This document shows positions 1 through 64,000 of a stretch of DNA of 64,000 nt, piece after piece. The stretch lies in the NCBI RefSeq assembly GCF_008710275.1, contig NZ_VYQE01000004.1, positions 310,001-374,000 of the forward strand, in the 5' to 3' direction. Made by a program: the position numbers and the translations under genes. How positions within the stretch are numbered: the stretch's first letter is position 1; each line of letters opens with the position of its first letter. Below the pieces are notes generated by a model that was not told the origin of the DNA, ran no database searches, and worked only from the letters and a program-made list of their open reading frames with translations. This DNA is from Histidinibacterium aquaticum (lineage in GTDB: Bacteria > Pseudomonadota > Alphaproteobacteria > Rhodobacterales > Rhodobacteraceae).

Positions 1-560
1 AGCCTCGCCAGGGCTTGATCCGTTTCGTTTCGTCCCCAGATAACCTCGTTGTGCCCGATGTGCTGGAAAAGCTCCCCGGGCGCGGCATGTGGGTTACGGC
101 CGACCGCGCCGTGCTGGACAGCGCAAAGGATGGGCAGTTCAGCCGGGCCGCAAAGGCCAAGGTCCACGTTCCCGATGATCTGGCCGACGAAGTGGAACGC
201 CAGGTCACCCGCAGGGTCATCGATCTCATCTCTCTCGCGCGGAAGGCCGGTCTGGCCGTCGCGGGCTTCGAGAAGGTAAAGTCGTGGCTCGCTGACAAGC
301 CGGTTCGCGTGCTGCTCCAGGCGAGCGACGGGTCGGTTCGCGGAAAGGCCAAGCTCTGGACCCCGACCGGCGCCCGCTACTTCGATTGTCTCACGCAATC
401 GGAACTCGGGATGGCCTACGGACGGGAAAGTGTGATACATGGCGCGCTCGCTACTGGCGGACTCAGCGACCGTGTTGTAGAGGAAGCCGCAAGACTTAAG
501 GGCTTGCGCGACAGTGGCGGCGGCCAGGGGGCCGCCCGGAAGGAACAGACATCTCTATGA
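1..560 (+). CDS. ylxR: YlxR/DUF448 RNA-binding protein, 5' end cut by the window
   Basis: The reading frame is open to the left edge (first full codon at base 3), so the gene begins outside the window; a TTG at 15 is only an internal codon. The visible part holds the end of the YlxR (DUF448) fold, with the segment around PGRGMWV that is typical of the family, followed by an L7Ae-like RNA-binding domain in the C-terminal half. This two-domain form is usual in alphaproteobacteria. YlxR proteins bind RNA and sit in the nusA-infB operon; in some bacteria they bind RNase P RNA. The stop overlaps the infB start in an ATGA, so the two are translationally coupled. Confidence 0.9.
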
Positions 561-3052
561 GTGATACCGACGGCAAGAAAACACTTGGTCTCCGTGGTTC
601 CCGGTCGGGGAACGTGAAGCAGAGCTTCAGCCACGGGCGCACCAAGAACGTCGTGGTGGAAACCAAACGGAAGCGGGTGGTCTCGAAACCGGGCGCCGGA
701 GCGGGCAAATCCGCTGCGCCGCAGGGTGGGGGCGATCCGTCCAAGCGGCCTGCCGGCATCTCCGAGGCCGAACTCGAGCGCCGGATGAAGGCGCTTGCCC
801 TCGCCAAGGCGCGCGAGTCCGAGGACGCGGAGAAGCGCGCCGCCGAGGAGAAGGCCCGCGAGGAAGAGCGCCAGCGCCGCCGCGACGAGGCCGAGGCCAA
901 GGAGCGCGAACAGCGCGAGGCCGAGGAGCGTGCGAAGGCGCGCGCCGAAGAGGAAGAGCGCAAGAAGCGCGAAGCCGAAGAGGCCAAGGCCCGCAAGGAC
1001 GCTGAGAAGAATGCGCCCGCCGCAGATCCGGCCGCCGCACAAGCGGCCGAGGCCGCTGGTGCCGCACGTCCGGCCAAGAAGGACCGTGAGCGCGACAACA
1101 AGGGCGGCGCCGACCGCGCGCCCAAGAAGGGTCGCGCCGACGACGGCGGCAACCGCCGCTCCGGGAAGCTGACTCTGAACCAGGCGCTCGCCGGTGGCGA
1201 AGGCGGCCGGCAGAAGTCGATGGCCGCTATGAAGCGCAAGCAGGAGCGCGCCCGCCAGAAGGCGATGGGCGGTCCTGTCGAGCGCGAGAAGGTCACCCGC
1301 GAGGTCCAGCTGCCCGAGGCCATCATGGTCTCCGAGCTGGCCAACCGGATGTCCGAGCGTGTGGCAGATGTCGTCAAGGCGCTGATGCAGAACGGCATCA
1401 TGGCGACCCAGACGCAGACGATCGACGCCGACACCGCCGAGCTCATCATCGAGGAATTCGGTCACAAGGTGCGCCGTGTGTCCGACGCCGACGTCGAGGA
1501 TGTCATCCACATCGAGGACGACAAGCCCGAAGAGCTGAAGGCTCGCCCGCCGGTCATCACCGTCATGGGCCACGTCGACCACGGCAAGACCTCGATCCTC
1601 GACGCGATCCGCAAGGCGCGCGTCGTGCAGGGCGAGGCCGGTGGCATCACGCAGCACATCGGTGCCTACCAGGTTGAGACCGACAGCGGTTCGACGCTGA
1701 CCTTCCTCGACACGCCGGGCCACGCGGCCTTCACCTCCATGCGGGCCCGTGGCGCGCAGGTGACGGACATCGTGGTGCTGGTCGTGGCCGCGGACGACGC
1801 GGTGATGCCGCAGACCATCGAGGCCATCAATCACGCGAAGGCCGCGAAGGTCCCGATGATCATCGCGATCAACAAGTGCGACAAGCCGGAAGCGAACCCG
1901 GACAAGGTCCGGACCGACCTTCTGCAGCACGAAGTCATCGTCGAGAAGCTCTCGGGCGACGTGCAGGACGTGGAAGTCTCCGCGACCACCGGCGCGGGCC
2001 TGGACGAGCTGCTCGAGGCGATCGCGCTGCAGTCCGAGGTCCTCGAGCTCAAGGCCAACCCCGACCGCTCCGCCGAGGGCGCCGTCATCGAGGCGCAGCT
2101 CGACGTGGGCCGTGGCCCCGTGGCGACCGTGCTCGTGCAGCGCGGCACGCTGAAGCAGGGCGACATCTTCGTCGTCGGCGAGCAGTGGGGCAAGGTTCGC
2201 GCCATGGAGAACGACCAGGGCAACCGGGTGAAGGAAGCCGGTCCGTCGGTGCCCGTCGAGGTCCTGGGTCTCAACGGCACGCCCGAGGCCGGCGACGTCC
2301 TGAACGTCGTCGAGACCGAGGCGCAGGCCCGCGAGATCGCCGAGTACCGCCAGAACGCCGCGAAGGAAAAGCGCGCGATGGCCGGGGCCGCGACGACTCT
2401 CGAGGCGATGATGGCCAAGGCCAAGGCCGACGAGAACGTCGAGGAACTGCCGATCCTGGTGAAGGCCGACGTGCAGGGTTCCGCCGAGGCGATCGTCCAG
2501 GCGATGGAGAAGATCGGCAACGAGGAGGTGCGCGTCCGCGTGCTGCACTCGGGCGTCGGCGCCATCACCGAGACGGACGTGGGTCTCGCGGAGGCTTCCG
2601 GAGCGCCGATCATGGGCTTCAACGTCCGGGCCAACGCGTCGGCCCGCAACACGGCGAACCAGAAGGGCGTGGAGATCCGGTACTACTCGGTGATCTACGA
2701 CCTGGTGGACGACGTGAAGGCGGCCGCCTCCGGTCTCCTCAGTGCCGAGGTTCGCGAGAACTTCATCGGCTATGCCGAGATCAAGGAGGTCTTCAAGGTC
2801 TCCAACGTCGGCAAGGTTGCTGGCTGTCTCGTTACCGAGGGCATCGCTCGTCGCTCGGCCGGCGTCCGCCTGCTGCGCGACAACGTGGTGATCCACGAAG
2901 GCACGCTGAAGACGCTGAAGCGCTTCAAGGACGAGGTGGCGGAAGTGATCTCTGGCCAGGAATGCGGCATGGCCTTCCAGAACTACGAGGACATCCGTCC
3001 CGGCGACATCATCGAGATCTTCGAGCGCGAAGAGATCGAACGCTCGCTCTGA
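557..3052 (+). CDS. infB: Translation initiation factor IF-2
   Basis: 831 residues. The GTPase places initiator fMet-tRNA on the 30S subunit and promotes subunit joining in the cytoplasm. The N-terminal third is a long charged K/E/R/A-rich region, next comes the IF-2 N-domain near residues 255-305, then the G domain: G1 GHVDHGKT at residues 338-345, DTPGHAAF as G3, and NKCDKP as G4. Domains II to IV follow and the protein ends in the usual [12 protein letters not shown] region. The ATG overlaps the ylxR stop by 4 bases. A strong hairpin terminator lies directly behind it, so this is the end of the nusA-infB type operon. Confidence 0.98.
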
Positions 3053-3070
3053 GCCACGGATAAACAAGCG

Positions 3071-3106
3071 AAAAAGGGGCGTGGCCGCATGGCCGCGCCC
3101 CTTTTT
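3071..3106. terminator. Bidirectional rho-independent terminator after infB
   Basis: An 11-bp perfect arm (AAAAAGGGGCG paired with CGCCCCTTTTT), one G-T pair, then GGCC/GGCC and a GCAT loop. The stem is flanked by A5 on the left and T5 on the right, so it can stop transcription of infB from the left and of the minus-strand 48-residue gene from the right. Confidence 0.92.
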
Positions 3107-3111
3107 CCTTC

Positions 3112-3258
3112 TCATGCCTCGGGTTTTCGCCACCGCTCCACCAGCCGGCCGGTGAACCGTTTCGCGCCGATCCGGACGACGGCATGACCGTTGTCGAGCC
3201 TGCGTTCGAGCACGCCCTGAATGGATACGCCTGTTCCGATGAGGATGGTCTTGAGCAT
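3112..3258 (-). CDS. Small conserved-looking basic protein, 48 residues, unknown function
   Basis: The minus-strand frame starts at ATG 3258 with GGAGG five bases before it, a strong ribosome site, and ends in TGA at 3112-3114, just before the infB terminator. The product begins MLKTILIGTGV and ends in RWRKPEA; it has a short hydrophobic start and a GAKRFTGR segment. It lies 65 bases after mutT on the same strand, so it could be the last gene of the ppiC-argJ-mutT run. From memory, small proteins with a KT-ILIGT start and a GxxxFTGRP-like motif occur behind infB in related bacteria, but I cannot verify this. No function is assigned. A chance frame is possible, but start signal, stop position and terminator all fit. 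Confidence 0.65.
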   Translation of the reverse strand: MLKTILIGTGVSIQGVLERRLDNGHAVVRIGAKRFTGRLVERWRKPEA

Positions 3259-3323
3259 GGCAGCCTCCGCGCAAGAGCTGCCGCGCAGACTACCGTCCAG
3301 GTATTAACGCTTTGCTCGCGCGA

Positions 3324-3722
3324 TCAGAGCCAGTCGCGGAGGATGGGAATCAGCGGAAGATCGGCCGGGGGCATGGGGTAGTCGCGCATGTCACGTGGGC
3401 GGACCCACTTGAGCGTCTGGCCCTCCTGCGCCTGCGGGATCCCCTCCCACTTGCGGCAGGCAAAGAGCGGCATGACGAGGTGAAAGTCCTCGTAGCCATG
3501 CGAGGCGAACGTGAGCGGCGCGAGGCAGCTCTCCCAGGTGTCGATCCCGAGCTCTTCGTGCAGTTCGCGGATCAGCGCGGACTCGGGCGACTCGCCCTTC
3601 TCCACCTTGCCGCCCGGGAATTCCCAGAGCCCGGCCATGGACTTGCCCTCGGGCCGCTGCGCGAGGAGCACGCGACCGTCCGGGTCGATCAGGGCGACGG
3701 CTGAGACGAGGACGACCTTCAT
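3324..3722 (-). CDS. mutT: MutT-type Nudix hydrolase (8-oxo-dGTP diphosphatase)
   Basis: 132 residues, normal MutT length. MutT hydrolyses 8-oxo-dGTP to the monophosphate and so prevents A:T to C:G mutations. A full Nudix box is visible in residues 37-59 (GGKVEKGES...RELHEELGI) with the REXXEE metal-binding glutamates. The start ATG fits a protein beginning MKVVLVSAVAL, as MutT does. It lies 33 bases after argJ on the same strand and is probably co-transcribed with it. Confidence 0.92.
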   Translation of the reverse strand: MKVVLVSAVALIDPDGRVLLAQRPEGKSMAGLWEFPGGKVEKGESPESALIRELHEELGIDTWESCLAPLTFASHGYEDFHLVMPLFACRKWEGIPQAQEGQTLKWVRPRDMRDYPMPPADLPLIPILRDWL

Positions 3723-3755
3723 GCGGGCTCCGGGGCAATGGGGTCGAAGCGCACC

Positions 3756-4970
3756 CTACGACCTGTAGTCGGCGTTGATGTCGATGTAGGCGTGGGTCAG
3801 GTCGCAGGTCCACATGGTCGCCATGCCACCGGCTAGGCCGAGGTCCACGGCGATCGTCAGGTCCTCGCCCCTCATGTAGCTGGCGCCCTGTTCCTCGGAG
3901 TATCCGGGAGAGACCCAGCCCTGTTCCGCGACGAGGATATCGCCGAAGCGGATCGACAGGCGGTCCCGGTCGGCCTCGGCGCCGGACTTGCCGACGGCCA
4001 TGACGATGCGGCCCCAGTTCGGATCTTCCCCGGCGATGGCCGTCTTGACCAGCGGCGAATTGGCGATGGCGGAGGCCACACGCCGGGCGTCGGCATTGGT
4101 GCGCGCACCGGTGACCCGGACGGTCACGAACTTGGTCGCCCCCTCGCCGTCGCGAACGACCTGGTGCGCGAGATCGAGCATCACGCCGTGCAGGGCCTCG
4201 TTGAAAGTCACGCTGTCCGTGACATCGACGCCGGAGGCACCGGTCGCAGCCATCAGCAGTGTGTCGGAGGTCGAGGTGTCGCTGTCCACGGTGATGCAGT
4301 TGAAGGTGAGATCCGACTGGCATTTCACCAGCGTCTGCAGTGCTGGCTGGCCGATCAGGGCGTCCGTGAAGATATAGACGAGCATCGTCGCCATGTCGGG
4401 CGCGATCATGCCCGAGCCCTTGGCGATCCCGGCGATGCGCACCGGCTCTCCGCCGATCTCGACCTCGACGAATGCGCCCTTGGCGTAGGTGTCGGTGGTC
4501 ATGATCGCGCGGGCGGCGGGCTCGATGCCGCCTTCGTCGAGACTGCTGGCCAATTCATCCAGCTTCGCCTCGATGCGGTCGTAGGGCAGGGGCTCGCCGA
4601 TGACGCCGGTGGAGGAGGTGAAGACCCGATCCTTTGAGCAGCCGAGCTTTTCGGCCACGCGGGCGGTCAGGCTTTCCACCGCTTCGACACCGGCCTGGCC
4701 GGTGAAGGCATTGGAATTGCCCGAGTTTACCAGGATCGCGGCGGGCCCCGTGGAGGGGCCCGCGATCTTGGCCTGGCAATCGAGCACCGGGGCCGAGCGG
4801 GTGGCGGAGGTCGTGAAGACGCCCGCCATCACGGTGTCCGGCGCGAGCTCGGCCAGCATCACGTCGGTGCGGCCGGGATAGCGTACCCCGGCCGCTGAAG
4901 TCGAAAACCGCACGCCCGCGATGGGCGGAATGCTTGGAAACCCGGCCGGGGCGAGCGGCGAGACCTTCAT
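3756..4970 (-). CDS. argJ: Bifunctional ornithine acetyltransferase / N-acetylglutamate synthase
   Basis: 404 residues. ArgJ transfers the acetyl group of N-acetylornithine to glutamate, closing the acetyl cycle of arginine synthesis, and the bifunctional form can also use acetyl-CoA. The precursor cleaves itself at a conserved A-T-M-L site; here DMATMLVYIFTDA near residue 195 carries it, with the threonine as the new N-terminal nucleophile. GSGMIAPDM just before it and the late EDPNWGRI block are also family motifs. Only four bases separate it from the ppiC stop, so the two genes form one unit. Confidence 0.96.
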   Translation of the reverse strand: MKVSPLAPAGFPSIPPIAGVRFSTSAAGVRYPGRTDVMLAELAPDTVMAGVFTTSATRSAPVLDCQAKIAGPSTGPAAILVNSGNSNAFTGQAGVEAVESLTARVAEKLGCSKDRVFTSSTGVIGEPLPYDRIEAKLDELASSLDEGGIEPAARAIMTTDTYAKGAFVEVEIGGEPVRIAGIAKGSGMIAPDMATMLVYIFTDALIGQPALQTLVKCQSDLTFNCITVDSDTSTSDTLLMAATGASGVDVTDSVTFNEALHGVMLDLAHQVVRDGEGATKFVTVRVTGARTNADARRVASAIANSPLVKTAIAGEDPNWGRIVMAVGKSGAEADRDRLSIRFGDILVAEQGWVSPGYSEEQGASYMRGEDLTIAVDLGLAGGMATMWTCDLTHAYIDINADYRS

Positions 4971-4974
4971 GCGA

Positions 4975-5814
4975 TCACTCTTCCAGGAGGGAGAGGTCGC
5001 CGAGGGTGGCCGGATCGATCTCGCCCTCTTCGGGGCGGCTGATCTCGGCGGCTTCCTCGAGACGGGTCAGCTCCTGCTCGACCGCGTCCTGCTGGATCTG
5101 CTGCGTGAGCTCACCGCGGACCTCGTCCAGGGACGGGGCTTCCTGCATGCGGGTCTCGTTCAGCTTGATGACGTGCCAGCCGAACTGGGTCTGGACCGGC
5201 TCGGAGATTTCACCGGCCTCCATCTCGGAGACGGCGTTCTGGAAGGGCTCGACCATGGAGCCGGGGCCGAACCAGCCGAGTTCACCGCCGGCCTCGGCGG
5301 AGGGGCCCGTCGAGTTCTCCTGCGCCAGCTGGGCGAAGTCGGCGCCTTCGGCGCGCGCCTGCTCGACGAGGGCCTGCGCCTCTTCCTCGGTCTCCACGAG
5401 GATGTGCGACGCGTTGTACTCGGTCGTCGGCTCGGCGTCGGCGAAGCGGGCCTCGTAGGCCTCCTGCAGGGCTTCGTCGGTGACGGCCTGCTGGCTGAGC
5501 GTGTTGACGTATTCGCCGGCGCGCAGGCTGCGCTCTTCGTTGGCGAGCGCGATGCCGATGCGGGCGGGCGCGTTCTCCAGCTCGTCGGACAACAGCTGCT
5601 GCTGGATGAGCTGCTGCAGCAGACCGTCGAAGACGACCTCGGGCGGCAGCTGCGAGTACTGCTGCGGCAGCTGGGTGCGGGCGATGATCATCTCGCCCAG
5701 GGTGATCTCCGTACCGTTCACGGTCGCGACCACGTCGGAGGCCTCCTGGGCCTGCGCTGCGCCGGCGCTCAGGGCGAGCGTCGAGGCGGCGAGAAGCGTC
5801 TTGATGCGGGTCAT
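4975..5814 (-). CDS. Periplasmic parvulin-type peptidyl-prolyl isomerase
   Basis: 279 residues from the ATG at 5814, which has AAGGA eight bases upstream; a longer upstream frame exists but lacks a signal sequence. An N-terminal signal peptide ends at AQAQ. The SurA-like N-terminal helices include a Q-rich LLQQLIQQQLL stretch, followed by the parvulin domain (ASHILVETEEEA ... GGELGWFGPGSM ... QTQFGWHVIKL). Such proteins help outer membrane or periplasmic proteins fold. A basic cleft is lacking; the protein is markedly acidic. It is the first gene of the argJ-mutT unit and is divergent from secA. Confidence 0.9.
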   Translation of the reverse strand: MTRIKTLLAASTLALSAGAAQAQEASDVVATVNGTEITLGEMIIARTQLPQQYSQLPPEVVFDGLLQQLIQQQLLSDELENAPARIGIALANEERSLRAGEYVNTLSQQAVTDEALQEAYEARFADAEPTTEYNASHILVETEEEAQALVEQARAEGADFAQLAQENSTGPSAEAGGELGWFGPGSMVEPFQNAVSEMEAGEISEPVQTQFGWHVIKLNETRMQEAPSLDEVRGELTQQIQQDAVEQELTRLEEAAEISRPEEGEIDPATLGDLSLLEE

Positions 5815-5996
5815 GAAGCGTCCTTGATCTGCCGCGGGGGCGCGGCGTTGACAGTGTGTTTGGGCACCCTTACCTACCCTTTCAGGCTCCGAGGGGGCCG
5901 GTTCTTGGCCTTCTTCTATGGGCCGTGCCCACGATGGGCAATGGGGGCCTCCTCTCACGAGATTGACAGCCTCGGCTGCCGCCAGGCGCAGGAGAG

Positions 5997-8705
<2,709 letters not shown>

Positions 8706-8849
8706 CGCCAGACGCGGGCCGGTGACGGTCCGCGCCGGCTACATCTTTCCGCCCCATTTCCGTCCCCCTCTTTCCGCAGCCGGGCCCCGCTGAGGTCAAA
8801 GGACTTTCGTTAGGTCGCTCCGGGACCTTGCTGTGGGACGGAGACCTTC

Positions 8850-10076
8850 ATGTCCAAGCTTCGGAAGATCGCGATCGCGGGCGGCACCTTCGGCGTCGCT
8901 CTCTCCATCGGATTCGTGATGCAGAACGAGGACGTGATGGCGGCGCGGTTCGGCACCGATATTCCCGAGCTGGAGGGCGGTGTCTACGACGAGCCGATCC
9001 TGCCCCCGCCCGGGCCGGACGCCCTGGCCAACGGACCCGTTCCGCAACAGCAGACGCCGCCCGCATCGGAAGACCTTGCAGGGTCGCCGATGCCCGAGGG
9101 AGCGCCCGCGCAGACAGCTGACGCGGCGCCGGAGGCCGAGCAAGAGGGGCCCGGACCGGCAATCGTATTCCACCAGGCGCCCGAGCGAGCCGAGGAGGAC
9201 ACTGCCGAGGCTGCCCCCGTCGTGCTGGCCGCCGCGCCGGCGATCGACGCGAGCCTCCTGCCCGCCCGCGACGTGGTGACCCTGGCGGCCGCCTTCGAGA
9301 ACGATCAGCCGCGGGTCCCCGCCTCGCCGCGCGGGCTGACCGCGCCGGATGGGCAGATCAGCCGGGCCTCCGCGCCTTCGGACCCGGAAAACGGAGCCTG
9401 CCGTACGACGCTGACCGCTGAACCGGCCGAGGCTGCCATGGTGGATCTGACGCTCGAATCGCCCTGCATGGCCGAGGAGCAGGCCACGATCCATCACCAG
9501 GGCATGCTTTTCACGATGCTGACCGACGAAGCGGGGACGGCACGGGCCTCGGTGCCGGCGTTGTCGGAAGCCGCAGTCTTTATCGCGTCCTTCGAATCCG
9601 GCGACGGGGCCGTCGCCACGGCGCGGGTTCCCTCGCTCCCGGATTTCGACCGCGCTGTGCTCCAGTGGGAGGGCGAGACGGGCCTGCAGCTTCATGCCCG
9701 GGAATTCGGTGCCGCCTACGGCAGCGAGGGCCACGTCTGGCAGGCCGCGGCGCGCGGGCCGGAAGTGGCCGCGACCGGCGAAGGCGGGTTCCTCGTGCGG
9801 CTCGGCGACGGCGCGGGAGTCTCGCCGCTCTTTGCCGAGGTCTACACCTTTCCGACCGCGGCCAGCCCGGTTTCCGGCGACATCTTCCTGTCGGTCGAAG
9901 CCGAGATCACCGAAGAGAGCTGCGGCGAGGAAATTGCGGCACAGTCGATCCAGGTGAAAGCCGACGGCGCGGCGGATGCGCTCGATCTCACGCTGGCAAT
10001 GCCGGGTTGTGATGCGGTCGGTGAGTTTCTCGTATTGAAAAACATGCTGGCGGACCTGACACTCGCCGCACGATGA
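8850..10076 (+). CDS. Secreted or membrane-anchored protein of unknown function, next to secA
   Basis: 408 residues. The N-terminus (KLRKIAIAGGTFGVALSIGFV) looks like a signal sequence or anchor, so the rest is probably periplasmic. Residues about 35-130 are rich in P, A, E and Q and look disordered. The rest looks like a beta-rich domain with paired cysteines (around ENGACRTTL, ESPCMAE, EESCGEE and MPGCDAV), which could form disulfides in the periplasm. No family is recognised with confidence. Its stop overlaps the start of the next gene in an ATGA, so the two products are likely to be made together and may act together. Confidence 0.8.
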   Translation: MSKLRKIAIAGGTFGVALSIGFVMQNEDVMAARFGTDIPELEGGVYDEPILPPPGPDALANGPVPQQQTPPASEDLAGSPMPEGAPAQTADAAPEAEQEGPGPAIVFHQAPERAEEDTAEAAPVVLAAAPAIDASLLPARDVVTLAAAFENDQPRVPASPRGLTAPDGQISRASAPSDPENGACRTTLTAEPAEAAMVDLTLESPCMAEEQATIHHQGMLFTMLTDEAGTARASVPALSEAAVFIASFESGDGAVATARVPSLPDFDRAVLQWEGETGLQLHAREFGAAYGSEGHVWQAAARGPEVAATGEGGFLVRLGDGAGVSPLFAEVYTFPTAASPVSGDIFLSVEAEITEESCGEEIAAQSIQVKADGAADALDLTLAMPGCDAVGEFLVLKNMLADLTLAAR

Positions 10077-11662
10077 GGCGATCGACCGGACTGTGTCTTA
10101 ATAGAGTGGTGCGATGTGCGGCGGGGATGCTCGCCGCACTTTCACTTTGTGCGGGCGCGCTCGCGGCGCAGGAGGTGACAGTCTCGGCCCGCGAGGGCGC
10201 GATGACGGTGAGCGGGCGCGTGCTCGGTTTCGATGGCCGGTACCTGCGGTTGGGCACGGAGTCCGGAGAGGTCACCCTCGACTACGCCGCGGTGACCTGC
10301 GAGGGCGAGGCCTGTCCAGACCCCGAGACCTTCGTCCCGGAACTGCGGCTCTCCGGCGCCCCGCGGCTGGGCGAGGTGCTTCTCCCCGCCCTGATCGAAG
10401 GCTTCGCTTTCGCCGAGGGCTATGCCGTCAGCCGGGACGAGGAAGGACCGGGGCGGTTCACCTACGTCCTGTCCGAGACTCCCGAGGGACCGCCCGTTCA
10501 GCGGTTCTCGTTCAGGTTGACGACGACGGACGAGGGTCTGGAAGACCTTCTCACCGAAAAGGCGGATGTGCTGCTGGCAGTCCGGGAACTCCGGGCAGAC
10601 GAACAGGAGGCCGCACAGGTCGCTGGGCTCGGCGACCTCGGCGCGCCGGAGCAGGCGCGCATCGTCGCGCTGGACGGGCTGGTGCCCATCGTTTCGCCCG
10701 GGCGCGAGCGTGAAGCCATCGACCTGACCGACCTCGCCCGCGTCTTCGGCGGCGAGATCGACGATTGGTCCGACCTGGGGGATGCGCCGGGACCGGTCCG
10801 GCTGCACCTCGGGGACCCGATGGGCGGTGAAATGCAAGGCTTCGCGGAGAGGGTCGTGCGGGCCGCGGGGTTAGAGCTTTCGGCTGACATCGTGGTTCAC
10901 CCATCGCCGAGAAGCGTCGCGGCGGCCGTCGCAGCGGATCCGGCGGCGCTGGGGATCGTGCCTTACCAGAGCTACGGCAACGCGCGGCCGCTCGCCGTTT
11001 CGGGACGATGTGGGCGGCAGGCAGAGGCCGACCTGCTGTCGTTGAAGACCGAGGACTATCCCCTCACGCTGCCGCTGTTTCTCTACCTGCCGCGCCGGCG
11101 CCTGCCGGACGTGACCACCGAGTTCCTGGCCTGGCTGCGCACGGAACGGGCGCAGTTCGTTGTCCGTCGGGCCGGGTTCGTGGACCTCGGAGCCGAGCCG
11201 ATCGGGATCGACGCGCAGGGTCAGCGCCTCGCGGCGGCGATCCTTGAGGCTGGGGAGGAAGTGTCGCTCGGCACGCTGCAGGCCATGGTCCGGCGGTTGG
11301 CGGGGCGGGATCGTCTCTCGACCACCTTCCGGTTCGAGGAAGGCGAGACGCGGCTCGATGCGCAGTCCCGGTCGAACGTCTACCAGCTCGCCCGGGGGAT
11401 CCGGGACGGTCGGCACGACGGCAAGGTCCTGCTGCTTGCGGGCTTCTCGGACGGGAGGGGGCCGGCACTGGCGAACCGCGCGCTGGCGGCGGCCCGGGCC
11501 GAGGCCGTCCAGCAGGAGCTGGTGACGGCCCTCGGTGGCTCACTGCCCGAGGGGGTGCGCGTGCGAACGGTGGCCTTCGGCGAGGCGCTGCCCATGGGCT
11601 GCGACGACACCGGCTGGGGGCGGCAGATCAACCGCCGCGTCGAGCTCTGGGTCGAACGCTAG
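10073..11662 (+). CDS. Periplasmic-binding-protein-like domain fused to an OmpA-type peptidoglycan-binding domain
   Basis: 529 residues with a signal peptide ending ALAAQE. The middle (about residues 70-340) resembles the phosphate-binding PstS fold: LVPIVSPGR, then DLARVFGGEIDDWSDLG, matching the usual IFSGKITNW region. The phosphate loop that normally reads SGT is replaced by MGGEM, so the ligand is probably not phosphate. The C-terminal 130 residues are an OmpA/MotB-like domain (STTFRFEEGETRLDAQS ... GFSDGRG ... NRRVELWVER) that would hold the protein to peptidoglycan. The ATG overlaps the previous gene by four bases, and its stop shares a CTAG with radC. Confidence 0.85.
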   Translation: MRRSTGLCLNRVVRCAAGMLAALSLCAGALAAQEVTVSAREGAMTVSGRVLGFDGRYLRLGTESGEVTLDYAAVTCEGEACPDPETFVPELRLSGAPRLGEVLLPALIEGFAFAEGYAVSRDEEGPGRFTYVLSETPEGPPVQRFSFRLTTTDEGLEDLLTEKADVLLAVRELRADEQEAAQVAGLGDLGAPEQARIVALDGLVPIVSPGREREAIDLTDLARVFGGEIDDWSDLGDAPGPVRLHLGDPMGGEMQGFAERVVRAAGLELSADIVVHPSPRSVAAAVAADPAALGIVPYQSYGNARPLAVSGRCGRQAEADLLSLKTEDYPLTLPLFLYLPRRRLPDVTTEFLAWLRTERAQFVVRRAGFVDLGAEPIGIDAQGQRLAAAILEAGEEVSLGTLQAMVRRLAGRDRLSTTFRFEEGETRLDAQSRSNVYQLARGIRDGRHDGKVLLLAGFSDGRGPALANRALAAARAEAVQQELVTALGGSLPEGVRVRTVAFGEALPMGCDDTGWGRQINRRVELWVER

Positions 11663-12417
11663 AGCAGGCCCTGCGAGCGAAAGCTCAGCTCCCGCGATCT
11701 TCCGATGACCAGGTGGTCGTGCAGCACGATGCCCAGGGCGTCGGCCGCCCCGGCGATCTGGCCCGTCATGTCGATGTCGGCGGGGCTCGGCGTCGGGTCG
11801 CCGGAGGGATGGTTGTGTACGAGGATCAGGGCGGAGGCATTGAGTTCCAGCGCCCGCTTCACGACCTCTCTCGGGTAGACGGGCACGTGGTCAACGGTGC
11901 CCTTCGCCTGTTCCTCGTCCGCGATGAGCGCGTTCTTGCGGTCGAGGTAGAGGACGCGGAAATGCTCGGTGTCCCGGTGGGCCAGCACGGTGTGGCAATA
12001 GTCGAGAAGGGCATCCCAGGAGGAAATGACCTGTCGGCGGAGGATGCGTGCGCGGGAAAGGCGGTGGGCCGCCGCCTCGACGATCTTCAGTTCGCAGATC
12101 ACCGCATCGCCCACGCCGGCGGTCTCGGCCAGCCGGGCCGCCGGAGCCGAGAGCACGGCGTTGAAATCCCCGAACCGGTCGAGGAGGTTGCGTGCCAACG
12201 GCTTCACGTCCTGCCGGGGGATGGCGCGAAACAGGACCAGTTCGAGCAGCTCGTAGTCCGGCACCGCGTCCGGACCGCCCGCGAGAAAGCGTTCGCGCAG
12301 GCGCCTCCGGTGGTCGCGGATGTAGGAAGGGAGCTTGCCCCCGGTTTCGGGCTGACCCGGGAAGAGGGGGAGGGGAGCTTCGGACAGGTCGCGCGCCATG
12401 GCGGGACCATGGCGCAC
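11659..12417 (-). CDS. radC: RadC-family JAMM/MPN metalloprotein
   Basis: 252 residues from the GTG at 12417, or 246 from the ATG at 12399; neither has a clear ribosome site. A UPF0758 N-terminal helix-hairpin-helix part (DYELLELVLF ... LLDRFG) is followed by the MPN domain with the JAMM zinc ligands in HNHPSGDPTPSPAD. RadC was once linked to DNA repair, but its biochemical role is unsettled. The stop codon shares the palindrome CTAG with the convergent OmpA-fusion gene. Confidence 0.92.
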   Translation of the reverse strand: MRHGPAMARDLSEAPLPLFPGQPETGGKLPSYIRDHRRRLRERFLAGGPDAVPDYELLELVLFRAIPRQDVKPLARNLLDRFGDFNAVLSAPAARLAETAGVGDAVICELKIVEAAAHRLSRARILRRQVISSWDALLDYCHTVLAHRDTEHFRVLYLDRKNALIADEEQAKGTVDHVPVYPREVVKRALELNASALILVHNHPSGDPTPSPADIDMTGQIAGAADALGIVLHDHLVIGRSRELSFRSQGLL

Positions 12418-12470
12418 CGAAGGTTATTAAAGGCTTAAGCGCTCCTCCGCCCGGCGGGCGGCGTCGCGTG

Positions 12471-13619
12471 TCAGCCCTTCATCCCGTCCCAGAAGCTCTT
12501 CACGGCGGAAAAGAAGGACGAGCTCTGCGGGTTGTTGCTTTCCGACAGCTTGTCGAACTCCTTCAGCAGCTCTTTCTGGCGGGGCGTCAGGTTGACCGGC
12601 GTTTCGGCCTGGAGCTCGATGAACATGTCGCCGTGCCCGCCGCCACGCAGGCCGGGCATGCCCTTGCCGCGCAGGCGCATCTGCCGACCGGTCTGGCTGC
12701 CTTCGGGGATCTTCACCCGGCTACGGCCACCGTCGATGGTGGGCACCTCGAGATCTCCGCCGAGCGCGGCCGTCGTCATGCTGACCGGAACGCGGCAGTG
12801 CAGGTGCTGGCCGTCGCGGCTGAAGAGCTCGTGCTCCTTCAACTCGATGAAGATGTAGAGGTCGCCTGCCGGGCCACCGCGGAGGCCGGCCTCGCCCTCT
12901 CCGGCGAGGCGGATGCGGGTGCCGGTCTCGACGCCAGCGGGAATGTTGATCGAGAGGGCGCGCTCCTTCTCGACACGGCCCGCTCCATGGCAGCTGTGGC
13001 AGGGATTCTTGATCGTCTGGCCGACGCCGTTACAGGTCGGGCAGGTCCGCTCGACCGTGAAGAAGCCCTGCTGCGCGCGCACCTTGCCCATGCCGGAGCA
13101 GGTCGGGCAGGTCTGCGGTTCGGCACCGCCCTCGGCACCCGTGCCGTTGCAGGTGTCGCAGGGGACGGCGGTGGGGACGGTGATCGTCTTCTGCAGGCCG
13201 TTGTAGGCCTCCTCCAGGGTCACCCGGAGATTGTAGCGGAGGTCGTTGCCGCGGGTCGCGCGGGAGCGGCCGCCACCGCGGGCGCCGCGGAAGTCGCCGA
13301 AGAGATCGTCGAAGATGTCGGAGAAGGCCGAGGCGAAGTCCCCCTGGCCGCCGAATCCGCCGCCGGGATGGCCGCCGCCTCCGCCCATGCCGCCCTCGAA
13401 GGCCGCGTGACCGTAGCGGTCGTAGGCCGCCTTCTTGTCGGGATCCTTCAGCGCCTCGTAGGCCTCGTTCACTTCCTTGAACTGGGCCTCGGCGTTCGGG
13501 TTGTCGGCGTTGCGGTCCGGATGAAGCTCCTTCGCCTTGCGGCGATAGGCTTTCTTGATGTCGTCGGAGCTGGCGCCTTTCGTGACACCCAGAACGTCGT
13601 AGAAGTCGCGTTTCGCCAT
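12471..13619 (-). CDS. dnaJ: Chaperone DnaJ (Hsp40)
   Basis: 382 residues from the ATG at 13619; the frame is open further upstream but the true protein begins [13 protein letters not shown] domain with HPD (ELHPDRN), then a G/F-rich linker ([16 protein letters not shown]), four zinc-binding CxxCxGxG units ([32 protein letters not shown]) and the C-terminal substrate-binding domain. DnaJ delivers clients to DnaK and stimulates its ATPase. It lies 76 bases behind dnaK on the same strand, with a stem-loop in between. Confidence 0.98.
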
Positions 13620-13647
13620 GTTCTCGTTATCCCCTTCGGGAACGCAA

Positions 13648-13677
13648 AGACCGGCCCGGGCCATGCCGGGCCGGTCT
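13648..13677 (-). other. Stem-loop between dnaK and dnaJ
   Basis: A perfect 11-bp stem (AGACCGGCCCG with CGGGCCGGTCT) and an 8-base loop. On the minus strand it is followed by only three T, so it is a weak terminator at best; an attenuator or mRNA-processing structure that lowers dnaJ relative to dnaK output is as likely. Confidence 0.6.
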
Positions 13678-13695
13678 GGTACGCATCACTCGTCG

Positions 13696-15615
<1,920 letters not shown>

Positions 15616-15719
15616 ATTGTCAAATCCCTTTGCAGTCAGGCGGTTTGAACGGCCGGGCCCGTGAAGGCACCCGAGGCCGTGGAGATGTCGGCAAGGGCGG
15701 CCCTTGCCGGTCAACGGGC

Positions 15720-15749
15720 TATATAGGGAGGGGGTCTCGGGGCTGCAAC
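15720..15749 (-). promoter_or_regulatory. Candidate RpoH (sigma-32) promoter of dnaK
   Basis: Read on the minus strand: GTTGCA, 16 bases, then CCTATATA. Known alphaproteobacterial heat-shock promoters read roughly CTTGAC, 16-17 bases, CYTATNT, so the -10 part matches well and the -35 part at four of six. It lies about 105 bases upstream of the dnaK ATG, leaving room for a leader. Confidence 0.5.
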
Positions 15750-15802
15750 GGGCCCGCCGGGGCTCGCTGTGACATTTCTGCATTGGCCAAGACGGAGGAC
15801 CG

Positions 15803-16420
15803 ATGACCGACCCGAAACCCGACCTGACCATACGCGGCGTCAAGGTTTTCGAGGGCTTGCTGGATGCCCCGGCACAGGAGGCCATGGTGGCCGATCTGAG
15901 GAAGGTTGTGGCCCGCGCGCCGCTGTTCTCTCCGATGACGCCCTACGGCAAACCGATGCGCGTGCGCATGACCTCTGCCGGGCGCTATGGTTGGTTCTCG
16001 GATCGGAAGGGCTACCGCTACGAGCCGCGCCACCCGTCGGGCGTGGACTGGCCGCCGATCCCGGAGAGCGTTTTGCGGGTCTGGGCGGCTGTGTCGGGCA
16101 CGCACCGCGAACCGGACTGCTGTCTCGTGAACTATTACACTGACGGCGCGAAGATGGGGATGCACCAGGACAAGGACGAGGCCGACTTCGGTTACCCGGT
16201 CGTCTCGGTCTCGCTCGGGGACGAAGCGCTCTTCCGGATCGGCAACCTGACGCGCGGCGGCAAGACCGAGAGCGTCTGGCTCCGCTCGGGGGACGTGCTG
16301 GTGATGGGGGACGAGGCCCGGCTGGTCTACCACGGCATCGACCGGGTGAAGCCCGATACCTCGACGCTGCTGGACGGCGGCGGTCGTATCAACCTGACGC
16401 TGCGGGTGGTCGACCCCTAG
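15803..16420 (+). CDS. alkB: AlkB-family 2-oxoglutarate/Fe(II) dioxygenase
   Basis: 205 residues, usual AlkB size. AlkB removes methyl groups from 1-methyladenine and 3-methylcytosine in DNA by oxidation. Iron ligands H121, D123 (MHQDKDE) and H177 (VYHGID) are visible, as are the 2-oxoglutarate-binding R195 and the nearby R201 in RINLTLR. The N-terminal nucleotide-recognition lid ([13 protein letters not shown]) matches the family. A GGAGG-like ribosome site (gacggaggacc) precedes the ATG. Its stop shares a CTAG with the next, convergent gene. Confidence 0.95.
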
Positions 16421-17034
16421 TCGACGGCGACCGTGCAGCACCCCTTCCAGTATTGTGTCCCGTTTCCGGGCAGGCGCGTCACCATGTCGGCGTTGAGGCC
16501 GTACTGCTGATCCGACATTCCGTCGGAGCAGGCGCCCGCCGTCACGACGAGCGTGGCGAAACCGCCGCCCGGCACCTCGACCGCAGTCGCGATCCCGGGG
16601 CCGGAGAGGCTTTGCACGAAGGGCTCGGCGGGGGCGGAGAAGACAGGCTCGCCGAGGTTCTCCAGCACGAATTGGCGGTCGGACGTCGTCCTGGCGGACC
16701 AGAAGGGCTCGGTCCCGAAGCAGCTGCTGACCGTGGACATCGTGCTGTTCCAGCCGACCTGCTGTAGCGGCATCATGTAGTGCATGGAGACCCATCCGGC
16801 CTGGCCGTTGACGTTGACCTGCCCCCAGTCGCCATCGGCGCTGAGCCGCACGACCTCGATGCCGGTGCGGTCGGGCGTAAACTCTCCGATGATGGCGTTG
16901 TCCACGCCCGGCCCGGTGCGGACATTCAGCGTGTCGTCGGCGGCGACCCCGCTGACCGAATAGCGGGCCGGAAACTCCTGCGCGGCCAGGGTGGCCGGAA
17001 CGAGCAGGAGAATGAGCATCAGCAGGTGTTTCAT
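16417..17034 (-). CDS. Secreted SH3-domain protein of unknown function
   Basis: 205 residues with a signal peptide ending LAAQE. Residues about 25-90 form a bacterial SH3 domain (DDTLNVRTGPG ... WGQVNVNGQAGWVS), a fold often used for peptidoglycan or peptide binding. The second half (SSCFGTEPFWS ... VTAGACSDGMSDQQYG ... GCCTVA) resembles a COG3650-type periplasmic domain, with four or more cysteines. The ATG overlaps the permease stop in ATGA, so it is the second gene of a two-gene unit. A role in the cell envelope is likely; the exact task is unknown. Confidence 0.8.
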   Translation of the reverse strand: MKHLLMLILLLVPATLAAQEFPARYSVSGVAADDTLNVRTGPGVDNAIIGEFTPDRTGIEVVRLSADGDWGQVNVNGQAGWVSMHYMMPLQQVGWNSTMSTVSSCFGTEPFWSARTTSDRQFVLENLGEPVFSAPAEPFVQSLSGPGIATAVEVPGGGFATLVVTAGACSDGMSDQQYGLNADMVTRLPGNGTQYWKGCCTVAVD

Positions 17035-17852
17035 CTTGCAGCTCCCCAGGAAACAGACGCGCGTTTACGAGTATAACTCTCGCCGATCATGCCGAGCATC
17101 AGGAGAACCAGGCTCACGACGAGTGGGTAGGTGGTGCTGGAAAAATGCGGGTTGTAGTTGATGAAGGTGAAGCCCCGCGCCTGGTCGATGATGTGGAACA
17201 GGGGGTTCCAGTCGAACCAGGCGAGCATGAAGCCGGGCAGCGTGTTCGCCAGGAACATCTTGCCGGAGGCGATCATGTTGGCCCGCGCCCAGACCTGCGA
17301 GGCGATGGCCACGAACCCGGGAAACCAGGGCTTGATCGCCAGCAGCACCATGCCGACGGCACAGCCCGAGAACCACGCCAGCAACATCATGCCCATCGCG
17401 CCCACCGGTTGGTAGATCTCGATGGGCGTGATGATGGCATGGTAGAGGAAGAGCACCACGAAGAGCGACAGGACCTGGATGTAGAGCGCTGAGAGGGCGC
17501 TCGCGACGACGGCGATGACGGTGTTCATCGGCGCATGCTTCATCATTGCCGAGGTCGGCCCCTCGGAGTTCAGCACCGCGCCCATCGACTTGGTGTGGCA
17601 GACGAACATGAAGATGCCCGACATGACGTAGAGCAGGAAATCGCCCCGAACCGCCGAGCCGCGCAGCCCGAGAACGGCGAACATGAAGTAGAAGGCGATC
17701 ACCAGGATCAGCGTCTGCATGATGTTCTGCATGAGGCCCATCAGCGCGTGCCTGTGGGACTTGCGGACATTGCGGACGATCGTGTGGTAGATCAGCTCCA
17801 GGATCGTGACGAACCCCTGGGTGCGCGTGGTCGCTCTGCGTGCCTGAAACAT
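17031..17852 (-). CDS. ABC-2 type polysaccharide export permease
   Basis: 273 residues with six hydrophobic segments and a short cytoplasmic N-terminus. The sequence has the ABC-2/Wzm-KpsM look (MQTLILVIAFYFMF ... DFLLYVMSGIFMF ... WFDWNPLFHIIDQARGFTF). Permeases of this group move capsular polysaccharide, O-antigen or teichoic-acid type polymers over the inner membrane with an ATPase partner. No ATPase of that type is in the window. It is divergent from cysQ-kdsB and the glycosyltransferase block, which suggests the product of that block as substrate. Confidence 0.85.
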   Translation of the reverse strand: MFQARRATTRTQGFVTILELIYHTIVRNVRKSHRHALMGLMQNIMQTLILVIAFYFMFAVLGLRGSAVRGDFLLYVMSGIFMFVCHTKSMGAVLNSEGPTSAMMKHAPMNTVIAVVASALSALYIQVLSLFVVLFLYHAIITPIEIYQPVGAMGMMLLAWFSGCAVGMVLLAIKPWFPGFVAIASQVWARANMIASGKMFLANTLPGFMLAWFDWNPLFHIIDQARGFTFINYNPHFSSTTYPLVVSLVLLMLGMIGESYTRKRASVSWGAAR

Positions 17853-17986
17853 CTATACCGTTTCCGTCTCGCGCCCCCGCGCGGAGCGGGCGGCCGCAGC
17901 CCTTGCCCATCTCCATTGGCGTCACCATAAGGGTCGCGGGGCAGCAATTCAATCGACGGTCCGAATGCGGGCCCGCAAGGTGGCAT

Positions 17987-18784
17987 ATGGACTACGACAG
18001 GATCACGCAGGCGTTCCGCAGGCTCGCGCTCGAGGCCGGGGACCGGATCATGGAGATCTACGAGGGTCCCGATTTCGAGGTCTCGGTGAAGAGCGACAGC
18101 TCGCCCGTCACCGCCGCCGACGAGGCCGCCGACGCGCATATCTCCGACGGGCTGCGCGCCGCCTTTCCCGATCTGCCGCTGGTGACCGAGGAGCAGGCCG
18201 ACAGCCACGACGTGAGCGCCGCGACCTTCCTGATCGTCGACCCGCTGGACGGGACCAAGGAGTTCATCAACCGGCGCGGCGACTTCACGGTCAACATCGC
18301 GCTCGTCGAGGACGGGGTACCGACCCGCGGCGTGGTCTACGCCCCGGCGAAGGGCCGTCTCTTCTACACCCTGCCCGACGGCAGCTCGGTCGAGGAGATG
18401 GGCGCCCTCCACAAGGAGACGGTGGGCGAGACGGTGCCCGTCCGCGTGTCAGAGCCGGACAACGACTCCCTCATGGTCGTCGCCTCCAAGTCGCACCGTG
18501 ACCAGGCCACCGACGACTACATCGGCAAGTACGCCGTGCGCGACATGACATCGGCCGGGTCGTCGCTGAAGTTCTGCCTCGTGGCGACCGGGGAGGCGGA
18601 CCTCTACCCGCGCCTGGGCCGCACGATGGAGTGGGACACCGCCGCGGGCCACGCCGTGCTCTCCGGGGCCGGCGGGCAGGTGGTCCGCTTCGACGATCTC
18701 TCGCCGCTGGTCTACGGCAAGGAGGGGTTCGCCAACCCTTTCTTAATCGCCTACGCCCCCGGCGTGGAGCTCAAGCCCGCCTGA
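17987..18784 (+). CDS. cysQ: 3'(2'),5'-bisphosphate nucleotidase CysQ
   Basis: 265 residues from the ATG at 17987, with AAGG six bases upstream; the frame is open further up but without a better start. CysQ splits the 3'-phosphate from PAP (and PAPS), the by-product of sulfate transfer and sulfate assimilation. The inositol-monophosphatase fold motifs are all visible: TEEQAD, DPLDGTKEFINR with the metal-binding aspartates, and WDTAAGHAVLSGAGG. Together with the sulfotransferase at 26780 it points to PAPS use in this locus. The kdsB start follows one base after its stop. Confidence 0.93.
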   Translation: MDYDRITQAFRRLALEAGDRIMEIYEGPDFEVSVKSDSSPVTAADEAADAHISDGLRAAFPDLPLVTEEQADSHDVSAATFLIVDPLDGTKEFINRRGDFTVNIALVEDGVPTRGVVYAPAKGRLFYTLPDGSSVEEMGALHKETVGETVPVRVSEPDNDSLMVVASKSHRDQATDDYIGKYAVRDMTSAGSSLKFCLVATGEADLYPRLGRTMEWDTAAGHAVLSGAGGQVVRFDDLSPLVYGKEGFANPFLIAYAPGVELKPA

Positions 18785-18785
18785 C

Positions 18786-19586
18786 ATGGCGGTCCTCGTC
18801 GTCATCCCGGCGCGCTATGCCTCCCAGCGCTATCCCGGCAAGCCGCTCGTGCAGCTGCGCGGGGCTACCGGCGAGGCCCGGACCCTGGTCCGGCGTTCCT
18901 GGGAGGCGGCCCGAGCCGCCGAGGGTGTGGACCGGGTCGTCGTGGCGACGGACGACACGCGCATCCTGGAGGAGGCGCAGGGCTTCGGGGCCGAGGTCGC
19001 CATGACTTCGGAGACCTGCCGCAACGGGACCGAGCGCTGTGCCGAGACGCTGGAGGCGCTGGGCGGCGGTTACGATATCGTCGTGAACCTGCAGGGCGAC
19101 GCGCCCCTCACGCCGCCCTGGTACGTCGAGGCGCTGATCGCCGGGCTCGAGGCCGATCCCAAGGCCGACATCGCGACCCCCGTTCTGCGCTGCGACGGGC
19201 GGTCGCTTCGCGGCTTCCGGGAGGATCGGATGGCCGGTCGCGTCGGGGGGACGACAGCGGTCTTCGGGGAGGACCGCTCGGCGCTCTACTTCTCCAAGGA
19301 AGTGATCCCCTTTACCGGGGGCGATTATCCTGACGACGCTCCGACTCCCGTCTTCCACCATGTCGGGGTCTACGCCTACCGTCCGGATGCGCTCCGCGCC
19401 TACCCCGGGCTCGTGCCGGGGCCGCTGGAGCAGCTGGAGGGGCTGGAGCAGCTGCGCTTTCTCGAACACGGCCGCCGCGTCGCCTGCGAGGAGGTCGAGG
19501 CGCGGGGCCGTCCCTTCTGGGAACTCAACAATCCCGAGGATGTCCCGAAGATCGAGGAGATGCTCCGCGAGGCGGGTATCGCGTGA
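18786..19586 (+). CDS. kdsB: CMP-Kdo synthetase (3-deoxy-manno-octulosonate cytidylyltransferase)
   Basis: 266 residues. KdsB joins Kdo and CTP to CMP-Kdo, the donor for LPS inner core and for some capsules. The nucleotide-binding start IPARYASQRYPGKPL is typical. The motif that normally reads QGDEP is QGDAPLTPP here, so the usual glutamate is alanine; I believe this occurs in related bacteria but cannot check it. The late VGVYAYRPDALRAY and LEQLRFLEHG motifs fit KdsB. It begins one base after the cysQ stop and its own stop overlaps the next start, so the genes are one operon. Confidence 0.88.
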   Translation: MAVLVVIPARYASQRYPGKPLVQLRGATGEARTLVRRSWEAARAAEGVDRVVVATDDTRILEEAQGFGAEVAMTSETCRNGTERCAETLEALGGGYDIVVNLQGDAPLTPPWYVEALIAGLEADPKADIATPVLRCDGRSLRGFREDRMAGRVGGTTAVFGEDRSALYFSKEVIPFTGGDYPDDAPTPVFHHVGVYAYRPDALRAYPGLVPGPLEQLEGLEQLRFLEHGRRVACEEVEARGRPFWELNNPEDVPKIEEMLREAGIA

Positions 19587-20839
19587 GCGACGGGCCCTCC
19601 GTCAGCGTGGTGGTCGTCAGCCACGGACGGCCCGATAGCCTGACGCTCTGCCTTCGCGCCCTGGTCCAGCAGGTCTACGACCCCTTCGAGATCGTCGTTG
19701 TCGCCTGCAAGGCCGGCCGCCGCCGGATCGATACACGGCCCGAGCTATACAACCGGGTCAAGGTCGTGGCGTTCGACGAGCGCAACATCTCGCAGGGCCG
19801 CAACCTCGGCATTGCCGAGGCGGCAGGCGAGGTCGTGGCCTTCATCGACGATGACGCCATGGCCGAGCCGCTCTGGCTGCACCACCTCGCGCCCGTGTTC
19901 CTCGACGACCGCGTCGGCGCGGCGACGGGGTACGTGCGCGGCCGGAACGGGATCAGCTTCCAGCACAGGCTTACCGACGTCGGTCCCGAGGCGGACAGCC
20001 GACCCGTCCGGGTCAAGGGAGACGAACCCCGGCTGATCGCCCCACCGGACGGGCGCGGGATCAAGACCGAGGGCACGAATATGGCGTTCAGGAGGGATCT
20101 TCTGCTCGAACTGCAGGGCTTCGATCCGGCCTACCGCTTCTATCTCGACGAGACCGACCTGAACCTGCGCCTCGCGGAGCAGGGCATTCTGAGCGCCGTG
20201 GCGCCGTTGGCGCAGGTCCACCACGGTGTTGCCTCGAGCCCGCGCCGCCGCACCGACCGGGTGCCGGAGAGCCTGTTCGACGTGGGCGCGAGCCTCGCCT
20301 ACTTCCTGCGTCGGCACAGCCTCGCGGAAGACTACTCGCCTGCTGGCCGGGCCGAGCGGCGGCGGCGGCAGCGATCGTTGATCGGGCACATGATCGACGG
20401 ACGGATCGAACCGAGGGACGTGAACCGCATCCTCGCGACCTTCGACGAAGGGTGGGCCGAGGGGATGGGGCGGGAGATGCTGCCGCTTCCCGGCATCGAG
20501 CCGTCGGGCGCCGAGTTCCTGGCTTACCGAGCCGATCTGCCGCGTCTCGGTCACGCGGTCGTCGCCGGACGCACCTGGCAAGCGCGGTCCCGCAGGGCCG
20601 AGGCGCTGCGGCTCTCCGAAGCGGGGTACCACGTCACGGCCATGCTCCTCTCCCCGACCGCCCGGTACCACCGCGCCTGGTTCGACGCGGAGGGCTACTG
20701 GGTGCAGCGGGGCGGGCTTTTCGGGCGCTCCGTGCGGCAGGCACCCCTGATCCGGATCCAGTCCTTCGGCAAGCGGGTCCGGGCCGAGGTCCGCAGGCTC
20801 TCATCTGTGCGCGGACCGGCCCGGAACGGGCCCGTCTAG
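19583..20839 (+). CDS. Family 2 glycosyltransferase
   Basis: 418 residues, starting with a GTG that overlaps the kdsB stop (GTGA). The first 260 residues form a GT-A fold: SVVVVSHGRPDSL, then FIDDDAMAEPLWL with the metal-binding DxD, and FYLDETDLNLRL near the usual catalytic ED region. The C-terminal 150 residues are basic and may bind a membrane or another enzyme. The acceptor and donor cannot be read from sequence. Its place between kdsB and galU suggests work on the same surface polymer. Confidence 0.88.
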   Translation: MSDGPSVSVVVVSHGRPDSLTLCLRALVQQVYDPFEIVVVACKAGRRRIDTRPELYNRVKVVAFDERNISQGRNLGIAEAAGEVVAFIDDDAMAEPLWLHHLAPVFLDDRVGAATGYVRGRNGISFQHRLTDVGPEADSRPVRVKGDEPRLIAPPDGRGIKTEGTNMAFRRDLLLELQGFDPAYRFYLDETDLNLRLAEQGILSAVAPLAQVHHGVASSPRRRTDRVPESLFDVGASLAYFLRRHSLAEDYSPAGRAERRRRQRSLIGHMIDGRIEPRDVNRILATFDEGWAEGMGREMLPLPGIEPSGAEFLAYRADLPRLGHAVVAGRTWQARSRRAEALRLSEAGYHVTAMLLSPTARYHRAWFDAEGYWVQRGGLFGRSVRQAPLIRIQSFGKRVRAEVRRLSSVRGPARNGPV

Positions 20840-20967
20840 ATGGACATGACCCGACGTTTCGTGGCAATCACGGGAACGATCGCGCGAGACCGGAGTCTCG
20901 TGGGTGAATGCGAGACGTTGAGCAGCGGCTGGCAGTCGCGTGCATTTCAATCCAAGGGAATTCGAGT

Positions 20968-21861
20968 ATGGCGAAACGGGTGACGAAGGCGATCTTTCCG
21001 GTTGCGGGCATGGGGACGCGGTTCCTGCCGGCTACGAAGTCGGTGCCGAAAGAGATCATGACCCTCGTCGACCGGCCCCTGATCCAGTACGCGATCGACG
21101 AAGCGCGCGCCGCCGGCATCACGGACTTCATCTTCGTCACGGCGCGCGGCAAGTCGGCCCTGGAAGACTACTTCGACACCGCTCCCGAACTGGAGTCGGC
21201 GCTGGAGAAGAAGGGCAAGACGGATCTCCTCGAGACTCTCCAGTCGACCAACATGGAATCCGGCGGCATCGCCTACATCCGGCAAAACGAGGCACGCGGG
21301 CTTGGCCACGCGGTCTGGTGTGCCCGGAAGCTCGTGGGCGACGAGCCCTTCGCCGTGATCCTGCCCGACGACGTCATTGCGGCCGAGACGCCTTGCCTGC
21401 AGCAGATGGTCGAGGCTCACGAGGAGACCGGCGGCTCCATGGTCGCCGCGATGGAAGTCCCGCAGGACAAGACGTCGTCCTACGGCATCCTCGACTGCGA
21501 GTCCGAGAGCGGTGCGCTGGTGAAGGTCAAGGGCATGGTCGAGAAGCCCAAGCCCGCCGAGGCGCCGTCGAACCTCGCCGTCATCGGGCGCTACATCCTC
21601 TCGCCCCAGGTAATGAAGAACCTCGGCGATATCGGGGAGGGTGCCGGTGGAGAGATCCAGCTGACCGACGCGATCGCGCGCGAGATCGGCACCGAGGAGG
21701 GCGTGCACGGCCTTCGTTTCCGGGGCGAGCGGTTCGACTGCGGCTCCAAGTCTGGCTTCCTGCAGGCCACCGTGGCCTTCGGCCTGGCACGGGACGACCT
21801 GAGGGGCGAGCTTCAGCAATACCTCGACGAGCTTGCAGCGACGCGTAACGCGGCCCAGTAA
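20968..21861 (+). CDS. galU: UTP-glucose-1-phosphate uridylyltransferase
   Basis: 297 residues from the ATG at 20968, which has AAGGGAA nine bases upstream; upstream in-frame codons are leader sequence. GalU makes UDP-glucose from UTP and glucose-1-phosphate. The family start KAIFPVAGMGTRFLPATK, the LPDD motif (AVILPDDVI) and the late FRGERFDCGSKSGFL are visible. UDP-glucose feeds GalE just downstream and several glycosyltransferases. Confidence 0.96.
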   Translation: MAKRVTKAIFPVAGMGTRFLPATKSVPKEIMTLVDRPLIQYAIDEARAAGITDFIFVTARGKSALEDYFDTAPELESALEKKGKTDLLETLQSTNMESGGIAYIRQNEARGLGHAVWCARKLVGDEPFAVILPDDVIAAETPCLQQMVEAHEETGGSMVAAMEVPQDKTSSYGILDCESESGALVKVKGMVEKPKPAEAPSNLAVIGRYILSPQVMKNLGDIGEGAGGEIQLTDAIAREIGTEEGVHGLRFRGERFDCGSKSGFLQATVAFGLARDDLRGELQQYLDELAATRNAAQ

Positions 21862-21867
21862 GGCCGC

Positions 21868-22857
21868 ATGACCAATATTCTCGTCACCGGCGGCGCCGGC
21901 TACATCGGAAGCCACGCCTGCAAGGTCCTGGCCGCGGCGGGCTACACGCCCGTCACCTACGATAACCTCGCGACCGGGTGGCGCGATGCGGTGAAATACG
22001 GGCCGCTGGAAGTGGGCGAACTGACGGACCGCGATCGCCTCGACGAGGTTTTCGCAGCTTATCGTCCGGCTGCCGTGATGCACTTCGCAGCGCTCTCCCT
22101 CGTCGGGGAAAGCATGGCGGACCCGGGGAAGTACTGGCGCAACAACGTCCAGGGCTCCCTGGCGCTGATCGAGGCGGCTATCGCGGCGCAGTGCCTCGAC
22201 TTCGTCTTCTCCTCGACCTGCGCGGTCTACGGCGATCATGACGGCGTGGTCCTCGACGAGAACAGCCCCCAGGCGCCCCTGAACTCCTACGGCGCGAGCA
22301 AGCGGGCGATCGAGGACATGCTCGGCAACTTCGGCCAGAGCCACGGTCTGAACTCGGTGATCTTTCGCTACTTCAACGTGGCCGGGGCGGACCCGGACGG
22401 TGAGATCGGGGAATTCCACCAGCCGGAGACGCACCTTATCCCGCTGATGCTCGACGCGATCGACGGCAAGCGAGACGCGCTGACGGTTTTCGGCACGGAC
22501 TACGACACGCCGGACGGCACCTGCATCCGGGACTACGTTCACGTCATGGACCTGGTCGATGCGCATGTCCTCGGCGTGAAGTGGCTCGAAGAGGGCAAGG
22601 GCAGCCGCGTCTTCTGCCTCGGGACCGGCACGGGCTTCTCGGTCCGGGAGGTCATCGAGCAGTCCGGCAAGGTGACCAATCGGGAAGTTCCGGTCGTCGA
22701 GGGTGACCGGCGGCCCGGCGATGCCGTGAAGCTGGTCTCCGGGAGCCGCCGCGCCCGCGAGGAACTGGGTTGGGAGCCGAAGCGCTCGGTCATGCAGACG
22801 ATGGTCGCTGACGCCTGGCGCTGGCATCAGAACGATGGCGCTCACTACAGCGCATGA
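21868..22857 (+). CDS. galE: UDP-glucose 4-epimerase
   Basis: 329 residues. GalE interconverts UDP-glucose and UDP-galactose using bound NAD. The Rossmann start is GGAGYIGSH, the catalytic pair is in SYGASK (Tyr and Lys), the serine in SSTCAVYG, and RYFNVAGADPDGEIGE is the usual substrate region. Six bases separate it from galU, and its end overlaps the next gene by 23 bases. Confidence 0.96.
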   Translation: MTNILVTGGAGYIGSHACKVLAAAGYTPVTYDNLATGWRDAVKYGPLEVGELTDRDRLDEVFAAYRPAAVMHFAALSLVGESMADPGKYWRNNVQGSLALIEAAIAAQCLDFVFSSTCAVYGDHDGVVLDENSPQAPLNSYGASKRAIEDMLGNFGQSHGLNSVIFRYFNVAGADPDGEIGEFHQPETHLIPLMLDAIDGKRDALTVFGTDYDTPDGTCIRDYVHVMDLVDAHVLGVKWLEEGKGSRVFCLGTGTGFSVREVIEQSGKVTNREVPVVEGDRRPGDAVKLVSGSRRAREELGWEPKRSVMQTMVADAWRWHQNDGAHYSA

Positions 22858-24028
22858 GCCGCCCGCGCGGCTGATCGATCTGACACGGCTCGCGTCGCGC
22901 GCGGGCCGCCGGATGACCGGCATCGACCGGGTCGAACGCGCCTATCTCGGGGAGCTTCTCGACCGTCAGACGCCGCTCTTCGCGCTGATGCGGACACCCT
23001 ACGGATATTTGCTTCTGGACCGATCTGGCGCGCAGGATTTCTGCAGCAGACTTGATACCTGCGAGTTTGGCGCTCCGGATGGTTTAGCACGTCTCGGCCG
23101 CAGACGCCCGGAGCCTGTCCGGGCCTTGGAGTCGCGAGCCAGGGAGCGCGCCCTTGCAAGATGCCTTCGAAGCGGCCTCGGGAGGATGCTCCGCCGCTCC
23201 ATTCCGGCGGGGGCAGCCTATCTCAACCTCGGGCATTCCAATTTGACGCCTAGGACCCTCGGAGCGGTGCGCTCGGTGCAAAATTCGCGTCTTGCAGTCT
23301 TCATCCACGACACGATTCCGCTCGATTTCCCTCAGTACCAGCGCGAGGGCAGCGTGGAGCGCTTCCGACAACATCTCGATCTCGCCGGACAGGCGGACAT
23401 CATCCTGACCTCTTCCGACGCGGCTGCCCAGGGCATCTCCCGTCACCTGTCCGATCCGCCGCCGATCCATGCCGCGCCGCTCGGCGTCGACCTCAAGACG
23501 CCTGACCGCTCGGCGCTTCCCGGAGGTATCGAAACGGACCGCCCCTACTTCGTGGTCCTCGGCACGCTCGAGCCCCGCAAGAACATCGGACTGCTGCTCG
23601 ACGTCTGGGAGCGCCTCGGGGCCGAGCCGCCGCTCCTTTACCTCGTCGGCCGCCGCGGCTGGAACAATGAAGAGGTCTTCGCCCGCCTCGACGCCGGAGT
23701 GCCCGGCGTGACGGAATTGCCTGACCTGTCGGACGGCGCCGTCGCAGCCCTGCTGAGCGGTGCACGCGCTCTGCTCTTCCCCTCGGAAGCCGAGGGTTTC
23801 GGCCTGCCGCTGGCAGAGGCGGCGGCGCTTGGCACCCCAGTGGTTTGTGGCGATTTGGCCATCTGCCGGGAGGTGCTCGGAGAGGTCGGCATTTACCTGC
23901 CGACGAGCGACCCCTATCCTTGGGAAAACACGGTAAGAACTCTGACAGAGCAGACTCCGCCGGACCCGCCCTCCTACGCGGCGCCCACCTGGGCCGATCA
24001 TTTCGCGGTCGCCCTGAGCGTGACGTGA
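22835..24028 (+). CDS. GT4-type glycosyltransferase
   Basis: 397 residues from the ATG at 22835, overlapping the galE end by 23 bases. The N-terminus (RLIDLTRLASRAGRRMTGIDRVE) is of the kind seen in a group of mannosyltransferase-like enzymes. The C-terminal GT-B domain carries the donor-binding signature: VVLGTLEPRKNIGLLLDVWE, then LFPSEAEGFGLPLAEAAALG with the EX7E glutamates. The part near 22980-23300 is a little less GC-rich than its surroundings. Donor and acceptor are unknown. Confidence 0.88.
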   Translation: MALTTAHEPPARLIDLTRLASRAGRRMTGIDRVERAYLGELLDRQTPLFALMRTPYGYLLLDRSGAQDFCSRLDTCEFGAPDGLARLGRRRPEPVRALESRARERALARCLRSGLGRMLRRSIPAGAAYLNLGHSNLTPRTLGAVRSVQNSRLAVFIHDTIPLDFPQYQREGSVERFRQHLDLAGQADIILTSSDAAAQGISRHLSDPPPIHAAPLGVDLKTPDRSALPGGIETDRPYFVVLGTLEPRKNIGLLLDVWERLGAEPPLLYLVGRRGWNNEEVFARLDAGVPGVTELPDLSDGAVAALLSGARALLFPSEAEGFGLPLAEAAALGTPVVCGDLAICREVLGEVGIYLPTSDPYPWENTVRTLTEQTPPDPPSYAAPTWADHFAVALSVT

Positions 24029-24044
24029 GAGGGACCGGCGGGTC

Positions 24045-25079
24045 TTGTCGTCGGGACGAGGGGACGGGTTGGGCGCCTGGCAATCATATCGGCTGAGGCT
24101 GCAGCGCAAGCGCTGGCGCGTCCGGGCATTTCGCAAGCGGCGGGAGTTGAAGCCGGTCGTGAACAGGACACAGGAGATCCGGCCCTCCGACATCCTGGTC
24201 TTTTCCACCTTCCGGAACGAATACCCCCGGCTGCCGTACTTCCTGAAGTACTACCGCGACATGGGTGTCGACCGCTTTCTCATGGTCGACAACGACAGCG
24301 ACGACGGCGGGCGGGAGTACCTCGCAGGGCAGCCGGACGTCTCTCTCTGGACCGCGTCCGCCAGCTACAAGCGCGCCCGTTTCGGGGTCGACTGGCTGAA
24401 CTGGCTTCAGCTCAAGTATGGCCACGGCCACTGGACGCTCGTCGTCGATCCGGACGAGCTCTTTGTCTACCCGTTCTGCGACACGCGGCCGGTCCGGGCC
24501 TTGACCGACTGGCTCGACGCCAGCTCGATCAAGTCCTTCTCGGCGATGCTGCTGGACATGTACCCAAAGGGTGGCATCCGCGACGTGCCATACGCGCCCG
24601 GGCAGGACCCGCTGGAGATCGCGAGCTGGTTCGATGCGGGCAACTACTCGATCTACCGGAACCACCGGTACGGCAATCTCTGGATTCAGGGAGGGCCCCG
24701 TATGCGGGCCTTCTTCGCCGAGGAGCCGCACCGGGCGCCCGCGCTGAACAAGATCCCGCTCGTGAAATGGGACCGGCGCTACGCCTACCACAGCTCGACC
24801 CATACGCTCCTGCCGCGCGGGCTGAACCTCACCTACGACGAGTGGGGCGGCGAGAAAGCCAGCGGCATCCTGCTGCACACCAAGTTCCTCTCGAGCTTCG
24901 CCGACAAGGCGAAGGAAGAGCTCGGGCGTGGCCAGCACTATGCCGCCAGCCGGGAGTACCGCGCCTACGCCGAGGGCGTTACCGAGAACCCCGACCTCTG
25001 GTGCAAGTGGTCCGAGAAATACATCAACTGGCGCCAGCTCGAGATCCTCGGCCTCATGTCCAAGGGGAACTGGGCATGA
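24045..25079 (+). CDS. Family-2-like glycosyltransferase
   Basis: 344 residues from TTG 24045, or 336 from TTG 24069, which has GGGACGGG close upstream; no ATG fits. The frame has no obvious membrane segment. It matches the Glyco_tranf_2_4 type: FSTFRNEYPRLPYFLKYY, MVDNDSDDGG, then a VVDPDELF metal-binding motif near residue 138. Such proteins are common in capsule and exopolysaccharide loci. The stop overlaps the next start in ATGA. Confidence 0.82.
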   Translation: MSSGRGDGLGAWQSYRLRLQRKRWRVRAFRKRRELKPVVNRTQEIRPSDILVFSTFRNEYPRLPYFLKYYRDMGVDRFLMVDNDSDDGGREYLAGQPDVSLWTASASYKRARFGVDWLNWLQLKYGHGHWTLVVDPDELFVYPFCDTRPVRALTDWLDASSIKSFSAMLLDMYPKGGIRDVPYAPGQDPLEIASWFDAGNYSIYRNHRYGNLWIQGGPRMRAFFAEEPHRAPALNKIPLVKWDRRYAYHSSTHTLLPRGLNLTYDEWGGEKASGILLHTKFLSSFADKAKEELGRGQHYAASREYRAYAEGVTENPDLWCKWSEKYINWRQLEILGLMSKGNWA

Positions 25080-26776
25080 GCCTCGGCGTCGTGATGCTGG
25101 TCCACACGGCCTTCGACCGGGCCGAGCAGGTGATCCGCCACTGGGTCGCGGGCGGCTGCCCCGTTGTGGTCCACGTCGACAAGACGGTGGACCGGGCCGA
25201 GAACGACCGCTTCCGTCACCGCCTGTCCGACCTCGTGGACCGGGTGAAGTTCTCTCGCCGCCACAGGTGCGAGTGGGGCACCTGGGGCATCGTCGCGGCG
25301 AGCCAGTCGGCGTCGGAACTGATGCTGTCGAGCTTTCCCGAGGTGCGGCACGTCTACCTCGCCTCGGGGTCCTGCCTGCCGCTCCGGCCGGTACGCGAGC
25401 TGGTCGCCTACCTGGCCGAGCGCCCGGAGCGGGACTTCATCGAGAGCGCGACCACCAAGGATGTGCCCTGGACGGTCGGCGGACTGGACGAAGAGCGCTT
25501 CGAGCTGCGCTTCCCCTTCTCCTGGAAGCGCCAGAGATTTCTGTTTGACGCCTGGGTGGAGGTGCAGCGCGCCTTGCGGCTACAACGCCAGATACCGGGC
25601 GGGCTCGTCCCCCACATGGGGTCCCAATGGTGGTGCCTGACGCGTGAGACTCTCAGCGGCATTCTGACGGACCCGAACCGGCCCGAGTACGAAGCATATT
25701 TCCGGCAGGTGTGGATCCCGGACGAAAGCTATTTCCAGACCCTCGTCAGGCTCTATTCGCGCCAGGTCGAGAGCCGCTCGCTGACGCTCTCGAAGTTTGA
25801 TTTCCAGGGCAAGCCGCACATCTTCTACGACGATCACCTGCAGCTCCTGCGCCGGTCCGACTGCTTCGTCGCGCGCAAGATCTGGCCCCATGCCGAACGT
25901 CTTTACGAAGCGTTCCTCGACCCGGCTGAACAGGCGATGAAGGGCGCGGAGCCCAACCCCGGCAAGATCGACCGCATCTTCGCGAAGGCCGTGGAACGGC
26001 GGACGCGGGGCCGCCCCGGGCTCTATATGCAGTCGCGCCTGCCCAACGATAACTGGGAGAACGGCTTCACCTCTGCGCCTTATTCCGTCTTCGAGGGTTT
26101 CTCGGACCTCTTCGAGGATTTCGAGACCTGGCTCGCCCGGACTACCGGCGCCCGCGTGCACGGGCATCTCTTCGCGAAGACGGGTGCGGAGTTCGAGGGC
26201 CGGCAGAAGAGCTTCGCCGGGGCACTCAGCGACTCGCCGAAGATCCGCGACTACAATGCGCGCCGCTTTCTCACCTCGCTCATCTGGAACACGCGTGGCG
26301 AGCGGCAGTGCTTCCAGTTCGGCCCCTCGGACAGCCAGATCATCACCCACGACCTGGCGCACGATCCCAATGCGCAGATCAGCGTCATCTCGGGGGCCTG
26401 GGCCGTCCCGCTTTTTCAGACCGGTGGCGACTTTGCCGAGCTTCGCACCGAGGCGGCCCGCCTTCAGAAGATCGAGGCGGAGCATCTCCGGGCGCTGCGG
26501 TCGCCGCACGCCAAGGCGCGCATTCGGATCTGGACCATGGCGGAGTTCGTGGAGTCGCCGAAGGACTGCTTGCAGGAGGTGATTGGAGAGTTCGCGGGGA
26601 CCGAGCAGAGGCGGCTGACCGAGGCCCCCCGGATGGTCGATCTCACCGGCTTCGGGCGCTTCCTTCAGAACCTCAAGAACGAGGGGATGCATCCCTACCT
26701 CATGGGGGATTTCCCTGTAGAACGTCAGCCCCGGCCGGTCGAACCCGTCCGGCGCAAGAGATATCTGGTCAGGTAG
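25076..26776 (+). CDS. GT14 (Core-2/I-branching type) glycosyltransferase with a long C-terminal domain
   Basis: 566 residues from the ATG at 25076. The N-terminal 300 residues resemble the branching N-acetylglucosaminyltransferase / xylosyltransferase family: VVVHVDKTVD, EWGTWGIVAAS, YLASGSCLPLRPVREL and MGSQWWCLTRETL, where the last region is close to the catalytic acid of this group. The C-terminal 260 residues (from about LPNDNWENGF) are of an unknown type and are not needed for the GT fold. No membrane segment is visible. The family adds branches to glycans; here a branch on a surface polymer is the natural guess. Confidence 0.8.
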   Translation: MSLGVVMLVHTAFDRAEQVIRHWVAGGCPVVVHVDKTVDRAENDRFRHRLSDLVDRVKFSRRHRCEWGTWGIVAASQSASELMLSSFPEVRHVYLASGSCLPLRPVRELVAYLAERPERDFIESATTKDVPWTVGGLDEERFELRFPFSWKRQRFLFDAWVEVQRALRLQRQIPGGLVPHMGSQWWCLTRETLSGILTDPNRPEYEAYFRQVWIPDESYFQTLVRLYSRQVESRSLTLSKFDFQGKPHIFYDDHLQLLRRSDCFVARKIWPHAERLYEAFLDPAEQAMKGAEPNPGKIDRIFAKAVERRTRGRPGLYMQSRLPNDNWENGFTSAPYSVFEGFSDLFEDFETWLARTTGARVHGHLFAKTGAEFEGRQKSFAGALSDSPKIRDYNARRFLTSLIWNTRGERQCFQFGPSDSQIITHDLAHDPNAQISVISGAWAVPLFQTGGDFAELRTEAARLQKIEAEHLRALRSPHAKARIRIWTMAEFVESPKDCLQEVIGEFAGTEQRRLTEAPRMVDLTGFGRFLQNLKNEGMHPYLMGDFPVERQPRPVEPVRRKRYLVR

Positions 26777-26779
26777 ATC

Positions 26780-28198
26780 ATGCCCGCCTTCGATTCCTTC
26801 GTCGTCTTCGCAGAGATGCGGACCGGCTCGAACTTCCTCGAGGCGAACCTGAACGCCATCCCGGGCGTCAGTTGCCACGGCGAGGCGTTCAACCCGCACT
26901 TTATCGGCTACCCCAATCGAGATGAGCTGCTCGGGCTCACGCAAGAGGAGCGGGAGGCCGACCCCGGCGCGTTGCTCGACCGGATCAGGGCCGTCGAGGG
27001 ACTGGGCGGCTTCCGCTTCTTCAACGATCACGATCCGCGTGTGCTCGACCAGGTGCTGTTCGACCCGCGGTGCGCCAAGATCGTTCTCACGCGGAACCCG
27101 CTCGACAGCTACGTCAGTTGGAAGATCGCGCAGGAGACCGGGCAATGGAAACTGACCAACGTCAAGCATGCCCGCTCCGGCCAGGTCAGCTTCGACGCGG
27201 CTGAGTTCGAAGCCCACGTCGAGGCGCTTCAGGCCTTCCAGGTGCGCCTGCTCAACGGGCTCCAGAAGTCCGGGCAGACAGCCTTCTACGTCGCCTACGA
27301 AGATTTGCAGGACGTCGAGGTGATGAACGGCCTGGCCGCCTGGCTCGGTGTCGATGGGCGGATCGAGGCGCTCGACCGGAAGCTGAAGAAGCAGAACCCC
27401 GAGCCGATGGAGAGCAAGGTCAACAACTTCGAGGAGATGGAGCGCAGCCTTGCCCGTCTCGACCGCTTCAACCTGACGCGCACCCCGAACTTCGAGCCGC
27501 GTCGCGGGGCGATGGTCCCGTCCTACGTCGCGGCCGCCAGGAGCCCGCTGCTCTACATGCCGGTTCTGGGCGGTCCGACTGCAGCCGCGCGCGGCTGGCT
27601 TGCCGGACTGGACGGCGTCGGGGAAGACGAGCTCATCGAAGGCTTCACTCAGAAGACGTTGCGCCAATGGAAGCGCGGCGCGCCGGGGCACCGGTCGTTC
27701 ACCGTCCTCCGCCACCCGGTCGCGAGGGCCCATGCGGCCTTCTGCGAGAAGCTGCTGTTCCCGGGTCCGGGTACCTTCATGGAGATCCGGAAGACACTGA
27801 AGCAGGTCTTCAAGGTCCCGCTGCCCGGGCAGGGCTCCGCGGAGTCGCACGATGCCGAGGCGCATCGAGTGGCCTTCAAGGGCTTCCTGGCGTTCCTGAA
27901 GGCGAACCTGCGCGGACAGACCTCCGTCCGGGTCGATCCCTGGTGGGCCAGCCAGGCCGAAGTCCTCAAGGGCATGAGCAACTTCGCGGTGCCGGACATG
28001 GTGCTGCGCGAGGAGCAGATCGGGACCGGCCTCGAACAGCTCACACGGCAGATCGGACGCGAACCGCTGGCCGTGCCTGCGGAGACCGATCCGCACCGGC
28101 CGCGACTCGTGGAGATTTACGACGAGGAGATCGAAGCCGCGCTGAGGGACATCTACCAGCGCGACTACGTGACTTTCGGGTTCGGGACCTGGGCCTGA
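26780..28198 (+). CDS. Sulfotransferase with a second, degenerate sulfotransferase-like domain
   Basis: 472 residues, three bases behind the GT14 gene. Residues 10-20 (FAEMRTGSNFL) are a Stf0-type 5'-phosphosulfate loop, and residues 101-119 (IVLTRNPLDSYVSWK...) the 3'-phosphate motif with R105 and S110, so the N-terminal half should bind PAPS. The C-terminal half has a second copy-like pattern: LLYMPVLGGPTAAARGWL at 257-274 in place of the PAPS loop but with no lysine or arginine at the key spot, and FTVLRHPVARAHAAF at 307-321. I infer that it is a catalytically dead or altered domain. The product would move sulfate from PAPS to a sugar, and CysQ in the same block would clear the PAP. Confidence 0.82.
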   Translation: MPAFDSFVVFAEMRTGSNFLEANLNAIPGVSCHGEAFNPHFIGYPNRDELLGLTQEEREADPGALLDRIRAVEGLGGFRFFNDHDPRVLDQVLFDPRCAKIVLTRNPLDSYVSWKIAQETGQWKLTNVKHARSGQVSFDAAEFEAHVEALQAFQVRLLNGLQKSGQTAFYVAYEDLQDVEVMNGLAAWLGVDGRIEALDRKLKKQNPEPMESKVNNFEEMERSLARLDRFNLTRTPNFEPRRGAMVPSYVAAARSPLLYMPVLGGPTAAARGWLAGLDGVGEDELIEGFTQKTLRQWKRGAPGHRSFTVLRHPVARAHAAFCEKLLFPGPGTFMEIRKTLKQVFKVPLPGQGSAESHDAEAHRVAFKGFLAFLKANLRGQTSVRVDPWWASQAEVLKGMSNFAVPDMVLREEQIGTGLEQLTRQIGREPLAVPAETDPHRPRLVEIYDEEIEAALRDIYQRDYVTFGFGTWA

Positions 28199-28209
28199 GC
28201 GCTCAGGCC
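28192..28209. repeat. 18-bp perfect palindrome over two convergent stop codons
   Basis: GGCCTGAGC followed directly by GCTCAGGCC. It contains the TGA of the sulfotransferase (28196-28198) and, on the other strand, the TGA of ptsN (28203-28205). It may serve as a short bidirectional stop structure, although there is no T run. Confidence 0.75.
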
Positions 28210-28667
28210 GCCTGAGAGGCGTTCGCTTCCGAAAGGATCATATGGAGCGTGGCTGGATCGCTGTTGGCGCGCAGCTTCGCGCAGGTCGCCGGATCGCGCA
28301 GGGTGCGGGACACCATGGCGAGGGCCTTCAGGTGCTCCACCCCGGCGGTTTCCGGCGCGAGCAGGGCGAAGACGAGGTCGACGGGCTGGCGGTCCACCGC
28401 ATCGAAGTTGATCGGCTTCTCTAGCCGCAGGAAGAGCCCGCGCACCCGGTCGAGATCGTCGAGACGAGCGTGGGGGAGGGCGACGCCGCCCCCGACGCCC
28501 GTGGGGCCGAGCGCCTCGCGTTCCATCAGCGCCTCGACCACCTCGTTGGCGGGAAGGCCGAGCGTCGACTCGGCCATCTCACCAAGGTCGTGGAAGAGCC
28601 TCTTCTTGCTGCTGCAGGAAGAGAGGCGCTTGATGGACTCCGGCGTCAGAATCTCATCGAACTGCAT
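28203..28667 (-). CDS. ptsN: PTS IIA-like nitrogen-regulatory protein
   Basis: 154 residues. PtsN (EIIA-Ntr) is phosphorylated by PtsP through PtsO/NPr and regulates potassium, nitrogen and envelope functions by protein contacts. The phosphorylated histidine is in GVALPHARL at about residue 66. It is the last gene of the kdsD-lpt-hpf run, with 35 bases between hpf and its start. Confidence 0.94.
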   Translation of the reverse strand: MQFDEILTPESIKRLSSCSSKKRLFHDLGEMAESTLGLPANEVVEALMEREALGPTGVGGGVALPHARLDDLDRVRGLFLRLEKPINFDAVDRQPVDLVFALLAPETAGVEHLKALAMVSRTLRDPATCAKLRANSDPATLHMILSEANASQAA

Positions 28668-28702
28668 TCAACGTCCAATTCTAGGCGCGCCCCGCGTGAC
28701 GC

Positions 28703-29281
28703 TTAACTGCTCGTGTTTCGCGGATCGATCCAGCCGATATTCCCGTCTTCCCGGCGATAGACCACATTTATACCGCTATGACCCTCGTTCCGGAAAACCA
28801 GTACGGAAGCATGGTCGAGTTCCATTTGCATGACGGCCTCGCCAACGGAGAGGGACGGGATTCTCGTCTCCATCTCGGCGATGATCATTGAACTGACGTC
28901 GCCGTCCGGCTCGTTCTCCTCAGCTTCCGACGACGCGAGGATATAAGAGGGCGCACTTGAGAGTTCAACAGGCTGCGAGCGATCGCGGTGGTGATCCTTG
29001 AGACGCCGCTTATAGCGTCTCAATTGCTTGTCCATTTTCTCGCAGGCGCTGTCGAACGCGCTATAGATTTCGGTCGCGGTCCCTTTCGCCTGACAGGTCA
29101 GGCCTGTGGATAAATGAACCACTGCCTCACAATTGTATTCGTGGCCGGACTTGGAAAAGATCACAGTGGCGTCAGTGGGGCGGCCCGCGTATTTTTCGAC
29201 CGTGTTGCCCAGTTCCGTCTCGACATGGGTCTGCAAGGCCGCACCGATATCAATCTGCTTGCCGCTGATCTGGTAACGCAT
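28703..29281 (-). CDS. hpf: Long-form ribosome hibernation promoting factor
   Basis: 192 residues from the ATG at 29281, with AGGAAGGAG directly upstream; the frame stays open further upstream without a good start. The N-terminal HPF domain (MRYQISGKQIDIG ... basic region KMDKQLRRYKRRLKDHHR) binds the decoding centre of idle ribosomes. A linker and the C-terminal dimer domain (ASVLVFRNE ... VVYRREDGNIGWIDP) make it the long form, which produces 100S dimers on its own. It sits between lptB and ptsN, where many proteobacteria have rpoN-hpf-ptsN. Confidence 0.95.
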   Translation of the reverse strand: MRYQISGKQIDIGAALQTHVETELGNTVEKYAGRPTDATVIFSKSGHEYNCEAVVHLSTGLTCQAKGTATEIYSAFDSACEKMDKQLRRYKRRLKDHHRDRSQPVELSSAPSYILASSEAEENEPDGDVSSMIIAEMETRIPSLSVGEAVMQMELDHASVLVFRNEGHSGINVVYRREDGNIGWIDPRNTSS

Positions 29282-29385
29282 GGGATCTCCTTCCTGATCT
29301 TCGAACCCGGGGGACACCAGGCACCGTCGTGCTGGTCAACCTGCGGGCTCGGGGACGATGACATGAGCCGTCCTTCGGGTCGTCC

Positions 29386-29402
29386 GAGGCCGGTTCGGCC
29401 TC
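29386..29402 (-). other. Hairpin in the lptB-hpf spacer
   Basis: The 218-base gap between lptB and hpf carries a 7-bp stem GAGGCCG/CGGCCTC with a 3-base loop. No T run follows on the minus strand, so this may be a leader structure of hpf or a weak processing signal. A TTGACA lies at 29475-29480 on the minus strand but no good -10 follows at 17 bases. Confidence 0.45.
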
Positions 29403-29499
29403 GTCTCCGTCGCACTCGATTCGGTGGGACCGCGCGCTGTCATCCCCTGCATTTGGCGCTAGGCCGCCGCGATCTGTCAACGACGAAAGGTCGCCTTGG

Positions 29500-30249
29500 T
29501 TAGGTGCGGAAGCCCTGGCCCAGGTAGACGCGCCGAACGTTCTCATCCCGCACGACCTCCTCCGCCGTTCCACTCATGATGACGTGCCCATCGTGCAGGA
29601 TGAAGGCGCGATCCACGATCTCCAGCGTCTCCCGCACGTTGTGGTCGGTGATCAGGACGCCGATCCCGCGCGTCTTGAGTTGCGCCACGAGGCTCCGGAT
29701 ATCGCCTACCGCGATAGGGTCGACGCCGGCGAAAGGTTCGTCGAGCAGGACATACTTCGGTCCGGCAGCGAGGCAGCGCGCGATCTCGCAGCGCCGCCGC
29801 TCACCCCCCGACAGCGCGAGTGCCGGCGCACGGCGCAGGTGCTCGATCGAGAACTCGGACAGCAGCTCTTCGAGTTTTTCCCGTCTCGATGTCCGGTCGG
29901 GCTCCGCGATCTCGAGAATGGCGAGGATGTTGTCTTCGACGCTCAGGCCGCGGAAGATCGACATCTCCTGCGGCAGGTATCCCACCCCCAGCTTGGCGCG
30001 CCGGTACATCGGCAGGGTGGTCACGTCCCGCCCGTCGATGGTCACCACCCCGCCCTCAGGCTGGATGAGCCCGGCGATGCAGTAGAAGCAGGTCGTCTTG
30101 CCCGAGCCGTTGGGCCCGAGCAGGGCCACGACCTCGCCCCGCCCCAGGTCGAGGCTCACGTCGCGCAGGACCGGCCTCCGGCGATAACTCTTGCGCAGGT
30201 GCTCGATGCGCAGGCCCGCGCCGCCCTCGGTCACCGAGAGCGCGGCCAT
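29500..30249 (-). CDS. lptB: LPS export ABC transporter ATP-binding protein
   Basis: 249 residues from the ATG at 30249; a GTG at 30258 would add three codons and overlap lptA. LptB is the ATPase that drives LPS from the inner membrane to the LptA bridge with LptF and LptG. Walker [10 protein letters not shown], the signature LSGGERRR and Walker [14 protein letters not shown] are all present, and the late [10 protein letters not shown] is typical of LptB. It lies directly after lptA. Confidence 0.95.
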
Positions 30250-30250
30250 C

Positions 30251-30727
30251 TTACTCACCGTCCTGCTGGAAGACGGTGCGCACGCGGCCCTGCATCTGGG
30301 CCATCCCGGTTTCGACGTTGACGGTCATGGTTTCTGCAGAAAGCGCGCTCTGGCCCTGGGTCAATAGCACGTCACCGGAGAGTGAAAGCTCGCCGGTCGT
30401 GAGATCGTAGGTGGCTTCCTCTGCCTCGGCTTCCTCGGTCTCCGTCACCAGGGTCACGCCGCCTGAGGCCGCGAACCGCGCGATGTCTCCGGTCTCCTCG
30501 TCGTAGACCACTTCGACTTCTGCGGCGGCAAGCCGCAGGGAGCCCTGGCCGACGACCACGTTGCCGGTGAAGACGGCGGTGCCGCTGTCCCGGTCGACGT
30601 TGAGGGTGTCCGCCGTCACTTCGACCGGCGCGTCGGGCTCGGCGGAGAGGCCGCCGAGGTCGATGTTCGTCTGTGCCGCGGCGGGCAGGGCCAGCAGCGA
30701 GAACGCGAGTGCAGCGAAAAATCTCAT
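30251..30727 (-). CDS. lptA: Periplasmic LPS transport protein LptA
   Basis: 158 residues with a signal peptide ending PAAAQ. The OstA/LptA beta-jellyroll ([23 protein letters not shown] ...) is clear. LptA forms the periplasmic bridge between LptC and LptD. The ATG overlaps the lptC stop by four bases. Confidence 0.9.
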
Positions 30728-31329
30728 TCGGGAGCGCCTTCCTGTGTCGGGGGGCGGTATAGCAGCCGGACGCCCTCTTGGAACACCATGCTCTGTCCCC
30801 CCTCCTCCGAGGTCTCGACCGTCAGCCGACCGGCGGTCAGCTCGCCGAAGGGCGCATGCGCCTCCAGAGGGCCGTCGGTCTCGATGCGGCCGCTCTCGAG
30901 GTCTGCGGTGAGCGCGGAGGTCTCGACCTCGTAGCCGTTCGAGGTCTCGATCCGGGCCAGCCCACTCAGCCGGGCTGTCCCCGCGTCGGTGTCGATGTAG
31001 CCTTCCCCCGCCCGCAACTCGAGCAACGGCCCCCCGGGAGATGTGACGGTGCCGCGAATGCGGGAGACGGACATGGCCTCGGTACCCTCGCCCTCGGGCC
31101 GCGCGCTGTCCGCCTCGATCTCGATGATCGAACCGTCGTCCGCGACGCCGGAGAAGGCCGGCGCCGAGACCTGTTGCTCGCGGGCCAGGGCTTCGAGGTC
31201 GGCGAAGGGGATGTCGGCGTCGCTCACCCTGGGCGACCGGGCAAAGAGGAACATCGTCGACAGCAGCACGAGCGCGGCCAGCGGGAGCAGGGTCTTGGCC
31301 CATGCGACGTATGTGGAATGGGTATCCAC
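30724..31329 (-). CDS. lptC: LPS export protein LptC
   Basis: 201 residues with one N-terminal membrane helix (about residues 13-30) and a periplasmic LptC/OstA-like beta domain of the same kind as LptA. It sits in the inner membrane complex and passes LPS to LptA. Its place between kdsD and lptA supports the call more than any single motif, since LptC sequences diverge. Confidence 0.88.
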   Translation of the reverse strand: MDTHSTYVAWAKTLLPLAALVLLSTMFLFARSPRVSDADIPFADLEALAREQQVSAPAFSGVADDGSIIEIEADSARPEGEGTEAMSVSRIRGTVTSPGGPLLELRAGEGYIDTDAGTARLSGLARIETSNGYEVETSALTADLESGRIETDGPLEAHAPFGELTAGRLTVETSEEGGQSMVFQEGVRLLYRPPTQEGAPE

Positions 31330-31338
31330 CGCGCGGCC

Positions 31339-32310
31339 TCAGACGATGCCGGCGCGCAGGCAGTCATGAACGTGGATGAGCCCCGAGAGGCGCGGCGGCC
31401 CGTCGGGCTCCACCACGAACAGGCAGGTGATCTTGCGGTCGTTCATGAGCGCCACGGCCTCCTCGGCGAGGGCGTCGGGACCGATGGTGCCGGGATCTCG
31501 GGTCATCACGTCGCCGGCGGTCCGGTCCAGGAGCCCGTCCATGTGACGGCGCAGGTCGCCGTCGGTGATGATGCCTACCAGATGGTCTTCCGGTCCGAGA
31601 ACGCCAAGGACACCGAAGCCCTTCTGGCTGATCGTCAGCAGCGCCTCGCTCATCGGCGTCTCGAGCCGGGCGGTGGGCAAGGCCTCTCCGCCGTGCATCA
31701 GGTCGCTGACCTTGGCGAGGCGGGCGCCCAGCCGTCCGCCGGGGTGGAAGGCGCGGAACATCTCGGCCGTGAACTCCCGGTGCTCCATCAGCGCCACCGC
31801 CAGGGCATCGCCCAACGCCAGCGTCATCGCGGTGGAGCTCGTGGGCACGACACCGGTGCCGCAGGCCTCCTCGGCCAATGGCAGCAGGATCTTTACGTCG
31901 GAGCGGCGCATCAGGGCGCTCTCTTCCCGCGTCGCCACGCCGATGAGCGGGATGCGGAAGCGCCGGGTGTAAGCGACAAGATCGGCGAGCTCGGGCGTCT
32001 CCCCGGAGTTCGACAGGACCAGCACGACGTCGCCACGGGTCATCATGCCGAGGTCGCCGTGGCTGGCCTCGGCAGGATGGACGAAATGCGCCGGGGTGCC
32101 CGTCGAGGCCAGGGTCGCCGCGACCTTCCGCGCGATATGGCCGGATTTCCCCATCCCCGAGACGATGACGCGCCCCGTGGCACCGAGGATCAGGTCGACC
32201 GCTTCGGCGAAGCTCTCACCGACGGCGCCCTCGAGCAGGCGCAGCGCCTCGGCCTCCGTCGCGATGACCCGGCGCGCGGTGGCCAGGACCGTGTCGCGCT
32301 GGGCGCTCAA
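31339..32310 (-). CDS. kdsD: Arabinose-5-phosphate isomerase
   Basis: 323 residues. KdsD turns ribulose-5-phosphate into arabinose-5-phosphate, the first step of Kdo synthesis. The SIS domain holds the SGMGKSGHIARK and EASHGDLGM motifs, and two CBS domains follow (about residues 200-323). No ATG or GTG fits; the likely start is a TTG at 32310 that overlaps the rnd stop (TTGA), giving the normal length. A much longer open frame reaches upstream through rnd but is only out-of-frame read-through. Confidence 0.92.
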   Translation of the reverse strand: MSAQRDTVLATARRVIATEAEALRLLEGAVGESFAEAVDLILGATGRVIVSGMGKSGHIARKVAATLASTGTPAHFVHPAEASHGDLGMMTRGDVVLVLSNSGETPELADLVAYTRRFRIPLIGVATREESALMRRSDVKILLPLAEEACGTGVVPTSSTAMTLALGDALAVALMEHREFTAEMFRAFHPGGRLGARLAKVSDLMHGGEALPTARLETPMSEALLTISQKGFGVLGVLGPEDHLVGIITDGDLRRHMDGLLDRTAGDVMTRDPGTIGPDALAEEAVALMNDRKITCLFVVEPDGPPRLSGLIHVHDCLRAGIV

Positions 32311-32918
32311 TGGGCGAAGATGTCCTGCTCGGGCCAGCCGGCGAGATCGAGCTGGGCCCGCGTCGGAAGGAAGTCGAAGCAGGACTGCGCGATGAGCGTC
32401 CGCCCTTCCCGTGCCAGCATGACGTCGAGCTTTTCCTTGAGCCGGTGCAGGTGAAGCACGTCGGACGCGGCGTAGTCGAGCTGGGCTTCGCTCAGCGTCT
32501 CCGCGCCCCAGTCGCTTTGCTGCTGGTGCTTCGAGATATCGACGGCCACGAGCTCTTGCAGTAGGTTTTTCAGGCCGTGGCGATCGGTGAAGGTCCGGAC
32601 AAGCTTTGACGCGATCTTGGTGCAGTAGACGGGCGCTGTCATGGCCCCGAAGGCATGCAGCAGTACGGCGATGTCGAAACGTCCGAAATGAAAGAGCTTC
32701 AGCACCTCGGGGTTTTCGAGCATCGCCTTGAGGTTCGGCGCCTCGGTCTGGCCTTTGGAGACCTGGACCAGGTGGGCGTGCCCGTCGCCGCCGGACATCT
32801 GGACGACGCAGAGCCGGTCGCGATGCGGATTGAGTCCCATCGTCTCGCAGTCGATGGCGACGACCGGGCCGAGATCGAGCCCGTCCGGCAGATCGTTCTG
32901 GTAGAGGTGATTGGCCAT
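32307..32918 (-). CDS. rnd: Ribonuclease D-type 3'-5' exonuclease
   Basis: 203 residues from the ATG at 32918. A single DEDDy exonuclease domain: AIDCETMGL (D and E), HFGRFDIAVL (D) and YAASDVLHL (Y and D). The HRDC domains of long RNase D are missing, which is usual for the short form in alphaproteobacteria. It would trim RNA 3' ends, such as tRNA precursors. It is the first gene of the kdsD-lpt run. Confidence 0.9.
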   Translation of the reverse strand: MANHLYQNDLPDGLDLGPVVAIDCETMGLNPHRDRLCVVQMSGGDGHAHLVQVSKGQTEAPNLKAMLENPEVLKLFHFGRFDIAVLLHAFGAMTAPVYCTKIASKLVRTFTDRHGLKNLLQELVAVDISKHQQQSDWGAETLSEAQLDYAASDVLHLHRLKEKLDVMLAREGRTLIAQSCFDFLPTRAQLDLAGWPEQDIFAH

Positions 32919-32953
32919 CCGCACCGCTCCGGTCACCGTGGAGTGACACGCGA

Positions 32954-34111
32954 TTAGTCCATGGGGCCAGGCGTTGCAACTGATGGGACAACCGGAACGC
33001 GCAGGTTGCCCACCGTGAAGATCGCGCCTTCTCCGGGCCGGCCCTCCGCCTCGATGGTCCAACCGTGCCGGTCGCAGATGCGGCGGCAGGTTGCGAGGCC
33101 GATCCCGCTGCCCTCGATCCCCGATGAAACGGTCAGCCGCGCGAAGGGCTCGAACAGGCTGTCCGCGCGCTCGGGTTCGAACCCTCGGCCGTTGTCGCGA
33201 ATGATGAGGGTCTGATGGGTGCGGTCGATCCGGATTTCGGGCGGTCGGTCGGGATGGCGGTACTTGATGGCGTTCCCGATCAGGTTCTGCAGGAGCTGTC
33301 CGAGCATGGTGCGGTCGGCTTCGACCTCGCCCAGGGTCTCGCCGACGATGATCGTGCCGCCTGTTTCCTCGAGCAGGAGGTCGAGGTCGGCGCGGACGGC
33401 CGCGACCGCCGTATCCAGGCACTCCGCCCCGAGCTTCGGCGCGACGTCGCCTGAGCGGGCATGTTCAAGGAGCGCGGCGATCAACGACTGGAGCCGCCGT
33501 GCGCCCTCGCTCGCCTTCGAGAGGTAGTCCAGCGCCTCGTCATCGAGACGCTTGCCGTAGTCCTCCGCCAGCAGGTCGAGCACGCTGGAGATGTTGCGTA
33601 GAGGCGCCTTCAGGTCGTGCGCCGCGGCGTGGCTGAAGTTTTCCAGCGCGCGGTTGTGCCGCTTCAGCTCGAGCTTCGCCCGGCGTTCGTGAGCGGCGCG
33701 GGCGTTCGCCTCGCGCAACTGGTCGCTCATGTCGGCGATGGTTTTCCAAGGGGCCGGCTCCGGTGTCTGGATCAGCACGAACCCCTTCACGAGCGCGTCT
33801 TCGCGGATAGGGGAGACGCGGAAGCCGAATGGCGTGCGCCTGGCCGCGCCGGCTGCCAGGAGCGTGAGGCGTGACCCGGAGGCCGCGGCGACGATGTCTC
33901 CCAGCAGTTGGTCGCGCGGGCCTTTGAACAGGCGTTCGATGGGGAGGGGCAGGGCGTCCGGTTCGAGGCTGAGCACCCTCCGGGCCGCGCGGTTCGCGAC
34001 AAGGACGTTCCCGGCGGGATCGACGACAAGGGCGGCCCGGTCCATGTGATCGAAAGCCAAACTAGCATCCAGGGGCAGCGCGGCCTGGGAAACGTCAGGA
34101 ATAATATTCAC
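32954..34111 (-). CDS. PAS-containing sensor histidine kinase
   Basis: 385 residues from GTG 34111, the start best placed for its ribosome site (AAGG five bases before); GTG 34123 is the other option. The gene overlaps the upstream small gene by 17 bases. A PAS-like domain comes first (ALVVDPAGNVLVANRAARRVL), then a coiled linker, the H box FSHAAAHDLKAPL and the ATPase motifs NLIGNAIKYR, DNGRGF and GSGIGLATCR. No membrane segment is visible, so this is a soluble kinase. No response regulator is adjacent. Coupling to the small gene suggests that its product supplies or changes the input. Confidence 0.85.
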   Translation of the reverse strand: MNIIPDVSQAALPLDASLAFDHMDRAALVVDPAGNVLVANRAARRVLSLEPDALPLPIERLFKGPRDQLLGDIVAAASGSRLTLLAAGAARRTPFGFRVSPIREDALVKGFVLIQTPEPAPWKTIADMSDQLREANARAAHERRAKLELKRHNRALENFSHAAAHDLKAPLRNISSVLDLLAEDYGKRLDDEALDYLSKASEGARRLQSLIAALLEHARSGDVAPKLGAECLDTAVAAVRADLDLLLEETGGTIIVGETLGEVEADRTMLGQLLQNLIGNAIKYRHPDRPPEIRIDRTHQTLIIRDNGRGFEPERADSLFEPFARLTVSSGIEGSGIGLATCRRICDRHGWTIEAEGRPGEGAIFTVGNLRVPVVPSVATPGPMD

Positions 34112-34628
34112 GGCCGCCTTCACCTTCCTTGAGATGGACGACCACGCGGCACCCGCCGTCACCAGCCGCAATCGTTTCTTCGAGCACGACCCGGGCGTAT
34201 CCGAGGTTTGCCGCCGCGATGCGTCCGAAGACGCTCGACGTCATCATGCAGAGAGAGTGTCGCCCTTCCACGTAGGCGCCGAACGGGCAGCGGGTGTTGT
34301 GCAGGAAGATCGCCATAGGCGTGATCCGCTCGATCTCGAACCCGCCTTCGATCCGTGCCTTGAGGTCGACGAGGACCCGCGCGACCTGCTCGATCGCAAG
34401 CTCGTCCTCCTGCATGGCGCGACGATAGTCCGCGTCCATCATTCGGCCGATCCGGTTCCCGACGGTGGAAATGAACCCCTCCGCCTCCTCTAGGCCAACC
34501 GTGTCCTCGAGGACGATCGCGAGCTCTCTCACCAGTTCACGCAGGAACTGGTCCCGGTCGCGGGTGATGCCCGCGGCGGGGATCGTCGGGGCCGTGCTGG
34601 CCGCTTGCGAGTTGCGCTGGGTCGTCAC
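34095..34628 (-). CDS. Small putative sensory protein, methanogen-output-domain-like
   Basis: 177 residues from a GTG with GGAAAGG upstream. The fold pattern recalls the 'methanogen output domain 1' group, with cysteines in HNTRCPFGAYVEGRHSLCMM and a central GFISTVGNRIGRMMDADY helix. The two cysteines could bind a metal or redox ligand; this is inference. It is translated just before the histidine kinase with a 17-base overlap, and divergent from the SpoIIAA-like gene. Confidence 0.6.
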   Translation of the reverse strand: MTTQRNSQAASTAPTIPAAGITRDRDQFLRELVRELAIVLEDTVGLEEAEGFISTVGNRIGRMMDADYRRAMQEDELAIEQVARVLVDLKARIEGGFEIERITPMAIFLHNTRCPFGAYVEGRHSLCMMTSSVFGRIAAANLGYARVVLEETIAAGDGGCRVVVHLKEGEGGREYYS

Positions 34629-34757
34629 CGGTTGCCTTTCCGTCCGTAGTTCTTCGCGTCGGCTTACCGGGTTTTCCCCAACCGGCGGTTAATGGGCCCC
34701 GGCCACGGGAACAGCTGGCGGAGCCCGGCGTTCGGCATGGCAACCAAGGAGCGCGCC

Positions 34758-35144
34758 ATGTTTCAGTCGAATGCCGTGACCGAGATCGAGACCGGCCTCA
34801 CCGCGACCTACGGCTTCCGGATCGTGCGGCGCGTGACGCGCGAGGACATGACCGAGATGTCCGACTACATGATCGACCGGTTCGCCCGCCACGACGAGGT
34901 CGACATGCTGCTCGTCTTCGACACCCCGGAGACCTCCGAGCCCGGCGCCTCGCTCAGCCGCGAGGCGATCGAAGCCCGGTTCAAGTCGCTGCGCCACGTG
35001 CGGAACTACGTGGTCGCCGGCGCCCCCGACGCCGCCGAGTCCATGATCGAGACCATGGGCAAGCTCCTGCCGGTCAACGCGAAGACCTTCGACACCGAGG
35101 CCGAGGCGCTCGACTGGCTGCGCGCCCAGCCCTCCCTTTCCTGA
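34758..35144 (+). CDS. SpoIIAA-like (STAS-type) protein
   Basis: 128 residues from the ATG at 34758, which has AAGGAG seven bases upstream. The protein fits the SpoIIAA-like (DUF3478) family: YGFRIVRRVTREDM, VDMLLVFDTPE, ARFKSLRHVRNYVVAG and TFDTEAEALDWLRAQ. In this family the phosphorylated serine of classic anti-anti-sigma factors is lost, and members are linked to membrane or stress functions. It lies 11 bases before the SDR gene. Confidence 0.8.
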   Translation: MFQSNAVTEIETGLTATYGFRIVRRVTREDMTEMSDYMIDRFARHDEVDMLLVFDTPETSEPGASLSREAIEARFKSLRHVRNYVVAGAPDAAESMIETMGKLLPVNAKTFDTEAEALDWLRAQPSLS

Positions 35145-35155
35145 CGGAGACCAAG

Positions 35156-36004
35156 ATGGCCGACGACAATCATCCCGAACAGTACCAGGACCCCATGCCC
35201 GCCGCGGAGCATCGCATGGAGCCCAAGCCCGATTTCGAGCCGCGCCACCCCGGCACCGGCAAGCTCAAGGACAAGGTCGCCCTGATCACCGGCGGCGACA
35301 GCGGAATCGGTCGCGCGACGGCCGTGCTCTTTGCCCGCGAAGGCGCCAAGGTGGCCATCGCATACCTCGACGAGGACACCGATGCCGAAGAGACCCAGCG
35401 TCTGGTGGAGCGCGAGGGCAGCGAGGCCCTGCTTCTGCGCGGAGACCTCGGCGACAAGTCCACCGCGACCGACACCGTGAAGCGCACGGTGGACCATTTC
35501 GGTCAGCTCGACGTGCTCATCATCAACGCGGCACAGCAGTACCTCGATCAGGGGCTCGAGGACCTGTCCGAGGACACGTTGCGCCGGACGATGGACAGCA
35601 ACGTCATGGCGCCCATCTTCGTCACGCAGGCGGCGCTCCCGCACCTGAAGCCCGGCGCTTCGGTGGTCTACACCTCTTCGGTCAACGCCTTCAAAGGCAA
35701 CGACAGTCTCGTGGCCTATTCGACCTCGCGCGGCGCGACGCTGGCGCTCGCCCGGTCGATGGCCAACGCGCTGACGCCGAAGGGAATTCGGGTGAACTCC
35801 GTCGCTCCGGGACCGATCTGGACCCCCTTCATCCCAGGCACGATGGAGACCTCGGTCGACGAATTCGGCGCGGGCACCCCGATGGGCCGCTGCGGTCAGC
35901 CTTGGGAAGTCGCGACCTGCTTCCTGTTCCTGGCGTCCGACGACGGCAACTACCTCAGCGGCCAGACCCTGCACCCGAACGGCGGCGTTGTCGTTGCTGC
36001 CTGA
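35156..36004 (+). CDS. Stress-type SDR oxidoreductase with an altered active site
   Basis: 282 residues with a polar N-terminal extension of about 35 residues, as in the general stress SDRs of the YdaD/YhdF type. NAD(P)-binding motif GGDSGIGRA and IINAAQQ are present. The active-site Y-x3-K is YSTSR: the tyrosine is Y188 but the lysine is replaced by R192. A lysine-to-arginine change usually lowers activity strongly in classic SDRs, so the enzyme may be slow or work differently. It follows the SpoIIAA-like gene and overlaps the GH13 gene by 17 bases. Confidence 0.85.
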   Translation: MADDNHPEQYQDPMPAAEHRMEPKPDFEPRHPGTGKLKDKVALITGGDSGIGRATAVLFAREGAKVAIAYLDEDTDAEETQRLVEREGSEALLLRGDLGDKSTATDTVKRTVDHFGQLDVLIINAAQQYLDQGLEDLSEDTLRRTMDSNVMAPIFVTQAALPHLKPGASVVYTSSVNAFKGNDSLVAYSTSRGATLALARSMANALTPKGIRVNSVAPGPIWTPFIPGTMETSVDEFGAGTPMGRCGQPWEVATCFLFLASDDGNYLSGQTLHPNGGVVVAA

Positions 36005-37556
36005 CGACCCGGTCATCTACCAGATCTACCCTCGCTCGTTCCGGGACACGACCGGCTCGGGCGAGGGCGATCTCCAGGGTATCCTCGACCGGCTCGAGTA
36101 TGTCGCCTCGCTGGGCGTCGACGGCATCTGGCTTTCGCCGTTCTACTGCACGGACTTCGACGACGGCGGCTACGACGTCTGCGATCACCGGGCGGTGGAC
36201 CCGCGCTTTGGCACCATCGAGGACTTCGACGCGATCGTCGCTAAGGCGCACGAGCTGGGCCTTGGCGTCATGATCGACCAGGTGCTCAATCACGTCAGCC
36301 ACAAGCACGTGAACTTCGAGGCTGCGCTCGAGGGCAACGAGAAGATGGCGCAGTGGTTCGTGTTCCGCGATCCGAACCCGGACGGGACCGCGCCGAACAA
36401 CTGGCTCTCGCAATTCGGTCCGCCGGCATGGACCTGGTCGCACGAACGTAGGCAGTACTACCTGCACCAGTTTCTCGACTGCCAGCCGAACCTCGACATG
36501 CGTCACCCGGACGTTCAGGACGACCACCGCAAGACCCTGCGCTTCTGGCTCGACCGCGGCGTCGATGCCTTCCGCCTGGACGCGGTGACGAGCTACCTCC
36601 ACGACGAGAACCTGCGCGACAACCCGCCCGCCAGTTTCGAGGTGCACGACAAGGTCAGCGGCCCGAACCACAACCCCTACACCTACCAGGATCATCGGCA
36701 CGACATGATCCCCGGGGACGGCGCCGCCTACATGGAGAAGATCAAGCAGTGGGGCGGCGAGGCCTGCTTCCTGTTGGGCGAGAGCACCTCCGGCAACAAG
36801 TCGGTTCAGCTCGCACTCGATTTCACCGAGCCGGGACGGCTGGACTCGGTCTACACGACCGACCTCCCCGAGGCCGCCACCGACCCGGGGAAGATCGCCG
36901 ATGCCTTGATGGCGGCACAGGGCCGCTGGGGCAGGCTGACGTGGTGGCTCTCGTCTCACGACCAGCCCCGGTCGAACTCGGCCCATGGGGACGGCTCCTG
37001 GGCCTCTGCGCGGTTCTACCAGTTGCTCCTGTCTCTGCTCCCCGGCCCCCTGCTCATCTACCAGGGTCAGGAACTGGGCCTGCCCCAGCCGGAACTGCGG
37101 CAGGAAGAAGTGACAGACCCCTTCGACCTGCTCTACTGGCCAGAGGGACCGGGGCGGGAGGGCGCACGCGTCCCGATCCCTTGGACTTCGCAGGGGCCAG
37201 GATGGGGCTTCACGAGCGGCACGCCATGGCTCCCGATGCGCTGGGCGGAACACGACAGCGTCGAACACCAGGAAGCCGCCGCGGAAAGCCCGCTTCAGTT
37301 CACGCGCCGGTCGATCGCCTTCCGTCGCAAAGAGCGGCTGTCGCGGCCCGACACCTTCGCAGCGCTGTCGGAGAACGATGTCCTGCGGCTGGACATCCTC
37401 TTGGATGGCCGGGGGTGGCGCGCGCTGTTCAATTTCTCGGACACGGTCCCGGTCGATGGCGACTACGGCGAACCCGCGCTGTCCAGCGGGCCACTGGAGA
37501 ACGGCAAGCTTCCGCCCCAGACGGCAGCGGTCTGGGGATACGAGCGGAAGCCCTGA
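35988..37556 (+). CDS. GH13 alpha-glucosidase
   Basis: 522 residues from TTG 35988 or TTG 35994; both overlap the SDR end. No signal peptide, so cytoplasmic. The alpha-amylase-family regions are clear: GIWLSPFY, DQVLNHVS, the nucleophile in DAFRLDAV, the acid in LLGES and SSHDQPRS. The sequence resembles oligo-1,6-glucosidase/alpha-glucosidase enzymes that act on maltose, sucrose or glucosylglycerate-like sugars; the substrate cannot be read. It forms a unit with the stress-type genes upstream, which suggests use of a stored or protective sugar. Confidence 0.88.
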   Translation: MSLLPDDPVIYQIYPRSFRDTTGSGEGDLQGILDRLEYVASLGVDGIWLSPFYCTDFDDGGYDVCDHRAVDPRFGTIEDFDAIVAKAHELGLGVMIDQVLNHVSHKHVNFEAALEGNEKMAQWFVFRDPNPDGTAPNNWLSQFGPPAWTWSHERRQYYLHQFLDCQPNLDMRHPDVQDDHRKTLRFWLDRGVDAFRLDAVTSYLHDENLRDNPPASFEVHDKVSGPNHNPYTYQDHRHDMIPGDGAAYMEKIKQWGGEACFLLGESTSGNKSVQLALDFTEPGRLDSVYTTDLPEAATDPGKIADALMAAQGRWGRLTWWLSSHDQPRSNSAHGDGSWASARFYQLLLSLLPGPLLIYQGQELGLPQPELRQEEVTDPFDLLYWPEGPGREGARVPIPWTSQGPGWGFTSGTPWLPMRWAEHDSVEHQEAAAESPLQFTRRSIAFRRKERLSRPDTFAALSENDVLRLDILLDGRGWRALFNFSDTVPVDGDYGEPALSSGPLENGKLPPQTAAVWGYERKP

Positions 37557-37571
37557 TCGGATCACCTCGAG

Positions 37572-37661
37572 CTCAAGAAAATTTGAGATAAATTATTTAT
37601 TTAATTCAGCGGGTTATCCCTCCGGCCCCAGCGTCAAGCTGAATTGACAGCGGAACCTGTC
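37572..37661. other. AT-rich spacer with three inverted repeats
   Basis: The gap between GH13 and the gluconate-dehydrogenase-like genes has an AT-rich run at 37577-37606 in an otherwise GC-rich window. It holds CTCAA/TTGAG at 37572-37587, TTAATTCAGC (37601-37610) against GCTGAATTGA (37638-37647, nine of ten paired), and GACAG/CTGTC at 37646-37661. It may hold the end of GH13 transcription and a promoter for the module behind it; no clear -35/-10 was found. Confidence 0.4.
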
Positions 37662-37708
37662 GCTTGGGGGCCTGTTCCAGAGTCGTGTCCGACATGCTGG
37701 AGTAGCCG

Positions 37709-38452
37709 ATGCCTGCATCGTTTTCCCGCCGCGCAGTTCTCCTTGGTCTTGGCGCCTCGGGTCTTGCCGCAGGCGCGCCGGGGCGCGCCGCCGCGCAGAA
37801 TGCCTATGCCAATCTCGAAGGCACCCCCTGGTTCTATCTCACCGACGCCGAGGCCCGGTTCCTCGCCGCAGCCGGGGACGTCCTGATTCCAGAGGATGAT
37901 TACCCGTCCGCCAGCCAGGTCGGCGTCGTCGACTTCATCGACCTCCAGCTCGCCTCTCCCTGGGGTAAGGGCGACGGGCTCTACCTCAAGGGCCCCTTCC
38001 CGGACGGCGCGACGAACTCGCAGGGCTACCAGATGCCATACACGCCGGCGGAGCTCTTCCGCACCGCGATCTCGCGCATCGAAGAGGCCGAGGGCACGGC
38101 GCTCGCCGACCTCGACGCTGCCGGGCGCGAGGACCTGATCACCCGTCTCTCTGAAGGCGAGATGGACCTCGGCGAAGACATCGGCGCCGCCGCCTTCTTC
38201 CAGGAGCTCCATTCGATCGTGAACGAGGGCTTCTTCGCCGACCCGATCTACGGCGGGAACAAGGACTACGCCGCCTGGGACATGATCGGCTTCCCCGGTG
38301 CGCACGCCTATTACCTCTCGTTCGTGGACCAGAACGTCCCCTACGAGAAGCCGCCCATGGGCATCGCCCACATCCCCGGGACCCGCCGCTCCGCCTCGCT
38401 CGGGGCGAGCGCCGGCGCCGCCCGCCCCGCCAACCGTACCGAGGAGGGCTGA
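37709..38452 (+). CDS. Gluconate 2-dehydrogenase subunit 3-like protein with Tat signal
   Basis: 247 residues. The start MPASFSRRAVLLGLGASGL carries a twin-arginine signal (SRRAVLLG). The rest matches the gluconate 2-dehydrogenase gamma-type subunit: EARFLAAAGDVLIPEDDYPSA, GGNKDYAAWDMIGFPG. This subunit is exported folded, often carrying the catalytic GMC partner with it. The GMC gene follows immediately. The last 25 residues (RRSASLGASAGAA...) look loose. Confidence 0.9.
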   Translation: MPASFSRRAVLLGLGASGLAAGAPGRAAAQNAYANLEGTPWFYLTDAEARFLAAAGDVLIPEDDYPSASQVGVVDFIDLQLASPWGKGDGLYLKGPFPDGATNSQGYQMPYTPAELFRTAISRIEEAEGTALADLDAAGREDLITRLSEGEMDLGEDIGAAAFFQELHSIVNEGFFADPIYGGNKDYAAWDMIGFPGAHAYYLSFVDQNVPYEKPPMGIAHIPGTRRSASLGASAGAARPANRTEEG

Positions 38453-38453
38453 G

Positions 38454-40235
38454 ATGGCTGCCAGGACGCTTCCCAAGACCGACGTGGTCATCGTCGGCGC
38501 CGGCTGGACCGGCCTCGCCGTGGCCAAGGAGCTCTCGGCCGAAGGCCAGCGCTGCGTGATCCTCGAACGCGGGGACTACCGCCACGATGCCGAGAATTTC
38601 GGCGGCCCCGAAGAGCATGACGAGCTCAAGTACGCCCGTCACAAGGGCCACATGATCGACACGCCGACCAAGACGCTGTCGTTCCGCAACAACACGTCAG
38701 AAACGGCGCTGCCGATGCGGCGGCTCGGCTCCTTCCTTCCCGGCAAGGGGCTCGGCGGCGCGGGCATCCACTGGAACGGTCAGCTCTGGCGGCCCCTGCC
38801 CTCCGACCTGAACATGCGCACGCACTACACCGAGCGCTACGGGGCCGAGATCCTCGACGGCATGCAGGTGCAGGACTACGGCGTGAGTTACGAGGAACTC
38901 GAGCCGCACTTCGACTTCTTTGAGCGCGTCTGCGGCACCGCCGGTCAGGCCGGCAACGTGAACGGCGAGCAGAACGATGCCGGCAATATCTTCGAGGGCC
39001 CGCGGTCGTCGGAGTACCCCAATCCGCCGATGAAGCATTCGCCGCCGCAGAAAATCTTCCGCGATACCGCGGCGAGCATGGGCTACCACCCGTTCCCGAT
39101 GCCCTCGGCCAACGTGACCGCGCCTTACGAGAACCCCTACGGCGCACAGCTGCATCCCTGCACCTACTGCGGCTTCTGCGAGCGCTTCGGTTGCGGCTAC
39201 TTCGCCAAGGCCGATCCGATCATCTGCATCTACGACACCTTCGCCGAGGAGGACCCGATCGAGATCCGCTACCGCTCCCACGTCCTGCGCGTGGAAAAGA
39301 GCGAGGACGGACAGACAGCGACGGGCGTGACTTACCTCGATCAGAACGGCGAGGAGGTCTTCCAGCCCGCCGACACGGTCTGCCTGAATTCCTACGCCCT
39401 CTGGAACGTGCACCTGATGCTCGTTTCGGGCCTCGGGACGCCCTACGACCCGGAGACGGGCGAAGGCACGGTCGGGCGCAACTACGCCTACCAGACCATC
39501 GCGGCGGCGGGCGTCTTCTTCAACGACGAGGTCTGGTCCAACCCCTTCATGGGCGCCGGCGCGATGGGCATGACCATCGACGACTTCAACGGCGACAACT
39601 TCGACCACACCGACCTCGGCTTCGTCGGTGGCGGCTACATCTCGGCCAACCAGACGAACGGCCGTCCGATCAACTACCAGCCGACGCCGCCGGGCACCCC
39701 CTCCTGGGGCGCGGAGTGGAAGCAGGCCGTGCGCGAGAACTACCTGCACCACATCGGGATCGTCTGCCACGGCTCGTCGATGCCGGTTCAGGGCAACTAC
39801 CTCGACCTCGACCCGACCTATACCGACGACTACGGCCAGCCGCTCCTGCGGATGACCTTCAACTTCCCCGAGAACGACCGGCGCATGTCCGAGTACCTTG
39901 TCGGCAAGGCCGAGGAGATCGCGCGGAACATGGACAATGTCCGCGCCGTCTCGACGGTCAACCGCGCCGCCGAGGGCGACAACTACTCGATCGTGCCCTA
40001 CCAGACGACGCACAACACGGGCGGCGCGGTCATGGGCACCGATCCCTCGACCAGCGTGGTGAACCGCTACGGCCAGATGTGGGACCACCACAACGTCTTC
40101 GTCTTCGGCGCCTGCCTCTTCCCGCAGAACCTCGGCTACAACCCGACGGGTCCGCTCATGGGGCTCGCCTACTGGACCATCGACGCGCTCAAGAACGACT
40201 ACCTGCAGAACCCCCGCCCGCTGATGGACGCGTGA
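38454..40235 (+). CDS. GMC-family membrane-linked dehydrogenase, catalytic subunit
   Basis: 593 residues from the ATG at 38454, one base after the previous stop. FAD-binding start VVIVGAGWTGLAVAKEL, GGxGIHWNGQ and the late H and N (TTHNTGGAVMG, NLGYNPTGP) mark a GMC oxidoreductase. It has no own signal sequence and would ride with the Tat-exported small subunit. Four cysteines, C236, C239, C242 and C247 (HPCTYCGFCERFGC), could hold an Fe-S cluster, as found in bacterial FAD glucose dehydrogenase; that is inference. It likely oxidises a sugar, sugar acid or alcohol in the periplasm and passes electrons to cytochrome c. Confidence 0.9.
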   Translation: MAARTLPKTDVVIVGAGWTGLAVAKELSAEGQRCVILERGDYRHDAENFGGPEEHDELKYARHKGHMIDTPTKTLSFRNNTSETALPMRRLGSFLPGKGLGGAGIHWNGQLWRPLPSDLNMRTHYTERYGAEILDGMQVQDYGVSYEELEPHFDFFERVCGTAGQAGNVNGEQNDAGNIFEGPRSSEYPNPPMKHSPPQKIFRDTAASMGYHPFPMPSANVTAPYENPYGAQLHPCTYCGFCERFGCGYFAKADPIICIYDTFAEEDPIEIRYRSHVLRVEKSEDGQTATGVTYLDQNGEEVFQPADTVCLNSYALWNVHLMLVSGLGTPYDPETGEGTVGRNYAYQTIAAAGVFFNDEVWSNPFMGAGAMGMTIDDFNGDNFDHTDLGFVGGGYISANQTNGRPINYQPTPPGTPSWGAEWKQAVRENYLHHIGIVCHGSSMPVQGNYLDLDPTYTDDYGQPLLRMTFNFPENDRRMSEYLVGKAEEIARNMDNVRAVSTVNRAAEGDNYSIVPYQTTHNTGGAVMGTDPSTSVVNRYGQMWDHHNVFVFGACLFPQNLGYNPTGPLMGLAYWTIDALKNDYLQNPRPLMDA

Positions 40236-40248
40236 GAAGGGAAAGCCC

Positions 40249-41103
40249 ATGCGACTGACCACCAAATCCGTACTTCTCGGTCTGCCCGTCCTCTTCGGTG
40301 CGGCCCTCGCCGCCCCGGCCCAGGACATGTCCGAGGCCCCCCGCGTCAACGAACTGGAGGCCCGGCTCAACGTCGACAGCACCCTGTTCAACGCGACCAT
40401 CGACGAGGAACCCTCGGACGACATGCTCGAACTCGGGCGTCTCGTGGCCATGGGGGGCGCCGAGAACGGCGGCTCCGGAATGGCCTGCGTGACCTGCCAC
40501 GGCGCCAACGGACAGGGCGACGGCGCGGGGGTCTTCCCGCGGCTCGCCGGTCTTCCGGGCTGGTACATGTACAAGCAGCTCGAGGACTACGCCGAGGGCA
40601 CGCGCCCGAACCGGATCATGACCGGCATCGCCCAGCGCCTCACCGAGGACGAACGCGAGGCGGTCGCGTCCTATTACGCCGTGGTCGAAGCCCCCTGGCC
40701 CGGCCCGCAGGCCGCGGCCCCGATCAGTGGCGATCAGCTCCAGTGGGGCGGCCAGCTGGCGGCGGTGGGCTCTGCCGAGCAAGGCATCCCGGGCTGCGTC
40801 AACTGCCACGGGCCGAACGGTACCGGCAATCCGCCCTCCGTGCCCTACCTCGCCGGACAATACGCGGAGTACATGAGCCACCAGCTCCAGCTTTGGCGGG
40901 AAGGCACGCGCCAGAACGACGCCATGGGCGTGATGGAGACCATCGCCTCCAAGATGACCGACGAGGACATGCGCGCCGTCTCCGCCTACTACGCGCGGGT
41001 TCGGCCCGGTCTCGAAAGCGTCACGCCGCCTGCGCCGATGGACGATGGCGAGGTTGCCGAGATCGAGACGGAAACCAGCGACCTGCTCTCCGACGTCGAT
41101 TAA
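40249..41103 (+). CDS. Diheme cytochrome c (c4-like)
   Basis: 284 residues with a signal peptide ending APAQ. Two heme sites: CVTCH at 80-84 and CVNCH at 183-187, each in a class I cytochrome half with methionines behind (MTGIAQRL, MGVMETIASK). Such c4-type proteins pass electrons between dehydrogenase and oxidase. The acidic tail after residue 260 is unusual. It lies 13 bases behind the GMC gene. Confidence 0.9.
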   Translation: MRLTTKSVLLGLPVLFGAALAAPAQDMSEAPRVNELEARLNVDSTLFNATIDEEPSDDMLELGRLVAMGGAENGGSGMACVTCHGANGQGDGAGVFPRLAGLPGWYMYKQLEDYAEGTRPNRIMTGIAQRLTEDEREAVASYYAVVEAPWPGPQAAAPISGDQLQWGGQLAAVGSAEQGIPGCVNCHGPNGTGNPPSVPYLAGQYAEYMSHQLQLWREGTRQNDAMGVMETIASKMTDEDMRAVSAYYARVRPGLESVTPPAPMDDGEVAEIETETSDLLSDVD

Positions 41104-41106
41104 GGA

Positions 41107-41610
41107 ATGATGCGGCGACTGGGGATCTTTCTGGCTCTGATCTTTGCCTTCGGCGCATCGGTCGCGGTGGCCCACTGGGCCGTCGCCCGGCCGGGGCACG
41201 AGGATCCGGTCGGCGAGATTTTCGCGGACTGGAACGACCGGCTCGCCGCGTTCAACGATTGGCGGCGGGCTCAGTCCGATAACAGGCCGGACTGGCAGGA
41301 CGCCCGGCACCAGGTGCTGAATGGCGACGCAGAAACGGGTGCCCGGCTCATCGCGGATTACGGCTGCGGCGCCTGCCACACGATCCCAGGCATCGCATGG
41401 GCGAACGGGAGCGTTGGCCCGCGTCTCGCGGGCTTCGCGGACCGGGCCTACGTCGGTGGCGTGCTTCCCAACGAGCCCGGAGACCTTGTCCGCTGGCTCA
41501 TCGATCCGACGATCTACGCGCCCGACACCGCCATGCCCGACCTCGGTGTGACCGAGCCGGAGGCCGAACACATGGCCGCCTATCTCTATACCCTGGGGAC
41601 TGATCGATGA
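41107..41610 (+). CDS. Monoheme cytochrome c
   Basis: 167 residues with one N-terminal hydrophobic helix that may serve as an anchor. One heme site, CGACH at 87-91, and the ligand methionine in DTAMPDLGV. Gap of three bases to the diheme gene and four-base overlap with coxB, so it belongs to the same operon. Confidence 0.88.
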   Translation: MMRRLGIFLALIFAFGASVAVAHWAVARPGHEDPVGEIFADWNDRLAAFNDWRRAQSDNRPDWQDARHQVLNGDAETGARLIADYGCGACHTIPGIAWANGSVGPRLAGFADRAYVGGVLPNEPGDLVRWLIDPTIYAPDTAMPDLGVTEPEAEHMAAYLYTLGTDR

Positions 41611-42539
41611 ACTCCGAGCTCGGCGAATTCGGCGCCCAGTCGGCCCTCGTCGCTGCCGGCCAGAACGCCGAGTGGGCGCTCTGGCTTACGGTCCTGATGA
41701 CCATAGCCGGCGGCGTCATCTTCCTTTTCGTCCTCTGGGCCATCGCGTCGGCCTGGCGCAGCGACGGCGGTGGCCGGACGTGGTGGATCGTGGGCGGCGG
41801 CGTGATCTTCCCGATCGTGACGCTCGCCGTGCTCTTCGCCCTCTCGACCTTCGCCCTGCGCGCCATCGCCGGACCCCAGGACGAGGAGCTGGTCATCGAG
41901 GTGACCGGCCACCAGTACTGGTGGGACGTGGTCTACGACCCCGAGGGCGTCGCCCTGCGTGACGCCAACGAGGTCTTCCTGCCCGTGGGGCGGCCCGTCA
42001 CCCTGCGGCTCAAGTCCGATGACGTGATCCACTCCTTCTGGGTGCCCTCGATCGCCGGCAAGATGGACATGATCCCGGGCCGGGTGAACGAGCTCACTGT
42101 CACCGCTACCGAGGTCGGCCGCTATCGCGGCCAGTGCGCCGAGTTCTGCGGCCTCTCGCACCCGCTGATGTCCTTCGAGGCCGTGGCGCTGGAGCCCGAG
42201 GCCTTCGCGACCTTCCTCGGCAACCTGCAGGGCGAGGCGCGCGATCCGGTTCGCCCGCAGGAACGGCAGGGGCAGGAGGTCTTCGTCGAGGCGGGATGCC
42301 CCGCCTGCCATACCATTCGCGGCGTCGCCGAGGGGGCGCAGATCGGCCCCGACCTCACGCGCGTCGGCGGCCGGGCGAGCCTCGGGGCCGGGATGTGGGA
42401 GATGAACCTCGGGAACCTCGCGGGCTGGATCTCCGACGTTCAGGATATGAAGCCCGGCGCCGAGATGCCCTCCTACAACCACCTCAGCGGTCCGGATCTT
42501 CGGGCCGTCGCAGCCTACCTGGAGAGCCTGTCGCAATGA
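41607..42539 (+). CDS. coxB: Cytochrome c oxidase subunit II fused to cytochrome c (caa3 type)
   Basis: 310 residues. Two membrane helices, then the cupredoxin domain with all CuA ligands: H142 (HSFWVP), C177, E179, C181, H185 and M188 (CAEFCGLSHPLM). The C-terminal cytochrome c domain has CPACH at 231-235 and the ligand methionine in GAEMPSYN. This fusion defines a caa3 oxidase, which takes electrons directly from a cytochrome c or c4. ATGA overlap with coxA. Confidence 0.96.
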   Translation: MNSELGEFGAQSALVAAGQNAEWALWLTVLMTIAGGVIFLFVLWAIASAWRSDGGGRTWWIVGGGVIFPIVTLAVLFALSTFALRAIAGPQDEELVIEVTGHQYWWDVVYDPEGVALRDANEVFLPVGRPVTLRLKSDDVIHSFWVPSIAGKMDMIPGRVNELTVTATEVGRYRGQCAEFCGLSHPLMSFEAVALEPEAFATFLGNLQGEARDPVRPQERQGQEVFVEAGCPACHTIRGVAEGAQIGPDLTRVGGRASLGAGMWEMNLGNLAGWISDVQDMKPGAEMPSYNHLSGPDLRAVAAYLESLSQ

Positions 42540-45055
42540 CTGTCCTCGACGAAATGCGGGACTATCCCGGCGCACGCAAGGGAGAGCCCCACAAGAGCTT
42601 CGAGGAGGTCTGGGCGCAGCCGCCGGGACTCAAGGTGCTGTCCTCCGTCAGTCACCGGGTCGTCGGCAAGCGCTTCATCGCGACCGGTTTCATCTTCTTC
42701 CTGATCGCCGGGTTCCTCGCGCTTCTCGTGCGGACCCAGCTCATCGTGCCGGGCAACACCTTCCTAGATGCCGAGACCTACAACCAGGTCTTCACGATGC
42801 ACGGGTCGCTGATGATGTTCCTCTTCGCGATCCCGATCCTGGAGGGCTTCGCGGTCTACCTCATCCCGCTGATGCTGGGCGCACGGGACCTGATCTTCCC
42901 GCGTCTCGGGCAGTTCGGGTACTACTGCTACCTGCTGGGTGGCATTATCGTCCTGTCGTCGTTCATCTTCGACGCGGCGCCGGCGGGCGGCTGGTTCATG
43001 TACACGCCGCTGTCGACCTCCGAGTACACGCCCGGGCTCTCCGCCGACTTCTGGCTGATCGGGATCACCTTCGCCGAGATCGCCTCGGTCACCGCGGCGG
43101 TCGAGCTCATCGCCGCGATCCTCTGCGCCCGCGCGCCGGGGATGTCGCTGACCAAGATGCCGGTCTTCGCCTGGTACATCCTGATCACCGCCTTCATGAT
43201 CGCCATCGGCTTCCCGCCTCTGATCATGGGCTCGATCCTGCTGGAGACGCAGCGCCTGCTCGGCCTGCCGTTCTTCGACCCCGCGCTGGGCGGCGACCCG
43301 CTTCTCTGGCAGCATCTCTTCTGGCTCTTCGGTCACCCCGAGGTCTACATCATCTTCCTGCCGGCGGCCGGCATGGTCTCGACCATTCTGCCGACCTTCG
43401 TCGGCAAGCCGCTCTTCGGCTACGGTTTCGTCGTCGCGGCCGTCGTCTCGATGGGCTTCATTTCCTTCGGCCTCTGGGCACACCACATGTTCGCGACGGG
43501 CTTGCCCATCCTGTCGCTCTCGCTCTTCTCGGCGGCCTCGACCATGGTCGCGGTGCCCACCGGCATCCAGATCTTCGCCTGGATCGCCACCTTGGCGCAG
43601 GGACGACCCCGACTGACCGTCCCCATGCTCTTCGTTCTGGGCTTTCTCTTCATCTTCGTGTTGGGCGGCCTGACAGGGGTCATGCTCGCCTCGGTGCCAT
43701 TCAACTGGCAGGCCCACGACAGCTACTTCGTCGTCGCGCACCTGCACTACGTGCTGATCGGCGGCATGGTCTTCCCGCTCTTCGGGGCCTTCTACTACTG
43801 GGCGCCGCACTTCACCGGGCGGATGATGTCGGAGACCCTCGGCAAGTGGGTCTTCTGGCTGATGTTCATCGGCTTCAACGTGACCTTCTTCACGATGCAC
43901 CTGACGGGGCTCAGGGGGATGCCGCGGCGCATCTCGACCTACCCGGAGGGCATCGGCTGGGACCGGCTGAACCTGATCTCAACGCTGGGCAGTTACGTCC
44001 TCGCCGCCGGGGTGCTGCTCTTCATCGTCGACTTCCTGCGGCACCGCCGGAGCGGCCCGCCGGCCGGGCGGAACCCCTGGGGCGCGGGCACGCTCGAGTG
44101 GCTCTATCCGACCGTGACACCGGGCTTCAATTTCCACGCGATCCCGCCGGTGACGAGCCGCGAGCCGCTCTGGGACCAGCCCGAGCTCAACGATCGGGAG
44201 GCGCCCACCGTGGAGGGCATCCTGAACGTGATGACCGACGGCCGGCGCGAGACGGTCGGCTGCGACCCGGTGACCGGGGAACCGATCCAGATTCTGCGCC
44301 TGCCGCACCCGACATGGATCCCGATGTTCTCGGCGGTGATGGTCGCGATCCTCTTCGGCGCAACCCTCGCCTCCGCCTACTGGCTCTGCGCCGTCGGGGC
44401 GGTAGGGGCGCTCCTCGGCTTCGCGCTCTGGGGGTGGGAGCCCTCGGACAGCGGCGTCACCCGGTTCGCCGGACTGGGCCACAGGCTCCCGGTGAATGCC
44501 ATCGACCGCAGGAGCCATATGCACGTCGGCCTCATCGGCACCCTGCTGATCCTCTTCGCCCTCTTCGGGTCGGTGGTCTTCGGGGGACTTTTCCTCTGGA
44601 ACACGCAGCCCGAGTTCGCTGACGCCACGGCCCGCCCGGTCCAGCTCTGGGCCGCACTGACCGGGGCAGGGGGGCTGCTCGTCGCGCTCTTCGCAGTGGC
44701 CGCGCGGAACGCCGCCATGGCGAGCCGTTTTGCCGGGGCGGCGGGTCTCGGCGTCCTGACCGCCGCTTTCGCTGCCGCGACCGCCTGGGGTTTCTGGCTG
44801 ACGCTCCTGCCGGTCGACCCCTGGGGAACGGCGCTCGGGGCCGTGCTCTGGGCGATGTCCGGTTTCGTCGCGGCCTTGCTCGGGACCGTCGTGTTCTGGG
44901 CGCTCTTCAACGTGGCACGCAAGCTCGCCAGTGCGGTGCAGCCCGGTCAGGCCATGGCGGATTTCCAGCTTGCCGGGTTCGCCAAGGGCACGGGTCTCAT
45001 GACCATCGCCGCGGCAGGGCTGCTGCTGGCCTGCGCCCTGGGAGGTGTCGGATGA
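42536..45055 (+). CDS. coxA: Cytochrome c oxidase subunit I, fused to a subunit-III-like part
   Basis: 839 residues from the ATG at 42536. Heme and copper ligands of subunit I are present: H89 (TMHGSLMMF), H267 and Y271 of GHPEVY, H316/H317 (WAHHMF), H402 and H404 (AHLHYVL). The K-channel lysine is Q345 here (PTGIQIFAW instead of PTGIKIF), and the D-channel asparagines seem changed while D118 stays. From about residue 560 on there are six or more extra hydrophobic segments, in the place of subunit III, but its usual motifs are hard to see. Length fits the I/III fusions of some caa3 oxidases. Confidence 0.93.
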   Translation: MTVLDEMRDYPGARKGEPHKSFEEVWAQPPGLKVLSSVSHRVVGKRFIATGFIFFLIAGFLALLVRTQLIVPGNTFLDAETYNQVFTMHGSLMMFLFAIPILEGFAVYLIPLMLGARDLIFPRLGQFGYYCYLLGGIIVLSSFIFDAAPAGGWFMYTPLSTSEYTPGLSADFWLIGITFAEIASVTAAVELIAAILCARAPGMSLTKMPVFAWYILITAFMIAIGFPPLIMGSILLETQRLLGLPFFDPALGGDPLLWQHLFWLFGHPEVYIIFLPAAGMVSTILPTFVGKPLFGYGFVVAAVVSMGFISFGLWAHHMFATGLPILSLSLFSAASTMVAVPTGIQIFAWIATLAQGRPRLTVPMLFVLGFLFIFVLGGLTGVMLASVPFNWQAHDSYFVVAHLHYVLIGGMVFPLFGAFYYWAPHFTGRMMSETLGKWVFWLMFIGFNVTFFTMHLTGLRGMPRRISTYPEGIGWDRLNLISTLGSYVLAAGVLLFIVDFLRHRRSGPPAGRNPWGAGTLEWLYPTVTPGFNFHAIPPVTSREPLWDQPELNDREAPTVEGILNVMTDGRRETVGCDPVTGEPIQILRLPHPTWIPMFSAVMVAILFGATLASAYWLCAVGAVGALLGFALWGWEPSDSGVTRFAGLGHRLPVNAIDRRSHMHVGLIGTLLILFALFGSVVFGGLFLWNTQPEFADATARPVQLWAALTGAGGLLVALFAVAARNAAMASRFAGAAGLGVLTAAFAAATAWGFWLTLLPVDPWGTALGAVLWAMSGFVAALLGTVVFWALFNVARKLASAVQPGQAMADFQLAGFAKGTGLMTIAAAGLLLACALGGVG

Positions 45056-45366
45056 ACGGACGCCGGACACAGCTCCTCGCAATCGCCGGACCGCCTACGG
45101 CCTGGGCGATCCACTTCGTGCTGATTTATTCGGTCATCTCCGCCCAGTGCGCGCCGCGGGCGCTGCTGGATCCGGCAAGCTCCTGGATCATCGCCGGGGT
45201 GGGCACGGCGATCCTCGTGCTGGCCGCGATCCTGCCCGCGTTCTTCCTCCGGCGGATCCCCGAGCGCCCTCTCGTGCCCGCCACGATCTGGCTCGCCGTG
45301 ATCTCGGTCGTGGCGATACTGTTCGATACCGCCTTTCTCTTCACCTTCCCCACCTGCGGAGGCTGA
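45052..45366 (+). CDS. Small three-helix membrane protein in the caa3 operon
   Basis: 104 residues with three hydrophobic segments and a start overlapping the coxA stop in ATGA. No family recognised. Its place between coxA and ctaG-like gene suggests an oxidase subunit (subunit IV-like) or an assembly helper. Confidence 0.8.
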   Translation: MNGRRTQLLAIAGPPTAWAIHFVLIYSVISAQCAPRALLDPASSWIIAGVGTAILVLAAILPAFFLRRIPERPLVPATIWLAVISVVAILFDTAFLFTFPTCGG

Positions 45367-45367
45367 C

Positions 45368-46072
45368 ATGGAGTACGTTCCCTTCTGCGGCACGCCGCCG
45401 GCACCCGTCGAGCTCCTGACCCGCTGGACCTTCGATCCGGCCCTGCTCCTCGGCCTCGCGGCTTTCCTGGTCGTCGGGCTCTGGACCGCCCACCGGCGCG
45501 GCCGGTTCCTGGTCGGCTGGGGATTGACCGTGCTGCTCTTCGTCTCGCCGCTCTGCGCCCTGTCGATGGCCCTGTTCTCGGCACGGGTGGGCCAGCATCT
45601 CCTGCTGACGCTGGTGGTGGCGCCGCTCATCGCCTCCTCGGTTCCCCTCCCCCGGCTCACGCCGCTGGTCACGGCCGCCTTCTTCGCCGCGCTCTTCTGG
45701 GTCTGGCACGCGCCCGCGCCCTACGCGGGAACCCTGGCCTCCGATCTGACGTACTGGAGCATGCACCTCAGCCTCTTCATCTCTTCGGTGCTCTTCTGGC
45801 GCTCGCTGGGGGCCGACCGTCCCTTCGAGAGCTTCCTCGCCGCGGCCTTCACCGCCGCGCAGATGACGGCCTATTCGGTGCTGCTGGTCCTCTCGCCCGA
45901 GCCTTGGCACGCCTGGCACGAACTCACCACGGCGCCCTACGGGATGAGCGCGCTGGGCGACCAGGCGCTGGCCGGAGGACTCATGTGGGTCGTCGGCGGA
46001 CTGCTCTTCGTCGGGACGATCGGGCTCGCCGTGGCTCGGTACGCCAACAGGCAGACGCCCGTCGGGTCCTGA
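45368..46072 (+). CDS. ctaG: CtaG-type caa3 oxidase assembly protein
   Basis: 234 residues with about six membrane segments. Matches the Caa3_CtaG family (FVSPLCALSMALFSARVGQHLLLTLVVAPLI ... HLSLFISSVLFWRSL, each a hydrophobic run broken here by charged turns; ALGDQALAGGLMWVVGG). This group differs from the Cox11/CtaG copper chaperone and is needed for caa3 assembly in Bacillus. Starts one base after the previous stop. Last gene of the respiratory operon; a weak 5-bp GC hairpin lies behind it at 46127-46142. Confidence 0.85.
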   Translation: MEYVPFCGTPPAPVELLTRWTFDPALLLGLAAFLVVGLWTAHRRGRFLVGWGLTVLLFVSPLCALSMALFSARVGQHLLLTLVVAPLIASSVPLPRLTPLVTAAFFAALFWVWHAPAPYAGTLASDLTYWSMHLSLFISSVLFWRSLGADRPFESFLAAAFTAAQMTAYSVLLVLSPEPWHAWHELTTAPYGMSALGDQALAGGLMWVVGGLLFVGTIGLAVARYANRQTPVGS

Positions 46073-46194
46073 ACTGACAAGGCTGGCTGATGTCATCCGA
46101 CACGGCCAGTGGAACTCGGGCCGGCCGGGGCTGTTCGGCCCCTGCACCGCGGCAACGCGGTCGTGTCCGAGTGAAATGAACAGGTGGGGCCAAA

Positions 46195-46893
46195 ATGCTC
46201 GAGTGGATCTCGAACAACTCCGGACCGCTGACGCTGATCGTGCAGGTCCTGACGGCGCTCGTCTGGATCGCCTACCTGCAGATCTTCATCACCAGCTTCC
46301 GGCGGCAGCGGAAGTCGAACATCCTCATCAACCGGGTGGCCGGCAACCGTGACCGGGCTCATCTGCTCGTCGGCAACATGGGGGCCGAGCCGATCAACGT
46401 CTGCGCCTTCATGGCGGACCTGTGCTTCAACGACGGATCGGAGAAACGGGCGATCATCACCGAGGGTCTGCAGGACGAGAGCGACGAGGAGGACAAGGGT
46501 GTCAAGCAGACCCGGCAGGGCCCGCTCAAGACGGCGGAGTACCGGGACCTCGGCGCCATGGGTCGCCTGCTCGACCGCGCCCTGGATGAAGTCGGTCTGC
46601 CCGGCCGGTCCGACGACGTGGATACCGTCACCTTCACGCTGGCGGCGGAGGGCAGCCATGACGGCTACCTCGTGGCGGGCAAGCAGACCTTCTGGGTCAG
46701 ACGCGTCGACGGAGACCGCGCGTTTCTGCCGCAGGAGACCAACACGATCCAGATCCGCAAGCGCAAGGACCGCAAGGCGCTGAGCAAGCGCCTGGACCAG
46801 AGTCTGAAGGACGAGGCCGAACAGATCAGCAATCGGGCGACGCGCGCCGTGAAGGGCGCCGCCGAGGGCGCGCGGGCTCGGACCAGCTTCTGA
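46195..46893 (+). CDS. Single-pass membrane protein of unknown function
   Basis: 232 residues. A single hydrophobic helix near residues 11-33, then a soluble domain with a basic, helical tail (RKRKDRKALSKRLDQSLKDEAEQ). No known motif is seen. It begins after a 122-base gap and stands alone, 70 bases before an SDR gene. Confidence 0.75.
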   Translation: MLEWISNNSGPLTLIVQVLTALVWIAYLQIFITSFRRQRKSNILINRVAGNRDRAHLLVGNMGAEPINVCAFMADLCFNDGSEKRAIITEGLQDESDEEDKGVKQTRQGPLKTAEYRDLGAMGRLLDRALDEVGLPGRSDDVDTVTFTLAAEGSHDGYLVAGKQTFWVRRVDGDRAFLPQETNTIQIRKRKDRKALSKRLDQSLKDEAEQISNRATRAVKGAAEGARARTSF

Positions 46894-46963
46894 GCCGCGT
46901 GCCGGCGCGGAACCCGCCGGTACGCCGCCTGTTGAGCCGCGACACCAGATGACGGAGTGGCTC

Positions 46964-47746
46964 ATGGAGCTTGGATTGAACGGAAAGAGCGCCCTGATCA
47001 CGGGCGCCGGCGGCGGCATCGGTCGGTGCACCGCCCGGCTGTTGGCCGCCGAAGGCGCGCGGCTCACCCTCACCGACAAGGACGACGAGACGCTGGCCGA
47101 GGTCTCCAAGGAGCTCGACGCAACCTGCGTGGCGGCGGACCTCTCCTCGACGAAGGGGGCCGAGACGCTGATCGGCAAGGTCGGGCATGACTTCGACATT
47201 TTCGTCCACGCCGCCGGGGTGACCGGCGCAAAGGGCGACCCGATCAAGATGTCCGACGAGGACTGGGACCACGCCTGGCATACCGACTTCATGTCGGCCG
47301 TCCGGCTGACCCGGCTCGTTGCCCCGGGCATGATCTCGCGCGGCTGGGGCCGGATGGTCTTCGTCACCTCCGAGAACGCCGCCCAGCCCTACCCGGACGA
47401 GACGGTCTACAACGTCGCCAAGACAGGGCTCCTGTCCTTCGCCAAGTCCGTCGCGATGGCGCACTCGGGCAAGGGGCTGCTGGTGAACTGCGTGGCACCG
47501 GCCTTCATCGAGACGCCGATGACCGACTACATGATGGACACCAAGGCCGAGGCCGAGGGCACGTCCCGAGACGAGGCGATCGAGGGATTTCTCGAGAGCG
47601 ACCGGCCCTACCTTGCCCTCAAGCGCCGCGGCAAGCCCGAGGAAGTGGCCCCGGCCATCGCGCTTCTCTGCTCGGAGCGGGCCTCCTTCGTCACCGGATC
47701 CAACTGGCGGGTCGACGGCGGTTCCGTGGGCTCGATTCAGCTCTGA
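46964..47746 (+). CDS. SDR-family oxidoreductase
   Basis: 260 residues from the ATG at 46964 with GGAG six bases before it; a short upstream frame extension is unlikely to be used. NAD(P) motif GAGGGIGR, active-site serine in FVTSENAAQ and tyrosine/lysine in VYNVAKTG. The C-terminus has VTGSNWRVDGG, typical for classic SDRs. Substrate unknown. The end overlaps the convergent MscS gene by ten bases. Confidence 0.9.
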   Translation: MELGLNGKSALITGAGGGIGRCTARLLAAEGARLTLTDKDDETLAEVSKELDATCVAADLSSTKGAETLIGKVGHDFDIFVHAAGVTGAKGDPIKMSDEDWDHAWHTDFMSAVRLTRLVAPGMISRGWGRMVFVTSENAAQPYPDETVYNVAKTGLLSFAKSVAMAHSGKGLLVNCVAPAFIETPMTDYMMDTKAEAEGTSRDEAIEGFLESDRPYLALKRRGKPEEVAPAIALLCSERASFVTGSNWRVDGGSVGSIQL

Positions 47747-48861
47747 CGTGATTTTGCCGGCGGGCGGTCCTTCGGATTGCCCGCCATGCCCGTGGCCTCG
47801 ACCGTGAGCTCCCCGCGCAGGCGGGGGAGCGCCTCGGGGTGGGTCTTCTGCATCCAGTCGATCATCTTCTCCCGGATCTCGCAGCGCATGTCCCAATTGA
47901 GCGGCGCGGTGCGCGAGGACATCAGCGCCCGCAGGTGCATCGTGTCCTTGTCGGTGTCGACCACCTGCAGCACCTTCGCCTGCCCGTCCCAGTAGGGGCT
48001 CTCGGCGATGAACTCGTCGAGCTTCTCGCGCATCTCGTCGACCGGCATCGTGTAGTCCAGGTACCAGTAGACCGAGCCCAGGATAGAGGACCCCTCGCGC
48101 GTCCAGTTCTGGAACGGCTCCTCGATGAAATAGCTGATCGGCACGACCATGCGACGCCAGTCCCAGAGGCGGACGACCACGTAAGTTGCGAAGATTTCCT
48201 CGATCCACCCCCATTCGCCTTCGACGATCACCACGTCTTCCAGCCGGATCGGCTGGGTCAGGGCGATCTGGATGCCCGCGATGAGGTTCGACAGCACCGG
48301 ACGCGCCGCAAGGCCCAGGATCAGGCCCGCCGCACCGGCGGAGGCGAGCAGCGAGACACCGTAGCGGCGCACGCTCTCGAAAGTCAGCAGGGCGGCGGCG
48401 ACGGTCACGAGGACCGCGATGATCTGCACCGCCCGCTTTAGGATCCGCAGCTGTGTGAGATATTTGCGGGCGGCGAGGTTGTCCTCGGTGTCGATCCTGT
48501 AGCGCCGGACCGAGCGGGCCGCGAAATGGTCGGTCAGGAGGATCACGGTCCAGCCGACCACGATGATGCTCAGGATCGTCGCCACCCTGCCGATGACCCT
48601 CTCGAACCCGCCGGGCAGTTGGATTTGCGGGACGATGACGGCGAGGGCGATGAGCACGGCGACCAGCCGAAGCGGACGACGGCTGCGCCGGATCAGCCCG
48701 GCGAGCAGCGTTTCATGGTCGCGCAGCCACCGCTCCGTGACCATGAAGAGCGCCCGGTGGATGATCAGCGCGGCCAGGATCGCCAGGCCGATAGCCAGCA
48801 GAGGCTCGACGATCCTGGGCAGCCCGCTCCATCCGGATTGGAGGACGTTCAGCTGCTCCAC
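47737..48861 (-). CDS. MscS-family mechanosensitive ion channel
   Basis: 374 residues, starting with a GTG at 48861. Four to five membrane helices, with the pore helix near GVSLLASAGAAGLILGLAARPVL and the MscS beta domain after it (QPIRLEDVVIVEG.WGWIEEI ... VVVPISYF). Such channels let solutes out on hypo-osmotic shock. It lies three bases after the symporter gene on the same strand. Confidence 0.92.
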   Translation of the reverse strand: MEQLNVLQSGWSGLPRIVEPLLAIGLAILAALIIHRALFMVTERWLRDHETLLAGLIRRSRRPLRLVAVLIALAVIVPQIQLPGGFERVIGRVATILSIIVVGWTVILLTDHFAARSVRRYRIDTEDNLAARKYLTQLRILKRAVQIIAVLVTVAAALLTFESVRRYGVSLLASAGAAGLILGLAARPVLSNLIAGIQIALTQPIRLEDVVIVEGEWGWIEEIFATYVVVRLWDWRRMVVPISYFIEEPFQNWTREGSSILGSVYWYLDYTMPVDEMREKLDEFIAESPYWDGQAKVLQVVDTDKDTMHLRALMSSRTAPLNWDMRCEIREKMIDWMQKTHPEALPRLRGELTVEATGMAGNPKDRPPAKSRQS

Positions 48862-48864
48862 GGG

Positions 48865-50469
48865 CTACCAGAACCAGATCAGGAAGCCGACTGTAGCCAC
48901 GGTGAGGGCGCCGGCCCAGAGCGTCCGGTCGGTGTAGATCGGCCGCTCCAGCGTCGTGAAGATTTCCTTCGCTTCGGAGGCCTTCCAGACCAGCTCGTCG
49001 ATCTCTTCCTTTTCCTTCCGGCGGGTCATCGCGGATATGCCCAAGTGCAGCACGATGCCGATGAACATCATGATCGTGGACATGATCGTGTAGTGAATCG
49101 CCGGCAGCCCCCAGCTCTCCCAGATACCGGTCACCTCCTTGAGGAGGAACAGCGGGATGCCGATGACCAGCCCGAGCAGGATCGTGACGAATGCACCGTT
49201 GCCGTTCAGCCAAGGCACGAAGATGCCGAGTACGTAGACCACCACGATGGGCGGGATGATGTAGCTCAGCGAGGACTGGAAGTAGGAGAACAGGCTCTCG
49301 AACGACCCGATGAAGGGTGAGTAGACCGCGCCGAAGACCATGACGAGGCCGGTCACGATGCGGCCGAGCCAGACCAGGCGCTCTTCCTTGAGCTCCGGCT
49401 TGAACGGCTGGACGAAGTCCTTGACCACGAGGGTCGAGGCCGAGTTCAGCGCGGAGTCGAGCGAGGACATGATCGCCGCGATCAGCGCCGCCATGATGAG
49501 ACCGCGCACGCCGATGGGCATCAGCTCGAAGGCCAGCGTCGGGAAGGCGAGGTCCGGCGTCTCGAGGTCGGGGTAGAGCTTGAGGGCGATGAGGCCGGGC
49601 AGCACCATGAGAAAGATGTTGGGCAGCTTCAGGAAGCCCGCGAAGAAGGCCCCGACCTGTCCCTCGCGCAGGGACTTCGCGCCGAGCGTGCGCTGCACCA
49701 CGAATTGGTTGATCGTCCAGTAGTAGAAGCCGAGCAGCACCACGCCCCAAAGGCCGGTCCAGGGAAGGAAGTCGTCGTCGGCCGGCAGGATGAGCCGCGT
49801 CTTGCTTTCATCCACGCCGACGAAAAGCTCCTGCCAGCCGCCGATCTCGTTCAGGCCGAGCCAGAATAGGACCGCAGCGCCGCCGATCAGCAGGATCGCC
49901 TGTACTGTGTCGGTGACGACGACCGCGGAAAGGCCGCCGAGAATGGTGTAAAGACCCGCGACCAGCGCCAGGACCGCGATGGCGGACCACAGGTTGAGCG
50001 CACCGATCGTGTTCGAGATGACGAGGCCCCCGGCGTAGAGGGCGCCCGCGGTGTCGATGAACATGATGGCCAGGATGGTGAAGAGCGAGAAGGCGCGCCG
50101 CGAACGTACGTCGTAGCGATGCTCGAGATACTCGGGGACGGTCGAGACCTTGGCGCGCAGGTAGGAGGGCAGAATGAAGATAGCGAAGATGATGAGGACG
50201 AGCGTCGCCGTCCACTCGTAGTTGAAGATCACCACGCCGTTTGAATAGGCGCCGCCCATCAGGCCGACGAAGCTCGACCCGCTCATGTTGGAGGCGAAGA
50301 GGGAGAAGCCGATCAGGTACCAGGGCAGGCTGCGGCCCGCGAGGAAGTAGTCGTCAGAGCCGCCCTTCTGCTTTCGAGAGACGTAGACGCCGTGCGCAAC
50401 GATCCCAGCAAAATAAACCAGCACAATGACGTAGTCGATGACGGCGAGATCGAACTGCGCGTTTCCCAA
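48865..50469 (-). CDS. Sodium:solute symporter (SLC5/SSS family)
   Basis: 534 residues from a TTG at 50469 that follows GGAGAGGAG; the frame runs further up to 50619 but the added part is not membrane-like. About 14 membrane helices. Family motifs: FLAGRSLPWYLIGFSLFASNMSG (broken here into loop and helix), the GGLSAVVVTDTVQ stretch, and SSLDSALNSASTLVVKD. Resembles sodium/glucose-type members; the substrate cannot be read. With the MscS gene behind it and potassium uptake genes divergent, it may deal with compatible solutes. Confidence 0.9.
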   Translation of the reverse strand: MGNAQFDLAVIDYVIVLVYFAGIVAHGVYVSRKQKGGSDDYFLAGRSLPWYLIGFSLFASNMSGSSFVGLMGGAYSNGVVIFNYEWTATLVLIIFAIFILPSYLRAKVSTVPEYLEHRYDVRSRRAFSLFTILAIMFIDTAGALYAGGLVISNTIGALNLWSAIAVLALVAGLYTILGGLSAVVVTDTVQAILLIGGAAVLFWLGLNEIGGWQELFVGVDESKTRLILPADDDFLPWTGLWGVVLLGFYYWTINQFVVQRTLGAKSLREGQVGAFFAGFLKLPNIFLMVLPGLIALKLYPDLETPDLAFPTLAFELMPIGVRGLIMAALIAAIMSSLDSALNSASTLVVKDFVQPFKPELKEERLVWLGRIVTGLVMVFGAVYSPFIGSFESLFSYFQSSLSYIIPPIVVVYVLGIFVPWLNGNGAFVTILLGLVIGIPLFLLKEVTGIWESWGLPAIHYTIMSTIMMFIGIVLHLGISAMTRRKEKEEIDELVWKASEAKEIFTTLERPIYTDRTLWAGALTVATVGFLIWFW

Positions 50470-50652
50470 ACCGAGGGCTCCTCTCCTAGAACAGCCCCTC
50501 GTCCCCAACCGCAACCCGGGGTGGAGAGGCGAGTTCCTTGCCGTATCGGAACTCGGTGTGTCGAATGAGGTTGGGAAAGGTAGCTGAGAGGTGCCGAACT
50601 GCCCGCCCGATCCGGACAAGCAAGTGTCACCTGGCGGGCCCGCCCCTGGGCC

Positions 50653-52035
50653 GTGGGACGGGGGCTGCTGTCACAGGCGCACGTGATGGGAGCGGTGCCG
50701 GCGGTGCCACTTGGCGTCGCCATCGCCGAACAGTCTTGGGACATGACGGTCGCGCTCGGCGCGCCCACTCTGCTGGCGATCCTGGCAATCATCGCGACCC
50801 GGTGGATCGGGCCGCCCCCCGACCTGAGGGGGATCGAGGCGGTCGCCACGTTGTCCTTCATGTTCCTGATCGTCGCCGGGGCCCTCGCGCCCGCCTACAT
50901 GGTGCTTGGGATGCCCTGGGTGGATGCGGCCTTCGAGAGCGTCTCGGCCATCACCTCCACCGGCCTGACGGTCGCGAACGACCCGATGGACTGGCCCTTC
51001 GCGGGTCATGTCCTTCGGGCCTGGATGCAATGGGCGGGCGGTTTCGCCATCGCTGTCGCCGGCGTCGCGCTCATCCTCGGGCCGGGCCGGCCGAGCCAGC
51101 GCATGGGCAGCGCCGGCATCGAGCAGAAGGACCTCCTGACCTCGACCCGGCTCCAGGCCCGCAGCCTGCTTACGGCCTACATCGTGTTGACCGTCATCTC
51201 CTGCGGCATCCTCATCCTGCTTCTGCCCACTTGGTGGGAGGGCCTCGTGGTCGGCCTGACGGCCGTCTCGACGGGCGGGTTCACGCCCCGGCCGGACTCG
51301 CTGGCCTCCTATTCGCGGGCTGCCCAGATCGCGACCATGCTCATCTGCCTGTCCACGGCCGTCTCTCTCATGGCCTATGTCGTGGCGAAACGAAGTGGGC
51401 CCATGGCGGCACTGAGGCAGACGAATGCCCTCTCCGTCATCCTGTTCTCGCTCGGCGGAGCCTGCGTGGCGGCCGTGCTCGCCTGGCCGGAGGGTATCGT
51501 CCTCGATGCCGTCCTCAACTTCGTCAGCGGCGCGACGACCGCCGGGTTCTCCGTCGCGACCGTGTCGCAAGCGCCGCCCGTCGTGGCGCTCATCCTCGCG
51601 GGCATGGTGGTCGGCGGCGGCATCGGCTCCACCGCCGGCGGCCTGAAGCTGGATCGGGTGCTCATCCTTCTGCGGACGGTCCAGTTCTCCCTCCGCCGCC
51701 TGCGCGCGCCCGAACGGGCGGTGACGACCATGCGCATCAGCGGTCGCACGATCACCGAACGGCAGGTCATCGTCCTCTCGGCGACAATCTTCCTCTACAC
51801 GGTCACCGCCTTCTGCTGCTGGCTCGCCTTTCTCATCGGCGGCGTCGCGCCCCTGTCGGCCCTCTTCGACGTGACCTCCGCCCTTTCGACGGTCGGCCTC
51901 TCCTCCGGTGTGACCGGTCCCGATCTCTCCGGCCCGCTCAAGGCCGTTCTCATCGCCGCCATGCTGCTCGGGCGGCTCGAATTTCTCGCGCTGATCGCGG
52001 CGCTCTCCCCCGGAACCTGGTTCAGAAGGAGTTGA
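50653..52035 (+). CDS. trkH: TrkH-type potassium uptake membrane subunit
   Basis: 460 residues from GTG 50653; a GTG at 50683 or ATG at 50686 could also be used. Several membrane helices with the four pore loops: FESVSAITSTGLT, GLTAVSTGGFTP, NFVSGATTAGFSV and DVTSALSTVGLSSG, where the glycines line the potassium filter. The partner gene trkA follows four bases later. Confidence 0.93.
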   Translation: MGRGLLSQAHVMGAVPAVPLGVAIAEQSWDMTVALGAPTLLAILAIIATRWIGPPPDLRGIEAVATLSFMFLIVAGALAPAYMVLGMPWVDAAFESVSAITSTGLTVANDPMDWPFAGHVLRAWMQWAGGFAIAVAGVALILGPGRPSQRMGSAGIEQKDLLTSTRLQARSLLTAYIVLTVISCGILILLLPTWWEGLVVGLTAVSTGGFTPRPDSLASYSRAAQIATMLICLSTAVSLMAYVVAKRSGPMAALRQTNALSVILFSLGGACVAAVLAWPEGIVLDAVLNFVSGATTAGFSVATVSQAPPVVALILAGMVVGGGIGSTAGGLKLDRVLILLRTVQFSLRRLRAPERAVTTMRISGRTITERQVIVLSATIFLYTVTAFCCWLAFLIGGVAPLSALFDVTSALSTVGLSSGVTGPDLSGPLKAVLIAAMLLGRLEFLALIAALSPGTWFRRS

Positions 52036-52039
52036 TACC

Positions 52040-52711
52040 ATGCGCATCGTCATCGTCGGCGCGTCGCGGTTCGGCGTCGCCACCGCAGAGCAACTGACCG
52101 GAACCGGTCACGAGGTCGTCCTGGTCGACACCGACGGGGATCGGCTCAAGGAGCTCTCCGAGACGCTCGATTGCGGTTTCATAGAGGGCGACGGCTCGCT
52201 GCCGACGGTGCAGCGCGATGCCTTCGCCGATCACGCGGACGCGCTGGTCCTGCTGACCAACGAGGACGACGTGAACATCCTCGCCGCACTCGTCGGCAAG
52301 TCGGTCGGCTTCGAGCGCGTCGTCCCCCAGATCGTCCGGCGGGAACTGATGTCGGTCTGCGAGGAACTGGGGCTCGCCGATCTCATCACGCCGCACGCCA
52401 CGGTGGCCCGCTCCATCGTGCGGGCGCTGGAGGACCACGACGACCCTTCGCTTGACCTTCGCGTGCACAAGGACTTCGACGTGCTGGGCTATCACGTCTG
52501 CGCCCGTCACGTGGACCAGACCGTCGGCGAGCTCGACCTGCCGTCCAACACCCGCATCATCGCCGTCACGCGCGGGGAGGACGATCTCCTCGTCACCGAG
52601 GAGACCAAGTTGAAGAAGGGCGACCGGCTCATCGTGGCGGTCGGGACGGATGCCGAGGATCGGATGGACCAGATCTTCGAGCCCGACGACCAGGACGAAA
52701 GACAGGACTGA
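52040..52711 (+). CDS. trkA: TrkA/KtrA-type regulatory subunit of potassium uptake
   Basis: 223 residues, one RCK unit, so half the size of E. coli TrkA and like KtrA. The nucleotide-binding motif GASRFGVATAEQL and the acidic LVDTDGDRL precede the TrkA-C domain (residues about 135-215). It would form the cytoplasmic ring that opens TrkH on nucleotide binding. Confidence 0.92.
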   Translation: MRIVIVGASRFGVATAEQLTGTGHEVVLVDTDGDRLKELSETLDCGFIEGDGSLPTVQRDAFADHADALVLLTNEDDVNILAALVGKSVGFERVVPQIVRRELMSVCEELGLADLITPHATVARSIVRALEDHDDPSLDLRVHKDFDVLGYHVCARHVDQTVGELDLPSNTRIIAVTRGEDDLLVTEETKLKKGDRLIVAVGTDAEDRMDQIFEPDDQDERQD

Positions 52712-52797
52712 ACGCGCCTCCGGCGCCGAGCCTGGCTCCGATGCCGACTGGAGGAGCGGGAGACGAAGTTCGAGCCTATCCTCGCCCATCGGAAGCC

Positions 52798-54231
52798 CTA
52801 GGCGTTGAAGAGCGGAAAGCTCACGCCGAGGGACCAGGCCAGCACGAGTGCGAGGGCGACGCCCGGTGCCAGAGGGCCGGAGCGGCGGGAGGCCTGCCGC
52901 CCCATCGTCCCGAAGACGAGGAAGAAGAGCAGGATGACCGGCGCGATCAGCGCCAGGAAGAAGAGCTCTTCCGGGTTCAGTGCCACGGCTACCCCGAGCG
53001 AGGCCAGGAAGCCGCCACGCAGAGCTGAGCGTCGCCAGACAGATGCGCCATGACCCAGCCGGGCGTCCGCCAGCATGAAGGGCAGCGTCCCCGGCAGCAG
53101 GGCGGCGATGATCCAGAGCCGCTCCATCGTGGGAAGAAAGTTCGCGGCATAGCGGTCGAGCGCCAGGCCGAAGAGTGCGGACCACGCCAGCAACAGTCCT
53201 AGCGCAGCAGGATCGAACGGGCCCAGGCGCACGCGCCAAAGCCGGAGCAGCAGAAGTTGCGCGAGCCCAAATACCGCAAGGTGCAGGGCGAGGTAATCGG
53301 CCACGAGCACCGGCAGCAGTCCCGGGTCGAGCGGAACCGCGACGGCGGGGGCTAGAAGGGCCGGGGCAATCGCGGCGACCGCGACCTGCCGACGGCTCAG
53401 TCCGGCCGTTGCGACGGGGCGCTCCGGAAGCCTCCGGACGGCGCTGGGGAACAGCATCACGATCCCCGCGAGAAGGCCGAGAATGGCCCAGCCCGTCGGC
53501 CGGATCGTCACCGCGGAATCCCGCCCGTAGGCCGCGTCCAGCCAGCTCACGGCCTCCCGTCGCCCGACCCGGCTGTGAAGCACCGAGACGTGTTCGGAGA
53601 AGGGCGCCGCCACGGCCCGCCGCACCACATCTCCGCTCCGCGCGGTTTCGCCTTCCTCCGCCTCGGGATCTACCTGCTGCAGTACCTCGAGCGCGAAGTC
53701 CCGCAGCCCGACCTCCCAGGCGCCGGTGACGAGCAGAAGTCTCTGCGGGGTTTCGGGCGTGACCGCGTCCGAGTAGGCGGAGACCAGCACGACCGGGCCG
53801 ATATCCCCCCGTTGCGCGGCGAGGCGAGCCAGGACGTCGGTCGCCATCGAATGCCCCAGCAGGGCGACCGGCCGCCCGGCTCCGAGCGCATCGATCACGC
53901 GGCCGGTCTGGTCGATGAGCCGCCGCGTGGTGCCGTTGATCGCGGTCACGTCGCCCGACATCGGAACCGGGTTTCTCCCGTGACCCTCGAAGTCGAAGAC
54001 GTGGACGCGGTACCCGGCCCGCGCGAGGGGCAGGGCATAGCCCTGCATCATCTGCCGCGACCCGGCGAAGCCGTGTGCCACGACGACATGGGGGCCCTCG
54101 GCGTCCGGCTCGGCCCAGGTCGTCACAGGCGTCTCTCCGACCTGCCAGCGCTCTTGCACCACGCCGTGACGCGCGGATTCGAGCACCAGCAGCGACAGGA
54201 GGATCGCGAGAAGGGCGAGGGCGGGGCGCAT
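52798..54231 (-). CDS. Alpha/beta hydrolase fused to a multi-helix membrane domain
   Basis: 477 residues. N-terminal signal anchor (residues 1-20), then an alpha/beta hydrolase with oxyanion HGFAGS (53-58) and nucleophile elbow GHSMAT (S128). After residue 250 come about seven membrane helices (from ILGLLAGIVMLFPS on). The order hydrolase-then-membrane is uncommon and I do not recognise it as a named family. Lipid or cell-envelope ester substrates are a natural guess. Confidence 0.8.
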   Translation of the reverse strand: MRPALALLAILLSLLVLESARHGVVQERWQVGETPVTTWAEPDAEGPHVVVAHGFAGSRQMMQGYALPLARAGYRVHVFDFEGHGRNPVPMSGDVTAINGTTRRLIDQTGRVIDALGAGRPVALLGHSMATDVLARLAAQRGDIGPVVLVSAYSDAVTPETPQRLLLVTGAWEVGLRDFALEVLQQVDPEAEEGETARSGDVVRRAVAAPFSEHVSVLHSRVGRREAVSWLDAAYGRDSAVTIRPTGWAILGLLAGIVMLFPSAVRRLPERPVATAGLSRRQVAVAAIAPALLAPAVAVPLDPGLLPVLVADYLALHLAVFGLAQLLLLRLWRVRLGPFDPAALGLLLAWSALFGLALDRYAANFLPTMERLWIIAALLPGTLPFMLADARLGHGASVWRRSALRGGFLASLGVAVALNPEELFFLALIAPVILLFFLVFGTMGRQASRRSGPLAPGVALALVLAWSLGVSFPLFNA

Positions 54232-54347
54232 GACCCGCAGCAGGGCGCGCCCCGGCGGTCGAGGTCAAGTCCGCGCGTCATCCCGCCGCAAAGGCTTTAA
54301 GTCATGGTCCGGTCGGTCTAGGTCGGGACGCGAAACGAGGGGACGAC

Positions 54348-55916
54348 ATGGCTGAGGACATTCGGGACGTCTTCATCATCGGCGGCGGCATCAATGGCTG
54401 CGGTATCGCCCGAGATGCGGCGGGACGCGGGCTCACGGTCACCCTGGCCGAGATGAACGACCTCGGCTCGGCGACCTCTTCCGCCTCGACCAAGCTCTTC
54501 CACGGCGGGCTGCGCTACCTGGAGTACTTCGAGGTGGGGCTCGTCCGGAAAGCCCTGATCGAGCGCGAGACCCTTCTGCGTGCGATGCCGCATATCTCCT
54601 GGCCTCTTCGCTTCGTGCTGCCCTACCACGAGGATATGCGCTTCGAAGGTGCGACGCCGACCTCGAAGATCCTCAACACCGTCATGCCCTGGACCAAGGA
54701 CAGGCGGCCCGCCTGGGTGATCCGGCTGGGTCTCTTCCTCTATGACAACCTCGGCGGGCGGGACATCCTCCCGGGCACGCGCACCGTCGACCTGCGGAAC
54801 GCGCCGGAGGGCGCTCCCCTCAAGGACAAGTTCGAACGCGCCTACGAGTACAGCGACTGCTGGGTCGAGGACTCGCGGCTCGTCGTCCTGAACGCCCGCG
54901 ATGCCGAGGACCACGGCGCGCAGGTCCTGACCCGGACCCGCGTGGACGAGGCGCGGCGCGAGGAGGGTGTCTGGCACGTGACCGTCACCGACACCGATAC
55001 CGGAGAGACGCGCACGCACCGCGCCCGACTTCTGGTGAACGCGGGCGGGCCCTGGGTCGGCGAGATCATCCGGCAGACGGTGCACAGCAACTCGACGGAG
55101 GGCGTGCGGCTGGTCCGGGGGTCGCACATCGTCACGCGGCGCCTCTTCGACCACGACAAGTGCTATTTCTTCCAGGGCGAGGACGGGCGGATCATGTTCG
55201 CCATCCCCTACGAGGAGGATTTCACCCTCATCGGCACGACCGACCAAGAGCACGCCGACCCGGACACGCCGCCGGAATGCACCCCGGAAGAGCGGCGCTA
55301 CATGCTCGACTTCGTCAACGCCTACCTGAGGACTCCGGTCACCGAGGAGGACATCGTCTGGAGCTATTCGGGCGTCCGCCCGCTCTACAACGACGGGGCG
55401 CAATCGGCGACGGCGACCACTCGGGACTACACGCTGAAGGTCGATAATACCGGCGGCGCTCCGCTGCTCAACGTCTTTGGCGGCAAGATCACCACCTACC
55501 GCAAGCTCGCCGAAGGGGCGCTGGCCAAGATGGCGCCGGCCTTTCCCGGTCTGTCCGGCGACTGGACCGCCGACCGTCCGCTGCCCGGCGGCGGGTTCGC
55601 CGTCGCCGACGTGGGCAAACTCATGGACCGGCTGCAGAAAGAGTTTCCGTTCCTCTCGCCCTATGCCTGCCGCCGCATGATCCGCGCCTATGGCACCCAC
55701 GCCTGGAAGGTGCTGGAGGGTGTCCGCACGGAAGAGGACATGGGCGAGGATTTCGGCGGGACGCTCACCGCGCAGGAAGTCGCCTGGCTCATGGACCGGG
55801 AGTTCGCCCGGACCGCCGACGACGTGGTATGGCGCCGGTCCAAGCTGGGTTTGCGGATGACGGACGCGCAGGTCGCGCGTCTCGACGCCTGGATGGCGGA
55901 GCGCCGGCGCGGCTAG
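54348..55916 (+). CDS. glpD: Aerobic glycerol-3-phosphate dehydrogenase
   Basis: 522 residues. GlpD oxidises glycerol-3-phosphate to dihydroxyacetone phosphate and passes electrons to ubiquinone at the inner membrane. FAD motif [21 protein letters not shown] (here split by counting: GGGINGCG at its core), [15 protein letters not shown] and the late [12 protein letters not shown] are visible. GGACGAC-type ribosome site upstream of the ATG. No glpF or glpK nearby. The stop shares a CTAG with trhO. Confidence 0.95.
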
Positions 55917-56812
55917 CCCAGGTGCCGCGCGCCGCGGGCCTTCGCCAGCGCGATCTGCTTCTGCCTTTCGCGAAAGCGCTGCTTGTCCGCCTCGCTCGTC
56001 TCGCCCAGGCAGGCCGGGCAAGAGACGCCCTCCTCGTAGTCGGGGTCGTCGACCGTCTCGGGCGTGATCGGCCTCCGGCACGCCCGGCACAGCAGGTGCG
56101 GCCCCTCGCGCAGGCCGTGCCCGACCGAGACCCGCTCGTCGAAGACGAAGCAGTCGCCGTGCCAGAGGCTTTCATCCTCCGGCACGTCCTCCAGGTATTT
56201 CAGGATGCCGCCCTGAAGGTGATAGACCTCCTCCACCCCCTGCTGGATCAGCCAGTTGGTCGATTTCTCGCAGCGGATGCCCCCGGTGCAGAACATCGCG
56301 ATCCGCTTTCCTTCGAACCGGTCTCGGTTGGCCTCCCACCAGTCCGGGAAGTCGCCGAAGGACTCGGTCTTCGGGTCGACTGCATTCTCGAAGCTGCCGA
56401 TGGCGACCTCGTAGCCGTTGCGGGTGTCGATCACCGCGACGTCGGGCGCGGAGATCAACGCGTTCCACTCCCCCGGCGGAACGTACCGCCCGACGGCCCG
56501 GCGCGGATCGACCTCGGCCCGGCCCATCGTCACGATCTCCCGCTTCAGCCGGACCTTGAGCTTGCCGAAGGGCATGTCCCGCGCCGTGCTCTCTTTCCAC
56601 TCGAGGTCGGCGCAGCCGGGCAGTTCCCGGATATGCGCAAGCACCCGGTCGATCCCCTCCCGCGTCCCCGCGATGGTGCCGTTGATCCCCTCCGGCGCCA
56701 GCAGCAGCGTGCCCTTGACCCCCGCCGCGCAGGCGCAGGCGGCCAGCGGGCCCTTGAGGGCGCCGGGATCGTCGAACGGCGTGAACCGATAGAGGGCGGC
56801 AACGGTGAACAT
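55913..56812 (-). CDS. trhO: tRNA uridine hydroxylase TrhO (YceA/UPF0176)
   Basis: 299 residues. TrhO makes 5-hydroxyuridine at tRNA position 34, using oxygen. The rhodanese domain has the active cysteine C175 in [11 protein letters not shown], with the second cysteine C181 of the family. Two CxxC pairs ([16 protein letters not shown]) close the protein and may bind zinc. Convergent with glpD. Confidence 0.93.
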
Positions 56813-56915
56813 GACGCGGCACCTAGGACAGTCCTGCGTCGCCCCGCAAGGTGGAACACCGTCGGCGACCGACGTGTTACACTATCGTGCAACCGGCAAT
56901 TCGGGAGGATTCGCC

Positions 56916-57098
56916 ATGACAAAGCACATCATCGACCAACCGAAAGACACGACCAACGGCCGCTTGGGCCGCTTTCTCAAGCTGGAACGCGCCGCACGCC
57001 CCGACGCCAAGACGGTGAACCTGCAACGCCGCAGCCGCGGCGACGGCGCCAGCCGTCTCAAGCGGTTCCTGCGGATCGACCGCGGGATGTCCGCCTAG
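56916..57098 (+). CDS. Small basic protein of 60 residues with a duplicated motif
   Basis: From the ATG at 56916 with GGGAGG upstream. RLGRFLKLER (residues 16-25) and RLKRFLRIDR (residues 47-56) are near copies; each could form a short amphipathic helix. No family recognised. It stands alone between trhO (divergent, 103 bases) and the SDR gene (convergent, shared CTAG). A regulatory or ribosome- or membrane-binding role is possible, but nothing in the sequence decides it. Confidence 0.72.
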   Translation: MTKHIIDQPKDTTNGRLGRFLKLERAARPDAKTVNLQRRSRGDGASRLKRFLRIDRGMSA

Positions 57099-57865
57099 AG
57101 CGTCACCGACATGCCTCCGTCGACGAAGAGCGTCTGTCCGTTCACGTAGGACGATGCATCGGAGGCCAGAAAGACACAGGCACCCCGAAGCTCGGGTAGC
57201 TGACCCCAGCGCCCGGCCGGGGTGCGCTTCTCGATCCAGCCCGTGAACTCGGGGTCCGCGACGAGCGCCGCGTTGAGCGGCGTATCGAAGTAGCCTGGCG
57301 CGATCGCATTGGCCTGGATCCCGTATCCCGCCCAGTCCGCGGCCATGCCCTTCGTCAGGTTCGACACCCCACCCTTCGACGCGGTGTAGGGGGCAATGGT
57401 CTTCCGCGCGAGAGCCGACTGGATGGAGGCGATGTTCACGATCTTGCCGCGACCCCGCGGGATCATGTGTCGCGCGACCGCCTGCGCGACCTGGAACACC
57501 GATGTCACGTTGGTCCGCATCAGCCTTTCGAAGGCCTCGGCGGGGAAGTCCTCGAGCGGCGCCCGGTGCTGCATGCCGGCGTTGTTCACGAGGATGTCGA
57601 TCGGGCCGCTCTCCGCCTCGTAACCGTCGATCGCGGCGCGGACCGCCTCCGCGTCGGTCACGTCGAAGGACAGCAGATCCACCTCGTGTCCATCGGCCCG
57701 GAGGACCTCGGCGGCGGTCTCCAGCGCCTCCATCCGGCGGCCGTTCAGCACGACCCGGGCGCCGGCCTCCGCCAGCCCCCTGGCGAGTGATTCTCCGATC
57801 CCCTGCGAAGATCCGGTCACCAGCGCCGTCCGGCCCTGCAGCGAGAATATCGACTGTGCTGACAT
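57095..57865 (-). CDS. SDR oxidoreductase, gluconate 5-dehydrogenase-like
   Basis: 256 residues from the ATG at 57865 with GGAGG upstream. GSSQGIGESLARGL is the NAD(P) motif, the catalytic serine is in NIASIQSALARKTI and the YxxxK in PYTASKGG. The overall pattern (FSLQGRTALVTG ... MQHRAPLEDF ... DTPLNAALVADPEFTGWIEKRTPAGRWG, read in parts) is that of gluconate 5-dehydrogenase (IdnO/Gno). It would act on 5-keto-gluconate or a similar keto-sugar. No transporter or kinase for gluconate is adjacent. Confidence 0.88.
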   Translation of the reverse strand: MSAQSIFSLQGRTALVTGSSQGIGESLARGLAEAGARVVLNGRRMEALETAAEVLRADGHEVDLLSFDVTDAEAVRAAIDGYEAESGPIDILVNNAGMQHRAPLEDFPAEAFERLMRTNVTSVFQVAQAVARHMIPRGRGKIVNIASIQSALARKTIAPYTASKGGVSNLTKGMAADWAGYGIQANAIAPGYFDTPLNAALVADPEFTGWIEKRTPAGRWGQLPELRGACVFLASDASSYVNGQTLFVDGGMSVTL

Positions 57866-57961
57866 CTTTGATGGTCCTCCCGAGCCCGATTCTGCGCCGT
57901 CCTTCAGGAATTTGAAACCTCTTCGGGGGAGAGTGTCCGGGCTGCACAGGCGGAGCGGATC

Positions 57962-59215
57962 ATGAACGACACAGGGGAAACCATCCTCGACCGGCCCCGG
58001 CTCGGAATTGAAGAGGTGCCCTTCGGGATCGATGAACTCTTCTTCTCCCGAACCGATGAACGGGGGGTGATCCAGGCCGGCAATACCGTCTTCGTCCGCG
58101 TCTCCGGCTTTCCGGAGGACGAGCTGATCGGCGCGCCGCACAAGCTGGTGCGCCACCCGGACATGCCCCGCGCTGTCTTCCAGTTCGCCTGGGACAGGCT
58201 GAAGGCGGGCGAACCTGTCGCCGCCTATGTCAAGAATCGCTCGAAGGACGGGCGCCACTACTGGGTCTTCGCGGTCATGACGCCGGTCGAGGGGGGCTAT
58301 CTCTCCGTCCGCCTGAAGCCCAGCAGCCCGACACTCGCCCGGATCGAGAAGATCTACGCCGCCCAGCGGCAGCGCGAAACGGCGGACGGCATCGGCCCGG
58401 AGCAGAGCCGTGACGAACTCCTCGCCGCGATCCGCGACGCCGGCTTCAGCGGCTACGACTCCTTCGAGGCGGAGTCGCTGGCGGCAGAGCTCATCGCCCG
58501 CAGCGCCGAGCTGCGGCGGCCGAAGGACCTCCGACTTGAGCGGTTCCTTTCGATGTCCCGTGCCATCCACGAGGTGGAGATGGAGTCCGAGGCGATGATG
58601 ACGGCCTTCGAGGCGATCCGGACCATTCCGCTCAACATGCGAATCCTGGCGTCGCGGCTCGAAGCCGCGGGCGGGCCGATCAGCGCGATCTCCGTCAACT
58701 ACGGCTCCATGTCCGACGAGATGTCCGCGTGGGTCCGTACCTTCATCCACGGGCAAGACAGCGCCTTTTCCCGCATCCGCGATGCCATCGTCAGCGGACT
58801 TTTCCACTACGCCATCGCCGGCCTAATGTCGGAGATGCAGCAGAGCTATCTCGCCGAGGTCGAGGCCGTCGCGCAGGAAGGCGACGGATCCCGCCGTCGG
58901 CTCCTTGCCGATCAGAGCCGCGCCTATCAGCTTCGGTCGTCCGACGAACTCAAGCGCACGGGCTACGAGGCCGCCCGCCTGTCTCGCAGCGTTCTCGACA
59001 TGAAGCGCTACATCACCGGCCTGAGCTCGACCCGAATGATGTGCAAGATCGAGAGCGCGACCCTGTCGAAGTCGGGCGAAACCCTCGTGGGAATCGTCGA
59101 TCAACTGGACGCAAGCCAGGACGGCATCGAGGAGCGGCTGGCCCGGATCAGCGAACTCAACAGCCACGTCCAGGCCAGCACCGCGCTCTTGCGCAACGGT
59201 GCCGCCTCGGTTTGA
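57962..59215 (+). CDS. Aer-like PAS protein without membrane anchor
   Basis: 417 residues. The PAS domain (about 25-125) resembles the redox-sensing PAS of Aer-type receptors: GNTVFVRVSGF, LVRHPDMPRAVF, YVKNRSKDGRHYWVFA and GGYLSVRLKP. The rest is helical, with a stretch LNMRILASRLEAAGGPISAISVNYG (in two parts) that recalls, but does not equal, a chemoreceptor tip. No membrane helix and no methylation-type hairpin are obvious. Probably a soluble oxygen or redox sensor; output unknown. Confidence 0.8.
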   Translation: MNDTGETILDRPRLGIEEVPFGIDELFFSRTDERGVIQAGNTVFVRVSGFPEDELIGAPHKLVRHPDMPRAVFQFAWDRLKAGEPVAAYVKNRSKDGRHYWVFAVMTPVEGGYLSVRLKPSSPTLARIEKIYAAQRQRETADGIGPEQSRDELLAAIRDAGFSGYDSFEAESLAAELIARSAELRRPKDLRLERFLSMSRAIHEVEMESEAMMTAFEAIRTIPLNMRILASRLEAAGGPISAISVNYGSMSDEMSAWVRTFIHGQDSAFSRIRDAIVSGLFHYAIAGLMSEMQQSYLAEVEAVAQEGDGSRRRLLADQSRAYQLRSSDELKRTGYEAARLSRSVLDMKRYITGLSSTRMMCKIESATLSKSGETLVGIVDQLDASQDGIEERLARISELNSHVQASTALLRNGAASV

Positions 59216-59270
59216 TCCGGACCTTGAGCTTTAGCCTTGGCGGCAGCGTCCAGTCGTTACCGCCGGACCC

Positions 59271-60140
59271 TCAGCTGCGAACGAGGCTCTCGTAGCTCTC
59301 GACCATTTCCCGGGCGAGCGCGCCGACCTCGAAGCCGTAGGGCCCGATCTCGCCGACCGGTGTCACTTCTGCGGCGGTGCCGGTCAGCCAGCACTGCTCG
59401 AAGCTCTCCAGCTCGCTTGGCTCGATGTGGCGCTCGTGCACCTTGATCTGGCGCTCGTGCAGCATGCCGATCACGGTCTGCCGCGTGATCCCGTTCAGGA
59501 AGCAGTCCGGCAGGGGCGTGTGCACTTCACCGTCTTTGACGAAGAAGATGTTCGCCCCGGTCGCCTCTGCCACGTAGCCCCGATAGTCGAACATCATGGC
59601 GTCGGAGAACCCTTTCGCCTCCGCCGCGTGCTTCGACATGGTGCAGATCATGTAGAGACCGGCCGCCTTGGCATGGCTCGGAATGGTCTCCGGCGACGGA
59701 CGCTTCCACTTGGCGATATCGAGACGCGCGCCCCGGGTCTTGGCGTCGCCATAGTAGGCGCCCCATTCCCAGGCCGCGACAGCAAGCCGGACGGGGTTGC
59801 GCATGGAGCTCACGCCCATGTCCTCGCCCGCGCCGCGCCAGGCGACGGCACGAACGTAGGCGTCGGACAGCCCGTTGACCGAAAGGACCTGCTGCTTCGC
59901 GGCCTCGATCTCGTCGACGGTCCAGGGCAGGGGCATGTCGATCGCCGCGCCGGATGCCACGAGCCGCTCCGAGTGCTGTCGGCTGCGGAAGATCGAGCCA
60001 CCGTAGGCCCGCTCGCCCTCGAAGACGGAACTGGCGTAATGCATGGCGTGGGTCAGGATGTGCACCTGCGCGTTGCGCCAGTCCACCAGCTCGCCGTCCA
60101 TCCAGATCTTGCCGTCTCGATCGTCGTAGCCACCCGCCAT
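59271..60140 (-). CDS. ilvE: Branched-chain amino acid aminotransferase
   Basis: 289 residues, ATG preceded by GGGAGG. A class IV PLP enzyme: YASSVFEGERAY, the lysine in IPSHAKAAGLY, EATGANIFFV and LNGITRQTVI. It transfers the amino group between glutamate and the keto acids of Leu, Ile and Val. A four-base T/C-rich end of the Aer-like gene lies 55 bases away, convergent. Confidence 0.94.
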   Translation of the reverse strand: MAGGYDDRDGKIWMDGELVDWRNAQVHILTHAMHYASSVFEGERAYGGSIFRSRQHSERLVASGAAIDMPLPWTVDEIEAAKQQVLSVNGLSDAYVRAVAWRGAGEDMGVSSMRNPVRLAVAAWEWGAYYGDAKTRGARLDIAKWKRPSPETIPSHAKAAGLYMICTMSKHAAEAKGFSDAMMFDYRGYVAEATGANIFFVKDGEVHTPLPDCFLNGITRQTVIGMLHERQIKVHERHIEPSELESFEQCWLTGTAAEVTPVGEIGPYGFEVGALAREMVESYESLVRS

Positions 60141-60228
60141 CTTGGCCTCCCGGGTTTACGAATGTTTCTCAATCACGACTCCTGAAGACAGGAAGTTGCG
60201 ATATTCGACTCGTTGCTATCGACGGCGC

Positions 60229-60310
60229 GACATAATGTCAATAAAGCTGACCTTATTTTCGGCGGACCAAGGGCGCGCTCTTGGCCTGTCAGCCGCCCTG
60301 ACATAGTGTC
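60229..60310. promoter_or_regulatory. Two near-identical 11-bp palindromes upstream of petP
   Basis: GACATAATGTC at 60229-60239 is a perfect 5-1-5 palindrome, and GACATAGTGTC at 60300-60310 is its near copy, 71 bases apart. The second ends 30 bases before the petP ATG. MarR proteins bind short palindromes and often control themselves, so these are candidate PetP operators. The spacer lies between divergent ilvE and petP. Confidence 0.45.
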
Positions 60311-60339
60311 CGGGCGATCCGGTCCGGTATGGTGAAAAG

Positions 60340-60852
60340 ATGTCCGACTCCGCACGCGAGGGCGAAAGCCTGCTGTTTCTGACGGATGAGCAGCTGCGCA
60401 AGGGGATCGAGGCGATGTTTTTCGCCTATCGCGGTTTCACCTCGGACCCCGATCGCATCCTTGCCGAGCAAGGGCTTGGGCGCGCCCATCACCGGGCCCT
60501 GCACTTCATCCATCGCAGCCCCGGCACGACGGTGAACAATCTCCTCTCGATCCTTGGCGTTACGAAACAGTCGCTCAATCGTGTGTTGCGGACGCTGATC
60601 GAGGTGGGTCTCGTCGAAAGCAGGGTCGGCGACCGCGACCGGCGCGAGCGGCATCTCCGCCTGACCGAGGAGGGCGCGCGGCTCGAGGCGCGGCTCAGCC
60701 GGGTCCAGCGGGCGCGGATGCGCGCGGCCTACCGGGCCGCGGGGCCGGGGGCAGTCGCGGGATTCCGGCAGGTGCTGGAAGCGATGATGGACGAGGAGAC
60801 GCGGCCGCATTACGAGGCGCTGCGGGACAAGGGGGACAGGGGAGGCCAGTGA
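60340..60852 (+). CDS. petP: MarR-family regulator PetP
   Basis: 170 residues. A winged-helix MarR domain: HHRALHFIHRSPGTTVNNLLSILGVTK (in parts), QSLNRVLRTLIEVGLVE and the wing DRDRRERHLRLTEEG. In Rhodobacter capsulatus petP and petR form an operon in which PetR is essential and affects cytochrome bc1 formation. The gene here overlaps or abuts petR in the same way. Confidence 0.85.
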   Translation: MSDSAREGESLLFLTDEQLRKGIEAMFFAYRGFTSDPDRILAEQGLGRAHHRALHFIHRSPGTTVNNLLSILGVTKQSLNRVLRTLIEVGLVESRVGDRDRRERHLRLTEEGARLEARLSRVQRARMRAAYRAAGPGAVAGFRQVLEAMMDEETRPHYEALRDKGDRGGQ

Positions 60853-60854
60853 CG

Positions 60855-61550
60855 ATGGACGATGCCCATGTCCTGATCGTCGACGACGACGAACGGATCC
60901 GCGGGCTCCTGCGGAAGTTCCTGCAGCGGCACGGTTTCCTGGTGAGCGCCGCGCGCGATGCCGCGCAGGCGCGGCGGGTGCTGGCCGGGCTCGAGTTCGA
61001 CCTGATCGTGCTCGACGTCATGATGCCGGGCGAGGACGGGATCAGCCTGTGCGCCGACCTGAGGAGGGTGCTGGCGACGCCGATCCTGCTGCTGACCGCG
61101 AAGGGCGAGACGGGCGACCGGATCTCGGGGCTGGAGGCCGGGGCCGACGACTACCTGCCGAAGCCCTTCGAGCCCAAGGAGCTGCTTCTGCGGATCAACG
61201 CGATCCTGCGGCGCGTGCCCGCGGCGGAGCCTGCGCCGGTGCTGCCGAAGGTGCTGCACCTGGGTGCGTTCCGCTACGATATCGAGCGCGGCGAGATGTG
61301 GAACGGCGATGATCTCGTCCGGCTGACCGCGACCGAAAGCCACCTGATGCGGATCTTTTCCGGCAGGCCCGGCGAGCCTCTGTCGCGGATGACGCTGGTG
61401 GAGGAGCTTGGCCGGGCGGGCGGTCAGGCGCAGGAGCGGGCGGTGGACGTCCAGATCACGCGGCTCAGGCGCAAGCTGGAGGCCGACCCGAAGCAGCCGC
61501 GCTACCTTCAGACGGTGCGGGGCGCGGGCTACATGCTGGCGCCGGACTGA
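60855..61550 (+). CDS. petR: OmpR-family response regulator PetR
   Basis: 231 residues from the ATG at 60855, nine bases behind GGAGG; a GTG at 60849 overlapping the petP stop is possible but stands only three bases from that site. Receiver domain with DDDE, phosphorylated D in LIVLDVMMPG, LLLTAKGE and PKPF; winged-helix DNA-binding domain with VQITRLRRKLEADP and VRGAGYMLA. No kinase is adjacent. Confidence 0.9.
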   Translation: MDDAHVLIVDDDERIRGLLRKFLQRHGFLVSAARDAAQARRVLAGLEFDLIVLDVMMPGEDGISLCADLRRVLATPILLLTAKGETGDRISGLEAGADDYLPKPFEPKELLLRINAILRRVPAAEPAPVLPKVLHLGAFRYDIERGEMWNGDDLVRLTATESHLMRIFSGRPGEPLSRMTLVEELGRAGGQAQERAVDVQITRLRRKLEADPKQPRYLQTVRGAGYMLAPD

Positions 61551-61600
61551 GCTGTCCAAGGTTGGTCAGGATGATAACGTTTTGAAACTGATGGATAATC

Positions 61601-61627
61601 AAGGTTAAGGGCCGCGCTGTTAACCTT
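61601..61627. other. Inverted repeat behind petR
   Basis: AAGGTTAA and TTAACCTT, eight bases each, 11 bases apart. Only a short T run follows on the plus strand. Could be a weak terminator of petPR or a binding site. Confidence 0.5.
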
Positions 61628-61641
61628 TGCGATCCGGCGGC

Positions 61642-61743
61642 GTGCGCCCTGCGGGCGCACCCATGATAAGCCCGGTTTCGCCTGCGGCGAAGACCGGGCG
61701 GGGGCGGGGCTCTGCCCCGTCCGCGCGCGGGGCGCGCGCGGAC
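61642..61743. repeat. Four stem-loops in a row, probably an intergenic repeat element
   Basis: GTGCGCCC/GGGCGCAC (61642-61660), CCCGGTTTCGCC against GGCGAAGACCGGG with one bulge (61671-61698), CGGGGC/GCCCCG (61705-61719) and GTCCGCGCGC/GCGCGCGGAC with a 5-base loop (61719-61743). Behind it stands CCCCGGGATATTTCGG, a sequence I recall as frequent between genes of Rhodobacterales. It fills most of the 280-base gap between petR and the deacetylase gene, where I see no coding frame. Confidence 0.6.
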
Positions 61744-61829
61744 TCCCCGGGATATTTCGGCCCAGAAGGGGGGCGGGGCGTGGCGCGGCGACTTGCACCC
61801 GGCGCGGCTTTCGCGTTTCCCTGCCGGCC

Positions 61830-62756
61830 ATGCCCACCGCCCTTCTCACCCACCGCGATTGCGCGGGCCATATCACGCCTTCGGGGCACCCGGAGCAGGT
61901 GGCGCGGCTCGACGCCGTCCTAACGGGACTCGAAGGGCTCGACCTGACGCGGGTCTCCGCGCCCATGGCGGCGGAGGACGACATCCTGCGGGTGCATCCG
62001 CGGAGCTACCTGGAAGGCCTGCGCCGCTTCGCGCCGGAACGCGGGCTGCGGTCGCTCGACGCCGACACCCACATGTCGCCGGGTTCGCTCGCCGCGGCCT
62101 TCCGCGCGGCGGGGGCCGTGGTGCGGGCCGTCGACATGGTGCTGGGGGGCGAGGCGCCCAATGCCTTCTGCGCGGTACGGCCCCCGGGGCACCATGCCGA
62201 GCGCGAGACGGCCATGGGGTTCTGTCTCTTCGGGACGGTGGCCATCGGGGCCAAGCACGCGCTCGACCACCACGGGCTGGGGCGCGTCGCGATCGTCGAC
62301 TTCGACGTTCACCACGGCAACGGCACCCAGGACCTCGTCGAGGACGACCCGCGGATCCTCTTCTGCTCGACCCACCAGATGCCGCTCTATCCCGGCACGG
62401 GCGCACCGGACGAGACAGGTCCGCACGACACGGTGCTGAACGTGCCGCTGCCTAGCGGCGCGGGCGGCGGGCAGTTCCAGGATGCCATGGAGACGCAGGT
62501 GCTGCCGCGCATCGAGGCCTTCGCGCCCGAGCTGATCCTGGTCTCGGCGGGCTTCGACGCCCATGCCGCCGACCCGCTGGCCGGGCTGCTGCTGACCGAG
62601 AACGATTTCACCTGGGTGACGCATCGTCTCTGCGATCTCGCGGACCGCCACTGCGGCGGCAAACTGGTCTCTTCGCTCGAGGGCGGTTACGATCTCGACG
62701 CGCTGGGGCATTCGGCCCGGGCGCATGTGGAAGTCCTGATGGAGCGCGGCGCATGA
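61830..62756 (+). CDS. Histone-deacetylase-family protein
   Basis: 308 residues. The class II-type HDAC/AcuC fold: RPPGHHAERETAMGFCLF with the paired histidines, IVDFDVHHGNGTQ with metal-binding D and H, and LVSAGFDAHAADPL with the last metal D. Bacterial members deacetylate acetyl-lysine in proteins or acetylpolyamines; the substrate is unknown here. It overlaps xseB in ATGA. Confidence 0.9.
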   Translation: MPTALLTHRDCAGHITPSGHPEQVARLDAVLTGLEGLDLTRVSAPMAAEDDILRVHPRSYLEGLRRFAPERGLRSLDADTHMSPGSLAAAFRAAGAVVRAVDMVLGGEAPNAFCAVRPPGHHAERETAMGFCLFGTVAIGAKHALDHHGLGRVAIVDFDVHHGNGTQDLVEDDPRILFCSTHQMPLYPGTGAPDETGPHDTVLNVPLPSGAGGGQFQDAMETQVLPRIEAFAPELILVSAGFDAHAADPLAGLLLTENDFTWVTHRLCDLADRHCGGKLVSSLEGGYDLDALGHSARAHVEVLMERGA

Positions 62757-62992
62757 CCGAGAAACCCGTGGCGGAAATGAGCTTCGAAGAGGCGATGGGG
62801 GAGCTCGAAACCCTCGTCGGCCAGCTCGAGCGCGGGGACGTGCCGCTGGACGAGTCGATCCGGCTCTACGAGCGGGGCGCGGCGCTGAAGGCGCGCTGCG
62901 AGCAGAAGCTCTCGGAGGCCGAGGAGAAGGTCGCCAAGCTCACCCTCGACGCCGAGGGCAACCCGACGGGCACCGCGCCGCTCGATGGTTGA
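62753..62992 (+). CDS. xseB: Exonuclease VII small subunit
   Basis: 79 residues, normal size. MSFEEAMGELETLVGQLERGD and LYERGAALKARCEQKLSEAEEKV are the family's two helices, seen in order. Works with XseA, which is elsewhere. Part of the xseB-ispA-dxs unit. Confidence 0.95.
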   Translation: MTEKPVAEMSFEEAMGELETLVGQLERGDVPLDESIRLYERGAALKARCEQKLSEAEEKVAKLTLDAEGNPTGTAPLDG

Positions 62993-63878
62993 CGGAAGGC
63001 TCGCGGAGGCGGGCGCGCGGATCCGGGACCATCTGCGGGAGAGCGTGCCGCCGAGCGGCGTGGCGGAGGCCGACCTGCTGGGCGAGGCCGTCGCCTATGC
63101 TTCCGAGGGCGGCAAGGCGGTGCGCGGGGCGCTTGTCCTGGAAAGCTGTGCGATCTGCGGCGTCGACGCGGGCGCGGCGCTGAAGGCCGCCTCGGCCATC
63201 GAGGCGATCCACGCCTATTCGCTCGTTCACGACGACCTGCCCGCGATGGACGATGACGACATGCGCCGGGGACGGCCCACGCTGCACCGCGCCTACGGCG
63301 AGGCGCTCGCGATCCTGGCGGGCGACGCCCTGCAGAGCCTCGCCTTCGACCGGCTCGCCGCGATCACGGAGGCCCCGCCGGAGCGGGTGCTGGCGCTGGT
63401 GGGCGCGCTCGCGCGGGACGCGGGGCCGCGCGGCATGGTGGAGGGCCAGTGGCTCGACATGCGGGCCGAGAGCCATCCCCTGCCGGAGAGCGCCCCAATG
63501 GAGGACCGGCTCCGGCGGATCGAGGACATCCAGAGCCGCAAGACCGGCGCGCTGCTGCGCTGGTCCTGCGAGGCGGGGCCGATCCTCGGCGGGCAGGACC
63601 CGGCCCCCTTCCGGGCCTATGCCGATGCCGTGGGGCTCGCCTTCCAGGTCCGCGACGACCTCCTCGACGTGGAGGGCAGCGCCGAGGAGACCGGCAAGGC
63701 CGTGGGCAAGGACGCAGCTGCCGGGAAGGCGACCTTCGTCGGTCTGCTCGGCGTCGATGGCGCGCGGGCCAAGGCCGGGGCGCTGCTGGACGAGGCTCTC
63801 GCCGCGTTGGACCCGTTCGGCCCCTCGGCGGATTTCCTCCGTGAGCTCGCGCGCTTCATCGTGACGCGGGACCGATAG
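62985..63878 (+). CDS. ispA: Farnesyl diphosphate synthase
   Basis: 297 residues, start overlapping xseB by eight bases. First aspartate-rich motif DDLPAMDDDDMRRGRPT, second motif in FQVRDDLLDVEG. Condenses IPP with DMAPP and GPP to FPP, feeding quinones, undecaprenyl phosphate and carotenoids. It is followed by dxs, which starts the same pathway. Confidence 0.96.
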   Translation: MVDGRLAEAGARIRDHLRESVPPSGVAEADLLGEAVAYASEGGKAVRGALVLESCAICGVDAGAALKAASAIEAIHAYSLVHDDLPAMDDDDMRRGRPTLHRAYGEALAILAGDALQSLAFDRLAAITEAPPERVLALVGALARDAGPRGMVEGQWLDMRAESHPLPESAPMEDRLRRIEDIQSRKTGALLRWSCEAGPILGGQDPAPFRAYADAVGLAFQVRDDLLDVEGSAEETGKAVGKDAAAGKATFVGLLGVDGARAKAGALLDEALAALDPFGPSADFLRELARFIVTRDR

Positions 63879-63916
63879 GCTGGTAGAGGCGCGCGGATGC
63901 CCCAGGTGACGAACCG

Positions 63917-64000
63917 ATGACCGACAGACCGAAGACCCCGACCCTCGACAAGGTGCACCTGCCGTCCGACCTGCGGCGGCTGTCCGACGAGGATCTGCAC
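63917..64000 (+). CDS. dxs: 1-deoxy-D-xylulose-5-phosphate synthase, first 28 codons
   Basis: The frame opens with ATG at 63917 and runs off the right edge. The product begins MTDRPKTPTLDKVHLPSDLR, and continues with RLSDEDL, the known start of Dxs (a P-T-L-D-x-V...P-x-D-L-R pattern). The place behind ispA supports the call. Confidence 0.88.
   Translation, partial: MTDRPKTPTLDKVHLPSDLRRLSDEDLH

Follow-up and report, generated by a model that had tools for sequence, protein, structure and literature searches.

Family A oxidases are considered unable to do without the lysine of the K pathway, and its removal in Rhodobacter or Paracoccus leaves mutants with hardly any turnover. The published path leads from a glutamate of subunit II through a serine, the lysine and a threonine to the cross-link tyrosine (PMC8361435), and only one or two chemistry protons are thought to use it (PMC8079940, PMC8361435). 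Among bacterial enzymes, the COX operons of type a were defined by operon and fusion, in papers whose main texts make no mention of the K channel (PMC4013037, PMC6431628).

The window, the whole stretch of 64,000 nucleotides of Histidinibacterium aquaticum DNA that was analysed (contig NZ_VYQE01000004.1), contains an operon for a caa3-type oxidase whose subunit I has no K-pathway lysine. Its genes and the residues discussed below are listed in Table 1.

Table 1. Genes, domains and residue codons of the oxidase operon, with positions in the window (Pd, Paracoccus numbering).
Feature	Position	Strand	Remarks
Gluconate 2-dehydrogenase subunit 3-like protein	37709..38452	+	PF13618; N-terminal RR (Tat-like) signal read from sequence
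GMC-family FAD dehydrogenase	38454..40235	+	PF05199
Diheme cytochrome c	40249..41103	+	two PF00034 stretches
Monoheme cytochrome c	41107..41610	+	CxxCH in sequence; family matches sub-threshold
CoxB, CuA domain plus C-terminal cytochrome c	41607..42539	+	PF00116, PF00034
CoxB V62, column of the K-pathway entry Glu in K-type CoxB	41790..41792	+	CoxB alignment
CoxA-CoxC fusion (A1-type caa3 subunit I lacking the K-pathway lysine)	42536..45055	+	839 aa, intact ORF
E103 (Pd G109), new helix II Glu, one turn from N113	42842..42844	+	alignment
V107 for D-channel N113	42854..42856	+	alignment
D118, the D-pathway entrance D124 (Pd)	42887..42889	+	present in CoxA
G125 for D-channel N131	42908..42910	+	S, T or G in most main-clade sequences
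E181 (Pd G190), new helix IV Glu	43076..43078	+	138/138 main clade, 0/39 K-type
E190 for D-channel N199	43103..43105	+	Glu in 134/138 main clade; Asn in 39/39 K-type
E269 and cross-link Y271 (GHPEVY motif), helix VI	43340..43348	+	intact; invariant in clade alignment
Q345 codon CAG (K354 Paracoccus, K362 Rhodobacter)	43568..43570	+	gap-free alignment
Subunit III-like C-terminal region	44471..45052	+	residues about 646-839; hhalign vs CoxC sequences
Small protein	45052..45366	+	kept in close relatives' operon, 39-42% identity (L006, L089, L093)
CtaG copper assembly factor, Caa3_CtaG type	45368..46072	+	PF09678

CoxA scored 708 bits against the CtaD profile TIGR02891, above its cut-off, and 500 bits against PF00115. 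The AlphaFold2 model, which is built without waters, cofactors and subunit II, had a pLDDT of 88 and matched aa3, bo3 and caa3 chains with Z scores of 40-44. Its best full-length match was the I+III fusion of Thermus thermophilus caa3 (2yev), in which 763 residues (model residues 29-833) superposed at 2.5 A with TM scores of 0.84/0.90. Pfam detected no CoxC domain in the C-terminus, although a profile-profile comparison of the last ~190 residues with CoxC sequences did so clearly (hhalign probability 99.6, E 1.2e-24), and this region is a diverged subunit III. The heme and CuB ligands H89, H267, H316, H317, H402 and H404 are all in CoxA and are invariant across the clade alignment. With these ligands, the subunit I fold, GHPEV and the cross-link tyrosine, CoxA has the features of an A1-type enzyme.

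The K pathway is where CoxA departs from that type. The motif PTGIQIF aligned without a gap to the PTGIK lysine of five solved actinobacterial aa3 structures, and in the multiple alignment Q345 fell, again gap-free, in the column of Paracoccus K354. That column held Gln in 138 of 138 main-clade sequences and Lys in all 39 K-type outgroup sequences; in 14 further early-branching rows, two of which are the same gene, it held Gln in four (actinobacterial) and Ala, Ser or Gly in ten. No displaced lysine, the outcome that the preliminary description had set against its own reading, was conserved on or beside helix VIII in the clade alignments, and there was no substitute acid along that helix. The serine beside the lysine (Pd 357) was mostly replaced in the K-less enzymes, and Thr/Ser at Pd 351 and Tyr280 were retained in nearly all of them, S291 in many. 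At the other end of the path, the entry column of CoxB was never acidic in K-less sequences (an acid lay within four positions in 14 of 131 main-clade CoxB), whereas all 26 K-type sequences had an acid there or no more than four positions away. Where the K pathway has its helix VIII lysine and subunit II glutamate, the present enzyme has Q345 and V62. Judged from these alignments, neither end of the K path has survived in the clade.

At the D pathway, the entrance D118 and the terminal E269 remain and the asparagines in between are replaced. N113 and N131 were largely replaced across the main clade relative to K-type sequences, and D124 itself gives way to Asn, Ser or Glu in some of the members, rhizobial and burkholderial ones among them. 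Three glutamates are new to the region. At Pd 109, main-clade sequences with a residue there had Glu (131), Gln (5) or Gly (1), and Glu was not common among K-type sequences at this position. The glutamate at 199 was lost in four members, three of which have Gln at Pd 109; this joint loss (Fisher p 2e-4, overstated as the sequences are related) hints that E109 and E199 may interact. By helical count (100 degrees per residue) Pd 190 lies on the opposite face of helix IV from 199, and the glutamate there may therefore not line the D path.

Ten sampled members (L087, L147, L053, L148, L088, L152, L153, L155, L158 and L162) combine Asn at D124 with K354Q, and nine of the ten retain all three glutamates. 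They are natural counterparts of a D-pathway plus K-pathway double mutation. Most are rhizobial COX1 proteins of 635 residues, which we presume may be of the CoxMNOP type of Bradyrhizobium, and one is from Acidobacteriota.

The preliminary description had called the enzyme a caa3 oxidase with Gln for the K-channel lysine in PTGIQIFAW, intact metal ligands and cross-link tyrosine, and apparently replaced D-channel asparagines beside a retained D118. Each of these claims held: the upstream CoxB has COX2 and cytochrome c domains, the structures and the multiple alignment place Q345 at the lysine, the clade alignment shows the ligands and tyrosine intact, and the asparagines have given way (N113 to V107, N131 to G125, N199 to E190). 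The description did not mention the I+III fusion, the missing subunit II glutamate or the three new glutamates.

Relatives of COX1 were collected from whole-genome searches, GTDB contigs and plasmids, and compared with canonical aa3, bo3, actinobacterial, deinococcal, planctomycete and haloarchaeal sequences. Among species of the same class as H. aquaticum, 25 of 385 had matches close enough for the K-less group, and among those of its phylum 39 of 398; the sampled clade spans Pseudomonadota (with rhizobial and acetobacterial members), Planctomycetota, Acidobacteriota and Actinomycetota. Trees were built with the proton-path columns masked. In a tree of 127 rows every K-less enzyme lay on one side of a branch with an SH-aLRT of 99, and in a tree of 38 rows the corresponding branch had a bootstrap of 100 and an SH-aLRT of 98, with a single change between K and not-K in 99% of bootstrap trees. 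The Glu-bearing main clade was nested within the K-less group (100/97), so the lysine was lost before the new glutamates arose; and since the earliest K-less branches lack these glutamates, their gain was not a strict condition for the loss. The tree itself is unrooted, and loss is the likelier direction because the lysine is present in the bo3, canonical aa3, actinobacterial, deinococcal and archaeal comparison sequences. These sequence comparisons suggest that the lysine was lost once and never regained in a large, old branch of mitochondrial-type oxidases.

Whether Gln is fixed in one clade was a check proposed in the preliminary description, and by alignment and tree it is fixed in the strongly supported main clade. 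The description had further offered two readings: a different route for the protons, or membership of an oxidase branch that has received little study. The branch is borne out by the K-less clade and its missing entry glutamate, and the other half fits as well, with the choice of path a matter of interpretation. By tree and fold, CoxA is a K-less variant beside the canonical A1 enzymes and not a canonical two-channel A1 oxidase.

Two further groups were observed. The actinobacterial K-less oxidases L167, L168, L149 and L160 have Gln at 354 and retain the D-channel asparagines, with Asp at E278 in two and Trp in one; they are possible intermediates. A subgroup of COX1 proteins of ~650 residues (L055, L056, L057, L166, L169, L170, L172, L177 and L193) has GHPWVY, i.e. 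Trp for E278, plus Ala, Ser or Gly for K354, and so carries neither the K lysine nor the D-path glutamate but retains the tyrosine and the metal ligands.

With neither the lysine nor the subunit II glutamate present, and no acid in their place along helix VIII, entry from the D side only appears the most likely arrangement. The D route, which may have been rebuilt with the glutamates at Pd 109, 190 and 199, would then admit every proton, also those that the lysine normally conducts to the cross-link tyrosine. We give an even chance to such a Glu-lined route in this K-less A1 caa3 oxidase. Calculations suggest that just one proton depends on the K path, and the first reduction step still goes on in lysine mutants (PMC8079940), so a cycle run by the D route only can be envisaged, provided that a lower barrier separates the binuclear centre from the tyrosine. 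The pumping stoichiometry would probably be changed or lost, a step that we propose with less assurance. More broadly, and as a tentative and rather doubtful extension, family A oxidases might be able to run on a single new route made by glutamates, a third path between helices II and IV that carries the chemistry protons, and the pumped ones if any, K having been abandoned once and the D-path Asp also replaced in rhizobial members.

An explanation compatible with either the rebuilt D route or a relay through Gln345 is that CoxA reduces O2 without pumping protons, as an uncoupled electron-sink oxidase of which the losses of the K lysine and the D-channel asparagines are signs. N131 and N199 are both replaced, and exchange of Asn for Asp at these sites, as in N207D, uncouples pumping in the Paracoccus and Rhodobacter enzymes. 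For Paracoccus, such a D-pathway change is named as uncoupling in the title of PDB 3EHB, where the sequence entry shows N131D; more generally, minor alterations close to the D entrance often have this effect (PMC8361435). CoxA is, moreover, an accessory oxidase in a genome that also encodes a canonical aa3. However, E278 is conserved, as is D124 in most members, and the pump route has therefore not simply decayed. We place the absence of pumping somewhat short of an even chance.

The retained Thr/Ser at Pd 351 and Tyr280, and the S291 kept in many members, would also suit a K route that still works, with Gln345, Thr342 and waters relaying protons to Y271 after entry from the lipid or the subunit II surface. 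K-analogous routes of B- and C-type oxidases operate without a lysine, and the fixation of Gln specifically in the main clade suggests a particular role for this side chain. Yet B-type ba3 retains an entry glutamate, which is never present in subunit II here, S357 is mostly lost, and the residue at 354 is Ala, Ser or Gly in early-branching members; we regard a working Gln relay as unlikely. It is very improbable that CoxA is not an oxygen reductase at all but, for example, a nitric oxide reductase, which would need no proton channels: such enzymes also have altered K and D residues, but CoxA keeps the cross-link tyrosine, which is missing from the nitric oxide reductase subunits known to us, as well as GHPEV, the CuA domain and CtaG, and it exceeds the TIGR02891 cut-off. 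A sequencing error, raised in the preliminary description, a misalignment or a decaying gene has a negligible chance even though AAG and CAG are one base apart, since the same residue occurs in 138 sequences from several phyla and in independent genomes that include Dinoroseobacter shibae pDSHI02 and a Marivita MAG, the frame of 839 codons is intact, and PTG-x-Q-x-F aligns gap-free.

The rebuilt D route, which we continue to prefer, concerns protons; the source of electrons is suggested by gene order. The operon runs from the Tat-like small subunit through the GMC dehydrogenase, diheme c, monoheme c, CoxB-c, CoxA-C and the small protein to CtaG. D. shibae pDSHI02, with WP_012187277.1 and WP_012187278.1 as its ctaD-coxB pair, has the same gene order, and the Marivita MAG has the same gene set; the SDR and alpha-amylase genes upstream of the GMC module are also common to D. 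shibae. The plasmid-borne oxidase was not treated in the passages of the D. shibae literature that were found. The dehydrogenase, its Tat-like subunit and the two cytochromes c (37709-41610) lie directly upstream of the oxidase, which suggests that together they form a periplasmic chain from substrate to oxygen that bypasses quinone. CoxA would then be an accessory oxidase fed by the periplasmic GMC dehydrogenase via the diheme and monoheme cytochromes c. Within the neighbouring DNA compared, the GMC module is absent from most other clade members, and electron source and proton path are therefore separate matters. The genome also encodes a canonical K-type aa3, a cbb3 and CtaA. A fourth COX1-family gene (L004, G000:C1:432257-433486) scored 243 bits to PF00115.

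How many proton routes an oxidase of this kind needs is a question for which the K-less clade provides a natural test. The clade's variants without D124 or E278 allow a direct test, in wild-type enzymes, of which path each proton depends on, and one K-less enzyme, that of D. shibae pDSHI02, sits in a genetically tractable host. Among the main texts of the open-access papers that were searched, none reported K-channel loss or the new glutamates in this bacterial clade.

In its features the clade matches what Degli Esposti (2014, 2019) described as COX operon type a / a-II (A1 oxidases, subtype a). It shares with type a (PMC4013037, PMC6431628) a COX1-COX3 fusion of about 840 residues or a COX1 extension (630-670 residues), the CoxB-cytochrome c fusion, a CtaG of the Caa3_CtaG type and a position accessory to a mitochondrial-type operon; the present operon (37709-46072) differs by its added GMC dehydrogenase module. 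Compared with the aa3 oxidases of Paracoccus and Rhodobacter, the fold (Z about 40), metal ligands, cross-link tyrosine, GHPEV and D124 are common, but CoxA and CoxB lack K354, the subunit II E78, N113, N131 and N199 and have glutamates at 109, 190 and 199. Thermus thermophilus caa3 shares the I+III fusion and a CoxB with cytochrome c and is the best whole-length fold match, yet it is assigned to the A2 type (PMC6431628), whereas CoxA has the A1 GHPEV. Loss of the canonical K channel is on record for archaeal family A oxidases (PMC8239418); in contrast to those variants, the K-less clade consists of bacterial enzymes, and the loss is accompanied there by three new glutamates.
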